NCBI GenBank assembly: GCA_011391405.1
Contig: JAABQQ010000216.1
Location: 1-64,000, forward strand
Reading direction: 5' to 3'
Source of the DNA: Gammaproteobacteria bacterium
GTDB lineage: Bacteria > Pseudomonadota > Gammaproteobacteria > Steroidobacterales > Steroidobacteraceae
DNA length: 64,000 bases
Of the stretch, positions 1 to 64,000 are shown piece by piece; positions within the stretch are counted from its first letter, which is position 1, and each line of letters opens with the position of its first letter. The notes beneath the pieces were generated by a model, which made no database searches, had not been told where the DNA came from, and saw only the letters and a list, made by a program, of their open reading frames with translations. The translations under genes were made by a program, and so were the position numbers.

Positions 1-1
1 C

Positions 2-115
2 CGCCCCGACAATACTGAGTCCCTCTCCAGCCTGCGCTACACGTCCACGTACGTGAACCGGCAAGGCCAGTGGCGCATGCTCGCGCTCCAGATGCAGAAA
101 CGAGCGTCGGAATGA
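2..115 (+). CDS. C-terminal end of an NTF2/DUF4440-like protein (5' end outside window)
   Basis: An open frame enters from the window edge and ends at TGA 113-115. The visible 37 residues contain an RYTSTYVNRQGQWRML stretch, which resembles the last two beta strands of DUF4440/SnoaL-like (NTF2 fold) proteins, where a basic residue, a turn and a W-R pair are typical. The stop overlaps the ATG of the next gene (ATGA), so the two are probably translationally coupled. Only the tail is visible, so the family call is tentative and function cannot be given. Confidence 0.5.
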   Translation, partial: RPDNTESLSSLRYTSTYVNRQGQWRMLALQMQKRASE

Positions 116-822
116 TGTTTTCTTCGATTGAGCAATCGCCGCAGCGTTACGCCCGCATCGGCGGCGTCCTGTACCTGGCGATCATCGTGCTGGGCATCTT
201 CGGCGAGGCGTTCGTGCGCGGCACCCTCGTCGTATCCGGGGACGCGACGGCAACGGCCAATGCCATTGCGGCGTCAGAATCCTTGTGGCGAGTCGGGATT
301 GCCGGCGACCTGCTGATGCACGTGCTCGACCTGCCGATGATCCTGCTGCTCTATATCCTGCTCAGGCCCGTCAGCGAGACGCTTGCCCTGCTGGCGACGT
401 TTCTCAACCTGATCCAGACGGCCGTGCTCGTCGCGAACAAGCTCAACCTGCTGGCACCCATCCTGCTGATTGGGAACGCCGGCGGCCTGGACGCCTTTTC
501 CCCGGAGCAGTTGCATGCGCTGTCCTACCTGGCCATCAAGGCGCATGGGTATGGTTTTGGTGTCGGGCTCATCTTCTTCGGGTTCGCGTGCCTGTGCAGG
601 GGTTACCTGATTTTCAAGTCAGGGTACTTCCCCAGGACCCTCGGGGTGCTGCTGGCGCTTGCGGGCCTGAGTTATCTCGTCAACAGCATCGCGTTGCTGC
701 TGGCGCCGGCGCTGGCATCGGCGCTGTTCCCCGCGGTCCTCGTGCCCGCTTTCGTCGGCGAGCTGAGTTTCGCCCTGTGGTTGACCTTCAAGGGCGTGAA
801 CGTCCAGCAATGGGCGCGCTGA
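112..822 (+). CDS. DUF4386 family membrane protein
   Basis: This 236-residue protein has about six hydrophobic helices: one near residues 18-35, others around 65-85, 90-115, 145-165, 180-200 and 205-230. The GGVLYLAIIVLGIFGE opening and the later LLRPVSETLALLATFLNLIQ segment match DUF4386, a family of small inner-membrane proteins of unknown role. I chose ATG 112 because it overlaps the preceding stop as ATGA; an upstream in-frame ATG at 70 would lie inside the previous gene. An ATG at 115 is equally possible. The gene ends 12 bases before a cytochrome gene. No function is known. Confidence 0.75.
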   Translation: MMFSSIEQSPQRYARIGGVLYLAIIVLGIFGEAFVRGTLVVSGDATATANAIAASESLWRVGIAGDLLMHVLDLPMILLLYILLRPVSETLALLATFLNLIQTAVLVANKLNLLAPILLIGNAGGLDAFSPEQLHALSYLAIKAHGYGFGVGLIFFGFACLCRGYLIFKSGYFPRTLGVLLALAGLSYLVNSIALLLAPALASALFPAVLVPAFVGELSFALWLTFKGVNVQQWAR

Positions 823-833
823 ATCCGATTCTC

Positions 834-1835
834 ATGTCACGTCTGCCTGTCGCGGCCAAGGCAGGGTTCCGCGCACTGGCGACATTCGTGCTCTGTCTCG
901 CGGCTATACCGGTCTGCGGGGCAGAACCGAACGCGCCCGGCTCGGCAGACCCGCCTGCCTGGGCATATCCCGTGAATCCGCCTGACTTAAAGCCTGCAGT
1001 CGACGACGGCAGCCTGCGACACGTTCCGGGAAGCACGCGGGTTTATACGCTCAGCCAGCTGCGCGACTTCTTCATGGCGCCGGATTGGCATCCGGGCGAC
1101 CACCCCGTCATGCCTGACGTGGTTGCGCGTGGGCGCAAACCTGATGTCTTTGCCTGCGGCTTCTGTCACCGCGCCGACGGTCGCGGCGGGCCGGAGAACG
1201 CGAACATCGCGGGACTTCCCGCGGCCTACATCGTCCAGCAGATGGCCGACTTCAAGAGCGGAGCGCGAGTAACAGCGGTGCCGTCGAGGTTGCCGCCACT
1301 GGCGATGATCTCGGCCTCGCTGGCGGCTTCCGCCGCAGAGATCGATGCGGCGGCCGCCTATTTTTCTGCGTTGAAGCCGGCAGCGAACATCACTGTCGTC
1401 GAATCGGCCGTGGTGCCGAAATCGTACGTGGCCGGATGGCACCTGGCGGCGCTTCCAGTTGGCGAAAGCGAACCGATCGGTCAGCGGATCATCGAGGTCC
1501 CGGAGAACCTGGAGCACTTCGTCAGTCGCGACTCGCGTGCGGTCTTCATCGCGTACGTCCCGATCGGCAGTGTCGAGCGGGGCCGCGCGCTCGTTGCAGG
1601 CAGCGACGGGACGACGGTTGCTTGTGTCGGCTGTCACGGCTCGGACCTGCGAGGTCTGGCAGCGATCCCGCCAATCGCCGGTCGGTCGCCCACGTACCTC
1701 GTTCGCCAGCTCTACGATTTCAAACATGGCGCCCGGGCGGGCAGCGGCAGCCTCCTGATGCAGCCTGCCGTGGAACGGCTCGAGATCGAGAACATGATCT
1801 CGATTGCTGCGTACGCTGCTTCTTTACCGCCTTGA
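834..1835 (+). CDS. dihaem cytochrome c, periplasmic
   Basis: The 333-residue product starts with a Sec-type signal peptide: basic residues, then ATFVLCLAAIPVCGAE, with cleavage probably near residue 30. It carries two CxxCH haem c sites, C108-G-F-C111-H112 and C264-V-G-C267-H268, one per half, so it is a tandem two-domain class I cytochrome c like those serving as electron carriers or as subunits of periplasmic dehydrogenases. Paired segments (AAYIVQQMADFKSGAR and TYLVRQLYDFKHGAR) show internal duplication. ATG 834 gives a clean signal peptide; ATG 810 would add eight residues. No oxidoreductase partner lies next to it, so the electron donor is unknown. Confidence 0.8.
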   Translation: MSRLPVAAKAGFRALATFVLCLAAIPVCGAEPNAPGSADPPAWAYPVNPPDLKPAVDDGSLRHVPGSTRVYTLSQLRDFFMAPDWHPGDHPVMPDVVARGRKPDVFACGFCHRADGRGGPENANIAGLPAAYIVQQMADFKSGARVTAVPSRLPPLAMISASLAASAAEIDAAAAYFSALKPAANITVVESAVVPKSYVAGWHLAALPVGESEPIGQRIIEVPENLEHFVSRDSRAVFIAYVPIGSVERGRALVAGSDGTTVACVGCHGSDLRGLAAIPPIAGRSPTYLVRQLYDFKHGARAGSGSLLMQPAVERLEIENMISIAAYAASLPP

Positions 1836-1893
1836 TTCGTCGCCGCTCGAACGGCACACCTGGTTGCCATGAGAAGCTGACTGCAAACCTGCA

Positions 1894-2445
1894 ATGGAAT
1901 CGCTGATGAGCAGCCCCGAACTCCTCCCCCGGCACGGTCCCGGCTTTATACTCAGGCGGTTGTCGATCGCCGACCTCGCTGACTTCCAGGCCTGCCGGCA
2001 CGACGAGGAGTTGGGGCGCTATCAAGGCTGGCTGCCGACCCCGGACGAGCAGGCCAGCGCATTCCTGGCGGAAATGAGCGTGGCTCCTTTTCCGAACCCG
2101 GGGCGCTGGGTCCAGATCGGCATCGCGGAACCTGGTGGTCAGCGCCTGCTCGGGGACATCGGCGTGTTCCTCGACCTCGATGTCACCAGCGCCGAGATCG
2201 GTTTCACGCTCGTTCGTATCGCCCAGGGGCGCGGACTGGCCACGGCAGCGGTTCGTATGGTGGTCGACCTCATCTTCGAATGCAGCACCGCTGAGCGCGT
2301 CATTGGCATTACGGATGCGCGCAACCTGCCTTCGATGCGTCTCCTGGAGCGCGTTGGCATGCGAAGGATGGAAACCCGACGGGCAGTCTTCCGCGGCGAC
2401 GCCTGCGTGGAGCACACCTACACCGTGACAAGGGCGGGTACCTGA
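1894..2445 (+). CDS. GNAT family N-acetyltransferase (RimJ/RimL-like)
   Basis: The 183-residue protein begins with FILRRLSIADLADFQACR, the usual first strand and helix of the RimJ/RimL-like GNAT branch. It continues with GDIGVFLDLD, a strand-4 segment EIGFTLVRIAQGRGLATAAVRMVVD containing the acetyl-CoA loop (QGRGLA), and the closing NLPSMRLLERVGMRRM helix. Such enzymes transfer an acetyl group to an amine, often a small molecule or protein N-terminus; the acceptor cannot be inferred. The start could also be ATG 1906. It is the first of several small plus-strand genes with no obvious shared pathway. Confidence 0.8.
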   Translation: MESLMSSPELLPRHGPGFILRRLSIADLADFQACRHDEELGRYQGWLPTPDEQASAFLAEMSVAPFPNPGRWVQIGIAEPGGQRLLGDIGVFLDLDVTSAEIGFTLVRIAQGRGLATAAVRMVVDLIFECSTAERVIGITDARNLPSMRLLERVGMRRMETRRAVFRGDACVEHTYTVTRAGT

Positions 2446-2463
2446 ATCTTTCATCGAGGCACC

Positions 2464-2868
2464 ATGGCCACACACAAATCCAGGGCAGATACGGCACAGG
2501 CGGTAGATGTCCTGCTGTCGTCGCTCAATCACCCTGCGAATGAGGAAATCCAGGCACTGCGACATCTCATTTGCGAGGTAAGTCCGTCGATACAGGAGGG
2601 CGTCAAATGGAATGCGCCGAGCTTCCGGGTCGATGAGTACTTCGCGACCATCAATCTCCGGGAAAAGCAGGGCGTCGGTGTCGTGCTTCACTGCGGGGCG
2701 AAAGTGCGCGATGTTGCTGCGGGCCACGCGTCGATCGATGACCCGGATAAGTTGCTCAAGTGGCTGACGCAGGACCGTGCGACCGTGAGGTTTTCGGGCG
2801 CGGACGACCTCGCCGCCCGTAAGCCAGCATTCCAGGCCGTGCTGCGGCAGTGGATCCGATTTGTCTGA
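2464..2868 (+). CDS. DUF1801 domain protein
   Basis: The 134-residue protein matches the DUF1801 (YdhG-like) fold: EEIQALRHLICEVSPSIQEGVKW near residues 26-48, followed by APSFRVDEYFATINL and a C-terminal segment rich in K/R and hydrophobics. This small domain is widespread and has no established biochemical role. Its length is ordinary for the family. It begins 18 bases after the preceding GNAT gene, so the two are probably cotranscribed. Confidence 0.75.
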   Translation: MATHKSRADTAQAVDVLLSSLNHPANEEIQALRHLICEVSPSIQEGVKWNAPSFRVDEYFATINLREKQGVGVVLHCGAKVRDVAAGHASIDDPDKLLKWLTQDRATVRFSGADDLAARKPAFQAVLRQWIRFV

Positions 2869-2945
2869 CTGCCGAGCAGCAGACCTTCACAGGCAATGAA
2901 CGCCATGTCCCCGTCTCTGCCGGTCAACCTGCGTGAGCCCCGCAA

Positions 2946-3272
2946 GTGAGTCTCAGCGAAGCATTCGTCGTTGACGACACCGCCACGCCGGAGCGACTGG
3001 CGCAGGCAGCCGATCTCCTGAATCGCTGCACTGGCGTCGTCCTGCTGATGCCTGCCATCGTGCTCCGCCCCAGCGTCCGTGAAATTCGTTGTGAAGTCGT
3101 CGACCCCACCCCGGCTGCGCATCGCTGCGAGGAGGAGTACAAGGTCCTCGTGGAGAACGCGGCGCGCGCGCTCGTTCGCTCTAAGCTCGGTGCCTTGCTC
3201 CCGGACAGACCGCTCCGATGGACGGTCCTCGAGCAACGTGGCAGCGGGATGGTCGAGGCATGGAGCAACTGA
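2946..3272 (+). CDS. hypothetical protein
   Basis: I do not recognise this 108-residue protein. It shows no signal peptide or membrane segment, and reads as an alpha/beta domain with a hydrophobic core (TGVVLLMPAIVLRP) and a helix EEEYKVLVENAARALV. The start used is GTG 2946, which overlaps the stop of a short frame at 2896-2949 (17 codons, ATG AAC GCC...) as GTGA. That short frame could be a coupled leader or the shifted true N-terminus. It lies between a DUF1801 gene and a GNAT gene, 22 bases from the latter. Confidence 0.45.
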   Translation: MSLSEAFVVDDTATPERLAQAADLLNRCTGVVLLMPAIVLRPSVREIRCEVVDPTPAAHRCEEEYKVLVENAARALVRSKLGALLPDRPLRWTVLEQRGSGMVEAWSN

Positions 3273-3294
3273 TTCCGCAGGAGTGTCACTGGCA

Positions 3295-3756
3295 ATGACG
3301 GATACAGTTCGCGTTCGTCCGATTGAGCAAGCCGACCTCGCAGCGTGGACGCCGCTGTGGGACGGCTACAACGCCTTCTATGGCCGTGCCGGCCCCACCG
3401 CGTTGGCGCCGGAGATTACCGCCGTCACCTGGCGCCGCTTCTACGACGCGAACGAACCCGTCTTCGCACTCGTCGCCGAATCCGCGGGCCGCCTGGTCGG
3501 CCTGACGCACTTCCTGTTTCACCGCAGCACGACGCGGATCGAACCCACGTGCTACCTGCAGGACCTGTTCACGGTACCGGACGTCCGCGGGCAAGGCGTC
3601 GGAAGGGCGTTGATCGTCGGCGTGTACCAGGCGGCGCAGGCGGCGGGCGTCCGCGAGGTCTACTGGCAGACCCACGAGACCAATAGCGCGGGTCGCCTGT
3701 TGTACGACAAAGTGGCAAAGCACGCGGGCTACATAGTCTACGAACACGAAGTCTGA
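3295..3756 (+). CDS. GNAT family N-acetyltransferase
   Basis: The 153-residue protein opens with VRVRPIEQADLAAWTPLWDGYNAFY. Its central block CYLQDLFTVPDVRGQGVGRALI is the hallmark GNAT motif A: strand 4, then the pyrophosphate loop R-G-Q-G-V-G-R-A. VYWQTHETNSAGRLLYDKVA provides the strand and helix that follow. The long open frame extends upstream, but ATG 3295 fits the family N-terminus and avoids overlap with the preceding gene. The substrate is unknown. Confidence 0.85.
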   Translation: MTDTVRVRPIEQADLAAWTPLWDGYNAFYGRAGPTALAPEITAVTWRRFYDANEPVFALVAESAGRLVGLTHFLFHRSTTRIEPTCYLQDLFTVPDVRGQGVGRALIVGVYQAAQAAGVREVYWQTHETNSAGRLLYDKVAKHAGYIVYEHEV

Positions 3757-3859
3757 AGCTGGCTGCCGGCTCGAGCCTGATTGCCGACGGCGATGCCTCC
3801 GATCTGGGGACACCGTCCCACGGTTTGACATAAAAGCGTGACGGACTACCGGATCTCCG

Positions 3860-5428
3860 GTGGTCCTGCAAAGCACACTCTGCGCAGGAGTGCAGCGGGA
3901 CCCTGGATTTACCCCGGCTGCCATCCGGGCGGCTCGTTCGCACCATCGGGCGCGAGGACTGGCCGGAAACAATAGCGTGCAGCAAAACACGGGAATCCAT
4001 CGCGCCATCCAGCCCGTCGCGAAGGCTCGGACCGAGGTCGACGAACACAATCTCGTTGACAAGACGGAAGCTCCGGCGGATCCGCAGCTCCGGCGCACTG
4101 GCAGGCGGCCTCAGCGCGATCAGTCGCAGCGTTTTTACGTCTCCGTGCAGGCGAAGTTTGCGCTCGCGTTCATGGTCAGCCTCGTCTGGACCGTCGTTTC
4201 GACCCTGCTCGCCCTGCCGTGGCTGCACGATCTGGCTGCCGTCGTGAGCTGGCCCGTAGCCATTTTCGCCGTCGGCGGCATCGCGGTGCTGCCCGGCATG
4301 ATGAATGCGTTCCTGGTGACGGGCCTGTTGCTGGATCGGCGGCCGCCGCGCAAGCCGCTGTTGGATTATCCAGCGATTTCGATCCTGGTGGCCGCCTACA
4401 ACGAAGAGTCCTCGATCGCGGATACGCTCCGCTCGATCGCCCAGCAGGAGTATCCCGGCGAGTTCGAAGTGCTGGTGATCGACGACGGCTCGAAGGACGC
4501 CACGGCCGCCATCGTCGAAGCGAACCCGTATCCGTGGGCACGCCTGCTGCGTCAGCCTCGCAACATGGGCAAGGCGGCTGCGCTCAATCGCGGGTTGGCC
4601 GAGTCGAAGCACGATTACGTCATCACGCTGGACGCCGACTCGTTTCTCTTCGGCGACGCGCTCGCGCGCCTCGTCGAGCGCTACTTCAGCGACCCGTCGT
4701 CGACGCGCGCGGTCGCGGGCACCATGCTCGTGCGCAATTCGCGCAAGAACTGGGTCACGCGCGCCCAGGAATGGGATTACTTTCACGGCATCGCTGCGAT
4801 CAAGCGCGTGCAGTCGCTGTTCCAGGGAACGATGGTGGCGCAGGGCGCCTTCTCGATCTACGACCGCGAGGCGCTGGTGGAAATCGGCGGCTGGCAGGAC
4901 TGCGTCGGCGAGGACATCGTGCTGACGTGGGCCATGCTCGTCCGCGGCTGGCGCGTCGGTCACGCCGAGGACGCCTGCTGCTTCACCAACGTTCCCGACA
5001 ACCTCCGTCAGTTCGTGAAACAGCGGCAGCGTTGGAGTCGCGGCATGATGGAGGCGTTCCGGCAGCATCCGCGCATCCTGCTGGCGCCACGCATGTCGAC
5101 GCTGTTCGTCTGGTGGAACGTGCTGTTCCCGTGGCTCGACCTCGCCTACACGCTCTGTTTCATCCCGGGCGTGATCCTTGCCGGCTTCGGCGTTTATTGG
5201 GTTGCCGGCCCGATGACGCTCGTGCTGTTGCCGATGGCGTTGCTCATGAACTACGTCATGTACCGCATCGGCGTGGGCATGTTCGCCAGCCAGAACCTCC
5301 GCGTGCGCAGGAACGTGCTGGGTTTCCTCGTCTACGCGTTCACCTACAGCCTGATCCTGCAGCCGGCCAGCGTGGTGGGGTACCTGTCCGAGTTGTTCGG
5401 CACGCGCAAGACCTGGGGTTCCAAGTAA
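3860..5428 (+). CDS. processive GT2 glycosyltransferase (PgaC/NodC/HasA-like polysaccharide synthase)
   Basis: The protein is an inner-membrane family 2 glycosyltransferase that would polymerise a sugar nucleotide into a beta-linked polysaccharide. From GTG 3860 it has 522 residues. Two N-terminal membrane helices (about 98-150) precede a GT-A domain with the processive signature D208-D209, D258-A-D260, E351-D352 and Q388-R-Q-R391-W392, and then about four more membrane helices. This is the layout of PgaC, NodC and hyaluronan synthases. The first 90 or so residues are polar, arginine-rich and unlike the family, so the true start may be later (GTG 3977 is one option). The stop overlaps the next ATG (TAATG), coupling it to an outer-membrane barrel gene. 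The polymer is not predictable. Confidence 0.85.
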   Translation: MVLQSTLCAGVQRDPGFTPAAIRAARSHHRARGLAGNNSVQQNTGIHRAIQPVAKARTEVDEHNLVDKTEAPADPQLRRTGRRPQRDQSQRFYVSVQAKFALAFMVSLVWTVVSTLLALPWLHDLAAVVSWPVAIFAVGGIAVLPGMMNAFLVTGLLLDRRPPRKPLLDYPAISILVAAYNEESSIADTLRSIAQQEYPGEFEVLVIDDGSKDATAAIVEANPYPWARLLRQPRNMGKAAALNRGLAESKHDYVITLDADSFLFGDALARLVERYFSDPSSTRAVAGTMLVRNSRKNWVTRAQEWDYFHGIAAIKRVQSLFQGTMVAQGAFSIYDREALVEIGGWQDCVGEDIVLTWAMLVRGWRVGHAEDACCFTNVPDNLRQFVKQRQRWSRGMMEAFRQHPRILLAPRMSTLFVWWNVLFPWLDLAYTLCFIPGVILAGFGVYWVAGPMTLVLLPMALLMNYVMYRIGVGMFASQNLRVRRNVLGFLVYAFTYSLILQPASVVGYLSELFGTRKTWGSK

Positions 5429-6399
5429 TGGCGCGTTCGCTCGCCCATCCGGCCCGTGCCTGCGCGGCGCTGGGCGCATTTGCCGTGCTGTCCCTGGCCG
5501 CGCCGCATGCTGTCACTGCAGCGGAGTCGGCGGATCGTGTCGCAGCAGTGGCGCAGGTCGGCTTCGAGGACGATGCGGACGGATTCAACGCCGCGAAGGT
5601 GCGTGCCGGAGCGTTGTTCGACTACGCGTCCGAACTGCGGCATGCGGGCCTGGCCCTGCAGAACACACATTACTCGACTGGCGGCTGGAGCACTGACGCC
5701 CCTGCCATCATCGGCGTCTACCGTAACCAGCGACGCGATACGCTCGAGGGCGTGCGGGCAGAAGGCGGCCTGGTGCAGGTCAACGGGCACACACGGGTCG
5801 TGGGCGACGCCACGTGGAGCCATCGGCCGCGGGAGACGACGGGCGTCGAGCTGATCCTGGCCGGTGATCTCGTCGGCACGCGCCAGGCGCTGGAGGAAGG
5901 CATCGCCTACGGCCTCGCCGGCGCCAGCATCGAACAACAGTTTGGTCATCGGTTTACAGGCGTTGCGATGGCCGGTTGGCAACCCTTTACGGATGGCAAT
6001 TCCCGTGCACTGCTGCGCGCGCGAATGATCTGGAGCCTGCTGCCAGACCAGGGGATCTCCGCCCAGCTGCGTTGGCGGCAGTATTCGAGCAGCGACGCCG
6101 ACGTCGGCGGTGCGTACTTCAATCCTGATCGCTATCGCACCTGGGACGCGGTGCTCTCGTTGCGCCGGCGAGTCGGTGCCTGGACCATTTCAGGCCTGGC
6201 GGGTGCCGGCCAGGAGCGCGTGGACCGCGGGTCCTGGCAGTCGACGGGCGTGGCCGACGTTCGCGCGGAAGGTCCGCTGTCCCGCGGCATGCGTCTCGCC
6301 GTCAACGCCGCCTACAGCAACGCGGCGAGCTTCGCGAACTCGCCGGACTACTGGTACGGCTCGGTCAACGTCAGCCTGATCGTTCCGTTCGGGCACTGA
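5428..6399 (+). CDS. outer-membrane beta-barrel protein, probable polysaccharide export partner
   Basis: The 323-residue product has a signal peptide (RACAALGAFAVLSLAAPHAVTA, cleavage near residue 34). It then alternates short amphipathic strands such as TRVVGDATWSHRP, GVELILAGDLVG, GISAQLRWRQYSS and TWDAVLSLRRRVG, ending VSLIVPFGH, a terminal strand suited to barrel assembly though it ends in His rather than Phe. The layout and a YFNPDRYRTWDAVL segment recall the C-terminal export barrels of PgaA/BcsC-type proteins, but the TPR domain those proteins carry is absent. Coupling to the GT2 synthase by TAATG suggests the pair makes and exports one exopolysaccharide. The barrel call is firm; the export role is inference. 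Confidence 0.65.
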   Translation: MARSLAHPARACAALGAFAVLSLAAPHAVTAAESADRVAAVAQVGFEDDADGFNAAKVRAGALFDYASELRHAGLALQNTHYSTGGWSTDAPAIIGVYRNQRRDTLEGVRAEGGLVQVNGHTRVVGDATWSHRPRETTGVELILAGDLVGTRQALEEGIAYGLAGASIEQQFGHRFTGVAMAGWQPFTDGNSRALLRARMIWSLLPDQGISAQLRWRQYSSSDADVGGAYFNPDRYRTWDAVLSLRRRVGAWTISGLAGAGQERVDRGSWQSTGVADVRAEGPLSRGMRLAVNAAYSNAASFANSPDYWYGSVNVSLIVPFGH

Positions 6400-6428
6400 T
6401 CCGCGGTGGTGTCTATAGTGCGACCACC

Positions 6429-6974
6429 ATGCCCGTCTATGTCGCCCTCCTGCGTGGTGTGAATGTAGGCAAGGCCAAGCGCGTGACCATGGCGGACCTG
6501 CGCGTCGTCCTCGCGGGTCTCGACTGCACCGCCGTCGCGACGTTGTTGAACAGCGGCAATGCAGTATTCAGGTCGAAGGCCCGGTCGGCCTCGGGCTGCG
6601 CTGCAGCGATTGCCCGCGCGCTCGCGGCGCGATTCGGGTTCGACATTCCCATCGTCGTGAAATCCATGCCGGAACTCAGCGCCATCGTGGCCGGCAATCC
6701 CCTGCGCTTCACCGAGGCGGAACACTCCCGCCTGCTGGTGGCGTTCGTGCAGGATGCCGGGATGCTGGCGAGCCTGCGCGGGCTCGCCGCGCTCGTGGTT
6801 CCGCCCGAGCAGTTCTCGGTCGGCAGTCATGGCGCCTACCTGCTGTGTGCGTCAGGCCTGCTCCAAAGCAAGGCCGCTGCGCCGCTCCTCGGCAAGGCCG
6901 GCCAGGCTGCTACGACCCGCAACTGGGCGACGGTCCTGAAACTGCACGCGCTGGCGCTTTCGGTCGACGGGTGA
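6429..6974 (+). CDS. DUF1697 family protein
   Basis: The 181-residue protein begins VYVALLRGVNVGKAKRVTMADLR and contains the LLNSGNAVFRS block, both diagnostic of DUF1697. Members have an alpha/beta fold with two similar halves and no assigned activity. The length is typical. ATG 6429 is the only sensible start. It lies 29 bases after the barrel gene and its codon use is ordinary for the window. Confidence 0.85.
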   Translation: MPVYVALLRGVNVGKAKRVTMADLRVVLAGLDCTAVATLLNSGNAVFRSKARSASGCAAAIARALAARFGFDIPIVVKSMPELSAIVAGNPLRFTEAEHSRLLVAFVQDAGMLASLRGLAALVVPPEQFSVGSHGAYLLCASGLLQSKAAAPLLGKAGQAATTRNWATVLKLHALALSVDG

Positions 6975-7118
6975 GCCTGCGACACTGCAGGCAACAGTCC
7001 AAGTGAGGCCTTGCCAGTCATGCTCATCCGGGCCTGCAAATCGAAGATCCACAACCGGGAATTCCGGTTGCTGGCGCGCAGCAAGGCCAGGAACTCGCCG
7101 CGCAAGAGGGTCTGACGA

Positions 7119-7517
7119 GTGCGCGCGGCATGCTGCAGCTGTGGACAACTGCGGGTCACCACGACGGGCGAGCCGGTGCGCATCTCGGTCTGCCACTGTC
7201 TCGCGTGCCAGCGCCGCACCGGCAGTGCGTTTGGTGTGCAGGCACGGTTTCCGCGCGAAGCGGTGACGGTGACCGGGCGCGGGAACCGCTATGTGCGCAC
7301 GGCGGATTCCGGCAAGACGGTCACCTCGACGTTCTGTCCCGAGTGCGGATCCACCGTGTACTACGAACTGGAACTCGTGCCGGGATTCGTCGGCATACCG
7401 GTTGGCGGCTTTGCCGACCCGGATTTCCCGGCACCCCGAATCTCGATTTACGAAGCACAGCAGCACGGCTGGGTGTTCCTGGCGCCGGGCATCGACCACG
7501 AACGCGACGTAGACTGA
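7119..7517 (+). CDS. GFA/CENP-V family zinc-binding protein
   Basis: This 132-residue protein has the zinc ligands of the GFA (glutathione-dependent formaldehyde-activating enzyme-like) fold: CCSCG near residues 5-9, SVCHCLACQRRTGSAFG near 23-39, and FCPECGSTVYYE near 72-83. Most members of this family have no proven glutathione-formaldehyde activity. Translation starts at GTG 7119, because no ATG lies upstream of the first cysteines. Its TGA overlaps the ATG of the next gene (TGATG). Confidence 0.85.
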   Translation: MRAACCSCGQLRVTTTGEPVRISVCHCLACQRRTGSAFGVQARFPREAVTVTGRGNRYVRTADSGKTVTSTFCPECGSTVYYELELVPGFVGIPVGGFADPDFPAPRISIYEAQQHGWVFLAPGIDHERDVD

Positions 7518-8074
7518 TGACACCACGGTTCTTCGTCAAGGCGGCAGACTTCCGTCGCTGGCTCGAACGGAATTCGGCCACGACCGACGAACTGGTCGTC
7601 GGCTTCCACAAGGTCGACTCGGGTCGCCCGAGCATGAATTGGCCGGATTCAGTCGACGAGGCGCTCTGCTTCGGCTGGATCGACGGCGTCCGCAAACGCA
7701 TCGACGAGCAGTCGTACCTGATCCGTTTCACGCCCCGCAAGGCAGGTTCGATCTGGAGTACGGTCAACGTCGCGAAGGCCGACCGGCTGGTCGCCCAGGG
7801 TCGCATGCAGGCTGCGGGGCTCGCGGCATATCAGCGCCGCACCGCAGCCCGAACGAGCATTTATTCCTACGAGCAGGTGAAGGAGGCGCAGCTCACCGAC
7901 GAGGAGCAACGGCGGTTCCGACGCGACAAGATCGCCTGGAACTACTTCCAGGCGGCCCCGGCGGCGTATCGTCGGACCATGCTGCACCGGGTCGCTGCTG
8001 CAAAGCGACCGGAGACCCGGACACGCCGGCTCGAGCGGTTGATCGCTGCGTGTGCCGAAGGCACACGCATGTAG
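7517..8074 (+). CDS. YdeI/OmpD-associated family protein
   Basis: The 185-residue protein begins RFFVKAADFRRWLERN and contains DEALCFGWIDGVRKRIDEQSY and IRFTPRKAGSIWSTVN, the conserved core of the YdeI/OmpD-associated family. YdeI has been linked to resistance to cationic peptides in some enterobacteria, but the mechanism is not settled. The C-terminal third is helical and basic. It overlaps the GFA gene by one base and is probably translated with it. Confidence 0.8.
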   Translation: MTPRFFVKAADFRRWLERNSATTDELVVGFHKVDSGRPSMNWPDSVDEALCFGWIDGVRKRIDEQSYLIRFTPRKAGSIWSTVNVAKADRLVAQGRMQAAGLAAYQRRTAARTSIYSYEQVKEAQLTDEEQRRFRRDKIAWNYFQAAPAAYRRTMLHRVAAAKRPETRTRRLERLIAACAEGTRM

Positions 8075-8136
8075 TGGGGCCGACGTCGCGGGTTCGCTAT
8101 GCTCCGCGAGTAAGAGGCTGACGCCAGGAGGTCATC

Positions 8137-8502
8137 ATGTTGCAAGGACTGCGTACTGCCATTTACCCGGTCGGCGACCTGGCGGCGGCGAAGGCGTGGT
8201 ACTCGAAAGTGACCGGGCACGCGCCGTACTTCGACCAGCCGTTCTACGTCGGCTTCAACGTGGGTGGGTTCGAGCTGGGTCTCGTGCCCGACGGCACGCC
8301 CGGCACCGCGGGTCCGCAGGCGCTGTGGGGTGTTGCCAACGCCGCCGAATCGTACGCACGCTTGCTCGATCTCGGCGCCGAAGTACTGGACGTCGTGCAG
8401 GACGTCGGCGAGGGTATCCGCGTCGCGGCGGTTCGCGACCCGTTCGGCAACCGGCTTGGCATCATCGAGAATCCGCACTTCAAGCCAGGTTCGGTCACTT
8501 GA
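8137..8502 (+). CDS. VOC family (glyoxalase/bleomycin-resistance fold) protein
   Basis: The 121-residue protein contains one VOC domain: RTAIYPVGDLAAAKAWYSKVTG opens the first beta-alpha-beta-beta-beta unit, and VRDPFGNRLGIIENPHF closes the second. Usual metal ligands would be an early H/Q and a late E (here in GIIENPH), so metal binding is possible but incomplete. An excellent Shine-Dalgarno (AGGAGGTC, 8127-8134) precedes ATG 8137. The substrate is unknown. Confidence 0.85.
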   Translation: MLQGLRTAIYPVGDLAAAKAWYSKVTGHAPYFDQPFYVGFNVGGFELGLVPDGTPGTAGPQALWGVANAAESYARLLDLGAEVLDVVQDVGEGIRVAAVRDPFGNRLGIIENPHFKPGSVT

Positions 8503-8600
8503 TGCCGGCACGGCCGAGCAGTGGACACCTCTCGCGGGCGGAACGATGCTGGGGTTGAGCCGCAGGGTCAGCGGTGGCACAACGACGGGGGAGCGATGGG

Positions 8601-9293
8601 ATGAACTGGCTGGCACGCCGGACCGCCGCGCGGCGACGCGGCGTCGGTAAGTACGACGCAACCGAAGCCCGGGCCTACGGCGAGACGCAGGGGCTTGGCT
8701 GGCTTACGGTCGACGAAGAGAGCGCTTACCTCACCGACCTGAGCCGGGTTGTGCATCTCGCCCCCGGCGCGAACGTTCTCGACATCGGCGCCGGCACCGG
8801 CGTGATGTGCTCGATGCTGCGACGCCTGCCGGGCATCGAACTCACCGCGCTGGAGCCCTCAGCTGCGATGCTGGCCATTCTGCAGGCGAAACCCGAACTC
8901 GCAAACGTTAGAGCGATCAACGGGTTCTGCGATGAACCTCAGGACCATGATCGATTCGAGGCGGCGCAGTTCGACGCCATCGTATCGCGGCAGGTCGTGA
9001 ATGGGCTCTTTGATCCGCTGCTCGCGTTCCGTCACTGGCATCGCTGGCTGAAGCCTGCTGGCGCCGTCGTCGTCATCGACGGACTCTACGGACGCGACGG
9101 CTGGGCCGGTCGCTGGGAGGAAGAAGTCGATGTGTTGCCGCTTGCGGCATCGCAGTCGCTGGCGTCGACACCCTACCTGCTCGAAGCGTGCGGCTTCCAC
9201 ATCGAAGTCGTGGAGCGCATGACGACGGTGAACGCCTTGCCGACGACGCGCACCTCGCGCTACGTCGTCGTCGCGCGCAAGACGACACGCTGA
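8601..9293 (+). CDS. class I SAM-dependent methyltransferase
   Basis: From ATG 8601 the protein has 230 residues. Motif I is NVLDIGAGTGVMCSML, followed by the acidic end of strand 2 (ELTALEPSAAMLA) and a strand 4 region FDAIVSRQVVNGLFDP, then LKPAGAVVVIDG. This is a small-molecule-type Rossmann methyltransferase of the Methyltransf_11/25 kind. GTG 8574 would extend it, but GGGGGAG at 8587-8593 is well placed for ATG 8601. It converges on glcF with a 166-base gap in which I see only GC-rich short inverted repeats. Confidence 0.85.
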   Translation: MNWLARRTAARRRGVGKYDATEARAYGETQGLGWLTVDEESAYLTDLSRVVHLAPGANVLDIGAGTGVMCSMLRRLPGIELTALEPSAAMLAILQAKPELANVRAINGFCDEPQDHDRFEAAQFDAIVSRQVVNGLFDPLLAFRHWHRWLKPAGAVVVIDGLYGRDGWAGRWEEEVDVLPLAASQSLASTPYLLEACGFHIEVVERMTTVNALPTTRTSRYVVVARKTTR

Positions 9294-9459
9294 CTGTGAT
9301 CGAGGCGCTGATTCGTCGCCGCCATGGCCAATCGAGCGCAACCACTGTTCGATATCTGCCTCACGCGCGTTCCTGCGGCGCTGTGACGCGCGCAGCGCGC
9401 AACCCGCGGCGTGCGCCCGTACACGTCGCAAGGACGCTCTACGTCGCTGAGAATTCGTT

Positions 9460-10740
9460 TTAAGGGAAGAGGATCGAGTCGACGATCTCGATCCAGTGCC
9501 GAACCGGCACGACGCTTGCCTGACGCAGGTGCTCGAGGCAGCCGATGTTGGCGGTCGCGATCGCTGCCGGCTGGTCGCCGAGCAGAGAGTCGAGCTTGCG
9601 CGCGCGCAGCTCGCGCGCGAGTTCCGGTTGCAGGATCGAGTACGTACCTGCCGAGCCGCAGCAGAGAGTCGGGTCGCGCGTGGCCACGAGTTCGCAGCCG
9701 GCGGCACGCAGCAGCGCTTCGACCTTTCCCGCAGTCGACGATCGCTGCCCATGCTGGAGCGAGCAGGGCGCCTGCCAGGCAACACGGACCGGCTCGCGCG
9801 TCGCGTTCCTGGTCTTGCTGACGGCGGCGACTGCGTCTTCGAGCGCCGCTGGATCGATGACTTCGCAGAGGTCGCGCGTCGCGGCTCCCACCCGAGCTGC
9901 GGCGCCTGCGATCGCTGCGTCTGCGTGACGGAGCACGTGTCCGTAGTCCTTCGCGAACGTGCCACAGCCGCTGGCGGTGCTGACGATCGCCTCGCAACCG
10001 CCGTCCAGCAGCCGTGCACTCGCCTCGACGTTCCGACACACCTGGTCCAGCGCCGCGTCCGTTCGCCCGAGGTGGTGTTCCATCGCACCGCAGCAGCCGA
10101 CATCGCGCGCCGCGACCAGCGAGACTCCGAGATGGTCCAGCACCCGTGCTGCCGCCGCATTGATCTGCGGCGCGAGTCCCGGCTGCACGCAGCCTTCGAG
10201 TACTGCCATGCGACGGGCATGCCGTGCCGTGGGCCAGGCCAGCACGTCGCGCGTCGCCGTCCGGTCGCGCGCCTTTGCCGGCACCATTGACTTGAGTGCA
10301 CCGGGCAGCGCCGGGCGAATCGCCTGGCCGATTCGCACCAGGAGCGTGACCAGTTCACGCCGGGTGGCGACCTTGGCCAGCGCAAGACGGACGAACCGCG
10401 TGCCCGGGTCGCGCGACGAGGGCGACTCACGCTCGATGAGTTCGCGACCGAGGTCGGCCAGCCTGCCGTACTGCACGCCCGACGGGCAGGCGGTCTCGCA
10501 GGCGCGACAGGTCAGGCAACGGTCGAGGTGAGTGCGAGCGGTTGCGGTCGCGCCGCCGTGTTCGAGCATCTCCTTGATCAGGTAGATGCGACCGCGCGGG
10601 CTGTCGAGTTCGCTGCCGGTGATGCGGTACGTCGGGCAGGCGGGCAGGCAGAAGCCACAGTGCACGCAACTGCGCAGCAGGTCGCTTGCCTCCAGTGCGA
10701 GCGGCGAGTCGGCGAGCGAGTCTGCGGGCCTCGAATGCAA
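9460..10740 (-). CDS. glcF: glycolate oxidase iron-sulfur subunit GlcF
   Basis: GlcF carries electrons from the GlcD/GlcE flavin subunits to the membrane quinone pool during oxidation of glycolate to glyoxylate. The 426-residue protein has two 4Fe-4S ligand sets, C25-x2-C28-x2-C31-x3-C35-P and C75-x2-C78-x2-C81-x3-C85-P. Two CCG-type cysteine-rich domains follow (DVGCCGAMEHHLG and PTLCCGSAGTYS). The start codon is TTG 10740, the only start ahead of the first cluster in this frame; it lies 10 bases after the glcE stop. It is the last gene of the rpiA-glcDEF run. Confidence 0.92.
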   Translation of the reverse strand: MHSRPADSLADSPLALEASDLLRSCVHCGFCLPACPTYRITGSELDSPRGRIYLIKEMLEHGGATATARTHLDRCLTCRACETACPSGVQYGRLADLGRELIERESPSSRDPGTRFVRLALAKVATRRELVTLLVRIGQAIRPALPGALKSMVPAKARDRTATRDVLAWPTARHARRMAVLEGCVQPGLAPQINAAAARVLDHLGVSLVAARDVGCCGAMEHHLGRTDAALDQVCRNVEASARLLDGGCEAIVSTASGCGTFAKDYGHVLRHADAAIAGAAARVGAATRDLCEVIDPAALEDAVAAVSKTRNATREPVRVAWQAPCSLQHGQRSSTAGKVEALLRAAGCELVATRDPTLCCGSAGTYSILQPELARELRARKLDSLLGDQPAAIATANIGCLEHLRQASVVPVRHWIEIVDSILFP

Positions 10741-10750
10741 GGTGGCGGTC

Positions 10751-11854
10751 TCAGAGGTCCGCGTACATCCGGCCCGGGTTCAGGATGCCGGCCGGATCGA
10801 ATACGTGCTTCACCGCACGATGCAGGTCGAGCAACGGTGTGGGCAGCGGCGCGAAGACGTCGCCCGTCACGTCATCTGCGGCGTCGTCGCGACGGAAGAG
10901 GGTGGCATGACCGCCTGCGGCGCGAGTGATCAGGTCGATCGTCTGTCGTTCGACCCCGGTGACCCAGGCCTGGGCACCATTCCATTCAAGCGCGACCCGA
11001 TCGGCCGGAAGCAGCGCGGCGCCCGCCGCCGTCGCCGGCAGCGAGAGTCGCCAGAGCGGGTGCGTCGAGGTGAAGTACGTGTGGGTCTGTTCGCGCACGC
11101 TCTGCCAGAGCGAGGCGGCTGTCGACTCGTCCAGCAAGTCGCCGCCGATCGTCGGCACGAGTTCATCCAGGCTCGACGGGGAGCCTTCCAGGCGGAGGTA
11201 CAGTTCGCCTGTGCTCCAGAAACTGCCGGTGAGCGGGAGCCCGCTTTGAGCGGCTGCGCCGAGCAGGTCGATCGCGCCTTGCGCGGCGATACATCGCCGC
11301 AGCGTCCGGGTACCACGGGCGACCGGCAGCACCTTGAGCGACACGTCGAGCAGCACGCCGAGGATGCCGAGAGAACCGGCGAGCAGGCGCGAGACATCGT
11401 AGCCGGCGACGTTCTTCATGACTTCGCCGCCGAACTTGAGTGCGCGGCCGTCGCCGGTCAGCAGCCGGGCGCCGAGAACGTAATCGCGCACCGGGCCCCG
11501 GGCGACCCGCGCGGGACCGGCGAGTCCAGCGGCCACCGTGCCGCCCAGCGTGGCCAACGAGCCGAAGGATGGCGGTTCGAAAGGCAGTCGTTGCCCGTGT
11601 CGAGCAAGTAGCGCTTCGATGTCGGCGAGCAACGTGCCGCCGCGCGCGGTGATCACGAGTTCGGCCGGATCGTAACGCAGGACGCCGTGATGACCGGCCA
11701 GCGCGAGCATCTCGCCCGCGACCGGCCGTCCATAGAAGCGCTTGGTGTCGCCGCCGACGATCCGCAACGGCGTTCCTGCATTCGATGCCGCAAGCACGCG
11801 CTCGACCAGCGCGTCGGTGAGGTCCTGCCCCGGAGGCGTCTCGACCAACGCCAT
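10751..11854 (-). CDS. glcE: glycolate oxidase FAD-binding subunit GlcE
   Basis: GlcE is the smaller flavin subunit of glycolate oxidase. The 367-residue protein has the PCMH-type FAD-binding core: LRIVGGDTKRFYGRP, a strand ELVITARGGTLLADIEALL, then LATLGGTVAAGLAGPAR with the pyrophosphate loop, and GEVMKNVAGYDVSRLL. It ends FDPAGILNPGRMY, a motif shared with GlcD. The frame continues far upstream, but ATG 11854 begins the family N-terminus and lies five bases after the glcD stop. Confidence 0.92.
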   Translation of the reverse strand: MALVETPPGQDLTDALVERVLAASNAGTPLRIVGGDTKRFYGRPVAGEMLALAGHHGVLRYDPAELVITARGGTLLADIEALLARHGQRLPFEPPSFGSLATLGGTVAAGLAGPARVARGPVRDYVLGARLLTGDGRALKFGGEVMKNVAGYDVSRLLAGSLGILGVLLDVSLKVLPVARGTRTLRRCIAAQGAIDLLGAAAQSGLPLTGSFWSTGELYLRLEGSPSSLDELVPTIGGDLLDESTAASLWQSVREQTHTYFTSTHPLWRLSLPATAAGAALLPADRVALEWNGAQAWVTGVERQTIDLITRAAGGHATLFRRDDAADDVTGDVFAPLPTPLLDLHRAVKHVFDPAGILNPGRMYADL

Positions 11855-11859
11855 GGCCG

Positions 11860-13314
11860 TCAGAACCGCGGCAAGTGCGAATGCGGCAACTGGCCACCGT
11901 GCACCCGCAGAGCGCCATAGTCGGCACAGCGGGCGAGAGTGGGCACCGCCTTGCCGGGATTGAGCAGGCCCGCGGGATCGAAGGCGAGCTTCAGTGCGTG
12001 GAAGGTTGCGAGCTCGGCGGCACCGAACTGCGAGCACATCGGTCCGAGCTTCTCGACGCCGACGCCGTGCTCCCCCGTCACGGTGCCACCGGCAGCGACG
12101 CAGGCTTCGAGGATGTCGGCGCCGAAGCGTTCGGCACGTTCCAGTTCGCCGTCCTTGCCGGCGTCGAACAGGATCAGCGGGTGCAGGTTGCCGTCGCCCG
12201 CGTGAAAGACGTTGGCCACGTCGAGGCGATAGGTCGTCGACAGCGTCGCGATCTGCGCCAGCACGACTGCCAGGTGACGGCGGGGGATCGTGCCGTCCAT
12301 GCAGTAATAGTCGGGGGCGAGGCGACCCACCGCGGGGAAGGCCGACTTGCGGCCTGACCACATGCGGTGGCGCTCCCCAGCGTCCCTGGCGACGCGCACG
12401 CTCGTCGCGCCGGCGGCTTCGAGCAGGGCACGGGCACGGCCGAGTTCGTCGTCGACGTCGGCGGGCAGTCCGTCGACTTCGCAGAGCAACAGTGCCTGCG
12501 CGTCCAGCGGATAGCCGCACTGTGCGAACGCCTCGGCTGCCTTGATCGCGGGGGCGTCCATCATTTCGAGTCCGGCCGGGATGATGCCGGCCGCGATCAC
12601 CTGACCGACGGCCTCGGCGCAACGGCCCACGTCGTCGAATGCGGCCAGCAGCAGTTCGACACGGCGGGGCAGCGGCAGCAAGCGCACGGCCACTTCCACC
12701 ACGACGCCCAGCAACCCTTCCGAGCCGATCACGGCAGCCAGCAGGTTGAGGCCAGGTGTCTCACCCGTCTCGCTGCCGAGCGTGAGCAGTTCGCCCTCCA
12801 TGGTGACGAGCTTCACTGCGAGCACGTTGTGCACGGTCAGCCCGTACTTGAGGCAGTGCACGCCGCCGGAATTCTCGGCGACGTTGCCGCCGACCGAGCA
12901 CGCGACCTGCGAGGAAGGATCCGGTGCGTAATACATGCCGTAAGGCGCAGCCGCCTCGGACACCGCGAGGTTCGTGACGCCGGGCTGCACGCGTGCGAGA
13001 CCGCGGCGCGGATCGACTTCGAGGATTGCGTCGAGCCGCGACAGCACCAGCAGCAGCCCGCCCGCGACCGGCAGCGCGCCGCCCGAGAGTCCGGTGCCCG
13101 AGCCGCGGGCGACCACTGGCACCGAATGCCGACGACAGATACGGACGATCTGCTGGACCTGTTCGACGCTCGTCGGCAGCGCGACCAGGTCGGGTGGGTG
13201 GCGGTGGGCGGTGAGGGCGTCGCACTCGTAGGCGACGCAGGCTGCGGGAGTGGAGAGCAGGCCCGGTCCGAGAACCGAGCCGAGTTCGCGCAACAGTCCT
13301 GCGTCAACCGCCAC
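11860..13314 (-). CDS. glcD: glycolate oxidase catalytic FAD subunit GlcD
   Basis: GlcD oxidises glycolate with FAD. The 484-residue protein contains the FAD-linked oxidase N-terminal domain ([65 protein letters not shown]). The FAD-linked oxidase C-terminal domain follows, with [23 protein letters not shown] and [11 protein letters not shown]. Length matches E. coli GlcD. The start is GTG 13314, which overlaps the last 11 bases of rpiA, so translation of the two is probably coupled. It could act on D-lactate or other 2-hydroxy acids, but the adjoining glcE and glcF make glycolate most likely. Confidence 0.93.
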
Positions 13315-13972
13315 TGGGCCGCAGGGTCTGCACGCCGGCGTCCGTGCCGATCACGAGCACGTCCGCGCCGCGCTGCGCGAACAGGCCGTTGGTGACGACG
13401 CCGGGAATCTGGTTGATCGCGCGCTCGAGGTCGACCGGATCGGCGATGTCGAGACCGTGGACGTCGAGGATGTCGCAGCCGTTGTCGGTCACCGTACCCT
13501 GGCGCCAGACCGGCTGGCCACCGAGTCGAACCAGTTCCTGCGCGACGTAGGCGCGCGCCATCGGGATGACTTCGACCGGTAAAGGAAACTTTCCCAGGCG
13601 CTCCACCAGCTTCGCTTCGTCGACGATGCAGACGAAGGTGCGTGCAGCCGCCGCGACGATCTTTTCGCGGGTGAGGGCTGCGCCGCCGCCCTTGATCAGG
13701 TGCATGCCGCGGGTCGCCTCGTCGGCGCCGTCGACGTAGACTTCGAGTCCTGCGATCGAATTCAGGTCGAGCACCGGGATGCCGTGACCCGCGAGGCGGC
13801 GTGAGCTGGCCTCGGAACTGGAGACCGCGCCGGCGATGCGGCGCGGCATGCCGGCCAGCGCATCGATGAAGAAGTTCACGGTGGAACCGGTACCCACGCC
13901 GATGATGGTTCCCGGCTGGATGTATTCGAGCGCGGCGGCCGCGGCTCGCTGCTTCTTCTGGTCCTGGCTCAT
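13304..13972 (-). CDS. rpiA: ribose-5-phosphate isomerase A
   Basis: RpiA interconverts ribose 5-phosphate and ribulose 5-phosphate in the pentose phosphate pathway. The 222-residue protein shows the phosphate loop [13 protein letters not shown], the catalytic VYVDGADEA segment, [16 protein letters not shown], and [17 protein letters not shown] 13972 is preceded by AGGG at suitable spacing; an upstream in-frame start would run into the hairpin region. The 3' end overlaps glcD, an unusual partner for rpiA. Confidence 0.95.
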
Positions 13973-14003
13973 CGTTGCCCTGCTTTCCCGACCCCTCAAA
14001 CAA

Positions 14004-14027
14004 CTGTGCCCGCTTTCGCGGGCACAG
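14004..14027 (-). terminator. hairpin terminator after the lysine-rich micro-gene
   Basis: A perfect 10-bp inverted repeat (arms 14004-14013 and 14018-14027, loop TTTC) is followed on the minus strand by a short T-rich stretch, TTGTTTGA. It lies 63 bases beyond the stop of the lysine-rich micro-gene and 31 bases before rpiA. It is therefore placed to end or attenuate the short transcript before rpiA-glcDEF. Confidence 0.6.
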
Positions 14028-14090
14028 TCGTCGTTTCGGATTCGGCGGCGTCTATCTTTCGAAGGAGCGCCGCCTCATCTTCAAGCGACC

Positions 14091-14159
14091 TTACTTCTTC
14101 TTCGCGGCCTTTTTCTTGGTGGCCTTCTTCTTGGTCGCCTTCTTTGCCTTAGCTGCCAT
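14091..14159 (-). CDS. lysine/alanine-rich micro-protein, histone H1-tail-like
   Basis: A 22-codon frame, too short for normal gene finding, encodes 12 Lys, 7 Ala, 2 Thr and one Met, arranged as KKxTKKK-type repeats ending AAKKK. It reads like the tail of eukaryotic histone H1 or of bacterial H1-like proteins, without a globular domain. A GGAG Shine-Dalgarno lies 8 bases before ATG 14159, and a strong hairpin lies downstream. Such a peptide would bind nucleic acid or other polyanions nonspecifically; that is inference. It sits between the EVE gene and rpiA. It could also be a decayed remnant of a longer basic protein, but the intact signals favour a gene. Confidence 0.6.
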   Translation of the reverse strand: MAAKAKKATKKKATKKKAAKKK

Positions 14160-14195
14160 GATCAATTCTCCATATCGGGTTAGTCCCGGGCCGAG

Positions 14196-14224
14196 TATTT
14201 ACAGAATTAAAAAAAGAAATGCAA
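14196..14224 (-). promoter_or_regulatory. candidate promoter for the lysine-rich micro-gene
   Basis: On the minus strand TTGCAT (14219-14224) is followed after 17 bases by TAAATA (14196-14201) in a markedly AT-rich stretch that contrasts with the GC-rich surroundings. The -10 match is poor, so this is only a candidate. The same T-rich tract could instead help end the EVE-gene transcript. Confidence 0.3.
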
Positions 14225-14232
14225 TAGTCGCG

Positions 14233-14763
14233 TCACGATTTTTTTGAACGCGTTCTCAGGTCGACGGTCGACTTCGTCGCTCGCGACGACGCGACGACAG
14301 GTCGCAACGCAACGATGCAATGCCATTCTGCGGCAGTGAGCGGCGTCACTGAAAGACGATTGCCGCGTTTCAGAATCAACATCTCGCGCAACGTGCCGTC
14401 TGCGTGCTCGCGCAGCTCCGGCAGCGTAATTACAGGCTCAATTCGTTTTTCGAGTTGCACGTCGACGCTGAACCAGCGCGGTGCCTCACGCGTGCTGCCG
14501 GCATCGTAGTACTCGCTCTTCGCATCGAACTGCGTCGGGTCGGGATACGCCTCGCGCACGACCTTCACGACGCCCGCGACGCCCGGAACCTCGCAGCTCG
14601 AGTGATAAAAAAAAGCGCGGTCACCTTTCCGAAAATCGTCCCGAAGCATGTTCCGCGCCTGGTAGTTGCGCACGCCTTCCCACCCCGTCGTGCGCCGCGG
14701 AGCGGCTGCGAGGGCATCAATTCCGAACACGTCGGGTTCCGATTTCAGCAGCCAGTAGTGCAT
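14233..14763 (-). CDS. EVE domain protein
   Basis: The 176-residue protein starts HYWLLKSEPDVFGIDAL and contains WEGVRNYQARNMLRDDFRKGDRAFFYHSS and GVAGVVKVVREAYPD, the core of EVE (PUA-like, thymocyte nuclear protein 1) domains. EVE domains bind modified bases in DNA or RNA. The C-terminal 20 residues are basic and probably disordered. It begins 14 bases after fau and belongs to the zapA-ssrS-fau transcription direction. The specific ligand is unknown. Confidence 0.9.
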   Translation of the reverse strand: MHYWLLKSEPDVFGIDALAAAPRRTTGWEGVRNYQARNMLRDDFRKGDRAFFYHSSCEVPGVAGVVKVVREAYPDPTQFDAKSEYYDAGSTREAPRWFSVDVQLEKRIEPVITLPELREHADGTLREMLILKRGNRLSVTPLTAAEWHCIVALRPVVASSRATKSTVDLRTRSKKS

Positions 14764-14777
14764 GCGACTTTGGTTCT

Positions 14778-15380
14778 TCAGGGTGCGTGAGGAGGGAAGC
14801 GGAGGATGCCGTGCTCGGTGACGACGAGGTCGAGAGCGACGTCCCAGGGAGCAGGATCGAGTCGATCGACCTGCTGGATCGAGTACGCGATGCCGATCAG
14901 GCGCGGGCGGCGGAACGGTTGCGTGCGATCGAGCCGTGGACGCAGCGCGCGATCGTAGAAGCCCGCGCCCATGCCGAGGCGATGGCCCTGCGCGTCGAAG
15001 CCGACGAGCGGAACGAGGATGGTGTCGAGGTGACGGACGGGGAGGCGGCCGCGCGAACCGTGCAGCGGTTCGGCGATGCCGAACATGTTTCCGCGCACCG
15101 CTGCGCCAGCCTCGAGCGGGACGAAGACCATCCGGCCGTCACGATGGTTGACGATGTGCGGCACGTAGATGCGGACTCCGCGCTGCCATGCGGCGCCGAA
15201 ACAGGGGCGCAGGTCGACTTCGCCCGGCATGCTGAGGAACGCGGCGACGCGCCGGCCGCGCTGCCAGACGCCGAGCTGGCTCAGTGATGCGCGGATCGCC
15301 CGGTCGTGGACCCGGCGTTCCGCGTCAGGGATCGCGCGACGCCCCGCGCGCAGCTGCCGGCGCAGCTCGCGGAGGGTCAT
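14778..15380 (-). CDS. fau: 5-formyltetrahydrofolate cyclo-ligase
   Basis: The enzyme converts 5-formyl-THF to 5,10-methenyl-THF using ATP. The 200-residue product has LRELRRQLRAGRRAIPD at its N-terminus, VAAFLSMPGEVDLRP, and the C-terminal substrate/ATP signature LVGFDAQGHRLGMGAGFYDRAL. I use ATG 15380 instead of GTG 15407, because the latter would begin inside the 3' stem of the 6S RNA. In E. coli fau (ygfA) is cotranscribed with ssrS, and the spacing here (about 20 bases) suggests the same. 5-formyl-THF inhibits the glycine-cleavage/SHMT branch, so it links functionally to the gcv genes in this window. Confidence 0.93.
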   Translation of the reverse strand: MTLRELRRQLRAGRRAIPDAERRVHDRAIRASLSQLGVWQRGRRVAAFLSMPGEVDLRPCFGAAWQRGVRIYVPHIVNHRDGRMVFVPLEAGAAVRGNMFGIAEPLHGSRGRLPVRHLDTILVPLVGFDAQGHRLGMGAGFYDRALRPRLDRTQPFRRPRLIGIAYSIQQVDRLDPAPWDVALDLVVTEHGILRFPPHAP

Positions 15381-15399
15381 CGTCGCAGTGGAAGGGAGA

Positions 15400-15586
15400 G
15401 GCGCCACCCGCCTGTGCCGTCACAGACCATTGCTCTCGACAAGAGCAATATTTGGGGAGGGCCGCGGCACTTAAGGCTTCCCGCTCGAGGCGGACTTGCA
15501 CAATGTTGCCGGCTGACCGTTCCCCGGGGTATTTACATTAAGGTCGAGAGGTAACCCGGCCCGTGTCGAACACCGCAGGCGGCGCC
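15400..15586 (-). ncRNA. ssrS: 6S RNA
   Basis: The 6S RNA mimics an open promoter and binds the housekeeping RNA polymerase holoenzyme. The interval between zapA and fau, the position of ssrS in gammaproteobacteria, holds a roughly 187-nt RNA closed by a 12-bp terminal stem: 15575-15586 pairs with 15400-15411, including the self-complementary GGCGCC at each end. On the 3' side the conserved AAGCCTTAA element occurs at about 15471-15479, at the position where E. coli 6S carries AGCCUUAA. Size, neighbours, closing stem and this element all agree. The exact ends are inferred from the stem. Confidence 0.88.
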
Positions 15587-15618
15587 AAATCGTCGAAGGT
15601 TCGGACTGCTGCGAACCC

Positions 15619-15936
15619 TCAGAGTTCAAGTTGCTGGCCTTTCGCGAGCGCGGTTTCCACGCGCTCGCGCAGGGACTTCAGGCGCGCGCCGAGATCGCCC
15701 TCGACGACCGTGCCGTGCTTGCGCACTTTGATCAGTTCGTTGGCCAGGTTGAGCGCGGCGATGACCGCGATGCGGTCGAGGCCGACGACTTTCCCGGAAT
15801 CGCGGATCTCGCGCATCTTGCCGTCGAGGTACTCCGCGGAGTCGAGCAGGTCGGAACGTTCTTCGGCAGGGCAGGCCACCTGGTACTCGCGATCGAGCAG
15901 GCGGACGCTGACGCGGGAAACACGTTCTTCACTCAT
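15619..15936 (-). CDS. zapA: cell division protein ZapA
   Basis: ZapA binds FtsZ and promotes bundling of protofilaments at the division septum. The 105-residue protein shows SVRLLDREYQVACPAEERSDLLDSA at the N-terminus, KMREIRDSGKVVGLDRIAVIAALNLANEL in the middle, and a C-terminal coiled coil (about residues 70-100). ATG 15936 overlaps the stop of the zapB-like gene by one base (TGATG). The ssrS-fau pair follows, as in other gammaproteobacteria. Confidence 0.92.
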   Translation of the reverse strand: MSEERVSRVSVRLLDREYQVACPAEERSDLLDSAEYLDGKMREIRDSGKVVGLDRIAVIAALNLANELIKVRKHGTVVEGDLGARLKSLRERVETALAKGQQLEL

Positions 15937-16166
15937 CAACCCTGCTCCATCGCCTTGAGGCGGCCGATCATAGCCTCGACCCGCGCGCGCACCTGCTCGT
16001 TCTTCTGCAGGAGGTTGGCGCGCTCGCTGATCAGGGTGTCCTGACGCTGACGCAGGGCACGGTTCTCTTCCTTGAGCTGGTTGACCGTGGCCACCAGCTC
16101 GTCGAGACGGCGTTCGATGCGTCGGAGTTCGACGTCGACGGCGGATCGGGCAGCGGGTTCGTTCAT
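15936..16166 (-). CDS. ZapB-like coiled-coil protein (TIGR02449/DUF904 type)
   Basis: The 76-residue protein is almost entirely coiled coil: RRIERRLDELVATVNQL, then KEENRALRQRQDTLISERANLLQKNEQ and RVEAMIGRLKAM. It resembles the small TIGR02449 proteins found directly upstream of zapA and, more distantly, ZapB. A division-site role is likely from context but is inference. A good promoter lies so close to ATG 16166 that the mRNA may have almost no leader. Confidence 0.75.
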   Translation of the reverse strand: MNEPAARSAVDVELRRIERRLDELVATVNQLKEENRALRQRQDTLISERANLLQKNEQVRARVEAMIGRLKAMEQG

Positions 16167-16173
16167 GGAATTC

Positions 16174-16202
16174 ACTATAGTTGGCGCACCCCGGGGAATC
16201 AA
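16174..16202 (-). promoter_or_regulatory. sigma-70 promoter of the zapB-like/zapA/ssrS operon
   Basis: On the minus strand TTGATT (16197-16202) and TATAGT (16174-16179) are separated by exactly 17 bases. Transcription would begin near 16167-16168, one or two bases before the ATG at 16166. The 91-base gap between the divergent zapB-like and ygfB genes holds no other minus-strand promoter of similar quality. Confidence 0.6.
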
Positions 16203-16257
16203 TTTGAACTGGCCCAGCTGGGACCGGTTGCGCGCCACGAATGGTACGATACGCGCA

Positions 16258-16830
16258 ATGTCGGCACCGATTGTTTTCGATGATGTCGCGCAGGCCCTGG
16301 CGGCCGGCGGTTCCACTGTCCACGCTGCCGAGGCGCACGGCTGTCTGTGCGGGGCCCTTTGCGCACGGCGCAGCTACCTTCCCGCGGAATGGTTGGACGA
16401 GTTGCTGCCCGATGGCCTCGAGCCAGGCACGTCTTTATCCGTCACCACGGCCGGCCCCCTGAAGTCACTCTTCGAGCAGAGTCGCGCCGTACTGGACGCG
16501 CGAGAGATGGAATTCGAGCCGTTGCTGCCGCCGGACGCAGCCACGCTCGACGAGCGCGTCGAGGCACTCGGCGCCTGGGCGCAGGGGTTCCTTTACGGCT
16601 TCGGTGCGGCCGGCCCGTTCAAGCCTGGCACGCTGACCACGGCAGTTGCCGAGGTCCTCACGGATTTCGCCGAAGTCGCTCGCGCCGGCGCCGTCGGCTC
16701 CGAAAGTGTCGAAATCGAAGAGGGTGCGCTCGCCGAACTGGTCGAGTTCGTCCGCGTCGGCGTGCAGCTCATTTATGACGAGCTCGCCGACCTGCGCGCT
16801 GCCCAGGCCACCTCGACCGCACGTCACTGA
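16258..16830 (+). CDS. ygfB: UPF0149 family protein (YgfB)
   Basis: The 190-residue protein has the UPF0149 pattern: AEAHGCLCGALCAR near residues 21-34, WAQGFLYGFG near 101-110, and a conserved acidic C-terminal half with EEGALAELVEFVRVGVQLIYDEL. The first gene of the E. coli ygfB-pepP-ubiH-ubiI cluster has the same family and place. YgfB has been reported to affect antibiotic resistance in Pseudomonas, but its biochemistry is unclear. Start ATG 16258. Confidence 0.88.
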   Translation: MSAPIVFDDVAQALAAGGSTVHAAEAHGCLCGALCARRSYLPAEWLDELLPDGLEPGTSLSVTTAGPLKSLFEQSRAVLDAREMEFEPLLPPDAATLDERVEALGAWAQGFLYGFGAAGPFKPGTLTTAVAEVLTDFAEVARAGAVGSESVEIEEGALAELVEFVRVGVQLIYDELADLRAAQATSTARH

Positions 16831-16871
16831 TCCCGAACCTTGCGTTTTCCCGAAGAGAATCCCGACCGCCC

Positions 16872-18188
16872 ATGACCCTGCGCAAAGACGAATATGCGCG
16901 CCGCCGCAAGCAACTCATGAAGCTCATGGGCAAGGGCGCCATCGCCATCATCCCCTCGGCACCCGAGCGTCAGCGCAACAGCGACGTCCATTACCACTAT
17001 CGGCCGGACAGCGATTTCCACTACCTCACGGGCTTCAACGAACCCGAGGCGGTGGCGGTGCTGATTCCCGGTCGCGAGCAGGCTGAATACATCCTGTTCG
17101 TGCGCGACCGTGATCCCACCCGCGAAACCTGGGACGGTCGTCGCGCCGGTCCCGACGGAGCGGTGCGGGATTACGGCGCCGACGACGCTTTCCCGGTCGG
17201 CGACATCGACGACATCCTCCCGGGACTGCTCGAGCGCTGCGGGCGCGTCTACTACTCGATGGGTGTGAACCTCGATTTCGACCAGCGCGTGGTCGGCTGG
17301 GTGAATACGCTGCGGGGCCAGACCAAGCTCGGCATCCACAGCCCGCAGGAATTCGTCGCGCTCGAACACCCGCTGCACGACATGCGGCTGTACAAGAGTC
17401 GCGCCGAGGCAGGGGTCATGAAGCGTTCGGCGCAGATCGCGGTGGGCGCGCACGTGCGGGCGATGCGGACCACCCGGCCCGGCGTCACCGAATACGAGGT
17501 GATGGCCGAGCTGCTGCACGAGTTCCACCGGCACCAGGCCGACATCTCGTACCACCCGATCGTGGGCGGCGGCGCGAACGGCTGCATCCTGCATTACCAC
17601 GAGAACGCAGACACGCTGCGCGACGGCGACCTGCTGCTGATCGACGCCGGCTGCGAATACGGCCTGTACGCGTCGGACATCACGCGCACCTTCCCGGTCA
17701 ACGGCCGTTTCTCGCCTGCACAGAAGGCGATCTACGACATCGTGCTCGATGCGCAGGAAGCCGCGTTCGCCTGCATCAAGCCGGGCAACCACTGGAACGA
17801 GCCGCACGATGCAGCGGTTCGCGCCATCACGCAGGGCCTGGTCAAGGTCGGCCTGCTCAAGGGCCGGATGCCGGCGTTGATCAAGGAAGAGGCTTACCGC
17901 AAGTTCTACATGCACCGCACCGGGCACTGGCTCGGCATGGACGTGCACGACGTCGGCGAATACAAGGTTGGCGCCGAATGGCGCGTGTTCGAGCCAGGCA
18001 TGGCGCTGACGGTCGAACCGGGTATCTACATTCCGGCCGGCACCAAGGGCGTGCCGAAGCGCTGGTGGAACATCGGCGTGCGGATCGAGGACGACGTGCT
18101 GGTCACGTCCAGCGGTTACGAACTGCTCACGTCCGGCCTGCCCCGCACCACGGCTGAAATCGAGCGCGTGATGGCGTCGGCCGCCTGA
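16872..18188 (+). CDS. pepP: Xaa-Pro aminopeptidase PepP
   Basis: PepP removes an N-terminal residue when proline is in the second position. The 438-residue protein has an N-terminal aminopeptidase P domain (QRNSDVHYHYRPDSDFHYLTGF) and a C-terminal M24 pita-bread domain. The five dinuclear metal ligands are present: D258, D269, H352, E382 and E406, almost the same numbers as in E. coli PepP. It sits 41 bases after ygfB and just before ubiH, the conserved order. Confidence 0.96.
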   Translation: MTLRKDEYARRRKQLMKLMGKGAIAIIPSAPERQRNSDVHYHYRPDSDFHYLTGFNEPEAVAVLIPGREQAEYILFVRDRDPTRETWDGRRAGPDGAVRDYGADDAFPVGDIDDILPGLLERCGRVYYSMGVNLDFDQRVVGWVNTLRGQTKLGIHSPQEFVALEHPLHDMRLYKSRAEAGVMKRSAQIAVGAHVRAMRTTRPGVTEYEVMAELLHEFHRHQADISYHPIVGGGANGCILHYHENADTLRDGDLLLIDAGCEYGLYASDITRTFPVNGRFSPAQKAIYDIVLDAQEAAFACIKPGNHWNEPHDAAVRAITQGLVKVGLLKGRMPALIKEEAYRKFYMHRTGHWLGMDVHDVGEYKVGAEWRVFEPGMALTVEPGIYIPAGTKGVPKRWWNIGVRIEDDVLVTSSGYELLTSGLPRTTAEIERVMASAA

Positions 18189-18210
18189 CCAGGGGATGCC
18201 GTTGAGCACG

Positions 18211-19449
18211 ATGTCTGCCAAATACGACCTCGCCATCGTCGGTGGTGGCCTGGTCGGCGCCTCGCTGGCGCTGTCGCTCGCGCCGCTTGGACTCCGCATC
18301 GCCCTGGTCGAAGCCGTGCCGCCCGTACAGGGCGAGCAACACCCGAGTTTCGACGAACGCACGACCGCACTGGCCAACGGCACCGTCCGCGCCTTCAAGA
18401 CCCTGGGTGTCTGGACCGGCATGGAGCGCGAGGCCGCGCCCATCCGCAAGATTCACATCTCCGACCAGGGTCGCTTTGGCGCTGCGCGCATCGACGCGGC
18501 TGAGCAGGGGCTCGAGGCGCTGGGCTACGTCGTGCCGAACCGAGCGATCGGTGCGGCGCTGTGGCAAGGCCTGTCACGGGCGCCCGCGGTCGAGGTGATC
18601 GCGCCGGCCAGGGTGACAGGCAGCGAACTGGCAGATGAGAGTCGTATCGTGCATTACGACGTGGCGGGTCACGCGCGTTCGCTCAGCGCCAGGCTGGTCG
18701 TGGCCGCCGACGGGATTCGCTCGCTGGTCCGCGAACAGGCGGGTATCGAAGCCGAGCACATCGGCTACGAGCAGGTCGCACTCACGGCCGTCATGACCAC
18801 GCAGCGGTTCCACGACTACGTCGCGTACGAGCGTTTCACCGAAGAAGGCCCGATCGCGATCCTGCCGCTGACCGACGGTCGCTGCGGCATGGTCTGGACG
18901 CGCAAGCCCGCTGAGGTCGAGCGGATGCTCGCGTTGTCGGACGACGAGTTCCTGCGCGAGTTCCAGGCGGCGTTTGGCTTCCGGCTCGGGCGGTTCCTGC
19001 GCATCGGCCAGCGCGCCTCGTACAACCTCATGCTCTCGCGGGCCGACCGCCACATTGCGCAGCGGCTCGCCGTCGTCGGCAACGCCGCGCAGGGCCTGCA
19101 TCCCATCGCGGGGCAGGGTTTCAACCTGGGATTGCGCGACGCGATGAGCCTCGCGGAAGTCATCGCTGACCGGCGCGTGGCCGGCACGATGGATCCGGGC
19201 GATGCGAACCTGTTGCAGGACTATGCCGACTGGCGCGAGAGCGATCGCCGCCGCATCGTCGCCTTCACCGATGGCCTCGTGCGCCTCTTCGCGACGCCGT
19301 TGGGTGTGCTGCGAAGCCTGCGCAGCCTCGGTATCCTCGCTTTCGACGTGCTGCCACCCGCGAAGTCCGCGCTCGCACGGTTGAGCGTGGGTGCGGCTGA
19401 GCGCGTGCCGCGGCTGGCCCGCGGCGTCCCCCTCGCCGGAATCCGTTGA
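18211..19449 (+). CDS. ubiH: 2-octaprenyl-6-methoxyphenol hydroxylase UbiH
   Basis: This FAD monooxygenase hydroxylates a ring position in ubiquinone synthesis. The product has the Rossmann dinucleotide motif YDLAIVGGGLVGASLA, the DERTTALANGTVRAFKTLGVW segment typical of UbiH, the DG motif LVVAADGIRSLVREQAGI, and the second FAD motif VGNAAQGLHPIAGQGFNLGLRD. ATG 18211 gives 412 residues; ATG 18196 has no room for a ribosome site, and TTG 18202, six bases after AGGGG, is another option. It is directly followed by ubiI. Confidence 0.92.
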   Translation: MSAKYDLAIVGGGLVGASLALSLAPLGLRIALVEAVPPVQGEQHPSFDERTTALANGTVRAFKTLGVWTGMEREAAPIRKIHISDQGRFGAARIDAAEQGLEALGYVVPNRAIGAALWQGLSRAPAVEVIAPARVTGSELADESRIVHYDVAGHARSLSARLVVAADGIRSLVREQAGIEAEHIGYEQVALTAVMTTQRFHDYVAYERFTEEGPIAILPLTDGRCGMVWTRKPAEVERMLALSDDEFLREFQAAFGFRLGRFLRIGQRASYNLMLSRADRHIAQRLAVVGNAAQGLHPIAGQGFNLGLRDAMSLAEVIADRRVAGTMDPGDANLLQDYADWRESDRRRIVAFTDGLVRLFATPLGVLRSLRSLGILAFDVLPPAKSALARLSVGAAERVPRLARGVPLAGIR

Positions 19450-19451
19450 GC

Positions 19452-20702
19452 ATGGCCACGCCGCGCCGCAAATTCGATTTCGACATCGTCATCGTCGGCA
19501 GCGGCATGGTCGGCACCTGTCTCGCCGCGCTCCTGGCGCGCGAAGATGCGCTTTCCAGCTGGAAAATCGCGCTGGTAGACCCGGCCGGACCGCGCAAGCC
19601 GGACGATCGCGCAATGGACCTGCGCGTGTCGGCACTGTCACGCGCGTCAGAGCGCATCCTGACTGCGGCCCGCGCATGGCACGCCATTGCTCCGTATGCG
19701 TCGCCGTACAGTGACATGGTCGTCTGGGACGCGGCGAGCACGCCGGACCGCCCGGATGCGCTGAAGTTCTCCGCGGCTGAGACCGCGGAACCCAATCTTG
19801 GCCACATCGTAGAGAACCTGCGCGTGCAGTGGGCGCTGCACGAGTCACCGCTGCTGCGGGGCGTGACCGAAGTGCGCAGTGCGCTCGCCGGCCTCGAGTT
19901 CGATGAAGGCTCGGCACGCGTGACGCTCGAGGATGGTCGACGGCTCGCGTGCCAGCTCGTGATCGGCGCGGACGGCAGCCAGTCCGTCGCTCGCCAGCTC
20001 GCCGGCATCGGCCGGTCGGGGTGGGCGTATGACCAGACGGCGGTGGTCGCGCACCTGCACACCGCGAAGCCACATCGCGAGACAGCATGGCAGCGTTTCC
20101 TGCCAAGCGGTCCGTTCGCGTTCCTGCCGCTCAAGGACGGTCGCGTTTCGCTCGTGTGGAGCACGACGCCGGACGAGGCCGCATCCTTGCAGGCAGCGAG
20201 CGAGGCGGAATTCAGCGAACGGGTCTCGATCGCCAGCGACCACGTGCTTGGCAAGGTGACGCTTGCGAGCGGCCGCGCTGGTTTCCCGCTCGCGCTGTGG
20301 CATGCGCGCGCCTATGTGCAGCCACGACTCGCGCTGGTGGGCGATGCGGCCCACACGATCCACCCGCTGGCAGGGCAGGGCGTGAACCTCGGCTTCCTCG
20401 ACTGCGCGAGCCTGGTGCAGGTGCTCGCCGCAGCGTCCGCCAAGGGCGAAGAGCTGCATGGCTTGCGCGTGCTGCGTCGCTATGAACGCTGGCGCCGGAG
20501 CGAGAACGCGGTCGTCATGGGCGCCTGTGACACGATTAACCGGCTCTTCACCGAGAAGAGCGTGGCAATCGCGGGACTGCGGCGCTTCGGCCTGTCGGTG
20601 GTGACGAGCCAGGCCTTCCTGCGCCGCACGCTGGTCGAGCGCGCTCTTGGCGTGGGCGGCGATGCACCGCAACTCGCACGGCGGGCGGCTGCGACGAATT
20701 AA
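19452..20702 (+). CDS. ubiI: UbiI/VisC-like 2-polyprenylphenol hydroxylase
   Basis: A second flavin hydroxylase paralogous to UbiH. The 416-residue protein has DFDIVIVGSGMVGTCLAALL, DLRVSALSRASERILTA, LVIGADGSQSVARQLAGI and LVGDAAHTIHPLAGQGVNLGFLD, the ordered FAD motifs of the UbiH/UbiF/VisC family. It starts two bases after the ubiH stop, matching ubiH-ubiI in E. coli, where UbiI performs C5 hydroxylation. The assignment as UbiI rather than another Ubi hydroxylase rests on position. In E. coli gcvTHP comes next; here it does not. Confidence 0.88.
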   Translation: MATPRRKFDFDIVIVGSGMVGTCLAALLAREDALSSWKIALVDPAGPRKPDDRAMDLRVSALSRASERILTAARAWHAIAPYASPYSDMVVWDAASTPDRPDALKFSAAETAEPNLGHIVENLRVQWALHESPLLRGVTEVRSALAGLEFDEGSARVTLEDGRRLACQLVIGADGSQSVARQLAGIGRSGWAYDQTAVVAHLHTAKPHRETAWQRFLPSGPFAFLPLKDGRVSLVWSTTPDEAASLQAASEAEFSERVSIASDHVLGKVTLASGRAGFPLALWHARAYVQPRLALVGDAAHTIHPLAGQGVNLGFLDCASLVQVLAAASAKGEELHGLRVLRRYERWRRSENAVVMGACDTINRLFTEKSVAIAGLRRFGLSVVTSQAFLRRTLVERALGVGGDAPQLARRAAATN

Positions 20703-20736
20703 ACCTGGCGGGCCACCGAGCCTGCGGAGCCTCGCA

Positions 20737-22422
20737 ATGCAGAATCAAGACTGGTCGGACACGCTCTTCACGCAGTCGCCGCCGTGCCTCGGCAATCAGT
20801 TCGACGATGATCCGCTGCTGGGTTCGTGGATCAAGCGCACGCTGCCCGAGCCGATCGTGGCAGAGCTGCGCGGCGAATTGCGCGAGCTGGGCGCGCTCGC
20901 TGGCGGCGATCTGTACCGGTTGCAGCAGGCTGATCTCGCCAATGAGCCGGTGCTCACGCAATGGGATCCCTGGGGCAAGCGCATCGACGAAGTCGTCGTG
21001 TCGCCGCTGTGGCGCGAGGCCGAGCGCCTCGCCGCCAGGCATGGCCTGGTCGCGACCGGTTACGAGCCGGCGATGGGTCGCCACGCTCGTATCGCGCAAT
21101 TCCTCAAGGTCTACCTGTTCCACCCGTCGACGGATGTGTACACCTGCCCGCTGGCAATGACGGACGGCGCGGCGCGCTGCCTGCTGGAATCCGGCAACCA
21201 CGAGCTGATCGATCGCGCGTTGCCGCACCTCACCTCGCGTGACCCCGCGACGTTCTGGACCAGCGGCCAGTGGATGACCGAGGCCGTGGGCGGTTCCGAC
21301 GTCGGCCGTTCCGAAACGCGGGCGGTACCTGACGAGGAGGGTGGCTGGCGCCTGTACGGCCGCAAATGGTTCACGTCGGCCGTCACGTCGCAGGTGGCGC
21401 TCACGCTCGCTCGGCCCGAAGGCAATCCGCCGGGCGGCAAGGGCCTGGCGATGTATTACATCGAGATTCGCGACCTCGACGGCAAGCTGAACGGCATCCG
21501 CGTCGACCGGCTCAAGGACAAGCTTGGCACGCGCAAGGTGCCGACGGCCGAGTTGCTGCTCGATGGCACGCGCGCGGCCTTGGTCGGACCGGCGCTGAAC
21601 GGCACCCACTCGATTGAGCCGATGCTCGGCGTCACGCGGATGTGGAACAGCGTCTGCGCAGTCTCGTTCATGCGTCGCGGCCTGTCGTTGGCCCGGTCCT
21701 ACGCCAGGGAGCGCAAGGCGTTCGGCCAGCCGCTCGAGCAGTTGCCGCTGCATGCCGACACGCTGGCAGGTCTCGAGGCCGAGACCTGGGGCGCCTTCCT
21801 GATGACGTTCCTGCTGGTCGAATTGAACGGCCGGATCGAGCGCAACGAGATCGACGACCAGCAGCGTGCCCTGCTGCGGCTCATGACTCCACTCACCAAG
21901 CTGATCACCGGCAAGCAGGCAGTGGCGGTGGTGACCGAGGTGATCGAGAGTTTCGGCGGGGCGGGCTATGTCGAGAACACCGGCTTGCCGCAGTTGCTGC
22001 GCGACACGCACGTGCTGCCGATCTGGGAAGGCACCACCAACGTGCTGTCGCTCGATGCGCTGCTGCGCAGTGACCTCCATGCGGGACTGGCGGCACTGAT
22101 GGCGCGGGCGTCCGCGTGCCTGCGAACCGTTGCGGAGCCGCGCATGGTCGCAGCCACGCAGCAGGCGCTGGGCGCGCTGGAACGCGTGGCGCTGGTGCTT
22201 GAAAGCGGGCAGGAGCCCGAAGTGCTGCAGGCCGGTGCGAGGCGGCTCGCGATGACGCTGGCGCGGGCACTGCAGCTGACGCTGCTGTGCGAACACGCCC
22301 AGTGGATGATCGACCATGGCGGCGACCGTCGCGGGTACGCGGCGGCGATGCGGTTTGCGCGTCAGCCGGTCGACCTGATGACGGAAGTGGATCCCGAGGC
22401 GGATCGCCTGCTGCTCGGCTGA
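20737..22422 (+). CDS. AidB-like acyl-CoA dehydrogenase
   Basis: The 561-residue flavoprotein has the long N-terminal domain of AidB-type dehydrogenases and the core motifs FWTSGQWMTEAVGGSDVG, GRKWFTSAVTS, LGTRKVPTAEL, ARERKAFGQPLEQLPLHA and LRDTHVLPIWEGTTNVLSLD. AidB is part of the adaptive response to alkylation and binds DNA, but no ada or alkB gene is adjacent. A general acyl-CoA or short-chain role is also possible. GGAG lies 7 bases before ATG 20737. It begins 34 bases after ubiI and may belong to that operon. Confidence 0.85.
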   Translation: MQNQDWSDTLFTQSPPCLGNQFDDDPLLGSWIKRTLPEPIVAELRGELRELGALAGGDLYRLQQADLANEPVLTQWDPWGKRIDEVVVSPLWREAERLAARHGLVATGYEPAMGRHARIAQFLKVYLFHPSTDVYTCPLAMTDGAARCLLESGNHELIDRALPHLTSRDPATFWTSGQWMTEAVGGSDVGRSETRAVPDEEGGWRLYGRKWFTSAVTSQVALTLARPEGNPPGGKGLAMYYIEIRDLDGKLNGIRVDRLKDKLGTRKVPTAELLLDGTRAALVGPALNGTHSIEPMLGVTRMWNSVCAVSFMRRGLSLARSYARERKAFGQPLEQLPLHADTLAGLEAETWGAFLMTFLLVELNGRIERNEIDDQQRALLRLMTPLTKLITGKQAVAVVTEVIESFGGAGYVENTGLPQLLRDTHVLPIWEGTTNVLSLDALLRSDLHAGLAALMARASACLRTVAEPRMVAATQQALGALERVALVLESGQEPEVLQAGARRLAMTLARALQLTLLCEHAQWMIDHGGDRRGYAAAMRFARQPVDLMTEVDPEADRLLLG

Positions 22423-22494
22423 CGCATACCTCTCCCATGTACGCATGGGGTCGCATGCAACGCGGATAGACACCCGGATCCTGCAGCGAGGAGC

Positions 22495-22526
22495 CTTCAC
22501 CCCAGCACTCTCCCGCCAATGCGGGA
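22495..22526. repeat. REP-like hairpin repeat, degenerate copy
   Basis: The stretch beginning CTTCACCCCAGCACTCTCCC and ending GCGGGA resembles the clearer copy at 46115-46152 (CCTCACCCCAACCCTCTCCC, then an AGCGGGAGAGGG arm). The hairpin here is short: TCCCGC with GCGGGA. It lies just before the DUF2189 gene. Confidence 0.45.
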
Positions 22527-22539
22527 TACGGAGTAAAAG

Positions 22540-23442
22540 GTGTCATCGCTGATTCGGGGGCAACAGCCGATGATGACCGAAGCCTCGCCGGGTGACGTGC
22601 CAACCGATGCGCCCGTCGCCACCACAGCTGACGACGCGAACGCCCTGCCGTTCGTCGCGCCTTGCCGCACGCTCGGCACGTGGGAGCCCATTGGCTGGCT
22701 GAGACTTGCCTGGGGTGACTTCAAGACTGCGCCGCGGCAAAGCCTGACTTACGGTGCGGTCGTCGTCCTGCTGGGCTGGGTGCTCGCGTACATCGCCATC
22801 CACTTCGGCGGCTACTTCGAGCTGCTGGCGCTGGTCTCCGGTTTCATCCTGGTCGCGCCACTGCTCGCGGTCGGCACCTATTCGATCAGCGAACAGATCG
22901 AGCGCGGACTGCCGCCAACGCTGCGGCGCTGTCTGGTCGTGGGGCGCCGTGCTTTCGGCAACCTGATGGTCTTCGCGCTGATCCTGATGATCGTGTTCCT
23001 GGTCTGGTGGCGCGCAGCCTCGGCGGTTCACATCTTCTTCCCCGTCGACATGACGACACCTGACTGGACCGACTACGTCCAGTTCCTGGGCATCGGCAGT
23101 GCCGTCGGCTCGATCTTTGCGGTGATCGTGTTCGCAGCCGCTGCATTCTCGTTGCCGATGCTCGTCGACCGCGAAGCAGACTCGGTCACGGCCGTCGTCA
23201 CCAGCGTCAACGCGGTATTGCGCAACAAGCCGGCAATGGCTGTGTGGGCGGCACTGATCGTGATCGCCGTGGCCCCCGGCTTCGCGCTGCTGCTGCTGGG
23301 ACGCGAGCGGGGCGCCGGGTTTGCCCTCGTGATGGGCCTGCTCGGCATCACGCTGCCCCTGATCGGGCATGCGACGTGGCATGCCTACCGCGCAACGATC
23401 GATGCATCGGCCTGGCCGAGGAACGAGCACCCCGACCCGTGA
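22540..23442 (+). CDS. DUF2189 family inner-membrane protein
   Basis: The 300-residue protein has a polar, proline-rich N-terminus of about 55 residues, then a conserved PIGWLRLAWGDFKTAPRQSLTYG segment. Six hydrophobic helices follow (around 70-115, 140-160, 185-210 and 230-275). The block LLAVGTYSISEQIERGLPPTL and RADSVTAVVTSVNAV-like spacing are typical of DUF2189. The role is unknown. GTG 22540 has GGAG seven bases upstream; ATG 22570 is the alternative. It converges on katG with only 30 bases between the genes. Confidence 0.8.
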   Translation: MSSLIRGQQPMMTEASPGDVPTDAPVATTADDANALPFVAPCRTLGTWEPIGWLRLAWGDFKTAPRQSLTYGAVVVLLGWVLAYIAIHFGGYFELLALVSGFILVAPLLAVGTYSISEQIERGLPPTLRRCLVVGRRAFGNLMVFALILMIVFLVWWRAASAVHIFFPVDMTTPDWTDYVQFLGIGSAVGSIFAVIVFAAAAFSLPMLVDREADSVTAVVTSVNAVLRNKPAMAVWAALIVIAVAPGFALLLLGRERGAGFALVMGLLGITLPLIGHATWHAYRATIDASAWPRNEHPDP

Positions 23443-23472
23443 GTCGCATGGCGCTCGTTCCAGCCTCAGGCA

Positions 23473-25731
<2,259 letters not shown>

Positions 25732-25752
25732 TTAGCGATGCCGGGCAATCCA

Positions 25753-25789
25753 AGACTTTTGCTCAATGCAATCGATTGATGGGTCCTAT
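25753..25789 (-). promoter_or_regulatory. candidate OxyR-type operator upstream of katG
   Basis: Read on the minus strand, four tetrads with exact 7-base spacers (ATAG, CAAT, ATTG, GTCT) match 12 of 16 positions of the OxyR pattern ATAG-N7-CTAT-N7-ATAG-N7-CTAT. The spacing is exact but the last tetrad is weak. Peroxide control of katG by OxyR is well known in gammaproteobacteria, so the location is sensible. Confidence 0.35.
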
Positions 25790-25814
25790 GGTGTGGTCGG
25801 GCATACGCACCCGA

Positions 25815-26555
25815 CTACGTCATCAGGCGCACGAGCCAGTGCGAGACTGTTGACCACTCATCGGTCCTGGCGACCAGCAATCGCAGCGGACCCGACACTG
25901 CAAGGGCCAGACCGCCCCATAACGTCACCGGGTGAATGCGTCCGAGCGCCTTCCAGTCCCAGACGAAGAGCGGCACGAGGAACAGCGTACCCACCGCGAG
26001 CACTATTGGTGGGCCGAGTCCCAGCAGCAGGGCCCACCGCGCCACCGCGGGTGGCAGCAGCGCGATCGTTCCGAGCAGCATGTAGCGCTTGTGCGCCTGC
26101 GAGTCGCGACGCCGGGCGCGCATTCCAGCGATGACGAACACAGCAAACAGCGTGATCGCAACCAGCGGCACGATCATGAAGCGATACGGATCCATGCCGA
26201 ACGGAGCAACGCCCCGGAGCACTGCGTGCAGTGCGACGAGAGCACCGACCACTACCATAACGACCGCCACGCCAGCAACGATCACGCCGAGTCGACGGTG
26301 CAGGTCGATGCGTCGGGCAGCCACGAGCCGCGTCTGGATGAACAGCAGCACCACCCAGGCCGTGAACAGGAACGCATGCAGGTGCACCAGGTGCGTGAGT
26401 GCCGGCGGCGCCGGGGTGGGCACCGGCAGGATCGGGCGCAGGAAGTACGTCCGTGCGAAACCCAGGATGGCAACTGCCAGGATGGCGACGGCCATGCCGC
26501 CGTAGAACCGGCGCTCGGCGCCAGCTGTCATTCGTATCGAGCCGGGCACTGGCAT
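25815..26555 (-). CDS. seven-helix integral membrane protein, unknown function
   Basis: The 246-residue protein is mostly hydrophobic, with about seven membrane helices. It carries conserved-looking histidines (LTHLVHLHAFLFTAW in helix 2 and HRRLG after helix 3) and a positive loop RARRRDSQAHKRYM. The histidine placement recalls haem- or copper-binding membrane proteins such as DUF420/CtaM-like families, but I cannot assign it. I chose ATG 26555 because GGGAGA lies seven bases upstream; ATG 26585 lacks a site. It precedes katG with a 131-base gap holding the katG control region. Confidence 0.65.
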   Translation of the reverse strand: MPVPGSIRMTAGAERRFYGGMAVAILAVAILGFARTYFLRPILPVPTPAPPALTHLVHLHAFLFTAWVVLLFIQTRLVAARRIDLHRRLGVIVAGVAVVMVVVGALVALHAVLRGVAPFGMDPYRFMIVPLVAITLFAVFVIAGMRARRRDSQAHKRYMLLGTIALLPPAVARWALLLGLGPPIVLAVGTLFLVPLFVWDWKALGRIHPVTLWGGLALAVSGPLRLLVARTDEWSTVSHWLVRLMT

Positions 26556-26727
26556 GGCCGATCTCCCTTTGTGGACCGACAGCATGACAGACGCCGGAAC
26601 GGTGTTCCGCGTCCATGTCGATGTCGGTTTTCAGGACGCCGCCCGGGCCCCTATCGGTCGGGCCTTATTGCGGCCGCGTCCATGCCGCGCGGATACTGCT
26701 CACATCGGGGCGTGCGGGAGGGCTGTC

Positions 26728-27411
26728 ATGCGCAAGACTCGCGACCGATGGGCATTGAAGTTCGCGGCGATCCTGCTGGCGCCGTTGCTCCTGGGTACGA
26801 CCTACAAATGGGTCGATCCACAGGGTCAGGTGCACTTCACCGACTCGCCGCCGCGAGCAGGCACTGCCTACGAGGCGGTCGCGCCGCCCCATTCGCCATC
26901 AGTGTCCCCAGCGGCCCCGTCCACCAATCAACCAACACGTGCTGCTCCTGAGGCCGCCCCGGCGGCTGCGGCCGAATCACCGTCACGCCACGTTGCCGAG
27001 ACTGCAAGTGCGTTCCCCGACGACACACGCTGTATCGACGCGCTGTTCCAGCTGGAGGTGCTGGCCGGCGACTGGAAGGTTTACAAGCCGGGGCCCGGTA
27101 ACGACCGGACCTACCTGGCCGATCGTGATCGGCCGGCTGAAGTCGCACGATTGAGCGTCGAGCGTGACGCAAAGTGCAGCGACGAGCCCGAGGTGCTTGC
27201 ATCGCAGCAGCGGCGTGCGAGCGAATTGTTCGAGGCGCTGAGCCCGGGCTGCAGGGAAGCGCGTGAGAAGCTGCAGAACCTGCAGCGGCCGACTGCCCAC
27301 AGTGCGCCGTCGGACATCGAGAAGCAGCAGTCCTACATTGCGGCACATTGCCCCGACGTCAGCCGCGACGGAGTCTGGCTGGCTGACTGGATCTGGGTGC
27401 GACATCGGTGA
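26728..27411 (+). CDS. secreted DUF4124 domain protein
   Basis: The 227-residue product has a short signal peptide (residues 10-23) leading directly into TYKWVDPQGQVHFTDSPPRAGTAYE, the DUF4124 domain common in gammaproteobacterial periplasmic proteins. A proline/alanine-rich linker (about 50-85) precedes a C-terminal domain with several cysteines (DTRCIDAL, DAKCSDEP, SPGCREA, AAHCPDVS) that could form two disulphides. Function is unknown. It ends nine bases before rsgA. Confidence 0.75.
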   Translation: MRKTRDRWALKFAAILLAPLLLGTTYKWVDPQGQVHFTDSPPRAGTAYEAVAPPHSPSVSPAAPSTNQPTRAAPEAAPAAAAESPSRHVAETASAFPDDTRCIDALFQLEVLAGDWKVYKPGPGNDRTYLADRDRPAEVARLSVERDAKCSDEPEVLASQQRRASELFEALSPGCREAREKLQNLQRPTAHSAPSDIEKQQSYIAAHCPDVSRDGVWLADWIWVRHR

Positions 27412-27420
27412 ACTGAGGTC

Positions 27421-28491
27421 ATGGAGCTGGTTGAACTGGGCCTGACGCATTGGTTCGAGGAAATGGCCAGGGAGCTGCACGGTCCGGATGTGCCCGTTGC
27501 CCGGGTGACGGCGGTCGACCGGGGTCGCTACCTCATCCGCGACGAGCACGGCGAGATACCTGCCGAGCTGACGGGGAAATTTCTCCATGCCGCCCGATCT
27601 TCAGTCGACCTGCCCTGCGTGGGGGATTGGGTTTGCGTGAGCTATCTGGATGCAAGATCGCACGCGACGATTCATGACGTGCTTCCGCGCAGGTCGCTTC
27701 TGCGGCGGAAGGCCCCCGGCCGGGACATCGAATTCCAGATGATCGCTGCCAACATCGATGTGGCGTTCGTCATCCAGGCCTGTCACTTCGATTTCAACGT
27801 GCGCCGGCTCGAGCGCTACCTGGTGATCGTGCGTGAGGGGCACATCGAGCCCGTGCTGCTGCTGACCAAGACGGACCTGGTCAGCCCGGAAGAGTTGGAA
27901 CACTTGATCGGCAGGATCCGCCTTGCCGGTATCGACGCGAGAATCGTCGCCCTCAGTAACGTGACGGGCGAAGGCATCGATCGCGTTCGCGAACTCGTGT
28001 GCCCCGGGCAGACCTACTGCCTGCTCGGCTCATCGGGCGTCGGCAAGACCACGCTCATCAATCATCTCGCGGCCGGCTCCACCCTGGAAACCAGGGAGGT
28101 CAGCCACACGGGCGAGGGACGTCACACGACCACGCGCCGCCAGCTCATCGTGCTCGAGCATGGGGGCCTGTTGATCGACCTGCCCGGCATGCGCGAGCTG
28201 GGGATGCTCGGGGTCGGCGAGGGCATGGACGAAGCCTTCGCTGACATCGGTGCACTCGCCAGGAACTGCCGATTCACCGATTGCAGCCATGCCAGCGAGC
28301 CGGGTTGCGCCGTTCGTGCGGCAATCGCAACACACGAATTGAGTGAAGAGCACCTGCAGAACTATCTGAAGCTCGCGAAAGAGTCGCAATTCAACGATCT
28401 GTCTTACGTCGAGCGGCGCAAGAAAGACAAGGCGTTCGGCCGCTTCGTGCATTCCGTCTTGAAACACAAGGACCGGCAGGACGACAGCTAG
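27421..28491 (+). CDS. rsgA: ribosome small-subunit GTPase RsgA
   Basis: RsgA is a late assembly factor of the 30S subunit. The 356-residue protein has an N-terminal OB fold and a circularly permuted GTPase order: TKTD (G4) first, then the Walker A loop G203-SSGVG-K209-TT and DLPG (G3). A C-terminal zinc knuckle has ligands C283, C288, H290 and C296. All features match E. coli RsgA. It converges on ispG across a 68-base GC-rich gap. Confidence 0.95.
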   Translation: MELVELGLTHWFEEMARELHGPDVPVARVTAVDRGRYLIRDEHGEIPAELTGKFLHAARSSVDLPCVGDWVCVSYLDARSHATIHDVLPRRSLLRRKAPGRDIEFQMIAANIDVAFVIQACHFDFNVRRLERYLVIVREGHIEPVLLLTKTDLVSPEELEHLIGRIRLAGIDARIVALSNVTGEGIDRVRELVCPGQTYCLLGSSGVGKTTLINHLAAGSTLETREVSHTGEGRHTTTRRQLIVLEHGGLLIDLPGMRELGMLGVGEGMDEAFADIGALARNCRFTDCSHASEPGCAVRAAIATHELSEEHLQNYLKLAKESQFNDLSYVERRKKDKAFGRFVHSVLKHKDRQDDS

Positions 28492-28559
28492 TACAGTGGA
28501 TTCGTCCGGCGCCCCCGCGCCCCTGCGCCTCCGCGCGCCGGGCGAGCTGCGCACGAGAT

Positions 28560-29783
28560 TCAAGCGCGGCCATAGGTCCGCTCGACGTAATCCTCGACCA
28601 GCTGCTGGAATTCCTCGGCGATGCGTTCGCCCTTGAGGGTCGGGCCTTTCTCGCCGTCGATGTAGACCGGTGCCACCGGACGCTCGCCCGTGCCCGGCAG
28701 GCTGATCCCGAGATTCGCGTGCTTGCTCTCGCCAGGGCCGTTCACGACGCAGCCCATGACCGCGACCGTCATCTGCTCGACGCCCGCATAGCGTTTGCGC
28801 CAATCGGGCATGCGATGGCGCAGGTGTGACTGGATGTCCTGCGCGAGTTGCTGGAAATACGTGGAGGTCGTGCGCCCGCAGCCGGGGCAGGCGATGACCA
28901 TCGGCGTGAACGAACGCAGGCCCATCGTCTGCAGGATTTCCTGCGCGACGATCACCTCCTGCGTGCGGTCACCGTTGGGCTCGGGCGTGAGCGAGACGCG
29001 GATCGTGTCGCCGATGCCTTCCTGCAGCAGCACGGAGATGCCCGCGGTCGACGCGACGATGCCCTTGGAGCCCATGCCGGCCTCGGTCAGGCCGAGGTGC
29101 AGCGCGTAATCGCAGCGGCGCGCGATGTTGCGATAGACGCCGATCAGGTCCTGCACGCCGCTGACCTTGCACGAGATCACGATGTGATCGTGCGGCAATC
29201 CGATCTCTTCGGCGCGTGCAGCGCTTTCGAGTGCGGAGACCACCAGCGCTTCACGCACGACGTCGTTCGCCTCGAGCGGTTGCGCCTGCTTCGAGTTCTC
29301 GTCCATCAGGCGCGTGAGCAGATCCTGGTCGAGGCTGCCCCAGTTGACGCCGATGCGTACTGGCTTGCCGTAGCGGCAGGCCGTCTCGACCATCTCGGTG
29401 AACTGTGGATCGCGTTTGCTGCCGCGACCGACGTTGCCCGGGTTGATGCGGTACTTCGCCAGCGTCTCGGCACAACCAGGGTGCTCGCGCAGCAGCTTGT
29501 GCCCGTTGAAGTGGAAATCGCCCACGATCGGCACCGACACACCCAGTTGCGCCAGCCGTTCGACGATGCGCGGCACCGCGGCGGCGGCTTCGTCCGTGTT
29601 CACGGTGACGCGTACGATTTCCGAACCCGCGATTGCGAGCGCACGAATCTGCAGCGACGTGCCCTCGACGTCGGCCGTGTCGGTGTTGGTCATCGACTGC
29701 ACGACGACCGGGTGACCGCCGCCGACGGTCACCGGACCGATGCGGACCGGCGTGCTCTGGCGACGGACGATGGGGCTGCTCAT
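28560..29783 (-). CDS. ispG: 4-hydroxy-3-methylbut-2-enyl diphosphate synthase IspG
   Basis: IspG converts MEcPP to HMBPP in the non-mevalonate isoprenoid pathway with a 4Fe-4S cluster. The 407-residue protein begins with the TIM-barrel domain ([38 protein letters not shown]). Its cluster-binding domain carries C299-PG-C302, C345 in GCVVNGPGE, and E352, equivalent to the three cysteines and glutamate of E. coli IspG. Its ATG overlaps the stop of the upstream DUF885 gene by four bases. Confidence 0.97.
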
Positions 29784-31552
29784 GGGTGCGCGGCTTTCGT
29801 CGCGGCGATCCAGCGATGCACGTTGGCTTCGAGTACGTCGAGCGGAATCGCGCCGCTGCCGAGCACCACGTCGTGGAACGCGCGGATGTCGAACTTGTCA
29901 CCCAGCTGGGAAGTAGCATCGCCGCGCAGCTGCTTGATCTTCAGTTCGCCGATCTTGTACGCCAGCGCCTGGCCCGGATTGCCGATGTAGCGGTCGATTT
30001 CGTTGATGATGTCGAGCTCGGTCTTCGCTGCGTTCGCCTTGAAGTAGTCGATGGCCTGCTGCCGCGTCCAGTGCTTGTGATGCAGGCCGGTGTCGACGAC
30101 GAGGCGCACGGCGCGCCACATCTCGTAGGTCAGCTGGCCGAACTTGTCGTAGGGATCCTCGTAGAACCCCATCTCCTCGCCGAGGCTCTCGCTGTAGAGC
30201 GCCCAGCCTTCGACGAACGCGGTGGCCTCGAAGTCGCGGCGGAACTTCGGCAGATCGCCGAGTTCCTGCGCCAGCGAAATCTGCAGGTGATGGCCCGGCA
30301 CTGCCTCGTGAATCGTCAGCACGGGGATCTCGTACTTCGGGCGTTCCTCGGGTTTGTAGAGGTTCACGTAATAGTACCCCGCGCGCTTGCCGTCCATCGC
30401 CGGGCCCTGGTAGTAGGCCGTCGTGGTGTCCGGTGCGACCTGCTCCGCGATCTGCCGCACGCCGTACGGCATGCGCGGCAGCTTGCCGAAGTACTGCGGC
30501 AGCTTCGGGTCGACGCGCTTCGCCATCGCCTCGTAGGCCTGGAGCAGTTCTTTCGGGTCGGTGTAGCGGAATTTCGGGTCGGTGCGCAGGTAGGTCAGGA
30601 ACTCGTCGAAGCTGCCCTTGAAGTCCGTCCTGGCAATGACCTTCATCATCTCGCCGCGGATGCGCGCGACTTCCTTGAGGCCGATCTCGTGGATCTCGTC
30701 CGGCGTCAGCTTGGTTGTCGTGTAGAAGCGCGCGAGCTCGGCGTAGCGCGCGGCGCCGTTCGGCGTGTCCCACAGGCCGACGGTCTCGCGAGCCTGCGGC
30801 AGGTAATCGTCGACGACGTACTGCTTCAACTTCGCGTACGACGGTACGACCGTCTTCATGATCGCATCACGTGCAGCGGCCTGCAGGCGCGCCTGCTCGG
30901 AAGCCGGGATCGAATCCGGCATCTTCATGAACGCTTCGTAGAACGGGCTCGTCGTGGGGTCCGTGACGATCTGCTTGTCGAGCTGCGGCGGCACCCGCTG
31001 CATGATGATCTTCGGCGGCACCTGGCCGCGCTTCAAGCCGTCGCGCATCAAGGCGATGTTCTGGTCGACGAGCTTGTCGATCGTGCCGATGCGGCTCAGC
31101 CACTGCTCGTAGTCCTTGACCGTCTTGAACACGACGACGTCCGCCATGCGGTGCATCGAAGCGAGTCCGCTGCGCTGCGAGAGCGGCGTGTACTGCGAGC
31201 CGTAGTCGTAGGTGTCGATGTTCGCCTGGTACTGGCGGCGGAACAGGTCGCGGTTCAGCTGGTCCTCGGCGGTCAGCTGCTGCGGGTCGATCCTTTCCAG
31301 CGCGGCGATGACCGCCTTGTCGCTCTCGTAGGAGGCCTGCAGGGCGGCCGGGGAGCGGTCCGGCCACTTGTCGTCGAAGCGGTGGTCGCCGATATAGGTG
31401 GCGCCGACCGGATTTTCGCGCAGGCCGCGCTCCCATTCGGCGTCGAAAAGTGCGTGCAAGTCCCTGGTGGAGCTCGTTTTATCCTGCGCGTGAAGCGAGG
31501 CGGATAAGGGCAGGGTGAGCAGCAGGACCAGGGCAGGCAGGACCGGACGCAT
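29780..31552 (-). CDS. DUF885 family secreted peptidase-like protein
   Basis: The 590-residue product has a signal peptide ([16 protein letters not shown]) and the DUF885 architecture of a long helical bundle. The likely zinc site is in [17 protein letters not shown], an HExxxGHH arrangement, followed by [36 protein letters not shown] supplying further acidic residues. DUF885 proteins are predicted gluzincin-like metallopeptidases, probably periplasmic here; the substrate is unknown. It ends inside the ispG start (ATGA) and is thus coupled to an unrelated metabolic gene. Confidence 0.85.
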
Positions 31553-31618
31553 GCAGTGACCTCTCTATATAGAAGGACGCGATGTTCCGGTCCCCGCGGG
31601 GCATTGGCAAGCCGTTGG

Positions 31619-31655
31619 CCTCACCCAGGTGCACCCCCGCGCGGCGGGAGAGGGA
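31619..31655. repeat. REP-like hairpin repeat, degenerate copy
   Basis: CCTCACCCAGGTGCACCCCC followed by a CGGCGGGAGAGGGA arm resembles the copy at 46115-46152. The 260-base gap between the divergently placed neighbours 31553-31812 holds this repeat and, near 31780-31800, an AT-rich stretch (TTGATTGTTTTACTATAACT) that may carry a promoter. Confidence 0.45.
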
Positions 31656-31812
31656 ATCACAACCCTGACCCCGCATTTCCGCCAGCCACGGATACCGCTA
31701 CTCACGGGATAAGTCCGGGCGGCAGGTGCATTGCGCGGTACCGCGGGCCCGACCAGGTCACCGGTTATGCTAAGTCTTTGATTGTTTTACTATAACTGCA
31801 CAAGCAGGTTGT

Positions 31813-32331
31813 CTACGGCGAGCGCCCGGGCGGCAGGTAGAGTTGTCGGGTCTGTACGTCACATAAACGGAAGCCGTACTTGCGGTAGAAGGCCTCGGCG
31901 GAAGCGTCATTGGCTTCGACGACCACGGCGTAGACGCCCAGCGTGTGCCGCGCCAGCAAAGTGCGCTTGATCGCGTTCTGCAGGAGCAATTCACCCAGGC
32001 CGCGCCCGCGACGTGCCGCTGTGGCTGCCAGCCTTCCGATTCGTACCGCCGGGACGGGGTAGGTCGGCAGGCTTTTGCGGTCGGCCTCCGTCATGCGCTC
32101 GAAGGCTAGCGTTGCTGCGCTCAGGCTGTAGTAGCCCAGGATCGTAACGGGCTGATCGGAATCGAACAGTACGAAGGTCGTCGCAATGCCTTTGGCGCGA
32201 TGTTGCACCACCAGCGCCCGCAGGTAACGATTCAGCGGCTCCACGCCACAGTCGAAGCCCCCGCGATCGTGGCGCTTCGGATCCAGCTCTCCGGCCGAGA
32301 TCGGCACTTCAGAGGTCGAGCGCGTCACCAC
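31813..32331 (-). CDS. GNAT toxin of a DUF1778-type toxin-antitoxin pair (TacT/AtaT-like)
   Basis: The 172-residue acetyltransferase starts with a GTG and overlaps the preceding DUF1778 gene by 23 bases. The motifs HDRGGFDCGVEPLNRYLRALVVQH, TTFVLFDSDQPVTILGYYSLS and IGRLAATAARRGRGLGELLLQNA match the TacT/AtaT/KacT family, which acetylates the amino group of charged tRNAs to stop translation. EANDASAEAFYRKYGF is the last GNAT helix. The partner gene and overlap fit the TA assignment; activity is inferred from the family. Confidence 0.88.
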   Translation of the reverse strand: MVTRSTSEVPISAGELDPKRHDRGGFDCGVEPLNRYLRALVVQHRAKGIATTFVLFDSDQPVTILGYYSLSAATLAFERMTEADRKSLPTYPVPAVRIGRLAATAARRGRGLGELLLQNAIKRTLLARHTLGVYAVVVEANDASAEAFYRKYGFRLCDVQTRQLYLPPGRSP

Positions 32332-32539
32332 GCTTCATGGCACGCCGCAGCGCTGCGTTCGGCGCGAACGGCTTGGCAAGAGACGACAGAAACCGCTTCG
32401 ACTCGGCCGCCGAGAGGGTCGTCACCGACTCCGCGGCGACCGCTCGATCGGCTTCGCGCAGTACTGCCGTGCGGACGAATGTGGCCAGTGGCAGCCCAGC
32501 CAGGGCCGCAGCGCGGTCGATGCGCTGTCGATCCTTCAC
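32309..32539 (-). CDS. DUF1778 ribbon-helix-helix antitoxin
   Basis: The 76 residues from GTG 32539 include DRQRIDRAAALAGLPLATFVRTAVLREA, the helix-turn-helix part of the DUF1778 ribbon-helix-helix domain, and a C-terminal tail that would neutralise the GNAT toxin. The strand that contacts DNA (read as ARLDLRLS) lies immediately upstream in the same open frame, but only CTG (32573-32575) or ATC (32570-32572) could start it before a TAA at 32585-32587. Either translation uses a rare start, or the protein lost its DNA-binding strand. It overlaps the toxin gene. Confidence 0.78.
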   Translation of the reverse strand: MKDRQRIDRAAALAGLPLATFVRTAVLREADRAVAAESVTTLSAAESKRFLSSLAKPFAPNAALRRAMKRGDALDL

Positions 32540-32697
32540 GGACAGGCGCAGATCGAGGCGGGCGGTGGCGATCAGCGGCGGGTGTTACGTCAAGCTTAGT
32601 TGTTGGTCTTGGGCCGCCGAATAGCGGTTTGGCAAAAGTCGAAGCGGACGCGTACCGTGGCTACGGACAAATGTGCGAACAGGGGGAGAAAGCACAA

Positions 32698-33228
32698 ATG
32701 ATTCGAAGCATTCCTGGCGGCATGGTGCTGACCGTGTTCGGCACCATCGCATTTGTGGCCACCCTGCCGGTGTCGAGCGCCGCCGTGCGTCCGACGGAAG
32801 ACGAGACTGCGGTTCTCGCTGCAATGGACCGTTACCTGGCCGCGATTTCGGCGAGCGATCTCGATGCGATGGCGTCGATGCAGACGCCGGACGGGATGAA
32901 CTACCGGGCACGTGCGCTCGCGAGCGGTGGCATGGAGGTCGTGGGCCGGCCCAATTCCTACTGGGTTGATCCGGCGCGCAAGGATGGCCGCACGTACCGC
33001 GAGCGGTACTGGGCGCCCACCGTGCTGGTCCGGGGCAGCATCGCAATGGTCTGGGCGCCCTATGAATTCTGGATCGACGGCAAAACCAGTCACTGCGGCG
33101 TCGACGTGTTCAGTTTCATCAAGGTCGGCGAAGCGTGGCACGTCGCCAACTCGATGTGGACCGTGGAACCGGACGCTTGCCCGGAGCTGCGACCGGCGGA
33201 TCCTGCCAGTATTCGTCCCGCGGGTTGA
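32698..33228 (+). CDS. secreted NTF2/DUF4440-like protein
   Basis: The 176-residue protein has a signal peptide (GGMVLTVFGTIAFVATLPVSSA) and a SnoaL/DUF4440-type domain: ETAVLAAMDRYLAAISASDLDAMASM opens the alpha helices, and RERYWAPTVLVRGSIAMVWAPYEFWIDGKTSHCGVDVFSFIK forms the curved sheet. Such domains bind small hydrophobic ligands or act as dimeric enzymes; the role here is unknown. GGGGAG is placed about ten bases before ATG 32698. Confidence 0.7.
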   Translation: MIRSIPGGMVLTVFGTIAFVATLPVSSAAVRPTEDETAVLAAMDRYLAAISASDLDAMASMQTPDGMNYRARALASGGMEVVGRPNSYWVDPARKDGRTYRERYWAPTVLVRGSIAMVWAPYEFWIDGKTSHCGVDVFSFIKVGEAWHVANSMWTVEPDACPELRPADPASIRPAG

Positions 33229-33598
33229 TGGCCGCCCGGCGCGCCGAATCGATTTCAGGTGCGAGGCGCAGTGTCCCTGCGCGGCTGCGCGGGCGAGTCA
33301 CTTACTGATGGCTGCCCGGCAATTTCGCGAGGTGGCCTGACGCGTGACAGCCAGATATCGTGAGAATTCCGGGTCCATAGCGTGTCTGCGGAAACTCGGC
33401 CGGTCGTTGCCGTGCGCTCGGCCAGGACGGTCAGTGCCGTCGCTTTCACTGTGTCTGCCCAGCCCATCGGTGTGCCTCGCGTTCTTGCTGTGCCACGGGA
33501 CGTCATCGCTTGCCGTCCTTTCTGACTACAGGATTATCCAACAGTCGTTAAGTCAGACCAGTCACCAGAGTGTTTCTGTTTGGCGACAGGCTGAGGAA
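33229..33598 (+). other. 370-base intergenic stretch
   Basis: No convincing gene is seen on either strand. A GC-rich imperfect inverted repeat near 33271-33291 (CCCTGCGCGG against CTGCGCGGG) could fold at the end of the preceding transcript but lacks a T run. A TTGCCG followed by an AT-richer stretch near 33507-33540 may be part of the promoter of the small membrane protein gene. Confidence 0.4.
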
Positions 33599-33811
33599 AT
33601 GTGGACAATCCTTCAGGGCATGACGAACGAAGCCGCGCGTCGATTGCAGACCGTAAAGTTGCTGCACACGGTGGTGTGGGCCGTGTTCGCCGGCTGCGTC
33701 CTGGCGCTTCCATGGCTGGCCCGGCACAACCAGCGGATCTTCGGGTCGCTGTACGCGACCGCGCCCGCGACGGTGCTGTTCCTGATCGCGGCGTTTCGAA
33801 TCGGACACTAG
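33599..33811 (+). CDS. small two-helix membrane protein, unknown
   Basis: The 70-residue protein has a short basic/amphipathic start (NEAARRLQTVK) and two membrane helices, LLHTVVWAVFAGCVLALPWLA and LYATAPATVLFLIAAF, joined by a positively charged loop ARHNQR. The VVWAVFAGCVLALP pattern occurs in unannotated small membrane proteins of many bacteria; I know of no function. The start is ATG 33599, after a GAGG element about five bases upstream. Confidence 0.5.
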   Translation: MWTILQGMTNEAARRLQTVKLLHTVVWAVFAGCVLALPWLARHNQRIFGSLYATAPATVLFLIAAFRIGH

Positions 33812-33832
33812 TCGAGAACTGCGGGAGTCGCC

Positions 33833-34114
33833 ATGTGCCGAAACATCAGGACGCTGTTCAACTTCGAACCGCCGGCGACGGAGCAGGAGATTCGTGAGGC
33901 CTCGCTGCAGTTCGTGCGCAAGCTGAGCGGGTTCACGGCGCCGTCGAAGGCCAACGAGGCGGCGTTCCAGCAGGCCGTGGCGGAGGTCGCGGCGTCGGCG
34001 ACGGTGCTGATCCGCTCACTGACGACTACATCGACGCCGCGGGACCGTGAGGTGGAAGCGGTGAAGGCGAAGGCCCGGTCGGCCACGCGGTTCGGTCGCG
34101 GGCTTCCCGACTGA
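33833..34114 (+). CDS. DUF2277 family protein
   Basis: The 93-residue protein begins MCRNIRTLFNFEPPATEQEIREASLQ-type, with the C-R-N-I-(R/K)-L-F-N-F-E-P-P-A-T pattern diagnostic of DUF2277. The second helix QFVRKLSGFTAPSKANEAAF is also typical. No activity is known. The length is normal. It follows the small membrane protein gene by 21 bases. Confidence 0.85.
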   Translation: MCRNIRTLFNFEPPATEQEIREASLQFVRKLSGFTAPSKANEAAFQQAVAEVAASATVLIRSLTTTSTPRDREVEAVKAKARSATRFGRGLPD

Positions 34115-34425
34115 AGAGGCGACTCGATCCAGGGTCAGGGTGCGGCCGGCGTCGCTGGTGAAGTGGTTGTTCGACATGGTCGGTGCCCCGTGAGCGTTGC
34201 GGACGGAATTGTCCGAAGCCCGCTGGCTGGGGTCGTGTTGTGTTTGTGGGAGGGTGGGGGAGAATCGAGCGCCAGAGTCTTCGTTGACGCGCCCTGCATG
34301 GGATCGCTCCACCGGAGGTCATCGCGGATGCCAAACTTGCCGTTTCCGGATGGCATCGGCGCGTGCTGTGCAGTCGGCAGAGGTTCGGAAGGGATCGACG
34401 GTTAAGCCATGGGAGGTGACAGCGC
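34115..34425 (+). other. 311-base intergenic stretch
   Basis: I see no gene. A short inverted repeat CGGAC-GGAATT-GTCCG lies at about 34201-34216. A G-rich run (GGGAGGGTGGGGG) lies near 34250. The last part contains the very good ribosome site GGAGGTGA (34412-34419) for the downstream GntR-like gene. Confidence 0.4.
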
Positions 34426-34869
34426 ATGCAGGAGTACTGGGCCACGCGGACGGGACGGTGGCGAAGGGCGATGCACGATTGCGCGGGACCGTCGCTGGCG
34501 GAGCGGCTGCAGCAGGTGATCCGCCATGACGTGGAAGCGGGGCAGTTGCCGGCGGGGGCGTTGTTGCCGACCAGCGAACGCGTCGCGGCTGAACTGGTCA
34601 TCGAACCGGCGGACGTGCAGGCGGCGTACGCGCGCCTGCTTGCTGACGGGTTGCTCGAAGAACGCGTGGACGGCGTGCTCTGCATTGCGAGCCAAGGGCG
34701 CGAGACGACAGTCGGCGACGCGACACAGATCCGCTTCGAGGCAGCACTGCTCAAGGCAGTGCGTGAAGCGGCGGCCCGCGGCCTGTCGAGTGCCGAGGCC
34801 ACCGGGATGTTCAAAGCGGCCGTGATCCGCCTGGAAGAAATGGAGCGGCCGAAGAAGCCACGGGAGTGA
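34426..34869 (+). CDS. GntR-type winged-helix transcription regulator
   Basis: The 147-residue protein has a GntR winged helix: SLAERLQQVIRHDVEAGQLPAGALLPTSERVAAELVIEPADVQAAYARLLADGLLEERVDGVLCIA (about residues 22-88). A short helical tail follows instead of a full effector domain. That places it near the small YtrA-like regulators, which usually control membrane transport genes, but no such genes are adjacent. ATG 34426 is fixed by a strong Shine-Dalgarno six bases upstream. Confidence 0.75.
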   Translation: MQEYWATRTGRWRRAMHDCAGPSLAERLQQVIRHDVEAGQLPAGALLPTSERVAAELVIEPADVQAAYARLLADGLLEERVDGVLCIASQGRETTVGDATQIRFEAALLKAVREAAARGLSSAEATGMFKAAVIRLEEMERPKKPRE

Positions 34870-34957
34870 GCAGGATGCGTTCGTCCAATGGAATTGCGGT
34901 CGTGACCGCACCTTAAAGTCAGGAGCTCGCAGCCACACCGCTGTGCGGGCGTTGCCG

Positions 34958-35647
34958 CTAGTCGCAGTGGTCCTGCCGGTCGCACACGTCGCCGGTCCAT
35001 TCGGCGAGAGACTGCTGCAAGGCCTGGACAAAGATCGCGCTGTCCTGCGCACCGCTGACCGCGTATTTGTGGTTGAAGACGAAGAAGGGCACGGCGTTGA
35101 TGCCGAACCGCGATGCCTGGTCAATGTCGCGGTGGACGTCGGCGGCGAATCGATCTCCGCTCAACACGTCGCGCACTTCGCTCGCGGGCAGGCCGGCGTC
35201 GACGGCGAGTGTCGTCAGCTGTGTTTGGTCGGCGATGTTCTGGCCGTCGACGAAATACGCTTTGAACAGTCGTTCCTGCACGTCGTCGCCCTTGCCTGCG
35301 CTGGCGGCGTAGTGCGCGAGTCGGTGTGCGTCGAAGGTGTTGGCGACGACGGTGCGGTTGTAGTCGAACGTCAGTCCGACGACTCTGGCTCGATCGGTGA
35401 CATCGGCGATGACCCGGCGGGTGACGTCCAGGGTCCAGCCCTTCTTCTCCGCGAGGTTCTGCACGGCGTTGCGGGAGGGGTCGGTCTGCGTGTCGGGCTG
35501 CAGCTGGAAGCTCCGCCAGACAATTTCGATCTGGTCGTGGTTCGGCAGCTGCGCAAGCGCAGTCTCGAACTTGCGCTTGCCGATGTAGCAGAACGGACAG
35601 ATGACGTCGCTCCAGATCTCGACGGTCATCCTGCGTGCAACGGTCAT
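34958..35647 (-). CDS. DsbA-family oxidoreductase, FrnE-like
   Basis: The 229-residue protein has the thioredoxin-fold start VEIWSDVICPFCYIGKRKFE with active site C17-P-F-C20 and the cis-proline region FGINAVPFFVFNHKYAVSGAQ. This is the FrnE/2-hydroxychromene isomerase-like branch of the DsbA superfamily. There is no signal peptide, so it would act in the cytoplasm, as a disulphide isomerase or a glutathione-dependent enzyme. ATG 35647 and ATG 35629 are both possible starts. Confidence 0.85.
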   Translation of the reverse strand: MTVARRMTVEIWSDVICPFCYIGKRKFETALAQLPNHDQIEIVWRSFQLQPDTQTDPSRNAVQNLAEKKGWTLDVTRRVIADVTDRARVVGLTFDYNRTVVANTFDAHRLAHYAASAGKGDDVQERLFKAYFVDGQNIADQTQLTTLAVDAGLPASEVRDVLSGDRFAADVHRDIDQASRFGINAVPFFVFNHKYAVSGAQDSAIFVQALQQSLAEWTGDVCDRQDHCD

Positions 35648-35754
35648 GGGAACGTTCTCGGGTGACGGTTCGGTGGTGGTGAGCGGACGGTGGTCTGCGT
35701 AGACCACGCGAGTGCCGGCGGATCGCCGGCACTCTTATATCGAGCGAGGGCCCG

Positions 35755-35943
35755 TCAGCGCAGGCGAAGGCTGATGCCGAGACTGCCGGCTTTCTGGCGC
35801 ACGGCGCCTTCGCTGCGCTTCAGCACTTTGGCGATCTTCGCGGCGGAGGTGCGGCCCGCTTCTTTGCGGAGCGTCTTCAGGTCCGCGTCGGTCCAGGGGT
35901 TGATCGAGCGCTTCTTTGTTTTCTGTTTGCGAGTCTTGGCCAT
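35755..35943 (-). CDS. small basic Myb/SANT-like DNA-binding protein
   Basis: The 62-residue protein has a lysine/arginine-rich N-terminus (KTRKQKTKKR) followed by a single helix-turn-helix-like unit, PWTDADLKTLRKEAGRTSAAKIAKVLKRSEGAVRQKAGSLG. Its W-T-D-x-(D/E)-(L)-(x)-(x)-L opening and A-x-x-L-x-R-(S/T)-(x)-x-A-(V/I)-(x)-x-(K/R) ending match Myb/SANT-like repeats of bacterial small proteins. DNA binding is likely; the target is unknown. The following gap 35944-36095 shows nothing firm. Confidence 0.65.
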   Translation of the reverse strand: MAKTRKQKTKKRSINPWTDADLKTLRKEAGRTSAAKIAKVLKRSEGAVRQKAGSLGISLRLR

Positions 35944-36095
35944 TTGAAATTCTGATCGGTGACTGGGGTCGAGCAGCTTACGCGGTTCGGTCGTGGGCAG
36001 TGATGCAAATCGCACTGCAGAGCTTTCTGCGACCTGGTCGAGATGCGTACCTGTAGATCGACTGCGTAATGAAGACGTGCCGTCGCAATGACCGA

Positions 36096-37526
36096 CTAGT
36101 CCTTTACGGCCACCTGGAACTGCTCGAGCTTTCCATCCGGCATTTCGTAAGTCCATACGCGCAGTGTCCGGTCGGCGAACTTCGCGTCATATGATCGTCC
36201 CGTCATGCCGCCGCGGAGCCAGCGCCGTGTCTGCCGGAACTCCTTCGGTGCGCCAAGCGGCGCGAGGCTCGTCTTGAAATCGGCGATTGCCTGATCGGTG
36301 AAATAGAAACTTGCGTTGGCAGTGAACAAGCTACGGTCGAAACGTCCTTGCTGCAGACCCTCAAAGATGCTTCGTGCCTGGTTGATTCTTGCGACGTCGG
36401 CTGGTTGCGTTTGTTCCAGCAGGATCCCGGCAAGCTTCTCGGAGAGTTGTTCGGGAGCCGGCGAGGCGTCCAGGTTGACGAGAATGGTGATTGCCGTGCG
36501 GTCATCGGGATAAACCGTGTTCGCGGTGACGAAGCCGTTCACGGCGCCGCCGTGGTCGATCTTGCGGCGGTGGTTCTCCACCTCGACGTGCACGCCGAGC
36601 CCGTACTGGCTGCCGGCGCCGCTGGCCAACAACGTGTCGGTCTCGAACGCACGATACGACGCCTCCGACAGCAGACTGCGGTTGATGACGGAGATGTTCC
36701 AGCGGGCGAGATCCTCGGCCGTCATCGCGAGTCCGCCGGCGCCAAACAGCCACCCGGCGCCGCTGGGGACTGCGACGCGCGGCGGGCCCAGCGCAAAATT
36801 GCCGTAGCCGGTGGTGTTGCCGGAGGCGAGGGGTTCATTGTCGAAATCGCGCACCGAAGTCATCTGCAGCGGCTTGAAGATCCGCTCCTGCAGGAACGCG
36901 AAGAGCGGCTGACCGCTGGCCTTCTCGATGATGCGGCCCGCGATGACGTATCCGGTATTGCTGTACTGCCACTTCGTGCCGGGCTCATAGTCGAGCGGCT
37001 TGCGGGCCCAGCGGTCCATGATGCGCTCCGGTGCCACGGGCTCGACCATCAAGGGGAACATGTAATCCTGCGGCCAGTAGTCCTGATAGCCGGCCGTGTG
37101 GGAAAGCAGCTGACGAATGGTGATGTCGTTGGCGCGGGTGAGTTCGGGCAGGTACTTGGCGACCTTGTCGTCGAGCGAGAGCTTACCGTCCTGCTGCAGC
37201 AGGAGGATGGCTGCCGCGGTGAACTGCTTCGAGACGGACCCGATGGCGTACCGCATGCCAGGTTCGGCCGGCAGCGTCGGCTCGAGGCGTGCCTCACCGT
37301 ACGCCCGCAGGTAGGCGGTCCGGCCGTCGCGAACGATCGCGATCGAGGCGCTGGGCGCGCCGGTATTTTTCAGCACCTCGGCTGCGGCCGCATCGATCTT
37401 CGTCAGGGTCTCAGGGGAAAGGCCACCAGCCGGAGGCGTGTCCGCGGCCAGGCCCAGACGGGCGAATAAAAGAGTGACGACCGTGGCGAGCGTGCAGACC
37501 TGCGCGACGTGATGCTTGAGGTCCAT
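36096..37526 (-). CDS. serine hydrolase of the beta-lactamase class C / PBP4* family
   Basis: The 476-residue product has a signal peptide and the class C serine hydrolase motifs S97-V-S-K100, Y188-S-N190 and an HGG box in KIDHGGAVNG. Lengths of intervening segments fit the DD-peptidase/esterase-like PBP4*/EstB group more than true AmpC. A C-terminal domain of about 110 residues (from QARSIFEGLQQGRF) has no catalytic motif and may bind ligand. The substrate could be a peptide, ester or cyclic amide. ATG 37526 was chosen over 37598 because it precedes the signal peptide. The fragment of a decayed gene lies just upstream. Confidence 0.85.
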   Translation of the reverse strand: MDLKHHVAQVCTLATVVTLLFARLGLAADTPPAGGLSPETLTKIDAAAAEVLKNTGAPSASIAIVRDGRTAYLRAYGEARLEPTLPAEPGMRYAIGSVSKQFTAAAILLLQQDGKLSLDDKVAKYLPELTRANDITIRQLLSHTAGYQDYWPQDYMFPLMVEPVAPERIMDRWARKPLDYEPGTKWQYSNTGYVIAGRIIEKASGQPLFAFLQERIFKPLQMTSVRDFDNEPLASGNTTGYGNFALGPPRVAVPSGAGWLFGAGGLAMTAEDLARWNISVINRSLLSEASYRAFETDTLLASGAGSQYGLGVHVEVENHRRKIDHGGAVNGFVTANTVYPDDRTAITILVNLDASPAPEQLSEKLAGILLEQTQPADVARINQARSIFEGLQQGRFDRSLFTANASFYFTDQAIADFKTSLAPLGAPKEFRQTRRWLRGGMTGRSYDAKFADRTLRVWTYEMPDGKLEQFQVAVKD

Positions 37527-37566
37527 GTCTGTCCTGCTGCCATTCGTGATGTGGCGTGGCCGGAAT

Positions 37567-37704
37567 CTACAGGCGTGCAGTGGGCTTGGCGAGTGCAAGG
37601 GCGGACATGCCGAATTCTGCGGCGAGGTCGCGGACGGGTTTGGTCCAGACGAGGTCGTACAAGGCGGAACGGGAGAGGGTGGTGAAGGTTTTCTGCTGCG
37701 GCAT
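37567..37704 (-). pseudogene. remnant of a YxLVWxxP-domain hypothetical protein
   Basis: A 45-codon frame with a good start (GGAG before ATG 37704) encodes LSRSALYDLVWTKPVRDLAA and GMSALALAK. This is the N-terminal motif of a widespread uncharacterised bacterial family that normally continues into a cysteine/arginine stretch, an IPxPPxGYW block and a longer C-terminal part. Here TAG 37567-37569 falls inside that block; the frame after the stop still reads I-P. The rest of the gene is missing and the serine hydrolase follows. I read it as a truncated remnant; a short functional peptide cannot be excluded. Confidence 0.6.
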
Positions 37705-38017
37705 GGCCGTCTCCGGGGGTTCTAGCGACGGTAGCAAACGTTCGAGATCGAGTGCCTCAGGGAATGCGGATGTCAGGCGCGAGCCGTTTGTGCTCCGTGT
37801 TTACTTCGCTGCGAGAGGTTGAGTCCCGCGTGCAGATGCGCAGCGCGCTGTGCGCAGCGCCGGGCGTTCGGCACTAGCGATTAGCGCGAATGGTTGAGAA
37901 CCCGATGCAAGCGAACAAATTCACTATCATCAGCGGTCTGCCGGTTGCCCTCCGCGAAAGACCACCAAAAACGCCTGTCTTCTCCGTTTAGGTCGTCGTT
38001 CGTCGACGGCTTTCAAT
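37705..38017 (-). other. 313-base intergenic stretch
   Basis: No gene is apparent between the quinoprotein-like gene and the remnant. Overlapping GC-rich palindromes (TGCGCA flanking GCGCGCTG) occur near 37836-37860. The part next to 37705 holds a ribosome site and possible promoter of the remnant. No clear terminator for the upstream gene was found. Confidence 0.4.
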
Positions 38018-39235
38018 CTATTTCAGCTTCAGCATCGTCTGGTACGTGCCGACAAAGATCGCTCCGTCCGCCGCGACCGGGATGCCGAAGGACCACGGTT
38101 CTTCGGTCGGGTATTTGAACGACCACAGCACCTGCCGAGTCTGTACGTCCACGGCGTGCAGGACGCCGCCGCTATCCTTCGGCCCGGTGTCGATGCCAGC
38201 CACGCGGCCCTGGAAATAGACGACGCCATCGGCTGCCGCAGTGCCGACGAACGTGTCGCTGTACTCGCCAGGCAGTGTCCACGCCGTCCGCCCGGTCCGA
38301 GCATCGACGGCCCAGAACTGCCCCTGGGTGACGCCGTAGACGTAGCCGCTTGCCTGCACGAGACCGCGCAGATGCTTGCGCCGCGTCCCGTCCATCGTGT
38401 CGACGCGATATTTCTGTTGTCCCGTCGCGCGGTCCACGCCGTACAGGTACTCGTCGCTGACGGCCACGATCGTGTCACCGACCGCGAGCACTTCGACCAG
38501 GCACGCGCCGTAGTTGTTCGGGTACTGGCTGAGCGGGTTGTAACGCCACAGCTCCTGGCCGGTCTTTGCGTCGATGGCGTGCAGGAAATAGTCGGTCTTT
38601 GAATTGGCCGGCGACTGGAGTCCGCTCGAGATGTAGACGATCCCGTCGGCGACGGCGGGCTGGCCGGCGGCGCACCAGTTCGATTTCCGCGCGTACTGGT
38701 ACTTCCAGCGTTCCGCGCCCGTGGCCACGTCGAAGGCGTACAAGTACCCGTCTTCGTGCTGGGCAATGACCAGCCCATCGACGATGACGGGTTGGCCGTC
38801 GTCGACGGGATCGAACGGCTTCGTCCACGCCAGCTTGCCGGTGGCCAGCGTGTAGGCGGCGAGCGCCGGATCGGTGGTCCAGGGGACGACCACGAACTTA
38901 CCGTCGGACGCTGGTGACTCACCGGTCATGTTGGACGTGACCACCTTCCAGCGCAGCTTGCCCGTCGCCTCGTCCACCGCGAAAAGCCCGCCGTGGCCGG
39001 AGGAATTACTGCCGACGATCAGGCCGTTGACGCGCACCACGTCGCCCCAGTCGCGGAACCCCAGCTTGGTTGCCCAGATTATCGTCGGGGTCTGTCGAAC
39101 TGCAGCCTGAGCGATTGCCGGCGTGGGAGCCGCGAGCATCGCGACCGAGAGCGTTGCCAGCGAAAGGACGCCGCGCACGATCCGGGGCGCGGCAATGTCG
39201 ATATGCCGTGAATCGGCAGAGTTTGCTGCGCGCAT
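38018..39235 (-). CDS. secreted PQQ-like beta-propeller protein
   Basis: From ATG 39235 the protein has 405 residues with a signal peptide (LSLATLSVAMLAAPTPAIAQ). Repeated blades follow: GLFAVDEATGKLRWKV, YTLATGKLAWTKPF, YAFDVATGAERWKYQ, HAIDAKTGQELWRYN, YGVDRATGQQKYRV, WAVDARTGRTAWTL and HAVDVQTRQVLWSF. These are PQQ/quinoprotein tryptophan-docking repeats, also used by BamB-like scaffolds. Catalytic residues of PQQ dehydrogenases are not evident, so a binding or scaffold role is as likely as an enzyme. A further upstream start at 39304 is possible. Confidence 0.75.
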   Translation of the reverse strand: MRAANSADSRHIDIAAPRIVRGVLSLATLSVAMLAAPTPAIAQAAVRQTPTIIWATKLGFRDWGDVVRVNGLIVGSNSSGHGGLFAVDEATGKLRWKVVTSNMTGESPASDGKFVVVPWTTDPALAAYTLATGKLAWTKPFDPVDDGQPVIVDGLVIAQHEDGYLYAFDVATGAERWKYQYARKSNWCAAGQPAVADGIVYISSGLQSPANSKTDYFLHAIDAKTGQELWRYNPLSQYPNNYGACLVEVLAVGDTIVAVSDEYLYGVDRATGQQKYRVDTMDGTRRKHLRGLVQASGYVYGVTQGQFWAVDARTGRTAWTLPGEYSDTFVGTAAADGVVYFQGRVAGIDTGPKDSGGVLHAVDVQTRQVLWSFKYPTEEPWSFGIPVAADGAIFVGTYQTMLKLK

Positions 39236-39447
39236 TGCTGACACGACCCACGGCTCGTTGCGGAGTGCGAGTAATAGCACGCTCGCGACGTAGTGAAGTG
39301 ACATTCGTCATGAGAGTCGGCACATGCGACGTGGACGTCGACGCCAACCGCGACGGCACTCAGCGGCTGCGAACTCGGTTGGCCGCATACGCCAAACTCG
39401 CGGGCGTAGCCCGCCTCGGAGTGTTGGGTGTGGTGTAGATTGCCAGC

Positions 39448-39732
39448 GTGACCAGGAAACCACGCGAACTACTCGATCCGCAGACCATTGATGAGCTGTA
39501 CGGACTCGAGCCCGTGTTCGAGCCGGGTGGCCCGGAGTCGTTGCGGTCCACGGAGTTCGTCGCGATCCAGTGCCCCTATTGTGGGGAGCGATTTGAAACC
39601 GCCGTGGACTTGTCGGCAGGCTCGTTCAGTTATGTCGAGGACTGCCAGGTTTGCTGTCAGCCGATTGAGCTCGTCGGTGATGTGGATGACGCGGGTGCGC
39701 TTGCCGGGGTCGCGGCGAACAGGGCGACTTGA
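39448..39732 (+). CDS. CPXCG motif cysteine-rich protein
   Basis: The 94-residue protein contains AIQCPYCGERFETAVD and VEDCQVCCQPIEL, the CPxCG...CxxCC zinc-ribbon-like pattern of the Cys_rich_CPXG family. Members are small and of unknown function. The start is GTG 39448; 40 residues precede the zinc motif, slightly more than usual, so a later start is possible. The 247 bases that follow hold no recognisable gene. Confidence 0.75.
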   Translation: MTRKPRELLDPQTIDELYGLEPVFEPGGPESLRSTEFVAIQCPYCGERFETAVDLSAGSFSYVEDCQVCCQPIELVGDVDDAGALAGVAANRAT

Positions 39733-39979
39733 GGCTGGCGGGCGATCGAACTTGCGGCTCTGGAGACGGCAGCGGTGTCCCGACGCCGTGCATTCTCTGC
39801 TCCGCTGCGAATCGGCTCGTGCGTTCATGCAATGGATGGGAATAAGTCATGAATCAAGGAGGCAAATTCAGGGGATTGCTCGAGGGCAGGTTCAGCGGCC
39901 TGGCGAGCAGCGGGACCGAGTGCCTGTCTAGAGTCAGGCGTCAGACGGGACGTGGTTGCGTGAGAAGAGAGGAATTCAC

Positions 39980-40748
39980 ATGTCAGATATGACCGGGAAA
40001 GTTGCGCTGATTACCGGCGCAAGCAGTGGGATTGGACGGGCCACCGCCGAGGCCTTCGCCGCCAAGGGTGCAAGGGTTGTGCTGGCCGCGCGGCGGCAAG
40101 ATGAGCTTGCGTCGTTCGTGACCGAGATCGAAGCTCGGGGAGGTAAAGCGACTGCCGTCAAGACGGATGTGTCAGCAGCGAGGGACGTGGAGCGCATGGT
40201 CGCTCACGCGCTGGAGACGTTCGGGCGTATCGACTATGCCGTGAACAACGCGGGCATCGAGGGGCGGTTGGCAAGTATCACTGAGTTGGCCGAGGATGAC
40301 TGGGATCGAGTTCTGGACATCAACCTGAAGGGCACCTTTCTCTGCCTGAAGTATGCGGCCCGAGCCATGCTCGCTGGCGGACACGGTGGAGCCATCGTCA
40401 ACATCGGCTCCGTGAATTCATTCCTCGGCTTCGGGACTGGTTCGGCCTATGTCGCTTCGAAGCATGGCCTGGTCGGATTGACGACAAGTGTGTCCGCCGA
40501 GTTGGCGCCGCAGGGTATCCGGGTGAACATCGTGTCCGGGCTTCGTCGATACACCGATGCATCGCGGAGCGCGAGGGATTGTCGGCGACGATCTATACGA
40601 CAAAAGCTTGCTCCCGAGTGTTCATCTGCGGCGCGCCGGTTACCCGGAGGAGATCGCTCGAGCCATCGTCTTCCTATGCTCGGATGAGGCGAGTTACATC
40701 ACTGGCACAACCCTGACGCCGGATGGCGGATACACACTGACGGTGTGA
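39980..40748 (+). pseudogene. short-chain dehydrogenase/reductase gene with a frameshift
   Basis: The first part encodes a normal SDR: VALITGASSGIG cofactor loop, NNAGIEG, catalytic Ser region NIGSVNS and YVASK with Tyr and Lys. After IRVNIV at about 40534 the frame is lost, and the expected continuation (PGFVDTPMHRGAR, then RAGYPEEIARAIVFLCSDEASYITGTTLTPDGGY) is found in another frame up to TGA 40746-40748. The join lacks two bases in a GTGT run, as if GTGTGT had slipped. A good GAGG site precedes ATG 39980. It is either a recent pseudogene or a sequencing error. Confidence 0.85.
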
Positions 40749-40762
40749 CGTCGCAGTGATGC

Positions 40763-41539
40763 TTACCGAAACCTCCACGTCAGTCCGAGCACGGCGGAAT
40801 CGAAGCGTGCGAACGTGTACAAATCGTCGTTGTCCGCACCGCCGTCGAGGATCCGGTACCCGCCTGCGACCGAGATGTTCGGCGTGACGTCGTAGCCAAG
40901 CTTCAGCGCTGCATCGATTGCGCGACCCTGCGGTGCGGCGAGTCCCTCAAAGTCGAGCAGGCCGTACCAACCGGGTGCAAAGCGCCACTCGCCCTCGAGC
41001 GCCAGCAGTGGCACGACGCCGGTGTTCTTCCTCACCCGCGTCAGCGCGCCCTGCTGCAGACGGATCTCCGCATCGCGGATATTCAGCGTGCCGCCGCCGG
41101 ACCACGTCCACCTTTCGCGCTCGTAAAACACGTATCGATAGCTTGCTCGGTAGGAATCGAACCGGTACTTCACGTCGATCGGGCCGGGTGCGAAGGTCGT
41201 GTCCCGGAACACGATGGGCTGCGAAGCGGTGCCGGTTTCGTCGATCCCGAGTGGTGCGATGAGGAATCGCAGGCGGTGCTTTGCGTTCAGCGGCCAGTCA
41301 AGGACCACGCGTCCGGCCGGAAACGGACCGTCGCCGGTCAGTTCGTCAATCTTGAACCGGGTGTTCGGCGGTTCGTTTGATACCTGCGCAGTATTTCGCA
41401 ACTGCCAGGCGGCACCGAGTTCGACCGTGAGCGCCGGGGACGGCGACACGCTCTCGGCCGCCAGCGCAGCCACCGGCACCAGGGCAGCGAACGCGGCCAG
41501 CCAACGCAGCGGCGAGGTGCGGAGAATTGAATGCAGCAT
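40763..41539 (-). CDS. outer-membrane beta-barrel protein, unknown
   Basis: The 258-residue product has a signal peptide ending ALAAES and alternating strands such as ALTVELGAAWQLRN, RASYRYVFYERERWTWSGGGTL and FARFDSAVLGLTWRFR. The last ends in aromatic and basic residues like a barrel terminus. Glycine-rich turns and GEWRFAPGWYGLLDFEGLAAP suggest an eight- to ten-stranded barrel. No function is known. It faces the SDR pseudogene tail to tail. Confidence 0.6.
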   Translation of the reverse strand: MLHSILRTSPLRWLAAFAALVPVAALAAESVSPSPALTVELGAAWQLRNTAQVSNEPPNTRFKIDELTGDGPFPAGRVVLDWPLNAKHRLRFLIAPLGIDETGTASQPIVFRDTTFAPGPIDVKYRFDSYRASYRYVFYERERWTWSGGGTLNIRDAEIRLQQGALTRVRKNTGVVPLLALEGEWRFAPGWYGLLDFEGLAAPQGRAIDAALKLGYDVTPNISVAGGYRILDGGADNDDLYTFARFDSAVLGLTWRFR

Positions 41540-41639
41540 GTCCTTCGTGATCCTTCAGCGGGTGATTTGCCGTTGCACCAGGGGTTACCGGTGTCGGCGA
41601 GGGCTTCGCGGCTTTACTTGGACGTCGAACCGGCCAGGC

Positions 41640-42059
41640 TCAACTCGGGGGTTCGTTACGACGGTCAGGAGGTAGCACGCCGACGTCGCCGCTCGGCGCA
41701 AGCTTCGTTGCGGCCCAGCGCCTGAGCTCGCGCACCTTGTCCGGTCCAGTGCGCGGGTTACGGATCAGCGTCTCGATGCTGCGCATGACCGCATCGACCT
41801 CCGATTGAGGCGCGTCCACGCCGGGTGTCGCTACGCGCCACAGGTCGATCCGGTGCTCGCAGCGTTCGCCGAACCGAAGCACGGCGTGGAACCATCGTGG
41901 TCGTCGCCAGTTTCCCAGCAGAAAGTCCATCGCTGCCGCCGCGAGCGACACCGGGATGAGCGTGAGGTCCAGTATCGCCTCCATGCCCAGCTTGATCTGG
42001 AACACCACGACATCGCGCACGAGTCGCCAGCGTGTGTCGTGGTCGGCCATATCGGTCAT
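41640..42059 (-). CDS. hypothetical membrane-associated protein
   Basis: The 139-residue protein has one strongly hydrophobic segment, KLGMEAILDLTLIPVSLAAAAMDFLLG (about residues 23-49), then a soluble part with RWFHAVLRFGERCEHRIDLW and a proline-rich tail. It resembles other unannotated proteobacterial proteins with a single amphipathic helix hairpin. No function is inferred. ATG 42059 or 42050 could start it. The gap 42060-42197 holds nothing recognisable. Confidence 0.5.
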   Translation of the reverse strand: MTDMADHDTRWRLVRDVVVFQIKLGMEAILDLTLIPVSLAAAAMDFLLGNWRRPRWFHAVLRFGERCEHRIDLWRVATPGVDAPQSEVDAVMRSIETLIRNPRTGPDKVRELRRWAATKLAPSGDVGVLPPDRRNEPPS

Positions 42060-42197
42060 CGCTGTCCTCCGCGTGTTGTCGTTATCTTACTGCTCCAGCG
42101 GGGTAGGAGGCCCAGCTCACGGAATCGCGCCAGTCCTCGAACGGCAGGCAACTCGGTTGGTCACTTCATTGTGAGGTGTACCTGACCGCAGTCGGAG

Positions 42198-42440
42198 TCA
42201 GCCCACCGCTTCATCCGGGTCCGAGGGAAATTTGTGCCTGATCCAGGCTCGCGTTTCCTTGTCCTGCTCCAGGACGACTTCGTTGCTCGAGCCGTAGGCG
42301 CATTCGAGCCAGGCGGCCTTGGTCACGGGTCGGCCGAGGCTGCGCAGGTGCTCCGCGATCGGGTCGCCCCTCAGCCAGTGCGGGAGTTCCCCGGACGCAG
42401 GATCGGCGGCTTGGTTGTCAGGTGGCTTCGTGTTGCTCAC
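42198..42440 (-). CDS. hypothetical protein in the nucleotidyltransferase cassette
   Basis: The 80-residue soluble protein has a disordered N-terminus, then HWLRGDPIAEHLRSLGRPVTKAAWLECAYGS and a final basic/acidic tail. I do not recognise it. It follows the 72-residue gene of the nucleotidyltransferase cassette by 21 bases and may be cotranscribed with it. Confidence 0.5.
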   Translation of the reverse strand: MSNTKPPDNQAADPASGELPHWLRGDPIAEHLRSLGRPVTKAAWLECAYGSSNEVVLEQDKETRAWIRHKFPSDPDEAVG

Positions 42441-42461
42441 ACGCCTCTCCGGACCGTGCGT

Positions 42462-42680
42462 TCACAGCGCCGGATGCTCGGGCTGTACAGCGAAGGATTC
42501 AGATGGATCGGGACGGCGCGGTTTGATGGCGCCGCTCTGGTAGGCGAGTTGCAGTGCCGACTGCAGCCACGCGAGGCGTTGTTCCGGCGTGCGGCGCGCG
42601 AACGACCAGCGGCGGAGCGCCTCCGCGTCGTCCCAGGTGCCCCAGGCGGTCGGTTCCTGCGCAGGATCGAATTCAGGCAT
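42462..42680 (-). CDS. small partner protein of the nucleotidyltransferase, probable antitoxin
   Basis: The 72-residue protein contains TWDDAEALRRWSFARRTPEQRLAWLQSALQLAYQSGAI, a helical pattern (RW...RTPEQRL.WL..A..LAY) common in small proteins encoded beside AbiEii-type nucleotidyltransferases. It begins three bases after the nucleotidyltransferase stop. An antitoxin role is inferred from this pairing. Confidence 0.6.
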   Translation of the reverse strand: MPEFDPAQEPTAWGTWDDAEALRRWSFARRTPEQRLAWLQSALQLAYQSGAIKPRRPDPSESFAVQPEHPAL

Positions 42681-42683
42681 TTT

Positions 42684-43175
42684 TCAGTCCAGCAGCTTCG
42701 CGCGCAGGCGTTCGACATCGGCCAGGTCCTGGGTCCGCCCTGCGGCCTTTTTTATCAGGATCAGGTGAGGAATCGAGGCGATGCGTACGCCAATTCCACC
42801 GATCATCACGTGTGTCGCGTCGGTCCAGAGATCGTCAAAGCTCACGACTGGAGAGAGCATCACGTCCACGGTCGGACGCGTGTTCGTGGTGTCCCAGAAG
42901 CTGCACACCTTCATGCCCCGCGAGGTTTGCCAATCATGCCGCCGCTCGGGATCGGCGAGGGACAGGGGATCGACGGGCGCCAATGGGCGATAGCCGCCCT
43001 CGGTCAGCGCGCGAACGGCATCCTTGGTCGCCTCAGTTGAGAGGTCGACGGCGAGATCCACGTCGGCCGTCAAGCGATCGAGCCCGTGCAACAGGACTGC
43101 CAGACCGTCCACGACGACGAACCGTACGCGTGCGGCGACGAGCAGGGAGAACAGCCCGATGAAATCCACTGGCAT
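42684..43175 (-). CDS. AbiEii-like nucleotidyltransferase
   Basis: The 163-residue protein has the nucleotidyltransferase opening VRFVVVDGLAVLLHGLDRLTADVDLAVDLS, where the G-(G/L)-x-A...R-x-T-x-D-x-D pattern supplies the two metal aspartates. A strand with PTVDVMLSPVV could hold the third acidic residue, and a C-terminal LILIKKAAGRTQDLADVERLRA block follows. The opening G-G of classical GS motifs is changed to D-G. Such proteins act as toxins in MenT/AbiE-like pairs or as defence components. The order, toxin-like gene first, is reversed relative to classical abiE. Confidence 0.75.
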   Translation of the reverse strand: MPVDFIGLFSLLVAARVRFVVVDGLAVLLHGLDRLTADVDLAVDLSTEATKDAVRALTEGGYRPLAPVDPLSLADPERRHDWQTSRGMKVCSFWDTTNTRPTVDVMLSPVVSFDDLWTDATHVMIGGIGVRIASIPHLILIKKAAGRTQDLADVERLRAKLLD

Positions 43176-43393
43176 GGCTCATTGTCGCCTTGGCGGTGAC
43201 GTCACGCCAGCGAGCCGGCGCCCGTCGGCCCACGTCTTTACCTTTGAGTCGCCCGCGGCGCTCTCGTCGCCGTCGGGCTGATCGAGCGGACGGCGACGGT
43301 TGCTTCTGTGGCCAACGCAAAGTTGGCGACAACATCGAGTTATGTGGCTCGCAGGGCAAGTATTGGGGCGGCAAGCTGTCTGCGCGAGTCAAT

Positions 43394-43421
43394 TTGCCAA
43401 ATATTCCTAAATAGGAATAAT
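43394..43421 (+). promoter_or_regulatory. promoter with palindromic operator of the HigBA-like module
   Basis: TTGCCA (43394-43399) and AATAAT (43416-43421) are 16 bases apart. Between and overlapping the -10 lies the perfect 8-bp palindrome TATTCCTA-AA-TAGGAATA (43402-43419), a typical autorepression site for the antitoxin. Transcription would start near 43428, almost at the toxin's GTG. The rest of 43176-43393 shows no gene. Confidence 0.55.
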
Positions 43422-43426
43422 CTGCC

Positions 43427-43810
43427 GTGCGATCCAAACCTGGATCCGGTGAGAAGCCGCTCTTCTGGGTGAGTTCGAGCAAGCGCGACTTGCTCGTGAT
43501 GCCGGGGCCCGTAGTGCGAGCACTGGGTATCGCCCTGAGTGTGGCGCAGTACGGTGCCAGGCATCCGGCTGCCAAGCCCTGGAAAGGCGAGGGCCCCGAC
43601 GTATGCGAGGTCGTGAGCAACTTCGATGGCGGTACCTTTCGTGCGGTGTACACGGTGCGTCTGCCGCAAGCGGTTTACGTCCTGCACTGTTTTCAAAAGA
43701 AGTCACCCAGCGGGGTTCGGACTGCGCGGACGGACGTGGATTTGATCAGGGCACGGCTCCGGCTCGCCCGCGCGGACTATGAGGTGAGGTATGGCAAAGC
43801 GGATCGCTAA
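43427..43810 (+). CDS. HigB/Gp49-family toxin
   Basis: The 127-residue protein matches phage-derived Gp49-like (HigB/RelE fold) toxins: KPLFWVSSSKRDLLVMPGPVV, HPAAKPWKGEGPDVCEVVSNFDGGTFRAVYTV and YVLHCFQKKSPSG, followed by a helix to the end. These toxins cleave mRNA at the ribosome. The GTG start is needed to include the first strand (KPLFWV). It overlaps the antitoxin gene by 20 bases. Confidence 0.88.
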   Translation: MRSKPGSGEKPLFWVSSSKRDLLVMPGPVVRALGIALSVAQYGARHPAAKPWKGEGPDVCEVVSNFDGGTFRAVYTVRLPQAVYVLHCFQKKSPSGVRTARTDVDLIRARLRLARADYEVRYGKADR

Positions 43811-44132
43811 GCGCGGATTGATCGAGGCAAGTTCCGGAAACGTATTGGCCGATCTCGGCTTGCCTGATTCTGAGGAACTCGATACCAAGCTTCGTCTGGC
43901 GGTCGAACTCAATCGACTGCTGAAAGTGCGTCGTCTCTCCCAGGTGCGGGCAGCGACGCTGCTCGGAATCAGCCAACCGAAGGTCTCGGCGCTGAAGCAT
44001 TACAAGCTGGAAGGATTCTCGGTCGAGCGACTGATGGTGTTGCTGACGGCGATGGGCCTTGATGTCGAGATCCGGATCAAGGCGCACCGCACCGCCAATG
44101 CTCCGGGCCGAATTCTGGTCGCGGCGGCCTGA
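43791..44132 (+). CDS. XRE-family antitoxin (HigA-like)
   Basis: The 113-residue protein has a helix-turn-helix: AVELNRLLKVRRLSQVRAATLLGISQPKVSALKHYKLEGFSVERLMVLLTAMG (about residues 36-88). It would bind the palindrome ahead of the toxin gene and neutralise the HigB-like toxin. The C-terminal tail is hydrophobic and alanine-rich. Confidence 0.88.
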   Translation: MAKRIAKRGLIEASSGNVLADLGLPDSEELDTKLRLAVELNRLLKVRRLSQVRAATLLGISQPKVSALKHYKLEGFSVERLMVLLTAMGLDVEIRIKAHRTANAPGRILVAAA

Positions 44133-44261
44133 GCGAATGGTGTGCTTGGTCCGGGTGATGAGAGTAGAGGACTACCATGACTGAAGTTGATCTCTCGCAT
44201 GCGCCGACGCCGGCAGCGTTGGCAGTACCTCGAATCGTCTGGCAGGCTCGTTGCACATAGA

Positions 44262-44277
44262 GTAACGAATAAGTTAC
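44262..44277. promoter_or_regulatory. inverted repeat before the second HigBA-like module
   Basis: GTAAC-GAATAA-GTTAC lies 10 to 25 bases before the toxin ATG, in an AT-richer stretch, with TTGCAC at 44251-44256 as a possible -35. The place suits an antitoxin operator. The remaining 44133-44261 holds a 27-codon frame (ATG 44177) without support as a gene. Confidence 0.4.
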
Positions 44278-44286
44278 CATCAGTCC

Positions 44287-44646
44287 ATGAGCACCCGGGT
44301 CGAAGAATATATTCGCCCTGATGGCACGAACCCGTACAAGGCGTGGTTCGACCGCCTCGATGCACAGGCGGCAGCGAAGGTCGTTACCGCCAAGTTGAGA
44401 ATGGAGCTCGGGCACACCTCAAGCATCAAGTGGTTCGCAGGTCTAGGCGAGTACGTCATCGACTGGGGGCCTGGTTATCGAATTTATCTCGCGCAGGACG
44501 GCGATGCACTCATCGTTCTGTTTGGCGGTGGCACGAAGCGAAGTCAACGAGCAGACATCGATCGGGCCAAGGAATTGCACGCGGAATACAAGGCCCGGAA
44601 ACGTGCTCAATCAGCGGCCAGCAAGGTCGGCAAACGCAAGAGGTGA
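44287..44646 (+). CDS. RelE/HigB-like addiction module killer protein
   Basis: The 119-residue protein matches the RelE-superfamily killer proteins: EEYIRPDGTNPYKAWFDRLDAQAAAKVVTAKLRMELG, then GLGEYVIDWGPGYRIYLAQDGDALIVLFGGGTKRSQRADIDRAKELHAEYKAR. That is the strand-turn-strand core with conserved basic residues. Usual targets are mRNA on the ribosome. The basic C-terminal tail is longer than typical. The antitoxin gene follows five bases later. Confidence 0.85.
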   Translation: MSTRVEEYIRPDGTNPYKAWFDRLDAQAAAKVVTAKLRMELGHTSSIKWFAGLGEYVIDWGPGYRIYLAQDGDALIVLFGGGTKRSQRADIDRAKELHAEYKARKRAQSAASKVGKRKR

Positions 44647-44651
44647 TCGGT

Positions 44652-44975
44652 ATGGCTCTCACTCGCGATTTCAAGAAGACGGTCGTTGCGCGCGTCGAGC
44701 GCGATCCGGCGTTTGCGAAGGCGCTGCTGGATGAAGCGGCGACGCTGTTTCTTGGGGATGAGCCGGAAACGGCGCGCCTCATTCTTCGCGACCTCGTTAA
44801 CGCAACCCTCGGTTTCGAGCAGCTCGCGAAGCTGACCGACCTGCCCAGCAAGAGCCTGCATCGCATGCTTTCGCCCAAAGGCAATCCAAGCATGGATAAC
44901 CTGGCGGCCATTTTCGGCGCCGTTGGCGGCTGCCTGAAAGTTGACCTGAAGGTGCGTACGGTGAAAGCGGCATAG
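44652..44975 (+). CDS. addiction module antidote protein, HigA-like
   Basis: The 107-residue protein starts LTRDFKKTVVARVERDPAFAKALLDEAATLFLGDEPETARLILRDLVNATLGFEQLAKLTDLPSKSLHRMLSPKGNPSMDNLAAIFGAVG. The second half is a helix-turn-helix of the antidote family normally paired with RelE-like killers. The start ATG 44652 is set by family length. Together with 44287-44646 it forms a complete type II pair. Confidence 0.88.
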   Translation: MALTRDFKKTVVARVERDPAFAKALLDEAATLFLGDEPETARLILRDLVNATLGFEQLAKLTDLPSKSLHRMLSPKGNPSMDNLAAIFGAVGGCLKVDLKVRTVKAA

Positions 44976-45051
44976 ACACACGCCGAACCCTGATACGCGG
45001 AATCGTTGCTTGGACTTCCCCCGGTAAGGAGGACAGATCCGAGCCTCATTT

Positions 45052-45846
45052 TTAGGTACTCTCGAAGGCCTCGGGACTGACGCCGCCCAGATGGCCCTGA
45101 CGGCGTGCTCGATTGTAGAACATCTCGATGTAGTCGAAGACGTCCGCCCTCGCCAGATCTCGCGTCTTGTAGATACGTTTCTTGATGCGCTCTTTCTTCA
45201 GGCTGCTAAAGAACGACTCCGCGACCGCGTTGTCCCAGCAGTTGCCTCGCCGGCTCATGCTCGGCTCGAGGTGGTGATCGCGACAGAAGCGCAGCCAGTC
45301 GTCGCTGCCGTATTGGGAGCCCTGATCCGAGTGGATCAGGGTGCCCTTCGGCTGACGCCGCCAGACCGCCATCAGGATTGCATCGAGCACAACCTCACGG
45401 GCGAGCGTCGGCTTCATGGACCATCCGACAATGCGGCGGGCGTACAGATCCATTACCACGGCCAGATAGAGCCAGCCCTGCCAGGTGCGGATGTAGGTGA
45501 TGTCGGTCACCCACACCTGGTCGGGCTTCGCTACGGTGAACTGTCGCTGCAGTGTGTTCGGCGCGATGATCGACGGGCGACCGTGGATCGCCCGCGGCGC
45601 CTTGTAGCCGCGCAGAGCCTTGATTTTCCGGCTGCGCATGATCCGGGCGACTCGATGCCGCCCACAGCGCTCGCCGGCTTCTCGCAGATCGAGAAACACG
45701 CGCGGCGAGCCGTACACGCCGCCGCTCGCCGCATACGAGGCACGAATCAGGCCGAGCAAGCGCAAGTCCTCGATCGCGCGAGCCGAGAGCGGCTGATGCA
45801 ACCACGCATAGAAGCCACTGCGAGTGACATCCAGCACGCGGCACAT
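45052..45846 (-). CDS. IS3-family transposase OrfB
   Basis: The 264 residues from ATG 45846 have an N-terminal helix-turn-helix (GFYAWLHQPLSAR), HTH_21-like linker and an rve integrase core. The DDE residues are in VTDITYI, HSDQGSQYGS and NAVAESFFSSLKKE, and the IS3 ending YNRARRQGHLGGVSPEAFE is present. In intact elements it is made as an OrfAB fusion by a -1 frameshift at the A6G motif (near 45928-45935); here that upstream region is truncated. Translation may also begin at upstream in-frame codons (RYAFINDHAKEHGIAT precedes the ATG). Confidence 0.9.
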   Translation of the reverse strand: MCRVLDVTRSGFYAWLHQPLSARAIEDLRLLGLIRASYAASGGVYGSPRVFLDLREAGERCGRHRVARIMRSRKIKALRGYKAPRAIHGRPSIIAPNTLQRQFTVAKPDQVWVTDITYIRTWQGWLYLAVVMDLYARRIVGWSMKPTLAREVVLDAILMAVWRRQPKGTLIHSDQGSQYGSDDWLRFCRDHHLEPSMSRRGNCWDNAVAESFFSSLKKERIKKRIYKTRDLARADVFDYIEMFYNRARRQGHLGGVSPEAFEST

Positions 45847-45893
45847 CGTCGCAATGCCGTGCTCTTTGGCATGGTCATTGATGAATGCGTACC

Positions 45894-45953
45894 TTACCCG
45901 GGTTCCCTGGCAAAGTACGCGGCGGCCTTTTTTAAAATGTCGCGCTCCTCAAC
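45894..45953 (-). pseudogene. 3' remnant of IS3-family orfA
   Basis: Nineteen codons, reading VEERDILKKAAAYFAREPG followed by TAA 45894-45896, are the conserved C-terminus of IS3 OrfA. A TGA lies in frame right before them, so nothing of the N-terminal helix-turn-helix domain remains. The TTTTAAAAAAGG motif in this piece is the usual slippage site. Confidence 0.75.
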
Positions 45954-45956
45954 TCA

Positions 45957-46114
45957 ACCGTCCGTGGAAGCGGGGTAGAACCCCATGCGGCTCGTATGAG
46001 GCTCCCAAGAATCACGATCCCCATGATGAAGCCAATTCGACCGTCAGAGATGGTGCCGCCGGAGCGCTCGCAAAAACGCTTGAGGGCTAGTCAGGCATCT
46101 GCTCGTCGTGCGGA
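45957..46114. other. unassigned stretch beside the IS remnant
   Basis: No gene is supported. A perfect small hairpin GGGGT-AGA-ACCCC occupies 45972-45984. Read on the minus strand, the flanks AGCCG and CGGTT can also pair, giving a larger stem that recalls but does not match group II intron domain V. A CDS for this stretch cannot be defended. Confidence 0.35.
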
Positions 46115-46199
46115 CCCTCACCCCAACCCTCTCCCGCTAAAGCGGGAGAGGGGGCCGGAAGCTCCACCCCGACCCTTTCCGCTTCGGCGGCAGAGAGGG
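46115..46199. repeat. REP-like double hairpin
   Basis: The first part holds a perfect 12-bp inverted repeat CCCTCTCCCGCT / AGCGGGAGAGGG (46127-46138 and 46141-46152). The second part, from about 46171, holds ACCCTTTCCGC-TTCG-GCGG and AGAGAGGGT, an imperfect hairpin with a UUCG-type loop. Weaker relatives lie at 22495 and 31619. It directly precedes the gcv leader. Confidence 0.7.
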
Positions 46200-46205
46200 T
46201 AGAAT
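46176..46205 (+). promoter_or_regulatory. candidate gcv promoter inside the REP-like element
   Basis: TAGAAT (46200-46205) is a good -10 and would start RNA near 46212, just ahead of the riboswitch. The -35 match (TTTCCG or TTCCGC around 46176-46182) is weak. It lies inside the second REP-like hairpin. Confidence 0.35.
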
Positions 46206-46217
46206 CCCCAGACCCAT

Positions 46218-46411
46218 CGCAAGGTCTGTCCGAAGAGTGGCCGGAAAACGGCCCGCCGAAGGCGCAACCCGCCCGGAAACGCTCAGGCAAAACAACGGCA
46301 GCACCTGATGGGCTCTGGAGAGCGGTCCGCCTCGTTGCGGACCCACCGAAGGGGTGCGGCATCGGCCTGGGGCTGGTTCCCGATCTCTCAGGTCAAAAGG
46401 ACAGAGGGGCG
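46218..46411 (+). promoter_or_regulatory. tandem glycine riboswitch (gcvT motif)
   Basis: Two aptamers in series sense glycine and control the gcv operon. The second is canonical: CTGGAGAGC (46315-46323), CACCGAAGGGGT (about 46343-46354) and CTCTCAGGTCAAAAGGACAG (about 46385-46404). The first, from about 46226, has CGCCGAAGGCGCAA (46254-46267) and CTCAGGCAAAAC (46282-46293). Both cores match the class. The 3' edge runs directly into a terminator hairpin, so glycine binding would favour read-through into gcvT, as known for the class. Confidence 0.93.
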
Positions 46412-46447
46412 GCAGGTCGTTCACAGCGGCGTGCCGCCCTTTTTTTT
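46407..46447 (+). terminator. intrinsic terminator of the glycine riboswitch
   Basis: A perfect 8-bp stem, GGGCGGCA (46407-46414) with TGCCGCCC (46432-46439), is followed by eight T residues (46440-46447). It overlaps the last bases of the second aptamer, which is how the switch can gate transcription, and it stops 38 bases before gcvT. Confidence 0.88.
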
Positions 46448-46485
46448 GGTCGTGAAACGGCAAGGCCGGGACGGGGACTCAAGTC

Positions 46486-47577
46486 ATGGGATTGCGCACA
46501 CCGCTTTTCGATACCCACGTCGCGGCCGGGGCCCGCACCGTCGACTTCGGCGGCTGGGACATGCCCGTCAACTACGGCTCGCAGATCGAGGAGCACCATG
46601 CCGTGCGCCGCGACGCTGGCATGTTCGACGTCTCGCACATGTGCGTGGTCGACCTCCGCGGCGACCGCGTGTGTGACTACCTGCGTCGCCTGCTCGCCAA
46701 CGACGTCGCCAAGCTGACGCAACCCGGCAAGGCGCTGTACTCCTGCATGCTGCGGGACCACGGCGGCGTGATCGACGACCTGATCGTCTACTACATGAAC
46801 GATCACTGGTATCGCATGGTCGTGAACGCCGGCACGCGCGACAAGGACATCGAGTGGCTGCGCCAGGTCGCTGCCGGCTACGGCGTGGCGGTCGAGCCGC
46901 GCACCGAACTCGCGATGATCGCCGTGCAAGGTCCGAACGCTCGTGCCAAGGCCGCCAGCGTCATGCATCCGGACATCGCACAGCGCGCGCTCGAGATCGG
47001 GCCGTTCTTCGGCATCGACGCGGGCAGCCTCTTCGTCGCACGCACGGGTTACACCGGCGAAGACGGCTTCGAAATCATGCTGCCTGCCGAGCACGCCGTA
47101 GCGCTGTGGCAGGGTTTGCGCATTGCCGGTGTAGCGCCATGCGGACTCGGCGCGCGCGACACGCTGCGCCTCGAGGCCGGCATGAACCTCTATGGCAACG
47201 ACATGGACGAGACCACTTCGCCGCTCGAGTCGGGCCTCAACTGGACGATCGCGTGGGATCCGCAGGACCGTGATTTCATCGGCCGCGGCGCGCTCGCCGC
47301 GCAGAAGGCGAGTGGCGACACGCGCAAGCTCGTCGGCCTGCTGGTCGAAGATCGCGCGGTGCTGCGTTCGCACCAGAAGGTGATCGTCGCCGCCGTCGGT
47401 GAAGGCGAAGTCACCAGCGGCACGTTCTCGCCGACGTTGCAGCGCTCGATCGGCTTTGCGCGCGTGCCGGCGAAGACCGGCGATCGCTGCGAGGTCGAGA
47501 TCCGCGGCAAGCTCGTCGCGGCGCGGGTCGTGCGTCCGCCGTTCGTGCGCCACGGCAAAGTCGCCATCGCCCTTTAA
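46486..47577 (+). CDS. gcvT: aminomethyltransferase GcvT (glycine cleavage T protein)
   Basis: GcvT moves the methylene unit from lipoylated GcvH to tetrahydrofolate and releases ammonia. The 363-residue protein has [35 protein letters not shown] with the catalytic-site aspartate, [16 protein letters not shown] and [18 protein letters not shown], plus the C-terminal GcvT barrel. Length is normal. It is the first gene after the glycine riboswitch. Confidence 0.96.
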
Positions 47578-47605
47578 TCTTTCAAAACTCTCCAAGGATT
47601 CCGTC

Positions 47606-48001
47606 ATGAGCAACATTCCTGCCGACCTCCGCTTCCAGAAATCCCACGAGTGGGCGCGCCTCGAGGCGGACGGCACGATCACCATCGGCATCTCCGATCA
47701 CGCGCAGCAGGCGCTGGGCGACCTCGTGTTTGTCGAGGCGCCGGAACCGGGCCGCCACGTCAACGCGGGCGAAGGCTGCGCAGTCGTCGAGTCGGTGAAG
47801 GCCGCGTCGGACGTCTACAGCCCGGTGAGCGGTGAAGTCGTGGCCGGTAATGCCGATCTGGGCGGCCAGCCCGAGCTGATCAACACGGATCCGTACGGCG
47901 CCGGCTGGATCATGCGCGTGCGCCCGACCGACAAGGCCCAGTTCGCGTCGATGCTCGACGCCAAGGCCTACGCGGCCGCCCTCGCTGCCGAGACGCACTA
48001 A
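47606..48001 (+). CDS. gcvH: glycine cleavage system H protein
   Basis: GcvH carries the lipoyl arm that shuttles the aminomethyl group among P, T and L proteins. The 131-residue protein has the lipoyl-domain fold with K65 in [14 protein letters not shown] as the attachment site, and ends with the usual helix. It begins 28 bases after gcvT with an AAGGA site. No lpd (L protein) gene lies in the window. Confidence 0.97.
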
Positions 48002-48019
48002 GCACCACGGAGGGGCGTC

Positions 48020-49396
48020 ATGCCTTTCATCCCGCACACGGACAACGACATCCGCACGATGCTTGAAGCGATCGGCGCGCCGGACATCGAGGCGCTGTTT
48101 GAGGAGATCCCGGCGAATCTGCGCGCTCCCGGCCTGCCGGGCGTGCCGCCGGCGCTCAACGAGATGGAGATTGGCCGGCTGATGGCCGACTTCGCCACGC
48201 GCGACGGCCGCCCGCTCAACTTCATCGGCGCGGGTGCGTACGAGCACCACATTCCCTCCGCCGTGTGGGCGATCGTGACGCGGGGTGAGTTCTACAGCGC
48301 CTACACGCCGTACCAGGCCGAAGCGAGCCAGGGCACGCTGCAGCTGCTGTACGAGTACCAGACGATGATGGCGAGCCTGACCGGGCTCGACATCTCGAAC
48401 GCGTCGCTCTACGACGGTGCCTCGGGTCTTGCTGAAGCGTGCCTGATGGCCGTGCGCGCCAATCGCAAGTCGAAGTCGCAGCGCATCCTGCTGCCCGTCG
48501 CGCTCAACCCGACGTACCGCGACGTGACGCAGGTTGTCGCCGGCAACCAGAGCATCGCGTTCGAACTGCTGCCGTACGACCCGAAGGGCGGACAGACGCT
48601 GGTCTCGGCACTCGAACCCTACAGCGGCCAGGACATCACGGCCGTCGTGCTGCAGCACCCGAATTTCTTCGGCACGCTCGAGGACGTCGATGCCGCAACC
48701 GACTGGGCACATGCCAACAACGCGCTGATGATCGGCGTGGTCAATCCCACCTCGCTCGCCGTGCTGAAGCCGCCGGGCCAGTGGGGCAAGCTCGGTGCCG
48801 ACATCGCCATTGGCGACGGCCAGCCGCTGGGCGTGCCGCTGTCGTCGGGCGGTCCGTACTTCGGCTTCATGGCGACACGCACTGAGCACGTGCGCCAGAT
48901 GCCGGGCCGCATCATCGGCCGCACGCTCGATCTCGACGGCAAGTCCGGCTTCACGCTTACGCTGCAGGCGCGCGAACAGCACATCCGTCGCAGCAAGGCG
49001 ACGTCCAACATCTGCACCAACCAGGGCTTGCTGGTGACGGCCGCGACGATCTACATGTCGCTGCTCGGCGCGAAGGGTCTCGCGCAGGTGGCGTCGACGT
49101 CGATGCTGCGTACGCAGCAACTGGTGGATGCGCTCACGCGCGTGCCCGGCGTACGGCTTGCGTTTGACCGTCCGCGGTTTCACGAGGCGGTGCTGTTGCT
49201 CGACCGTCCGGTCAAGCCGGTGCTCGAGGCGCTCGCGCATCGCGGCATCGTCGGCGGCGCGGACATTTCCGCGCGGTACCCGTCGCTCGGCAACGCGCTG
49301 CTGGTATGTGCCACTGAAACACGCACGCTCGCCGACATCGAAACCTATGCGCAGGCGCTCGCTGAAACGATGCGTAACTCTGCGGCTGCGGCCTGA
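48020..49396 (+). CDS. gcvPA: glycine dehydrogenase (decarboxylating) subunit 1
   Basis: This is the N-terminal half of the P protein, the non-PLP-binding subunit of the split type. The 458-residue protein shows [39 protein letters not shown] and [23 protein letters not shown]-like motifs (written [20 protein letters not shown] here), followed by [31 protein letters not shown] precedes ATG 48020. Two-subunit P proteins are found in Firmicutes, archaea and part of the gammaproteobacteria. Confidence 0.95.
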
Positions 49397-49413
49397 GCCC
49401 GGGAATCAAAGCC

Positions 49414-50868
49414 ATGCATGAAAAGCTGATATTCGAGCACTCTGCGCCCGGCCGCAGCGCCGACGCGCAGTACCCGCAGGTGCCCGTCGAAGCACCGATT
49501 CCTGCGGCACTGCGCCGTGCCAGCGCTCCGCTGCTGCCCGAGGTGTCGGAGCTGCAGGCGGTGCGTCACTTCACGCGCCTGTCGCAGCTCAACTTCTCCA
49601 TCGACACGCACTTCTACCCGCTCGGGTCGTGCACGATGAAGTACAACCCGAAGGCGTGTAACCAGTACGCGATGCTGCCCGAGTTGCTCAACCGGCATCC
49701 GCTGGCGCCGGAGTCGACCGGGCAGGGCATCCTGCAGATCCTGTTCGAATTGCAGGAAATGCTGAAGGAAGTCACCGGCATGCGCGGTGTGTCGCTGACG
49801 CCGATGGCAGGTGCGCAGGGCGAGTTTGCCGGCGTGGCCATGATTCGTGCGTACCACAAGGCGCGCAAGGACTTCGCGCGCGTCGAGATCATCGTGCCCG
49901 ATGCCGCGCACGGCACCAATCCGGCGACCGCGACGATGTGCGGCTGCACGGTGAAGGAAATCCCGACACTCCACAACGGCGACATCGACCTCGAGTCGCT
50001 CAAGGCCGCGGTCGGCCCGCAGACGGCCGGCATCATGCTGACCAATCCGTCGACGATCGGCGTGTTCGAGCGCCACATCGACGAGGTGCGCCGGATCGTG
50101 CACGAGGCCGGCGGCCTGCTGTATTACGACGGAGCCAACCTCAACGCGATCCTAGGCAAGGTGCGACCGGGCGATATGGGGTTCGACGTCATCCACATGA
50201 ACCTGCACAAGACCTTCTCGACCCCGCATGGCGGCGGTGGTCCGGGCTCGGGTGCCGTGGGCGTCAGTGAGCGGTTGCTGCCGTTCATGCCGGTGCCGAT
50301 CGTGGGCCGAGACGGTGAGCGTTTCCGCTGGCTCGACGAGAAGGACCTGCCGCAGACCATCGGCCGGCTGTCGAACTTCATGGGTAACACCGGCGTTCTG
50401 TTGCGCGCGTATATCTACATGCGCATGCTCGGCCGCGACGGCATGCAGCGCGTGTCGGAGTTCGCGACGCTCAACTCCAATTACCTGGCAGCGCGACTGC
50501 GAGCTGCGGGTTTCGAACTCGCGTACCCGGAGCGCAGGGCGAGCCACGAGTTCATCGTCACGCTGCGGCGCGAGGCGCGGGAGTGGGGCACGAACGCGAT
50601 GGATTTCGCCAAGCGGTTGCTGGATTACGGCTTCCACGCGCCGACCACCTACTTCCCGCTGCTGGTGCCCGAGTGCCTGCTGATCGAGCCGACCGAAACC
50701 GAATCGAAGGAAGAGCTGGATGCCTTCGTCGACGCCATGATCGCGATCAGGCGCGAAGCCGAAACGGATCCCGACAAGCTCAAGGGCGCGCCGTGGACCC
50801 TGCCGGTGCGACGCCTCGACGATGTCCGTGCGGCGAAACAGCTCGACTTGACCTGGAAAGCTGCATGA
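49414..50868 (+). CDS. gcvPB: glycine dehydrogenase (decarboxylating) subunit 2
   Basis: This is the C-terminal, PLP-binding half of P protein, which decarboxylates glycine. The 484-residue protein has [29 protein letters not shown] and [16 protein letters not shown], and the PLP lysine K266 in [30 protein letters not shown] is a signature of the family. Its TGA overlaps the ATG of dgkA (ATGA). Confidence 0.96.
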
Positions 50869-51251
50869 GCGAGGAGTTGCGCGAGAGCGGCCGCCCGACC
50901 GGGTTGAACCGCCTCGTGCTCGCGACGCAGAACTCGTTCCGGGGCATCGCCAACTGCTACCGCAACGAGTCCGCCTTCCGCCAGGAAGTCTGGGCGGCCT
51001 GCGTCCTGGTTCCGGCGGGCGTCTGGCTGGGCCAGACCGGGATCGAGCGGTTGCTGCTGGTCGGCGCCGTGCTGCTGCTCATGCTCGTCGAGATGCTGAA
51101 CTCCGCCGTCGAAGTGCTGGTGGACCGGATCTCGACCGAGCGGCACCCGTTGTCCGGCTACGCCAAGGACCTGGGCTCCGCAGCAGTCTTCTTCGCGCTG
51201 CTGCTGCTATTCTCGACCTGGGCACTCGTCCTCTGGGACCGCCTGTTTTAA
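50865..51251 (+). CDS. dgkA: diacylglycerol kinase DgkA
   Basis: DgkA phosphorylates diacylglycerol at the inner membrane, recycling lipid produced by osmoregulated glucan and LPS modification. The 128-residue protein has three helices (about 45-60, 63-85 and 100-125) and the signature [15 protein letters not shown] following an N-terminal amphipathic [21 protein letters not shown]. Length and helix number match E. coli DgkA. It is coupled to gcvPB by a 4-base overlap, an unusual neighbour. Confidence 0.94.
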
Positions 51252-51295
51252 TCCTTCCTGCCCTTCCCCCACTTCCTCCCCTTCCTCCCCTTCCT
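51252..51295 (+). repeat. homopyrimidine tract upstream of the PfkB kinase
   Basis: The 44 bases between the dgkA stop and the kinase ATG are C/T except for one G (51260) and one A (51271). The last part is TTCCTCCCC twice followed by TTCCT (51273-51295), a direct and mirror repeat. There is no purine-rich ribosome site in it. Confidence 0.75.
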
Positions 51296-52228
51296 ATGAC
51301 AGCACTAGTCTGCGGCTCCCTGGCGTTCGACACCGTCATGGTCTTCCCCGGCCATTTCCGCGAGCACATCCTCGCCGATCGTATCCACATGCTGAACGTC
51401 TCGTTCCTGGTGCCGAGCATGCGGCGCAATTTCGGCGGCTGCGCCGGCAACATTGCCTACAACCTGCAGTTGCTCGGCGAGAAGGGCGCGCCGATGGGGA
51501 CGGTGGGTCACGACTTCGAGCCGTACCGGCGCTGGCTGAAGGCCTGCAGCGTCAGCCTCGACTACGTGCGTGAGCTCGACGACGAGTTCACCGCGCAGGC
51601 GTTCATCACGACGGACATCGACGACAACCAGATCACCGCGTTCCACCCGGGTGCGATGTCGCAGTCGCACCTCAATGCCGTGCCAACCGCCGCGGGTATC
51701 ACGCTCGGCGTCGTGGCGCCGGACGGTCGCGACGGCATGGTGGCGCACGCGCTGCAGTTCGCGGCCGCGGGCATCCCGTGGCTGTTCGACCCCGGCCAGG
51801 GCTTGCCGATGTTCGACGGCGAGGCGCTGCGCGACCTGATCGGCAAGGCCACCTGGGTCGCCGTCAACGACTACGAAGGCCAGATGCTGCAGGAACGGAC
51901 AGGGTGGGGCCCGGAAGAGATCGCGAACAAGGTCCGTGCCTACATCGTCACCAAGGGTGCGGAAGGCAGCGTCATTCACGCTGGCGGCAAACAGCACGCG
52001 ATCCCGACGGTGAAGCCGCAGGCGGTCAAGGATCCGACCGGGTGCGGCGACGCGTACCGCGCCGGACTTATTTTTGGCCTGATGAATGAACTCGACTGGG
52101 AGACCACGGGTCGAATCGCTTCACTGATGGGCTCCATCAAGATCGCGCACTCCGGCACGCAGAACCACCGCTTCGACATGAACGAATTCAAGCAGCGCTT
52201 CAGCGCGGCGTACGGCCGCGAACTGTGA
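51296..52228 (+). CDS. PfkB-family carbohydrate/nucleoside kinase
   Basis: The 310-residue protein begins LVCGSLAFDTVMVFPGHF and has FGGCAGNIAYNLQLLGEKG, the GG hinge of ribokinase-type enzymes. The C-terminal PfkB signature is DPTGCGDAYRAGLIFGL, with D as catalytic base. The details (FPGHF, MLNVSFLVPSMRRNFGGCAGN) agree best with adenosine kinase-like PfkB proteins of proteobacteria; substrate remains unproven. It starts at ATG 51296 after an all-pyrimidine leader, and its TGA overlaps the next ATG. Confidence 0.88.
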   Translation: MTALVCGSLAFDTVMVFPGHFREHILADRIHMLNVSFLVPSMRRNFGGCAGNIAYNLQLLGEKGAPMGTVGHDFEPYRRWLKACSVSLDYVRELDDEFTAQAFITTDIDDNQITAFHPGAMSQSHLNAVPTAAGITLGVVAPDGRDGMVAHALQFAAAGIPWLFDPGQGLPMFDGEALRDLIGKATWVAVNDYEGQMLQERTGWGPEEIANKVRAYIVTKGAEGSVIHAGGKQHAIPTVKPQAVKDPTGCGDAYRAGLIFGLMNELDWETTGRIASLMGSIKIAHSGTQNHRFDMNEFKQRFSAAYGREL

Positions 52229-55065
52229 CCCCCTGGTGGACGGACGCCCGCGCCGGCGCGGGCCGGCGGCTCGTCCAGTGGCTGCTGTTGCCGTGGCTGG
52301 CCGTGGGATTAGTCGGTGGCGCATCCGCCGCCGAAAGCCCCGCCTGGGACCGCACGATCGAGCGCATCGCGCCGTCGGTCGTCACCATCGAAATCGACCA
52401 GACCCGTGCCTTCGACACTGAGTGGAACCAGTCGAGCCAGGCGACGGGCTTCGTGGTCGACGCCGTGCGCGGCCTGATCCTGACCAACCGGCATGTGGTT
52501 ACACCCGGACCGGTGGTGGCGACCGCGGTGTTCCAGAACCGCGAGGAAGTCGAACTGCACGCCGTCTACCGCGACCCGGTGCACGATTTCGGCATCTATC
52601 GCTACGACCCGGCCAGGCTCCGGTACGTGCAGCCCGTGGCGCTGCCGCTGTATCCGGCCGGCGCGCGTGTCGGCACCGAGATCCGCGTCGTCGGCAATGA
52701 CGCCGGCGAACAGCTTTCGATCCTGGCGGGCACGCTGGCTCGGCTCGACCGCGCAGCTCCCGAATACGGCGTCGGCAAGTACAACGACTTCAATACGTTC
52801 TACGTGCAGGCTGCCTCCGGCACGTCGGGGGGCTCGTCGGGCTCGCCGGTCATCGACATCCAGGGTCGCGTCGTCGCACTGAACGCCGGCGGCAGCAGCG
52901 GGGCACAGTCCAGTTTCTACCTGCCGCTCGATCGCGTGCAGCGTGCGCTGCAATTGATCCAGCGCGGCGAGCCCGTGTCGCGTGGCACCCTGCAGACCGT
53001 CTTCAACTACACACCGTACGACGAACTCGTGCGTCTCGGCTTGCGGGCCGTCACGCAGGAAGCCGCACGCAAGGCGCGCCCCGACCTCACCGGCATGCTG
53101 GTGGTGGACGAAGTGCTGCCGGGCTCGCCGACCGAAGGCAAGCTGCAGCCGGGCGACATCCTCACGCACGTGAACGGCCAGCTCATCACCACGTTCCTGC
53201 CGCTCGAGGAAATTCTCGACAACTCCGTCGGCGGCAAGGTCGACATCGTCGTCGAGCGCGGCGGCGAAAAGGTCCAGCAGACGCTGCCGGTGGGCGACCT
53301 GCACGCGATCACACCCTCGGAGTTCTTCGAGTTCGGTGATGCCGTGGTGCACACGCTCTCGTACCAGATGGCGCGACACTTCAATGCGCCCGTGAGCGGC
53401 GTGTACGTCGCCAACCCGGGTTACGTGCTGAACGCGGCGGGCGTGCCGCGCGGCGCAGTGATTTCCAGCGTGAACGGCAAGCCGGTCGCCACCATGGCAG
53501 AGTTTCGCGACATCATCGCCGCCCTGCCGCAGGGCGCGCGCGCGGCTCTGCGCTACGCCACGCTCGATGATCCCAAGGGTTCAGAGACGCGCGTGATGCG
53601 GATGGACCGCGCCTGGTTTCCGGCGAAGGTCTGCCGTCGCGACGACAAGACCGGCCTGTGGCCGTGCGAAGAACTGGTGGCGGCCCCTGCTGCGGCAAGC
53701 GTACAACCCGCCCGCACCGATTTCGCCACCGGCAACGACAAGCGCGCGAACGAGATCGCAGCTTCGCTCGTGCTGGTGACGTTCGACATGCCGTTCTCCG
53801 TGGCCGGCATCACCGAGCGCAACTATCACGGCACCGGCATCATCGTCGACGCCGAACGCGGGCTGGTCGTGGTCGACCGCAACACGGTGCCCGTGGCGGC
53901 GGGCGATGCGCGCCTCACGTTTGGGGGGTCGATCGAAGTGCCCGGCAAAGTCGAGTACGTGCATCCGCTGCACAACCTGTCGGTTGTCTCGTTCGACCCG
54001 AAGGCGCTCGACGGCACGCCCATCCGGGCCGTGAAATTCGACACCCGCGAACTCGAGCCCGGCGAGGCGGTGACGGTCATCGGGCTCGGCGGCGATTCGC
54101 GGCTGCGGTCGCTGGCGACGTATGTCGCGACGATGGACGACGTGAATTTCCCTCTGTCCCGCACGCTGCAGTTCCGCGACGCCAACCTCGAAGTCGTGTC
54201 ACTGGTGAACTCCCCGTCGGATTTCGACGGCGTGATCACCGGCAAGGACGGCCGTGTCCGGGCGCTGTGGTCGAGTTTCGCCACCGAAGGCGCGCGCGAC
54301 GCCGTACAACTCAATCGCGGCATGCCGGCATCGGTCGTGCTCGAGGCCGTGGCGGCCGCACGCGACGACAAGCCGCTCTATTCGCTCGAAACGGAGTTCG
54401 AGGCGCTGCCGATCGCGGCCGCGCGCAAGCTCGGGCTGCCGGCCGAGTGGGTCGAGAAGCTGGAACAGCGCAACCCGGCGCACCGCCAGGTGCTCGCGGT
54501 CTCGAGGGTCGCGGCGGGCTCTGGCGCGGCCAGGGTGCTGCAGGAAGGCGACCTGCTGCTGGCCGTGAATGGGGTGACGCTCAACCGGTTCCGCGAAGTG
54601 GAGGAGGCGACGCAATCGCCCCGCGTGCAGGTCACGGTGCTGCGCGACGGCGCGGAAAAGGTCGTCGACGTCGAGACCGCCGCGCTGCGGGGTGAAGACA
54701 TCGATCGCCTGCTGCTCTGGGCCGGCGCCGTGATCCATGCGCCGCATCGCGCGATGACGATCCAGCGTGCGATCCCGCCCGAGGGCGTGTTCGTGGCCTA
54801 TTTCGCCTACGGTTCGCCGTCGACGCGGTATGGGTTGTTTGCCGGGCGCCGCATCGTCGAGGTGGACGGACGACCGATCGCTGACCTCGACGCGTTCATT
54901 GCCGCCGTGAGCGGCCGGCCCGATCGTTCATCGGTGCTTCTGAAGACGGTCACCTGGAATGGCTCGACTGGCGTGACGACGATGAAGCTCGACCAGAATT
55001 ACTGGCCGGCGTATGACCTGCGTCGCAACTCGGCCGGCGAGTGGGAGCGCAAGGCGATTCCCTGA
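52225..55065 (+). CDS. double-HtrA serine protease with PDZ domains (Nma111p/DEG7-like)
   Basis: The 946-residue exported protein has two protease-PDZ halves. After a signal peptide (residues about 18-36) the first trypsin-like domain has H90 in TNRHVV, D121 in HDFGIYRY and S205 in GGSSGSPVID, a full triad, followed by PDZ domains (about 265-345 and 355-440). The second half (from about 510) repeats the fold, but the histidine position reads VVDRNTV and no GxSG serine exists (SPSDFDGVI), so it is inactive. A PDZ domain and a further PDZ-like part close it. The same plan is seen in yeast Nma111p and plant DEG7. It probably acts in periplasmic protein quality control. GTG 52225 overlaps the kinase stop. 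Confidence 0.88.
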   Translation: MTPWWTDARAGAGRRLVQWLLLPWLAVGLVGGASAAESPAWDRTIERIAPSVVTIEIDQTRAFDTEWNQSSQATGFVVDAVRGLILTNRHVVTPGPVVATAVFQNREEVELHAVYRDPVHDFGIYRYDPARLRYVQPVALPLYPAGARVGTEIRVVGNDAGEQLSILAGTLARLDRAAPEYGVGKYNDFNTFYVQAASGTSGGSSGSPVIDIQGRVVALNAGGSSGAQSSFYLPLDRVQRALQLIQRGEPVSRGTLQTVFNYTPYDELVRLGLRAVTQEAARKARPDLTGMLVVDEVLPGSPTEGKLQPGDILTHVNGQLITTFLPLEEILDNSVGGKVDIVVERGGEKVQQTLPVGDLHAITPSEFFEFGDAVVHTLSYQMARHFNAPVSGVYVANPGYVLNAAGVPRGAVISSVNGKPVATMAEFRDIIAALPQGARAALRYATLDDPKGSETRVMRMDRAWFPAKVCRRDDKTGLWPCEELVAAPAAASVQPARTDFATGNDKRANEIAASLVLVTFDMPFSVAGITERNYHGTGIIVDAERGLVVVDRNTVPVAAGDARLTFGGSIEVPGKVEYVHPLHNLSVVSFDPKALDGTPIRAVKFDTRELEPGEAVTVIGLGGDSRLRSLATYVATMDDVNFPLSRTLQFRDANLEVVSLVNSPSDFDGVITGKDGRVRALWSSFATEGARDAVQLNRGMPASVVLEAVAAARDDKPLYSLETEFEALPIAAARKLGLPAEWVEKLEQRNPAHRQVLAVSRVAAGSGAARVLQEGDLLLAVNGVTLNRFREVEEATQSPRVQVTVLRDGAEKVVDVETAALRGEDIDRLLLWAGAVIHAPHRAMTIQRAIPPEGVFVAYFAYGSPSTRYGLFAGRRIVEVDGRPIADLDAFIAAVSGRPDRSSVLLKTVTWNGSTGVTTMKLDQNYWPAYDLRRNSAGEWERKAIP

Positions 55066-55113
55066 GCCTGAGCCTGCGCGGCGCCCGGTGTTTGACGCTA
55101 TCATTCGCGTCCT

Positions 55114-56145
55114 ATGGTGACCGCGCGACTCCCCCAGGACGAGATCGACCAGGCCGTTGACGCCCTGCGCGAAGGCGAGGTCGTTGCTTTCCCGACCGAA
55201 ACGGTCTACGGCCTCGGCGCAGACGCCTCGAATCCCGACGCCGTCCGCAAGATTTTCGAGTTGAAAGGACGTCCGGCGACGCATCCGCTGATCGTCCACA
55301 TGGAGCACCCGCGCGCACTCGAGCGCTGGGCGCTCAACGTGCCGCCGGCCGCGGCTGCGCTCGCGGATAAGTTCTGGCCGGGCCCGCTGACGCTGATCCT
55401 GCGCCGTGCGCCGGCCGTCGATCTCGCCATTACGGGCGGGCAGGACACCGTCGCCGTGCGCGTGCCGGGTCATCCGGTGGCCCAGCAGCTGCTCCGCGCT
55501 TTCGGCAGTGGCATCGCGGCGCCTTCCGCCAACCGCTATGGCCGCATCAGTCCCACTCGTCTCGAGCACGTGCGCGACGAGTTCGGCGACGACGTGCGGA
55601 TCGTGCTCGACGGCGGCGACTGCAAGATCGGCCTCGAATCGACCATCGTCTCCTGCGTCGACACGGTGCCCCGCATCCTGCGGCCAGGCTCGCTCACGCT
55701 GACGCAACTGCGCACGGTGGTGCCCGATCTCCAGGCGGGTCCGGACAACGGTGCGCCCCGCGTCCCCGGCAGCGACGCCAAGCACTACGCCCCCCGCACG
55801 TCGCTCAGCATCGTCGCGAGCCGCACGCTCGAGGACGTCGTGGGTCAGCTTACCGAGAACCGCGAGAAGATTGCGGTCCTTGCGATGCGCCCGCCGCGCG
55901 TGGCCAACAAGTACATGACGTGGATCAACGCCGGCCGTCGCGCCGACGTCTACGGCCGCGAGCTGTACGTGAACCTGCGCACGCTCGACAAGTCGGGCGC
56001 GAAGGAAATCCTGGTTGAGGAAGTGCCGGCGGGCGAAGCCTGGGATGCCGTGCGCGATCGCCTGCATCGCGCTGCCTCGGCCGAGAACGTCGTCTACGGC
56101 GATCCGGACATCGCGGCACTGCGGGCCGACCTGGGCCAGGACTGA
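55114..56145 (+). CDS. L-threonylcarbamoyladenylate synthase, Sua5 type
   Basis: The enzyme makes threonylcarbamoyl-AMP for the t6A modification of ANN-decoding tRNAs. The 343-residue protein has the YrdC domain (GEVVAFPTETVYGLGADASN, IFELKGRPATHPLIVH, FWPGPLTLIL, AAPSANRYGRISPTR) and a C-terminal Sua5 domain linked by SDAKHYAPRTSL. E. coli has only the short TsaC; the long Sua5 form here is common elsewhere. ATG 55114 follows a possible -10 (TATCAT) near 55099. Confidence 0.95.
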   Translation: MVTARLPQDEIDQAVDALREGEVVAFPTETVYGLGADASNPDAVRKIFELKGRPATHPLIVHMEHPRALERWALNVPPAAAALADKFWPGPLTLILRRAPAVDLAITGGQDTVAVRVPGHPVAQQLLRAFGSGIAAPSANRYGRISPTRLEHVRDEFGDDVRIVLDGGDCKIGLESTIVSCVDTVPRILRPGSLTLTQLRTVVPDLQAGPDNGAPRVPGSDAKHYAPRTSLSIVASRTLEDVVGQLTENREKIAVLAMRPPRVANKYMTWINAGRRADVYGRELYVNLRTLDKSGAKEILVEEVPAGEAWDAVRDRLHRAASAENVVYGDPDIAALRADLGQD

Positions 56146-56151
56146 CACCGC

Positions 56152-57288
56152 GTGAGCCGGGGGCCTGATTTCAAGGCGCTCATCGCGCAACACGGTTCGC
56201 CGCTGCTCCTGCTGGACTGCGCTGTCGTCCGTCGCCAGTACAAGAGCCTGCAGGCCGCGCTTCCCGGCGTGGGACTGTTCTATGCCCTGAAGCCTTTGCC
56301 GCACCCGGCGGTGGTCGCCGAGCTGCGCGATCTCGGTGGTTGTTTCGACGTGGCGACGTCGGGCGAGATCAAGCTCGTCAAGTCGGCGGGCGTTGCGCCC
56401 GAACGCTGCATCCACACGCATCCAATCAAGACCGACGCCGAAATCCGCGCGGCGCTGCGCTTCGGCATCCGCAACTTCGTAGTCGACAATCCCGACGAGC
56501 TGCGCAAGTTCCGCAAGTACCGCAGCCGGGCGGAGGTGCTGCTGCGACTGTCGTTTCGCGATCCTACGGCGGTCGTCGACCTTTCGCGCAAGTTCGGCTG
56601 CGAGCCGGCGGCCGTCGTGACGATGCTCGAACTCGCCCGCAGCCTCGGCGTCAAGGTCCGGGGCCTGTCATTCCATGTGGGTTCGCAGGTGGCCGAGCCC
56701 AAGAAATACGTCGAGGCCATCGGGGTCTGTGCCGAGCTGATCGAGCAAGCGAGCGCGTCGGGTCTTGCGAACCTGGACCTGCTCGACATCGGTGGCGGGT
56801 TCCCCATCGCGTACGGCGGCACGATGCAGCCGATCCGCGAGTTCTGCCGTCCGATCCGGCAGGCCCTGAAGAGGCTGCCGCGCGGGGTACGCGTGATCGC
56901 CGAACCAGGACGTTTCATTGCGGGGCCGTCCGGCACCTCGATTTCCACCGTGGTAGGCCGCGCCCAGCGCGAGGGCCGCTGGTGGTACTACCTCGATGAT
57001 GGCCTGTATGGCTCCTACAACGGGCAGTTGTACGACCACGCCCGCTATCCGATCGACGTGCCGGGACGCAGGGGCCCGACCCATCCCAGCGTGCTCGCGG
57101 GGCCCACGTGCGACAGCATCGACGTCGTGCGCGAGGACATTCCGCTGCCGGAGCTGCAGATCGGCGACCTGGTCGTTGGCCGCATGATGGGCGCGTACAC
57201 GGCGTGCTCGGCCACGGACTTCAACTTCATTCCGCGCGCCAGGATCGTCGCGCTCAACGCGCAGGCGAGATCACAACGTGCGGATTGA
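56152..57288 (+). CDS. PLP-dependent fold type III decarboxylase (ornithine/diaminopimelate decarboxylase-like)
   Basis: The 378-residue protein has the alanine racemase-like barrel with PLP lysine K47 in FYALKPLPH, the histidine of FHVGSQV, the phosphate loop GGGFP, EPGRF, and C320-D321 in GPTCDSIDV at the second subunit's active site. These are the marks of eukaryote-type ornithine/lysine decarboxylases (the GPTCD box is typical). Ornithine-to-putrescine is the most likely reaction, but diamino acids or carboxynorspermidine remain possible. It starts at GTG 56152 six bases after sua5 and overlaps the next gene. Confidence 0.85.
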   Translation: MSRGPDFKALIAQHGSPLLLLDCAVVRRQYKSLQAALPGVGLFYALKPLPHPAVVAELRDLGGCFDVATSGEIKLVKSAGVAPERCIHTHPIKTDAEIRAALRFGIRNFVVDNPDELRKFRKYRSRAEVLLRLSFRDPTAVVDLSRKFGCEPAAVVTMLELARSLGVKVRGLSFHVGSQVAEPKKYVEAIGVCAELIEQASASGLANLDLLDIGGGFPIAYGGTMQPIREFCRPIRQALKRLPRGVRVIAEPGRFIAGPSGTSISTVVGRAQREGRWWYYLDDGLYGSYNGQLYDHARYPIDVPGRRGPTHPSVLAGPTCDSIDVVREDIPLPELQIGDLVVGRMMGAYTACSATDFNFIPRARIVALNAQARSQRAD

Positions 57289-57988
57289 CGTGGTCGATCA
57301 CGTGGCAGGCGCCTCCCGCGCGCGCGGCATGGCGCTCGTCATCGACGTATTCCGCGCGTTTACGGTCGCGCCACATGCGGTGGCCGCGGGTGCGAGCCGC
57401 GTGCTGCCCGTCGGTGCGATCGAAGACGCTCTTGCCTTGCGCGACGCGATGCCGGACGCAGTGCTCGTGGGTGAACGGCACGCGCGCCGGCTGCCCGGGT
57501 TCGACGCCGGCAATTCGCCGACGGAGATTCTCGCGATCGGCGTGGCGGGGCGACCCGTGATCCACACGACGCACGCGGGCACGCAAGGCCTTGTGAATGC
57601 AACCGGTGCGGACGAAGTGCTGACCGCCAGTCTGGTCAACGTGTCGGCGCTGGTGCGTTACGTGCAATCGCGGGATCCGCAATACGTCACGATCGTGCGG
57701 ATGGGACACGAGGCTCGCGAGCGCTGCGCCGAGGACGATTTCTGCGCCGAGGCGCTGGTGACGCTGTTCAACGGCGGCAAGGCACCAACCACTGCCGAGG
57801 CCCGCGACCGGCTGCGCAATGCGCCTGCTGCGGTGAAGTTCTTCGACCCGGCCGCCGATTGGGCCCCCATCACTGATTTTGATTACTGCACCGAGGTGGA
57901 TCGCTTCAGTTTCGTGCTGCGCCTGCGAACGGGCGCGGACGGTCGGCGCGAACTCGAGCGCATCGACGTGCCCGGAGCGACAGCGTGA
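57278..57988 (+). CDS. ComB-like 2-phosphosulfolactate phosphatase family protein
   Basis: The 236-residue protein has the ComB signatures ALVIDVFRAFTVAPHAVAAGA, GNSPTEILA, HTTHAGTQGLVNATGADEVLTASLVN and a final EDDFCAEAL block. ComB hydrolyses 2-phosphosulfolactate in coenzyme M biosynthesis of methanogens; bacterial homologues occur without that pathway, and no other com gene is present here. GTG 57278 overlaps the decarboxylase by 11 bases, so the two are tightly coupled. Confidence 0.8.
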   Translation: MRIDVVDHVAGASRARGMALVIDVFRAFTVAPHAVAAGASRVLPVGAIEDALALRDAMPDAVLVGERHARRLPGFDAGNSPTEILAIGVAGRPVIHTTHAGTQGLVNATGADEVLTASLVNVSALVRYVQSRDPQYVTIVRMGHEARERCAEDDFCAEALVTLFNGGKAPTTAEARDRLRNAPAAVKFFDPAADWAPITDFDYCTEVDRFSFVLRLRTGADGRRELERIDVPGATA

Positions 57989-59268
57989 CCGAACCGCTCG
58001 CCGGGGTGGCTGGCTTCCAGCCCTTCGGTATCCCTTTCGAGTTCCTGCTGTTCGCAGCGACACTGCTCGGAGTCGCGCTGTTTCATCAGCGCACGCTCCA
58101 GGTCGCCATCACCGGCCTGGCATCGATCGTGCTGTACAAGGTCGCCTTCGCCGGTTTCCACGAAGGCGTCGGGCTTGCGGGTCTCGTCGCACACGTCGCG
58201 GCCGAGTGGGTCGTGCTCGCGAACCTGTTCGGGCTGCTGATGGGTTTCGCGCTGCTGTCGCGACACTTCGAGGAAAGTCACGTGCCGGCGAAGCTGCCGG
58301 ACTACCTGCCCGACGACTGGCGCGGCGCCTTCCTGCTGCTGGTAATCGTGTTCGTGCTGTCGAGTTTCCTCGACAACATCGCGGCCGCCCTGATCGGCGG
58401 CACCGTCGCGGCCACCGTGTTTCGGCACAAGGTTCACATCGGGTACATCGCTGCCCTGGTGGCTGCGTCCAACGCCGGCGGCGCAGGCAGCGTGGTGGGT
58501 GACACGACCACGACCATGATGTGGATCGACGGCGTCAGCCCGCTCGACGTGCTGCATGCTTACGTGGCTGCCGGCGTCGCACTGGTCGTCTGCGGCATTC
58601 CCGCAGCGCTGCAACAGCACGCGTACTCGCCGATCGTGCAGCAGAGCAGCAAACGCATGCAGGTGGACTGGGGGCGCGTCGGCATCGTCGCGACGATCCT
58701 GTGCGCGGCCATCACAGTCAACGTGCTGACCAATGTCCGGTTCCCCGGGTATTCAGACCGCTTTCCGTTCCTGGGTGCGGCGGTCTGGGTTGCGATTCTC
58801 GCGACGGCTGCCTGGCGCCGGCCGGACTGGTCCGTGCTGCCCGCGACGCTCAAGGGCACGACTTTCCTGCTGAGCCTGGTGCTCGCGGCATCGATGATGC
58901 CCGTCGAGCATTTGCCCGAGGCATCGTGGCTCACGGCGCTCGGACTTGGTTTCGTGTCGGCCGTGTTCGACAACATCCCGCTCACCAAGCTCGCGCTGGA
59001 GCAGGGCGGTTACGACTGGGGCGTGCTCGCTTACGCGGTCGGCTTCGGTGGCTCGATGATCTGGTTCGGGTCGTCGGCGGGTGTCGCCATCACGAACCTC
59101 TTCCCCGACGCACGCTCGGTGGGCGGCTGGCTGCGCGGAGGCTGGCATGTCGCGGTGGCCTATGTCGTGGGGTTTGCCGCCGTCATGCTGGTCATGGGGT
59201 GGCATCCACACGCGCCGCACAAGGGCGTCGTCAGCGAGCCTGCCGTGACGGCGCAGCCGCAGGAGTAG
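57985..59268 (+). CDS. ArsB/NhaD-superfamily membrane transporter
   Basis: The 427-residue protein has about 11 membrane helices. ALIGGTVAATVF, VAASNAGGAGSVVGDTTTTMMWIDG and AVFDNIPLTKLALEQGGYDWGVLAYAVGFGGSMIWFGSSAGVAITN are the two pseudo-symmetric halves of ion transporter families near NhaD and CitMHS, each with a DN/DT helix break (FLDNIAAALIGG and FDNIPLTKLA). The likely cargo is sodium or an organic anion. GTG 57985 overlaps the ComB-like gene by four bases. Confidence 0.82.
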   Translation: MTEPLAGVAGFQPFGIPFEFLLFAATLLGVALFHQRTLQVAITGLASIVLYKVAFAGFHEGVGLAGLVAHVAAEWVVLANLFGLLMGFALLSRHFEESHVPAKLPDYLPDDWRGAFLLLVIVFVLSSFLDNIAAALIGGTVAATVFRHKVHIGYIAALVAASNAGGAGSVVGDTTTTMMWIDGVSPLDVLHAYVAAGVALVVCGIPAALQQHAYSPIVQQSSKRMQVDWGRVGIVATILCAAITVNVLTNVRFPGYSDRFPFLGAAVWVAILATAAWRRPDWSVLPATLKGTTFLLSLVLAASMMPVEHLPEASWLTALGLGFVSAVFDNIPLTKLALEQGGYDWGVLAYAVGFGGSMIWFGSSAGVAITNLFPDARSVGGWLRGGWHVAVAYVVGFAAVMLVMGWHPHAPHKGVVSEPAVTAQPQE

Positions 59269-59275
59269 TCGGACG

Positions 59276-59887
59276 ATGATTCGCAACGTGGTGTTCGACG
59301 TCGGCAACGTGCTGGTGAAGCTGCATTACCAGCCCTTCGTCGGTTACCTGGTCAAGGCCGGCGTCGACATGTCGGACCTGCCGAGCTGGCTCAAGTCCGT
59401 CGACCTCGAGGGCCACGAGCGCGGCGACGTCCCCGGCGAAGTCCTGCTCGATCGCATCGCGAGCCTGGCCACGTATCCGCTGGATCGGGCCGAATTGCGC
59501 AGCCATTGGCTCTCGATGTTCGAACCCTGGGACGAAATGTTCACGCTCGCGTCGGGCCTGAAGGCCGATTACCGCGTCTATCTGCTCTCCAACATCGGTG
59601 ACATGCACTGGGCACACCTCGATTCGCTCTACGGACTGGATACGCTGGTGCACGGTGCCTGCGCGTCGTTCAGAGTGGGCGCGGTCAAGCCGCACGTCGA
59701 CATCTATCGCAAAGCCGAATCGATGTTCGAACTCGACCCGGCGGCGACTGTCTTCCTGGACGATCTGCTGCCGAACGTCGCGGGTGCGCGCGAATGCGGC
59801 TGGCAGGCGATCCACCACATCGACGCGGGCAGCACGCGCTCGCAACTGCGGGCCCTTGGCGTGAGGCTGCCCGCACCGTTCACCTGA
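59276..59887 (+). CDS. HAD-family hydrolase (YihX-like)
   Basis: The 203-residue protein begins VVFDVGNVLVKLHYQPF, with the nucleophile D8 in the DxGN version of motif I. Motif II is YLLSNIGDMHW, motif III is GAVKPHVDIY, and motif IV is VFLDDLLPNVAGARECGW. This is the subfamily of YihX (alpha-glucose-1-phosphatase) and haloacid-like phosphatases. The substrate is unknown. It begins seven bases after the transporter stop. Confidence 0.88.
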   Translation: MIRNVVFDVGNVLVKLHYQPFVGYLVKAGVDMSDLPSWLKSVDLEGHERGDVPGEVLLDRIASLATYPLDRAELRSHWLSMFEPWDEMFTLASGLKADYRVYLLSNIGDMHWAHLDSLYGLDTLVHGACASFRVGAVKPHVDIYRKAESMFELDPAATVFLDDLLPNVAGARECGWQAIHHIDAGSTRSQLRALGVRLPAPFT

Positions 59888-59900
59888 GCGAGGTTTCGTC

Positions 59901-60251
59901 ATGCATGCGTTGCCTGCGGTGCCGACGACGATCCTGCTGCTCGCGGCCTCGAACGTGTTCATGACCTTCGCCTGGTACGCACACCTGAAGAACCTGAGCG
60001 GCCGCGCCTGGTACGTGGCGGCGCTGGTGAGCTGGGGCATCGCGTTGTTCGAGTACCTGCTGCAGGTGCCGGCCAATCGCATCGGTCACACGGTGCTGAC
60101 GCTGCCGCAGCTCAAGATCGTGCAGGAAGTCATCTCGCTGGCCGTGTTCGTGCCGTTCGTGTTGCTCTACATGCGGCAGCCGCTCAAGCTGGATTACCTC
60201 TGGGCGTCGCTCTGCATGCTGGGCGCCGTCTATTTCATGTTCAGGAAGTGA
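59901..60251 (+). CDS. DUF486 family small membrane protein
   Basis: The 116-residue protein has four helices (TTILLLAASNVFMTFAWYAHL, WYVAALVSWGIALFEYLLQVPANRIG, VISLAVFVPFVLLYM and LWASLCMLGAVYFMF). The pattern ASNVFMTFAWY...WGIALFEY.LQVPANR.G belongs to DUF486, a family resembling the DMT/EmrE fold. No function is proved. It follows the HAD gene by 13 bases. Confidence 0.88.
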   Translation: MHALPAVPTTILLLAASNVFMTFAWYAHLKNLSGRAWYVAALVSWGIALFEYLLQVPANRIGHTVLTLPQLKIVQEVISLAVFVPFVLLYMRQPLKLDYLWASLCMLGAVYFMFRK

Positions 60252-60253
60252 CC

Positions 60254-60721
60254 ATGGCCGACCCGGTGAACACCCCCGCAACTGACACCGCCATCCATCG
60301 ACGCGTCGAAGCGTGCCGCGCCGGCGCGGATCCCACGATGATCGCGCGGCTGCGTTCCGGCTGGGCCGTGCTCGGCGATCCACAGGTGCTGCCCGGCTAT
60401 TGCCTGCTGCTGCCCGACCCCGTGGTGCCGCACCTGAACGCGCTGGAGCCGGCCCTGCAGCAGGCTTTCCTCGCCGACATGGCGCGCATCGGCCAGGCCG
60501 TGCAGGACATCACGGACGCGGTGCGCATCAACTATGCGATCTTCGGCAACGTCGAGCCCGCGCTGCACGCGCACGTGATTCCACGCTACGAAGACGAGCC
60601 CGCCGACCTGATCAAGGCCAACCCTTGGAGCTACGACTGGAACGCCGCGCCGCGGTTCGAGCCGCAAGCCGATGGCGACCTGCTGCTCGCGATCCGTGCC
60701 CGGCTCGAGCGCGCGCCCTGA
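60254..60721 (+). CDS. HIT family protein
   Basis: The 155-residue protein has a HIT-fold layout ending NYAIFGNVEPALHAHVIPRYEDE, in which LHAHVIP represents the His-x-His-x-His triad in a shortened form (two of three histidines). The N-terminal half (LGDPQVLPGYCLLLPDPVVPHLNAL) matches the first HIT strand pair. HIT enzymes hydrolyse or transfer nucleotides. GTG 60248 is an alternative start overlapping the DUF486 stop. Last gene of the close-packed run. Confidence 0.75.
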   Translation: MADPVNTPATDTAIHRRVEACRAGADPTMIARLRSGWAVLGDPQVLPGYCLLLPDPVVPHLNALEPALQQAFLADMARIGQAVQDITDAVRINYAIFGNVEPALHAHVIPRYEDEPADLIKANPWSYDWNAAPRFEPQADGDLLLAIRARLERAP

Positions 60722-60792
60722 TAGCGTGATTTCTGCCACTTTTTCACCGTAGTGCCACTGGCTATCGGTCTCAGTTGCGCTACCCTTTTGCG

Positions 60793-61734
60793 ATGAACTC
60801 GACCCGTCGCTCCGCGAGCCTGCCGAGGACCCTCCGCTCGCTCGCGGCATTGGTCTGCAGCCTGCTGGTGTGCGGGGTCGCAGCAGGTGCGGCCTATCGC
60901 TACAAGGATTCGAGCGGCCAGTGGGTCTACACCGACCGACCCCCACCGCCCGGGCAGGCGTCACAAAGCGTGGCGCTGGGACGCGGCGGCGGACCGGCGC
61001 TCAAGATGACCGTGGAACCGCGGTCCACGGAGTCGGGCGTTGCGCTGGTGGCGATCAACCAGTGCCAGTGCGTCGTCGAGTTCGCGGCCAAGGCGCGGAC
61101 ACTCGGTGGCGAAAAGCTGGGGCGCGGGACGGTGTCGCCGCAGTCGGAAAAAATCCTGCTCGACATTGCGGCGGCCGATGGACCCGCGGAGATTCGCTAC
61201 GAATACGGCTACGTGGTCGGAGAACCCGGCGCACAGCACCGGCCGTCACAACCCTATCGCGCGCCGTTCGCGCTGGCCCAGCGATTCGAGGTGACGCAGG
61301 CGCCGCCGGATGCCGTCACGCACGTCGGCCCGGCGAGTCGCAGTGCCGTCGATATCGCGATGCCGGTTGGAACGGCCATTCACGCTGCGCGCGAGGGCGT
61401 GGTGATTAACGTGGCTGCGCGGCATTTCAAGACCGGCCTCAGTCTGCAGAACATGGACGAGGCCAACTTCGTGCAGATCCTGCACGAGGACGGCACGCAC
61501 GCGATCTATGCGCACCTGCAGCTGGACACCGTGCGGGTGAAGATCGGCCAGCGTGTCGCCCGCGGCGAATACATCGCCAACTCGGGCAACACGGGTTTTT
61601 CGACCGGGCCGCACCTGCACTTCGTCGTGTTGCGCAACATCGGCCTGCGCAGCGAGTCGGTCCCGGTCACGTTTGCGGGGCCCGGCGGCGCAGGCTCGAC
61701 GCCGCGGAGCGGGCAGGCGCTGACGGCGTATTGA
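60793..61734 (+). CDS. secreted M23 peptidase with an N-terminal DUF4124 domain
   Basis: The 313-residue product has a signal peptide (SLAALVCSLLVCGVAAG) leading into AYRYKDSSGQWVYTDRPPPPGQ, a DUF4124 module. The C-terminal LytM/M23 domain has the metal ligands in THVGPASRSAVDIAMPVGT (H and D) and PHLHFVVL (HxH), with IYAHL in between. It would cleave peptidoglycan cross-bridges, or act as an adaptor if inactive; all ligands look present. ATG 60793 gives a good signal peptide; TTG 60775 would extend it. No other cell-wall gene is next to it. Confidence 0.88.
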   Translation: MNSTRRSASLPRTLRSLAALVCSLLVCGVAAGAAYRYKDSSGQWVYTDRPPPPGQASQSVALGRGGGPALKMTVEPRSTESGVALVAINQCQCVVEFAAKARTLGGEKLGRGTVSPQSEKILLDIAAADGPAEIRYEYGYVVGEPGAQHRPSQPYRAPFALAQRFEVTQAPPDAVTHVGPASRSAVDIAMPVGTAIHAAREGVVINVAARHFKTGLSLQNMDEANFVQILHEDGTHAIYAHLQLDTVRVKIGQRVARGEYIANSGNTGFSTGPHLHFVVLRNIGLRSESVPVTFAGPGGAGSTPRSGQALTAY

Positions 61735-61750
61735 GCGCTCAGGATGCTAA

Positions 61751-62017
61751 GGTCCGCTGGAGGGGTTGCGGTCTTTCTCTGCGTTCCGAGGTCTCACGCG
61801 CATCGCAAACAAATAGGGGACGTGCACCTATTTCCCGATAACTCTGACGGGAAATAGGTGCACGTCCCCTATTTGTTTGCGGCGAGCCTTGCTCAAACGG
61901 GTGCTCGGCGATGGTGTCAGCGAAGCAACAGAACCCGCAGTGCCGCCTCGCACCTGCGTTCGAGCTGCGGCGTTCGACACGGACCGCAGAGAAAGACCGC
62001 AACCCCTCCAGCGGGCC
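61751..62017. repeat. nested inverted-repeat element
   Basis: Outer arms 61751-61783 and 61985-62017 are 33 bases each and complementary except at one place. They enclose a second, perfect 34-bp inverted repeat at 61804-61881. The remaining inside sequence (61882-61984) has no gene. The block lies exactly between the converging M23 and YyaL-like genes, so its long hairpins would also act in RNA from both sides. It may be a REP/MITE-type mobile unit; flanking target duplications were not found. The 61735-62037 stretch has no coding region. Confidence 0.85.
61804..61881. repeat. perfect 34-bp palindrome with 10-base loop
   Basis: Arms 61804-61837 and 61848-61881 are perfectly complementary; the loop is ATAACTCTGA. 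The arm contains AATAGGGGACGTGCACCTAT, a motif I recall as dispersed near REP-associated tyrosine transposases in proteobacteria; no such transposase is in this window. An RNA of it would make a very stable hairpin, probably a bidirectional transcription stop. Confidence 0.9.
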
Positions 62018-62037
62018 AGCGCACCTGGATCGACGGC

Positions 62038-64000
62038 CTACTGACCCCGCAATTCGCGCACGAGCTGCGCCAGCGTCGGCACCGGCGGCGAGCACGTCAT
62101 GCCGCGGCAGACGTACGCAACCGCGCCGCCCAGTGCTTTCTTGCTGGCCAGCGCGGCCGGCAGATTGCGCGCATCGGTTGGCACGGCGACGATCATGCGA
62201 TGGGGATCGTAGAGCTTGTCGACCTCGCTGCGCCACACGTCGAGTTCGTCACTGTCACCGCGCAGCACCAGGATCCACGGCGGCGACGTGATTTCCTCGA
62301 GCGCCATCAGCAGCGTGCCGTGCCCGTGCGGATACCGCTCGATTGCCGCATGTGCCGACCTCAGCGTCGCTTCCGCGGCGTCGATATAACGCGTTTCGCC
62401 GAGCAGGTAACCGAGCCTGATCAGCACGCGGGCCGCGACGCCATTGCCGGCGGGCGTGGCATCGTCCGAGAACGTCTTTGGACGCAAGATCAGCGACTCG
62501 TGGTCATCGGCCGTGAAAAAGAATCCGCCGGCCTCGTGATCGGTGAAATGCTCGAGCATCACGTCGACGAGTTCGACGGCCCAGGCGAGGGCGTCGGCAT
62601 CCCAGCGTGCTTCCAGCAGTTCCAGCAAGCCCCACGCCAGCATGGCGTAGTCGTCGAGGTAGGCGGGGAAACGGGATTCGCCGTCCGTGTGCACGGCCAG
62701 CAGTCGTCCATCCTTCCAGCAGCGTGCCCGCAGGAAATGCATGGCCTGCACTGCGGCACCTGCCAGGTCGTCACGTTCGAGCACACGGCTGGCGCGTGCC
62801 AGTCCGCCGATCGTCATGCCATTCCATGACGTCAGGATTTTCTCGTCGCGACCCGGCCAGACCCGCTCATTCCTCACCTCGAGCAACCGCGCCCGTGCTT
62901 CGTCGATGCGGGTTTCGACGGTAACTTCGTCGAGCCTTAGATCGGTCGCGATATCGGCGAGCGACTTGAACGAATGCAGGTGCCACTGGCCTTCGAAATT
63001 CGCGTCGCGGTCGAGGCCGAAACGCTGGGCGAAAGGCTCGTACTGCTCGACATCGAGCAGGTCTCGTACCTCGTCCGGTGTCCAGACGTAGAACTTGCCT
63101 TCATGGCCTTCGGAATCCGCATCCAGCGTTGAGTAGAAACCGCCCTCGGGCGAGCGCAGGTCGCGCAGCAGCCAGTCAGCCGTTTCTGCCGTGACGCGGC
63201 GGAACAGCGTTTCGCCGGTGGCGACGGCAGCCTGCGCGTACACACCGAGCAGCTGTGCGTTGTCGTACAGCATCTTTTCAAAGTGCGGGATCATCCAGTA
63301 CGGGTCAACGGAGTAGCGGCAGAAGCCGCCGCCGAGCTGGTCGTACAGGCCACCTTCGCCCATGCGCGTCAGCGTGAGCGTCGCCATGTAGAGCGCCTGC
63401 AGGTCGGGCTCTTCGCTTGCGGCCGACGCGCGCCAGGTGCGCAGCAGCAGCTCGAGGTTGGCCGGGTGCGGGAACTTGGGGGCCTCGCCGAAGCCGCCGA
63501 AACTGCCGTCGAATTCGCGCTGCAGGGTGGCACGGGCCGTCAGCAGGGGTTCACTCGATAGTCCTGCGCCCACGGAAGCCGTGGGGGGCTGCAACTGCCC
63601 GAGCACGTCGACCAGCTTGTCGCCGTACTCCTTGAGGTCGCCACGGCGCGTCTTGTAGAAATCGTCCACCTTCTCGAGCACGGCGCGGAAACCCGGCATG
63701 CCGTAACGCTGCTCGGGCGGGAAGTACGTGCCCGAAAAGAACGGCCTGTGCGAATCGGGCGCCAGGAACATCGTGAGCGGCCAGCCGCCGCCCGCCTGGT
63801 TCATCACCTGGTGCGCGGTCTGGTAGATGCGGTCGAGGTCGGGGCGTTCCTCGCGATCCACCTTGATGTTTACGAACAGCTCGTTCATGAGCGCAGCGGT
63901 CGCGGGATCTTCGAACGATTCGTGCGCCATGACGTGGCACCAGTGACAGGCCGAATAGCCGATCGACAGCAGGATCGGCTTGTCGAGCTTGCGCGCGAGA
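62038..64000 (-). CDS. thioredoxin domain protein, YyaL/DUF255 family (5' end outside window)
   Basis: At least 653 residues are visible; the N-terminus lies beyond the window. The first visible part reads KPILLSIGYSACHWCHVMAHESF, the CxxC motif of the DUF255 thioredoxin-like domain, followed by LFVNIKVDREERPDLDRIY and GGWPLTMFLAPD. The rest is a six-hairpin (alpha/alpha)6 barrel as in N-acylglucosamine 2-epimerase-like and YyaL/SPATA20 proteins. ATG 63930 would cut off the CxxC, so the true start is upstream. Function is unknown; redox or sugar-epimerase-like roles have been proposed for relatives. Confidence 0.92.
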   Translation of the reverse strand, partial: LARKLDKPILLSIGYSACHWCHVMAHESFEDPATAALMNELFVNIKVDREERPDLDRIYQTAHQVMNQAGGGWPLTMFLAPDSHRPFFSGTYFPPEQRYGMPGFRAVLEKVDDFYKTRRGDLKEYGDKLVDVLGQLQPPTASVGAGLSSEPLLTARATLQREFDGSFGGFGEAPKFPHPANLELLLRTWRASAASEEPDLQALYMATLTLTRMGEGGLYDQLGGGFCRYSVDPYWMIPHFEKMLYDNAQLLGVYAQAAVATGETLFRRVTAETADWLLRDLRSPEGGFYSTLDADSEGHEGKFYVWTPDEVRDLLDVEQYEPFAQRFGLDRDANFEGQWHLHSFKSLADIATDLRLDEVTVETRIDEARARLLEVRNERVWPGRDEKILTSWNGMTIGGLARASRVLERDDLAGAAVQAMHFLRARCWKDGRLLAVHTDGESRFPAYLDDYAMLAWGLLELLEARWDADALAWAVELVDVMLEHFTDHEAGGFFFTADDHESLILRPKTFSDDATPAGNGVAARVLIRLGYLLGETRYIDAAEATLRSAHAAIERYPHGHGTLLMALEEITSPPWILVLRGDSDELDVWRSEVDKLYDPHRMIVAVPTDARNLPAALASKKALGGAVAYVCRGMTCSPPVPTLAQLVRELRGQ

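Follow-up and report, generated by a model that had tools for sequence, protein, structure and literature searches.

Does a 22-codon lysine-rich frame lodged between an EVE-domain gene and rpiA encode a protein, and if so, of what kind? The question was raised by an initial annotation of the window (the whole 64,000-nucleotide stretch of DNA analysed here), which described a lysine-rich micro-gene with a GGAG ribosome site and a downstream hairpin. All three were found again. The frame encodes MAAKAKKATKKKATKKKAAKKK, 22 residues of which 12 are Lys; it lies on the minus strand, which the annotation had not given, and the whole of it is 22 codons of K, A and T without any other domain. Its GGAG lies 8 nt before the ATG, and the hairpin, with its core GTGCCCGC-GAAA-GCGGGCAC at 14006–14025 (minus strand), was extended by folding to a longer stem (Table 1). 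Among the 359 ATG-to-stop frames of 14–40 codons in the window, this is the only one with at least 40% Lys. The peptide matched no profile in Pfam or NCBIfam, and a literature search, the coverage of which mostly left out subscription journals, found no earlier description of the micro-gene.

Table 1. Features of the micro-gene locus (positions in the window).
Feature	Position	Strand	Remarks
Micro-ORF	14091..14159	-	ATG 14159-14157, TAA ending 14091; 22 codons + TAA
Shine-Dalgarno GGAG	14168..14171	-	6-10 nt from ATG in 108/108 family f1 loci
5' leader motif GGACTAAC	14179..14186	-	in 105/105 family f1 loci having 60 nt or more upstream
-10 region TGTAAATACT	14194..14203	-	family consensus TGTATATACT
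Candidate -35 box TTGCAT	14219..14224	-	by eye; 17 nt before TAAATA
Terminator-like GNRA-loop hairpin	13999..14032	-	15 pairs, weak U tail; by folding
rpiA (context)	13304..13972	-	PF06026; downstream neighbour, constant anchor
EVE-domain gene (context)	14233..14763	-	PF01878; upstream neighbour
5-formyltetrahydrofolate cyclo-ligase (context)	14778..15407	-	PF01812
6S RNA (context)	15401..15584	-	RF00013, 67.4 bits

The annotation had proposed looking for the short frame, and for third-position changes within it, in related genomes. We sampled the window's own family (f1) using rpiA and EVE as anchors: of 120 genomes searched, 114 contained rpiA and 111 were fetched with upstream sequence, with G150, G166 and G197 left out as their rpiA is at a contig edge. 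A micro-gene homologue of 14–30 residues was present upstream of rpiA in 110 of the 111 genomes and in all 24 genera, and in none of the 110 was it interrupted by a frameshift or stop. In the sole miss (G174) the contig ends after ~110 nt of upstream sequence. All 110 peptides start with MA, end with KKK, contain 50–67% Lys and are devoid of acidic, aromatic and large hydrophobic residues (no D, E, F, W, Y, L, I or C). Pro is almost absent (8 in total in 108 peptides), and Arg occurs only twice in the same number. Length is fixed within several genera, at 22 residues in 9/9 genomes of g3 and 21 in 9/9 of g5.

Third positions in the frame vary freely and the amino acids are kept. This was quantified by the uncorrected ratio of non-synonymous to synonymous change in disjoint nearest pairs of equal-length frames. 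In the true frame the ratio was 0.09 for the 16 aa group (9 disjoint pairs), 0.10 for the 21 aa group (10 disjoint pairs) and 0.12 for the 22 aa group (7 disjoint pairs); in the other two frames it was 1.95 and 9.02, 1.6 and 2.65, and 2.2 and 2.56, respectively. Smaller length groups gave true-frame ratios of 0.23 (15 aa) and 0.32 (26 aa), and the 17 aa and 20 aa groups showed synonymous change only (5:0 and 8:0). Codons in rows of equal length may not all be strictly homologous, and any such mismatch would push the ratio up rather than down. Within family f1, one peptide can be specified by many DNAs (10 different DNAs for MAKAKKKAKKKAAKKK and 10 for MATKKKAAKKKATKKKAAKKK), and 1041 of the 1226 Lys codons are AAG. 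With synonymous change favoured in one frame, and with the start, stop and Shine-Dalgarno sequence conserved, this comparison indicates that the micro-gene is almost certainly protein-coding.

The frame is accompanied by putative signals of its own. When aligned, the upstream region of family f1 reads roughly cTTgcTTG…TGTATATACT…ccCGGACTAACCcga…GGAG…ATG, where the consensus cTTgcTTG falls in the area of the candidate -35 box. The -10 box and the GGAYTAA leader motif were both found in 105/105 loci whose upstream sequence reaches 60 nt or more, and the distance from the -10 box to the ATG was 31–37 nt in 97 of 104. Downstream, a GC-rich hairpin (GCCCGC..GCGGGC, with loops that are mostly GAAA, GCAA or GTAA) was present in 108/108 loci. 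Its tails are T-poor (2–5 T in 10 for 100/108 loci), which is weak for an intrinsic terminator, and a generic sigma-70 promoter scan called no site at the micro-gene, the -35 included. Neither the hairpin nor the promoter is a repeat shared by many genes, as each has one copy in the window's own genome (for the promoter, the leader motif in combination with the -10 box). Such a layout of predicted signals is that expected of a short monocistronic mRNA.

The leader (14168–14186, minus strand) holds two GGA motifs, GGACTAAC and the GGAG of the Shine-Dalgarno sequence, family-wide and usually 14–17 nt apart. These could form a CsrA-type site and are a candidate for CsrA-type control. The first of the two is not kept in all of the long-form families described below.

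Does the neighbourhood explain the gene? The annotation had considered the setting to be unexplained by known operons, and had drawn attention to the EVE gene. On the minus strand of the window the order is 6S RNA, 5-formyltetrahydrofolate cyclo-ligase, EVE, micro-gene, rpiA and a FAD-linked oxidase. Three of these, the 6S RNA, cyclo-ligase and rpiA, form a neighbourhood with a counterpart in E. coli, zapA-ssrS-ygfA-serA-rpiA, and the setting is not without precedent. The 3' end of the 6S RNA runs a few bases into the cyclo-ligase frame when that frame is read from a GTG start. Elsewhere in the window a glycine riboswitch (RF00504, 46220–46307, plus strand) precedes frames that read by eye as gcvT, gcvH and gcvPA, an ordinary arrangement.

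The EVE gene is a neighbour of the micro-gene, not its partner. Six g6 genomes without an EVE match (G066, G079, G114, G126, G134 and G146) keep the micro-gene upstream of rpiA, with the cyclo-ligase directly upstream of it in 5 of the 6 loci (L157, L171, L192, L195 and L205); in the remaining locus, L144 of G066, the sequence stops before the upstream neighbour could be seen. No rpiA lies close to the EVE loci that were fetched from families f7 and f15, and in most of the genomes examined from these two families the Lys-rich gene stays with rpiA, which it precedes. Five loci of family f6 (L009, L023, L028, L029 and L034) have EVE-rpiA gaps of -25 to 166 nt from which the Lys-rich gene is gone, and this is a loss inside a family that otherwise keeps it. 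The gene is not a general feature of gammaproteobacterial rpiA either. A same-strand Lys-rich frame lies upstream in 3/80 named rpiA loci (L209, L210 and L267), all from relatives; the other 77 were scored without one, and these negatives include a member of the order (L287) and a few loci with little upstream sequence (for example 256 nt in L223).

Outside family f1, we examined 75 loci of the order. A Lys-rich gene occupies the same rpiA site in 61 of these (62 counting L054, scored as having none only because its frame holds N). In other families of the order it is a long, H1-like gene of about 75–209 aa, preceded by the same style of promoter and leader; a -10-like box with GGAG was found in 58 of the 61. 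The signal check failed for L305 and L032, in both of which an upstream ATG was taken, and for L072, a locus of family f10 whose long gene appears to be split by a frame break into two Lys-rich pieces. The 14 loci scored without the gene comprise 5 of f6 (plus the N-broken L054), 4 of f13, 2 of f12, 1 of f15 and L292, whose contig ends about 150 nt upstream. Complete short forms outside f1 number 5/61, with 20–35 aa, and all are in f15 (L290, L291, L293, L312 and L313, 4 of which end in KKKR); the remaining genes are either long or truncated where the contig stops. In a tree of RpiA, the f15 short forms have long-form relatives as neighbours and are separate from f1. This suggests more than one event of shortening (or, as a less simple alternative, of lengthening), in a tree of a single gene that has weak deep forks and does not recover f1 as one clade. 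The few f1 rows labelled 'long' (40–45) in this tree are an artefact of taking the longest in-frame ATG.

Because sister families carry long H1/Hc2-like Lys-rich proteins at the same locus, the annotation's likening of the peptide to a histone H1 tail is apt. The micro-gene is apparently a miniaturised H1-tail-like polycation gene with its own promoter, in which the direction of change would be from long to short. The earlier interpretation holds for coding constraint, for the gene's own promoter, leader, Shine-Dalgarno sequence and terminator-like hairpin, and for the likeness to an H1 tail, and fails for the link to EVE.

What might such a peptide do? We propose that the locus is translated as a monocistronic microprotein gene, consisting of a promoter, short leader, Shine-Dalgarno sequence, frame of 14–30 codons and GC hairpin. 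It would be the miniaturised version of a gene that is fixed at this locus and that specifies, in sister families, a long and repetitive polycation resembling histone H1 and Hc2. With a charge of about +12 and no acidic or hydrophobic residue, the peptide most likely stays disordered, as a non-specific polycation. Because of this composition, and its kinship with H1-like tails, we expect it to bind nucleic acid (DNA, or RNA and ribosomes) or polyphosphate, and such binding is probably its main action. Binding could help to neutralise or condense the target, much as a free-standing H1 tail or a polyamine encoded by a gene would. The coding constraint, the conserved signals, and the site and signals shared with the long form all argue for this explanation. 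As a counterpoint, the binding of a peptide of 14–16 residues may be too weak, or the peptide may not escape degradation. Taken as a whole, a miniaturised H1-like polycation microprotein gene is the explanation that we favour, with some confidence.

The gene may be real and yet have a target other than nucleic acid. Examples would be polyphosphate granules, a membrane, or a particular protein (such as a partner of the ribosome or of RNA polymerase). AlgP, which is H1-like, associates with polyphosphate granules (PMC9239181), and the fixed length class in several genera hints that the target is a defined one. These candidates cannot be told apart by composition alone, however, and we regard such a target as possible, if somewhat unlikely. 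It is improbable that the main role of the transcript is that of a small RNA (or of an RNA with a dual function), with the frame secondary. The leader motif and hairpin are conserved, and a 206-nt stretch folds with z = -5.75, mostly from its 3' hairpins, but the constraint within the frame is on amino acids and not on bases, and the spacer between stop and hairpin is unconserved across genera. The chances are lower again for a leader peptide, where translation of the Lys run would control read-through of the hairpin into rpiA by attenuation. While the frame does end before the hairpin, which lies between frame and rpiA in every family f1 locus, and the micro-gene still adjoins rpiA where EVE is absent, the stop codon and the hairpin are about 10–79 nt apart, and additional hairpins particular to single lineages lie in between, so that there is no fixed stall-to-hairpin geometry. 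In addition, the 75–209 aa proteins that occupy the site in sister families are far too long for a leader peptide, and we know of no tie between rpiA and lysine. Finally, f12, f13 and a part of f6 lack the gene, and its long form is repeat-rich and therefore easily shortened, but that it is a decaying remnant of a long H1-like gene, heading for loss, is very unlikely given the low non-synonymous change over 24 genera, the invariant MA...KKK ends, the intact frames and the conserved promoter and leader.

Conserved bacterial proteins of 14–30 residues can rarely be demonstrated from sequence; for the miniaturised polycation gene proposed here, constraint, promoter and hairpin agree across 24 genera. 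Gene finders with a length limit would probably miss its short members. The long-to-short series at one locus amounts to a natural experiment in how far an H1-like tail can be reduced and still function, and supplies peptides of graded length (14, 16, 22, 35 and 100–200 aa). More tentatively, a free-standing polycation that can be as short as 14 residues, family-wide and with its own promoter, could be a gene-encoded polyamine or bacterial protamine, with the H1 tail cut at least twice in one order to a working minimum within a narrow range of lengths.

How does the peptide compare with known basic proteins? Short ribosomal or protamine-like basic peptides, such as bTHX and the protamines, are tiny, extremely basic and lack a hydrophobic core. 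They are similar to the micro peptide in size and basicity, although it contains Lys rather than Arg. Another resemblance is to AlgP (AlgR3) and PhaF of Pseudomonas, for which PMC9239181 describes a disordered, H1-tail-like Lys/Ala tail that binds DNA. AlgP combines a helical N-terminal domain (124 aa) with a region of KPAA repeats (154 aa), whereas the micro form has no other domain and almost no Pro; with both the helical domain and the KPAA repeat tail absent from its 22 codons, it does not belong to the AlgP family.

DNA binding is described for the H1-like Lys-rich tails of AlgP and Hc2 alike (PMC9239181; PMC2848022). Like chlamydial Hc2 and the Hc2-like/BpH1 proteins of Burkholderia, Bordetella and Ralstonia (PF07382; NF038053, NF038052), the long forms here have Lys/Ala-rich repeats and vary strongly in length, and they have no globular domain. 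One of three long forms scanned matched Pfam HC2 (3.7e-9, 37.4 bits, under the cut-off of 40), and the other two matched neither HC2 nor any other Pfam family. In genome searches, an HC2 match over the cut-off was found in 4/40 genomes, in 3 of the 4 away from the rpiA locus; HC2 matches were absent in 24/25 family f1 genomes searched and present in 9/15 outside f1. The micro peptide itself, matching no profile, is not a member of HC2 (PF07382). Hc2-like proteins have 149–237 aa (PMC2848022), against 14–30 aa for the micro form, which unlike them is tied to a fixed site at rpiA and has its own promoter and leader.

Follow-up and report, generated by a model that had tools for sequence, protein, structure and literature searches.

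The non-coding block that separates an M23-like peptidase gene from a convergent YyaL-like gene is made of two dispersed bacterial repeats, one nested in the other, the inner palindrome having taken over the central hairpin of the outer element. The block is located at positions 61,751 to 62,017 of the window, i.e. the whole stretch of DNA that was analyzed (64,000 nucleotides, positions 1 to 64,000 of contig JAABQQ010000216.1 in the Gammaproteobacteria bacterium assembly GCA_011391405.1). The outer repeat spans about 220 bp without its insert and folds as a three-way junction comprising a terminal stem (P1), a central hairpin (P2), and a third hairpin (P3). The usual definition of small dispersed repeats relies on the conservation of their ends, whereas the ends of this family are hypervariable and nearly perfectly paired. 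Judged from Rfam and a limited literature search, the outer repeat is apparently undescribed so far.

The stop codons of the convergent M23 and YyaL-like genes are 303 bp apart, and the block fills all but about 36 nucleotides of this gap, as proposed in the initial annotation of this DNA. The absence of coding content that it reported was also confirmed, since ORF inspection revealed no convincing gene within the block. The nested inverted repeats are present, far beyond chance, with amended dimensions. The outer arms are 38 nucleotides long and 95% complementary (Table 1), rather than 33 bases long, and weaker pairing extends outwards to positions 61,736 and 62,032. The inner repeat, described as a perfect 34-bp palindrome, does have fully complementary arms (100%); it consists in fact of two arms of 34 nucleotides each (61,804–61,837 and 61,848–61,881) separated by a 10-nucleotide loop, for a total of 78 nucleotides. 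Its foot, CAAAC/GTTTG, is followed by AAATAGGGGACGTGCACC...GGTGCACGTCCCCTATTT. The predicted folding energy of the block was −200.5 kcal/mol versus −111.7 kcal/mol for dinucleotide shuffles (z = −17.1), and the opposite strand also folded beyond its dinucleotide shuffles (z = −16.4).

Table 1. Coordinates of the nested repeats and of the flanking genes in the window.
Feature	Position	Strand	Observations
M23-like peptidase gene	60793–61734	+	Syntenic in sister genomes; the + strand of the element comes after its stop codon
P1 left arm (terminal stem of the outer element)	61751–61788	+	95% complementary to 61980–62017; 16 nt past the M23 stop codon
Conserved 5′ junction motif GGTCTCACGCGCATCG	61790–61805	+	Near-invariant in genus copies; related GGTCGGCCGCGCTTCG in other genera
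Inner palindrome (GGGGACG family) in place of the central hairpin P2	61804–61881		Perfect 34-nt arms; dispersed genome copies; ordinary P2 in two sister-species orthologues
Conserved P2-P3 junction motif CGGCGAGCCTTGC	61880–61892	+	Kept within the genus; GGCGAACCTTGC in other-genus copies
Third hairpin P3	61891–61965	+	Covarying pairs in the consensus fold
Conserved 3′ junction motif TGCGGCGTTCGACACG	61966–61981	+	Near-invariant; query for the named MAG copies
P1 right arm (terminal stem)	61980–62017	+	Arm pairing; 20 nt between its end and the stop codon of the YyaL-like gene
YyaL-like gene, convergent	62038–63999	−	ORF running off the window; syntenic

On the plus strand, the outer element is organized in the order P1 left arm, GGTCTCACGCGC(A/T)TCG, P2, CGGCGANCCTTGC, P3, CTGCGGCGTYCGACACG, and P1 right arm. 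The junction bases are conserved among the outer copies; the terminal stem and the central hairpin are hypervariable in sequence but about 95–99% paired. In an alignment of 27 outer copies, which was fitted to the model structure and hence leans towards pairing, 95.6% of the cells were paired and double changes were detected at 31 of the 53 pairs. This level of pairing was reached by none of 500 shuffles and fell to 26–46% when the partner columns were slid as a control. Because a third hairpin and the junction motifs are conserved, we consider the outer repeat as a structured element and not as a mere pair of arms. The P2 hairpin is an ordinary one, TGAATCGCGC...GCACGATTCA, devoid of the inner palindrome, in most outer copies of the window's own genome (G000), and a perfect hairpin of entirely different sequence in other genera. 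One copy of G000, on contig C66 (L038), lacks P3; both of its arms are still paired and the inner palindrome is present. Comparison of the outer and inner repeats with Rfam returned nothing above the gathering score. Matches to miRNA hairpins were obtained below the threshold for the inner palindrome only, and those of the mir-4524 type were dismissed as generic hairpin matches.

A covariance model (R1) built from 18 copies of the outer element picked up further copies, including the diverged L152 and L153 in another genus, and was extended with the diverged copies found in this manner (R2). Two doubtful matches, L173 (obtained with R1, 31 bits) and L168, were excluded. With strict filters that may miss weak matches and scoring of the best 7–13 candidates per genome, R2 detected the outer element in 10 of the 217 genomes of the host's family (four genera, 1–14 copies each) and, among 369 sampled genomes of the class, in the window's own genome only. 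At least one of the ten family hits, L179 in genome G393, seems divergent, with a weak arm stem, and looks doubtful. The copy numbers, which are lower bounds owing to the fragmentation of the MAGs, were about 12 in G000, 13–14 in G004, about 7 in G005, and 1–3 in the other genera of the family. In a search of the whole G000 genome, matches at about a dozen places ran through the right half of the outer repeat, the left junction, or both. The 3′ junction motif retrieved outer copies from the gammaproteobacterial MAG records JAPLSF, JAOUGW, and VEPJ. The plasmid and phage collections searched contained no outer-element match.

Of the 29 copies of the outer element, 27 are located directly downstream from a stop codon, in a single orientation. 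With genes predicted by a caller whose codon-usage model was trained on the window, a co-directional gene was found directly 5′ of 18 of the 19 genus copies that had a called neighbor and of 9 of 10 further copies, the plus strand of the element beginning 1–100 bp past the stop codon of this gene. The neighbor on the other side was either convergent or co-directional. Convergent gene pairs harbored inverted pairs of elements, each copy lying by its own gene (C238 in G000; C73 and C210 in G004), and one inverted pair was also detected on C76 of G247.

Comparison of orthologous sites revealed a MITE-like pattern of presence and absence. At the M23-YyaL site, the outer element was present with an ordinary P2 in G005 (L103) and G004 (L106) and absent from G001, G007, and G008. 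The intergenic gap was 303, 278, or 266 bp long with the element versus 6 bp (G007) or 34 bp (G008) without it. This observation, together with the unrelated flanks of the many copies recovered by the whole-genome search, is in agreement with the mobile unit that had been proposed from the sequence of the window. Because most outer copies are old and common to three species, we infer movement of the outer element from presence and absence alone. Inspection of the flanks by eye revealed no evident target-site duplication, the empty sites being diverged, and no transposase, other enzyme, or parent transposon was found tied to the outer element. The copy located on C145 of G005 (L095) lies in reverse orientation at what is apparently the same gene 3′ end as the copies on C198 of G000 (L002) and C275 of G004 (L102). 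L095 differs from the latter two by its P3 subtype and by wholly different arms, which suggests that it inserted independently close to that site. Another repeat, terminator-like and apparently unrelated, CTCTCCCGC..GCGGGAGAGGTCGCGC..GGGTGAGGGC, was observed beside many outer copies (L108, L113, L105, L002, and others), and flanks the element on both sides, in inverted orientation, at L108.

The terminal stem P1 comprises 30–53 paired bp (median of 35 in 32 copies), with 1156 Watson-Crick cells for 57 mispairs, which corresponds to about 95% Watson-Crick pairing along the aligned stems. Its first 32 bp are about 98% paired in the genus copies. Identity between copies has a median of only 39% for the outer 18 bp of the arms; the inner 20 bp or so are related among most copies (GGTCTTCC..GCGCTCC). 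In seven comparisons of orthologous arms at six loci, 35 pairs differed, of which 29 had changed on both sides with conservation of the pairing. The two arms stay identical to each other while orthologues diverge, a pattern of concerted evolution. Recent origin or ongoing selection, to which the arm identity had been attributed, is therefore not the sole reading of a repeat whose arms co-diverge between orthologues. These changes on both sides, 17 of the 29 being transversions, fit templated arm-to-arm correction better than slow selection on RNA. Such correction, perhaps with selection added, is suggested by the substitution pattern in a small sample of six orthologous loci, and compensated changes can also come from selection on RNA structure. 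A template-switch process has been proposed for RNA hairpins (PMC8794818) and is known for E. coli quasipalindromes (PMC7202029). In reports on RNA genes, E. coli reporters, and yeast genes (PMC8794818; PMC7202029; PMC8604942), arm-to-arm copying of this kind explains why stems are long and perfect and why double substitutions occur simultaneously; here it would act on arms that belong to a family of dispersed elements.

Judged by resemblance, the most suitable label for the inner repeat is that of a TIRYT/RAYT-type palindrome. TIRYT transposase genes have GGGGWSAS TIRs, and REP dimers nested inside longer palindromes are on record (PMC3733652). The inner repeat is akin to TIRYT/RAYT palindromes in its AAATAGGGGAC core, which resembles GGGGWSAS, and in its dispersed and mostly extragenic location. 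At the level of the genus, a related motif flanks a Y1 transposase gene, as AATAGGGGACACTCC-like motifs are present on both sides of such a gene, in inverted orientation, in G002. The inner repeat differs from TIRYT/RAYT palindromes by its motif, which is GGGGACGT in the window and GGGGACGC in most copies, the latter being one base off GGGGWSAS. The GGGGACG motif of the window departs from GGGGWSAS, GGGGACAC of G002 fits it, and the GTAG tag was not seen in the inner palindrome. In addition, no Y1 transposase or RAYT gene was found in the G000 assembly, which is 78% complete. Y1 genes (PF01797) were detected in six of the nine genomes of the genus, with AAATAGGGGACATTCTCC near that of G006. 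Contig C186 of G005 (L127, 1474–2346) encodes a 290-residue Y1 transposase with a weak DnaA_C/HTH-like match in its C-terminal part.

The inner palindrome, AAATAGGGGACG[TG/CT]CACC..., is present in about 25 copies in the genome, with differing flanks and many of them outside the outer element; a reversed-pattern control gave no match. The P2 hairpin carries such a palindrome in three outer copies of G000 (the window, C110, and C66), and also in L165 of G005 (a diverged GATCGGGGACG version) and L096 of G008 (a partial copy). With about 25 palindromes in 3.5 Mb, chance is an unlikely explanation for this recurrent use of one hairpin. In a simple test, which is not our main argument, 4 of 19 REP copies were located inside palindromes, a result equaled in 4 of 2000 runs of a mismatched-flank control. 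The nested repeats also exemplify how a mobile palindrome family can settle repeatedly in one and the same hairpin of a second family.

We favor, with moderate confidence, a reading in which the outer repeat is a family-restricted, non-autonomous structured element whose P2 harbors a Y1-type palindrome. The outer element would move rarely and land immediately downstream from stop codons, with a constant orientation, a putative enzyme recognizing the junction of a folded strand rather than the end sequences. The arms of P1 and P2 would drift freely in sequence, their pairing being restored by arm-to-arm templating during replication. In the window copy, a Y1 enzyme would have inserted the inner palindrome (61,804–61,881) into the tip of P2 or in place of this tip. 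In integron attC sites, structure outweighs the sequence of the arms and unpaired bases are conserved; the outer element may be compared with these sites for its way of working only, as its size and three-way junction set it apart. More tentatively, and with a rather low probability, the outer element could be the earliest observed member of a class of mobile DNA that is recognized, as a folded strand, through the bases of its three-way junction alone, inserts just 3′ of stop codons, and has terminal arms fully turned over by arm-to-arm copying yet still paired. If true, it would offer a natural record of template-switch repair on a repeat family. Because double substitutions are in excess in orthologues and many are transversions, the family is suited as a test bed for whether RNA selection or templated copying at the replication fork keeps hairpin arms paired, a long-standing question on compensatory evolution.

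Selection at the RNA level is central to the most serious alternative, which we nonetheless regard as doubtful, namely that the outer repeat is a functional 3′-UTR RNA (an mRNA stabilizer or processing signal) with helices selected in the transcript and spread by ordinary duplication. The fixed orientation right after stop codons, the conserved junctions, and the very strong covariation are in agreement with this proposal. In contrast, mispairs on the gene-sense strand were more often A·C than G·U (22 versus 11 cells in P1 and 12 versus 6 columns in the core), the reverse of the prediction. The same counts had first given the impression that the minus strand was the folded RNA, with a ratio of about 4:1 that dropped to about 2:1 when further copies were included. 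Because the minus-strand signal weakened in this manner, the A·C excess is counted solely against selection on the sense-strand RNA. Double changes of the transversion type cannot proceed via a single G·U intermediate, and 17 of the 29 compensated changes were transversions. The outer arms also diverge almost at the rate of four-fold sites, since 3–4 of 15 pairs (roughly 20–27%) in the outer half of the window arms differ from orthologues, the inner half being more conserved, for 28–30% divergence at the four-fold sites of the neighboring M23 gene used as a yardstick. Finally, this proposal has no Rfam match to draw on.

The initial annotation had suggested that a RAYT-type transposase could mobilize the block as a MITE/REP unit. 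The outer repeat does resemble bacterial MITEs of the ERIC, NEMIS, RUP, and Correia type in being a non-coding repeat of 70–300 bp with inverted repeats at its ends, scattered beside genes and likely transcribed. Unlike MITEs, it shows the least conservation in its terminal repeats, the conserved sequence being that of the junction motifs, and no parent transposon was found. Since conserved terminal repeats are a defining feature of MITEs and the comparison of copies did not reveal them, the outer repeat was not filed as a MITE. That both nested repeats form one such unit is improbable: the inner palindrome is indeed of the Y1-transposase (RAYT-like) TIR type and the outer element is dispersed, but there are two families. 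The majority of outer copies have no inner palindrome, inner copies are for the most part found away from the outer element, and the orthologous outer copies of G004 and G005 contain an ordinary hairpin.

The other role initially considered, a strong bidirectional transcription terminator, is very improbable in spite of the position between convergent genes and the very stable hairpin. The outer element lacks the arrangement of intrinsic terminators, in which a run of T follows a GC-rich stem: no T-tract is present past either stem end, and the lone terminator-like match falls within an arm, at the chance level. Moreover, sister species manage with 6–34 bp between the two genes, and several copies are located between co-directional genes. 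Insertion of the element into the loops of existing terminator hairpins, the unique arms being host sequence, can practically be set aside, since the locus-unique arms right after stop codons and the CTCTCCC..GGGAGAG terminator-like repeats beside many copies are outweighed by stems of 30–53 bp that far exceed usual terminators, by the relatedness of the inner 20 bp or so of the arms among most copies, and by the G001, G007, and G008 sites, which are devoid of such arms.

Elsewhere in the window, Rfam models matched a 6S RNA (RF00013, 67 bits) at positions 15,401–15,584 on the minus strand and a glycine riboswitch aptamer (RF00504, 53 bits) at positions 46,220–46,307 on the plus strand.
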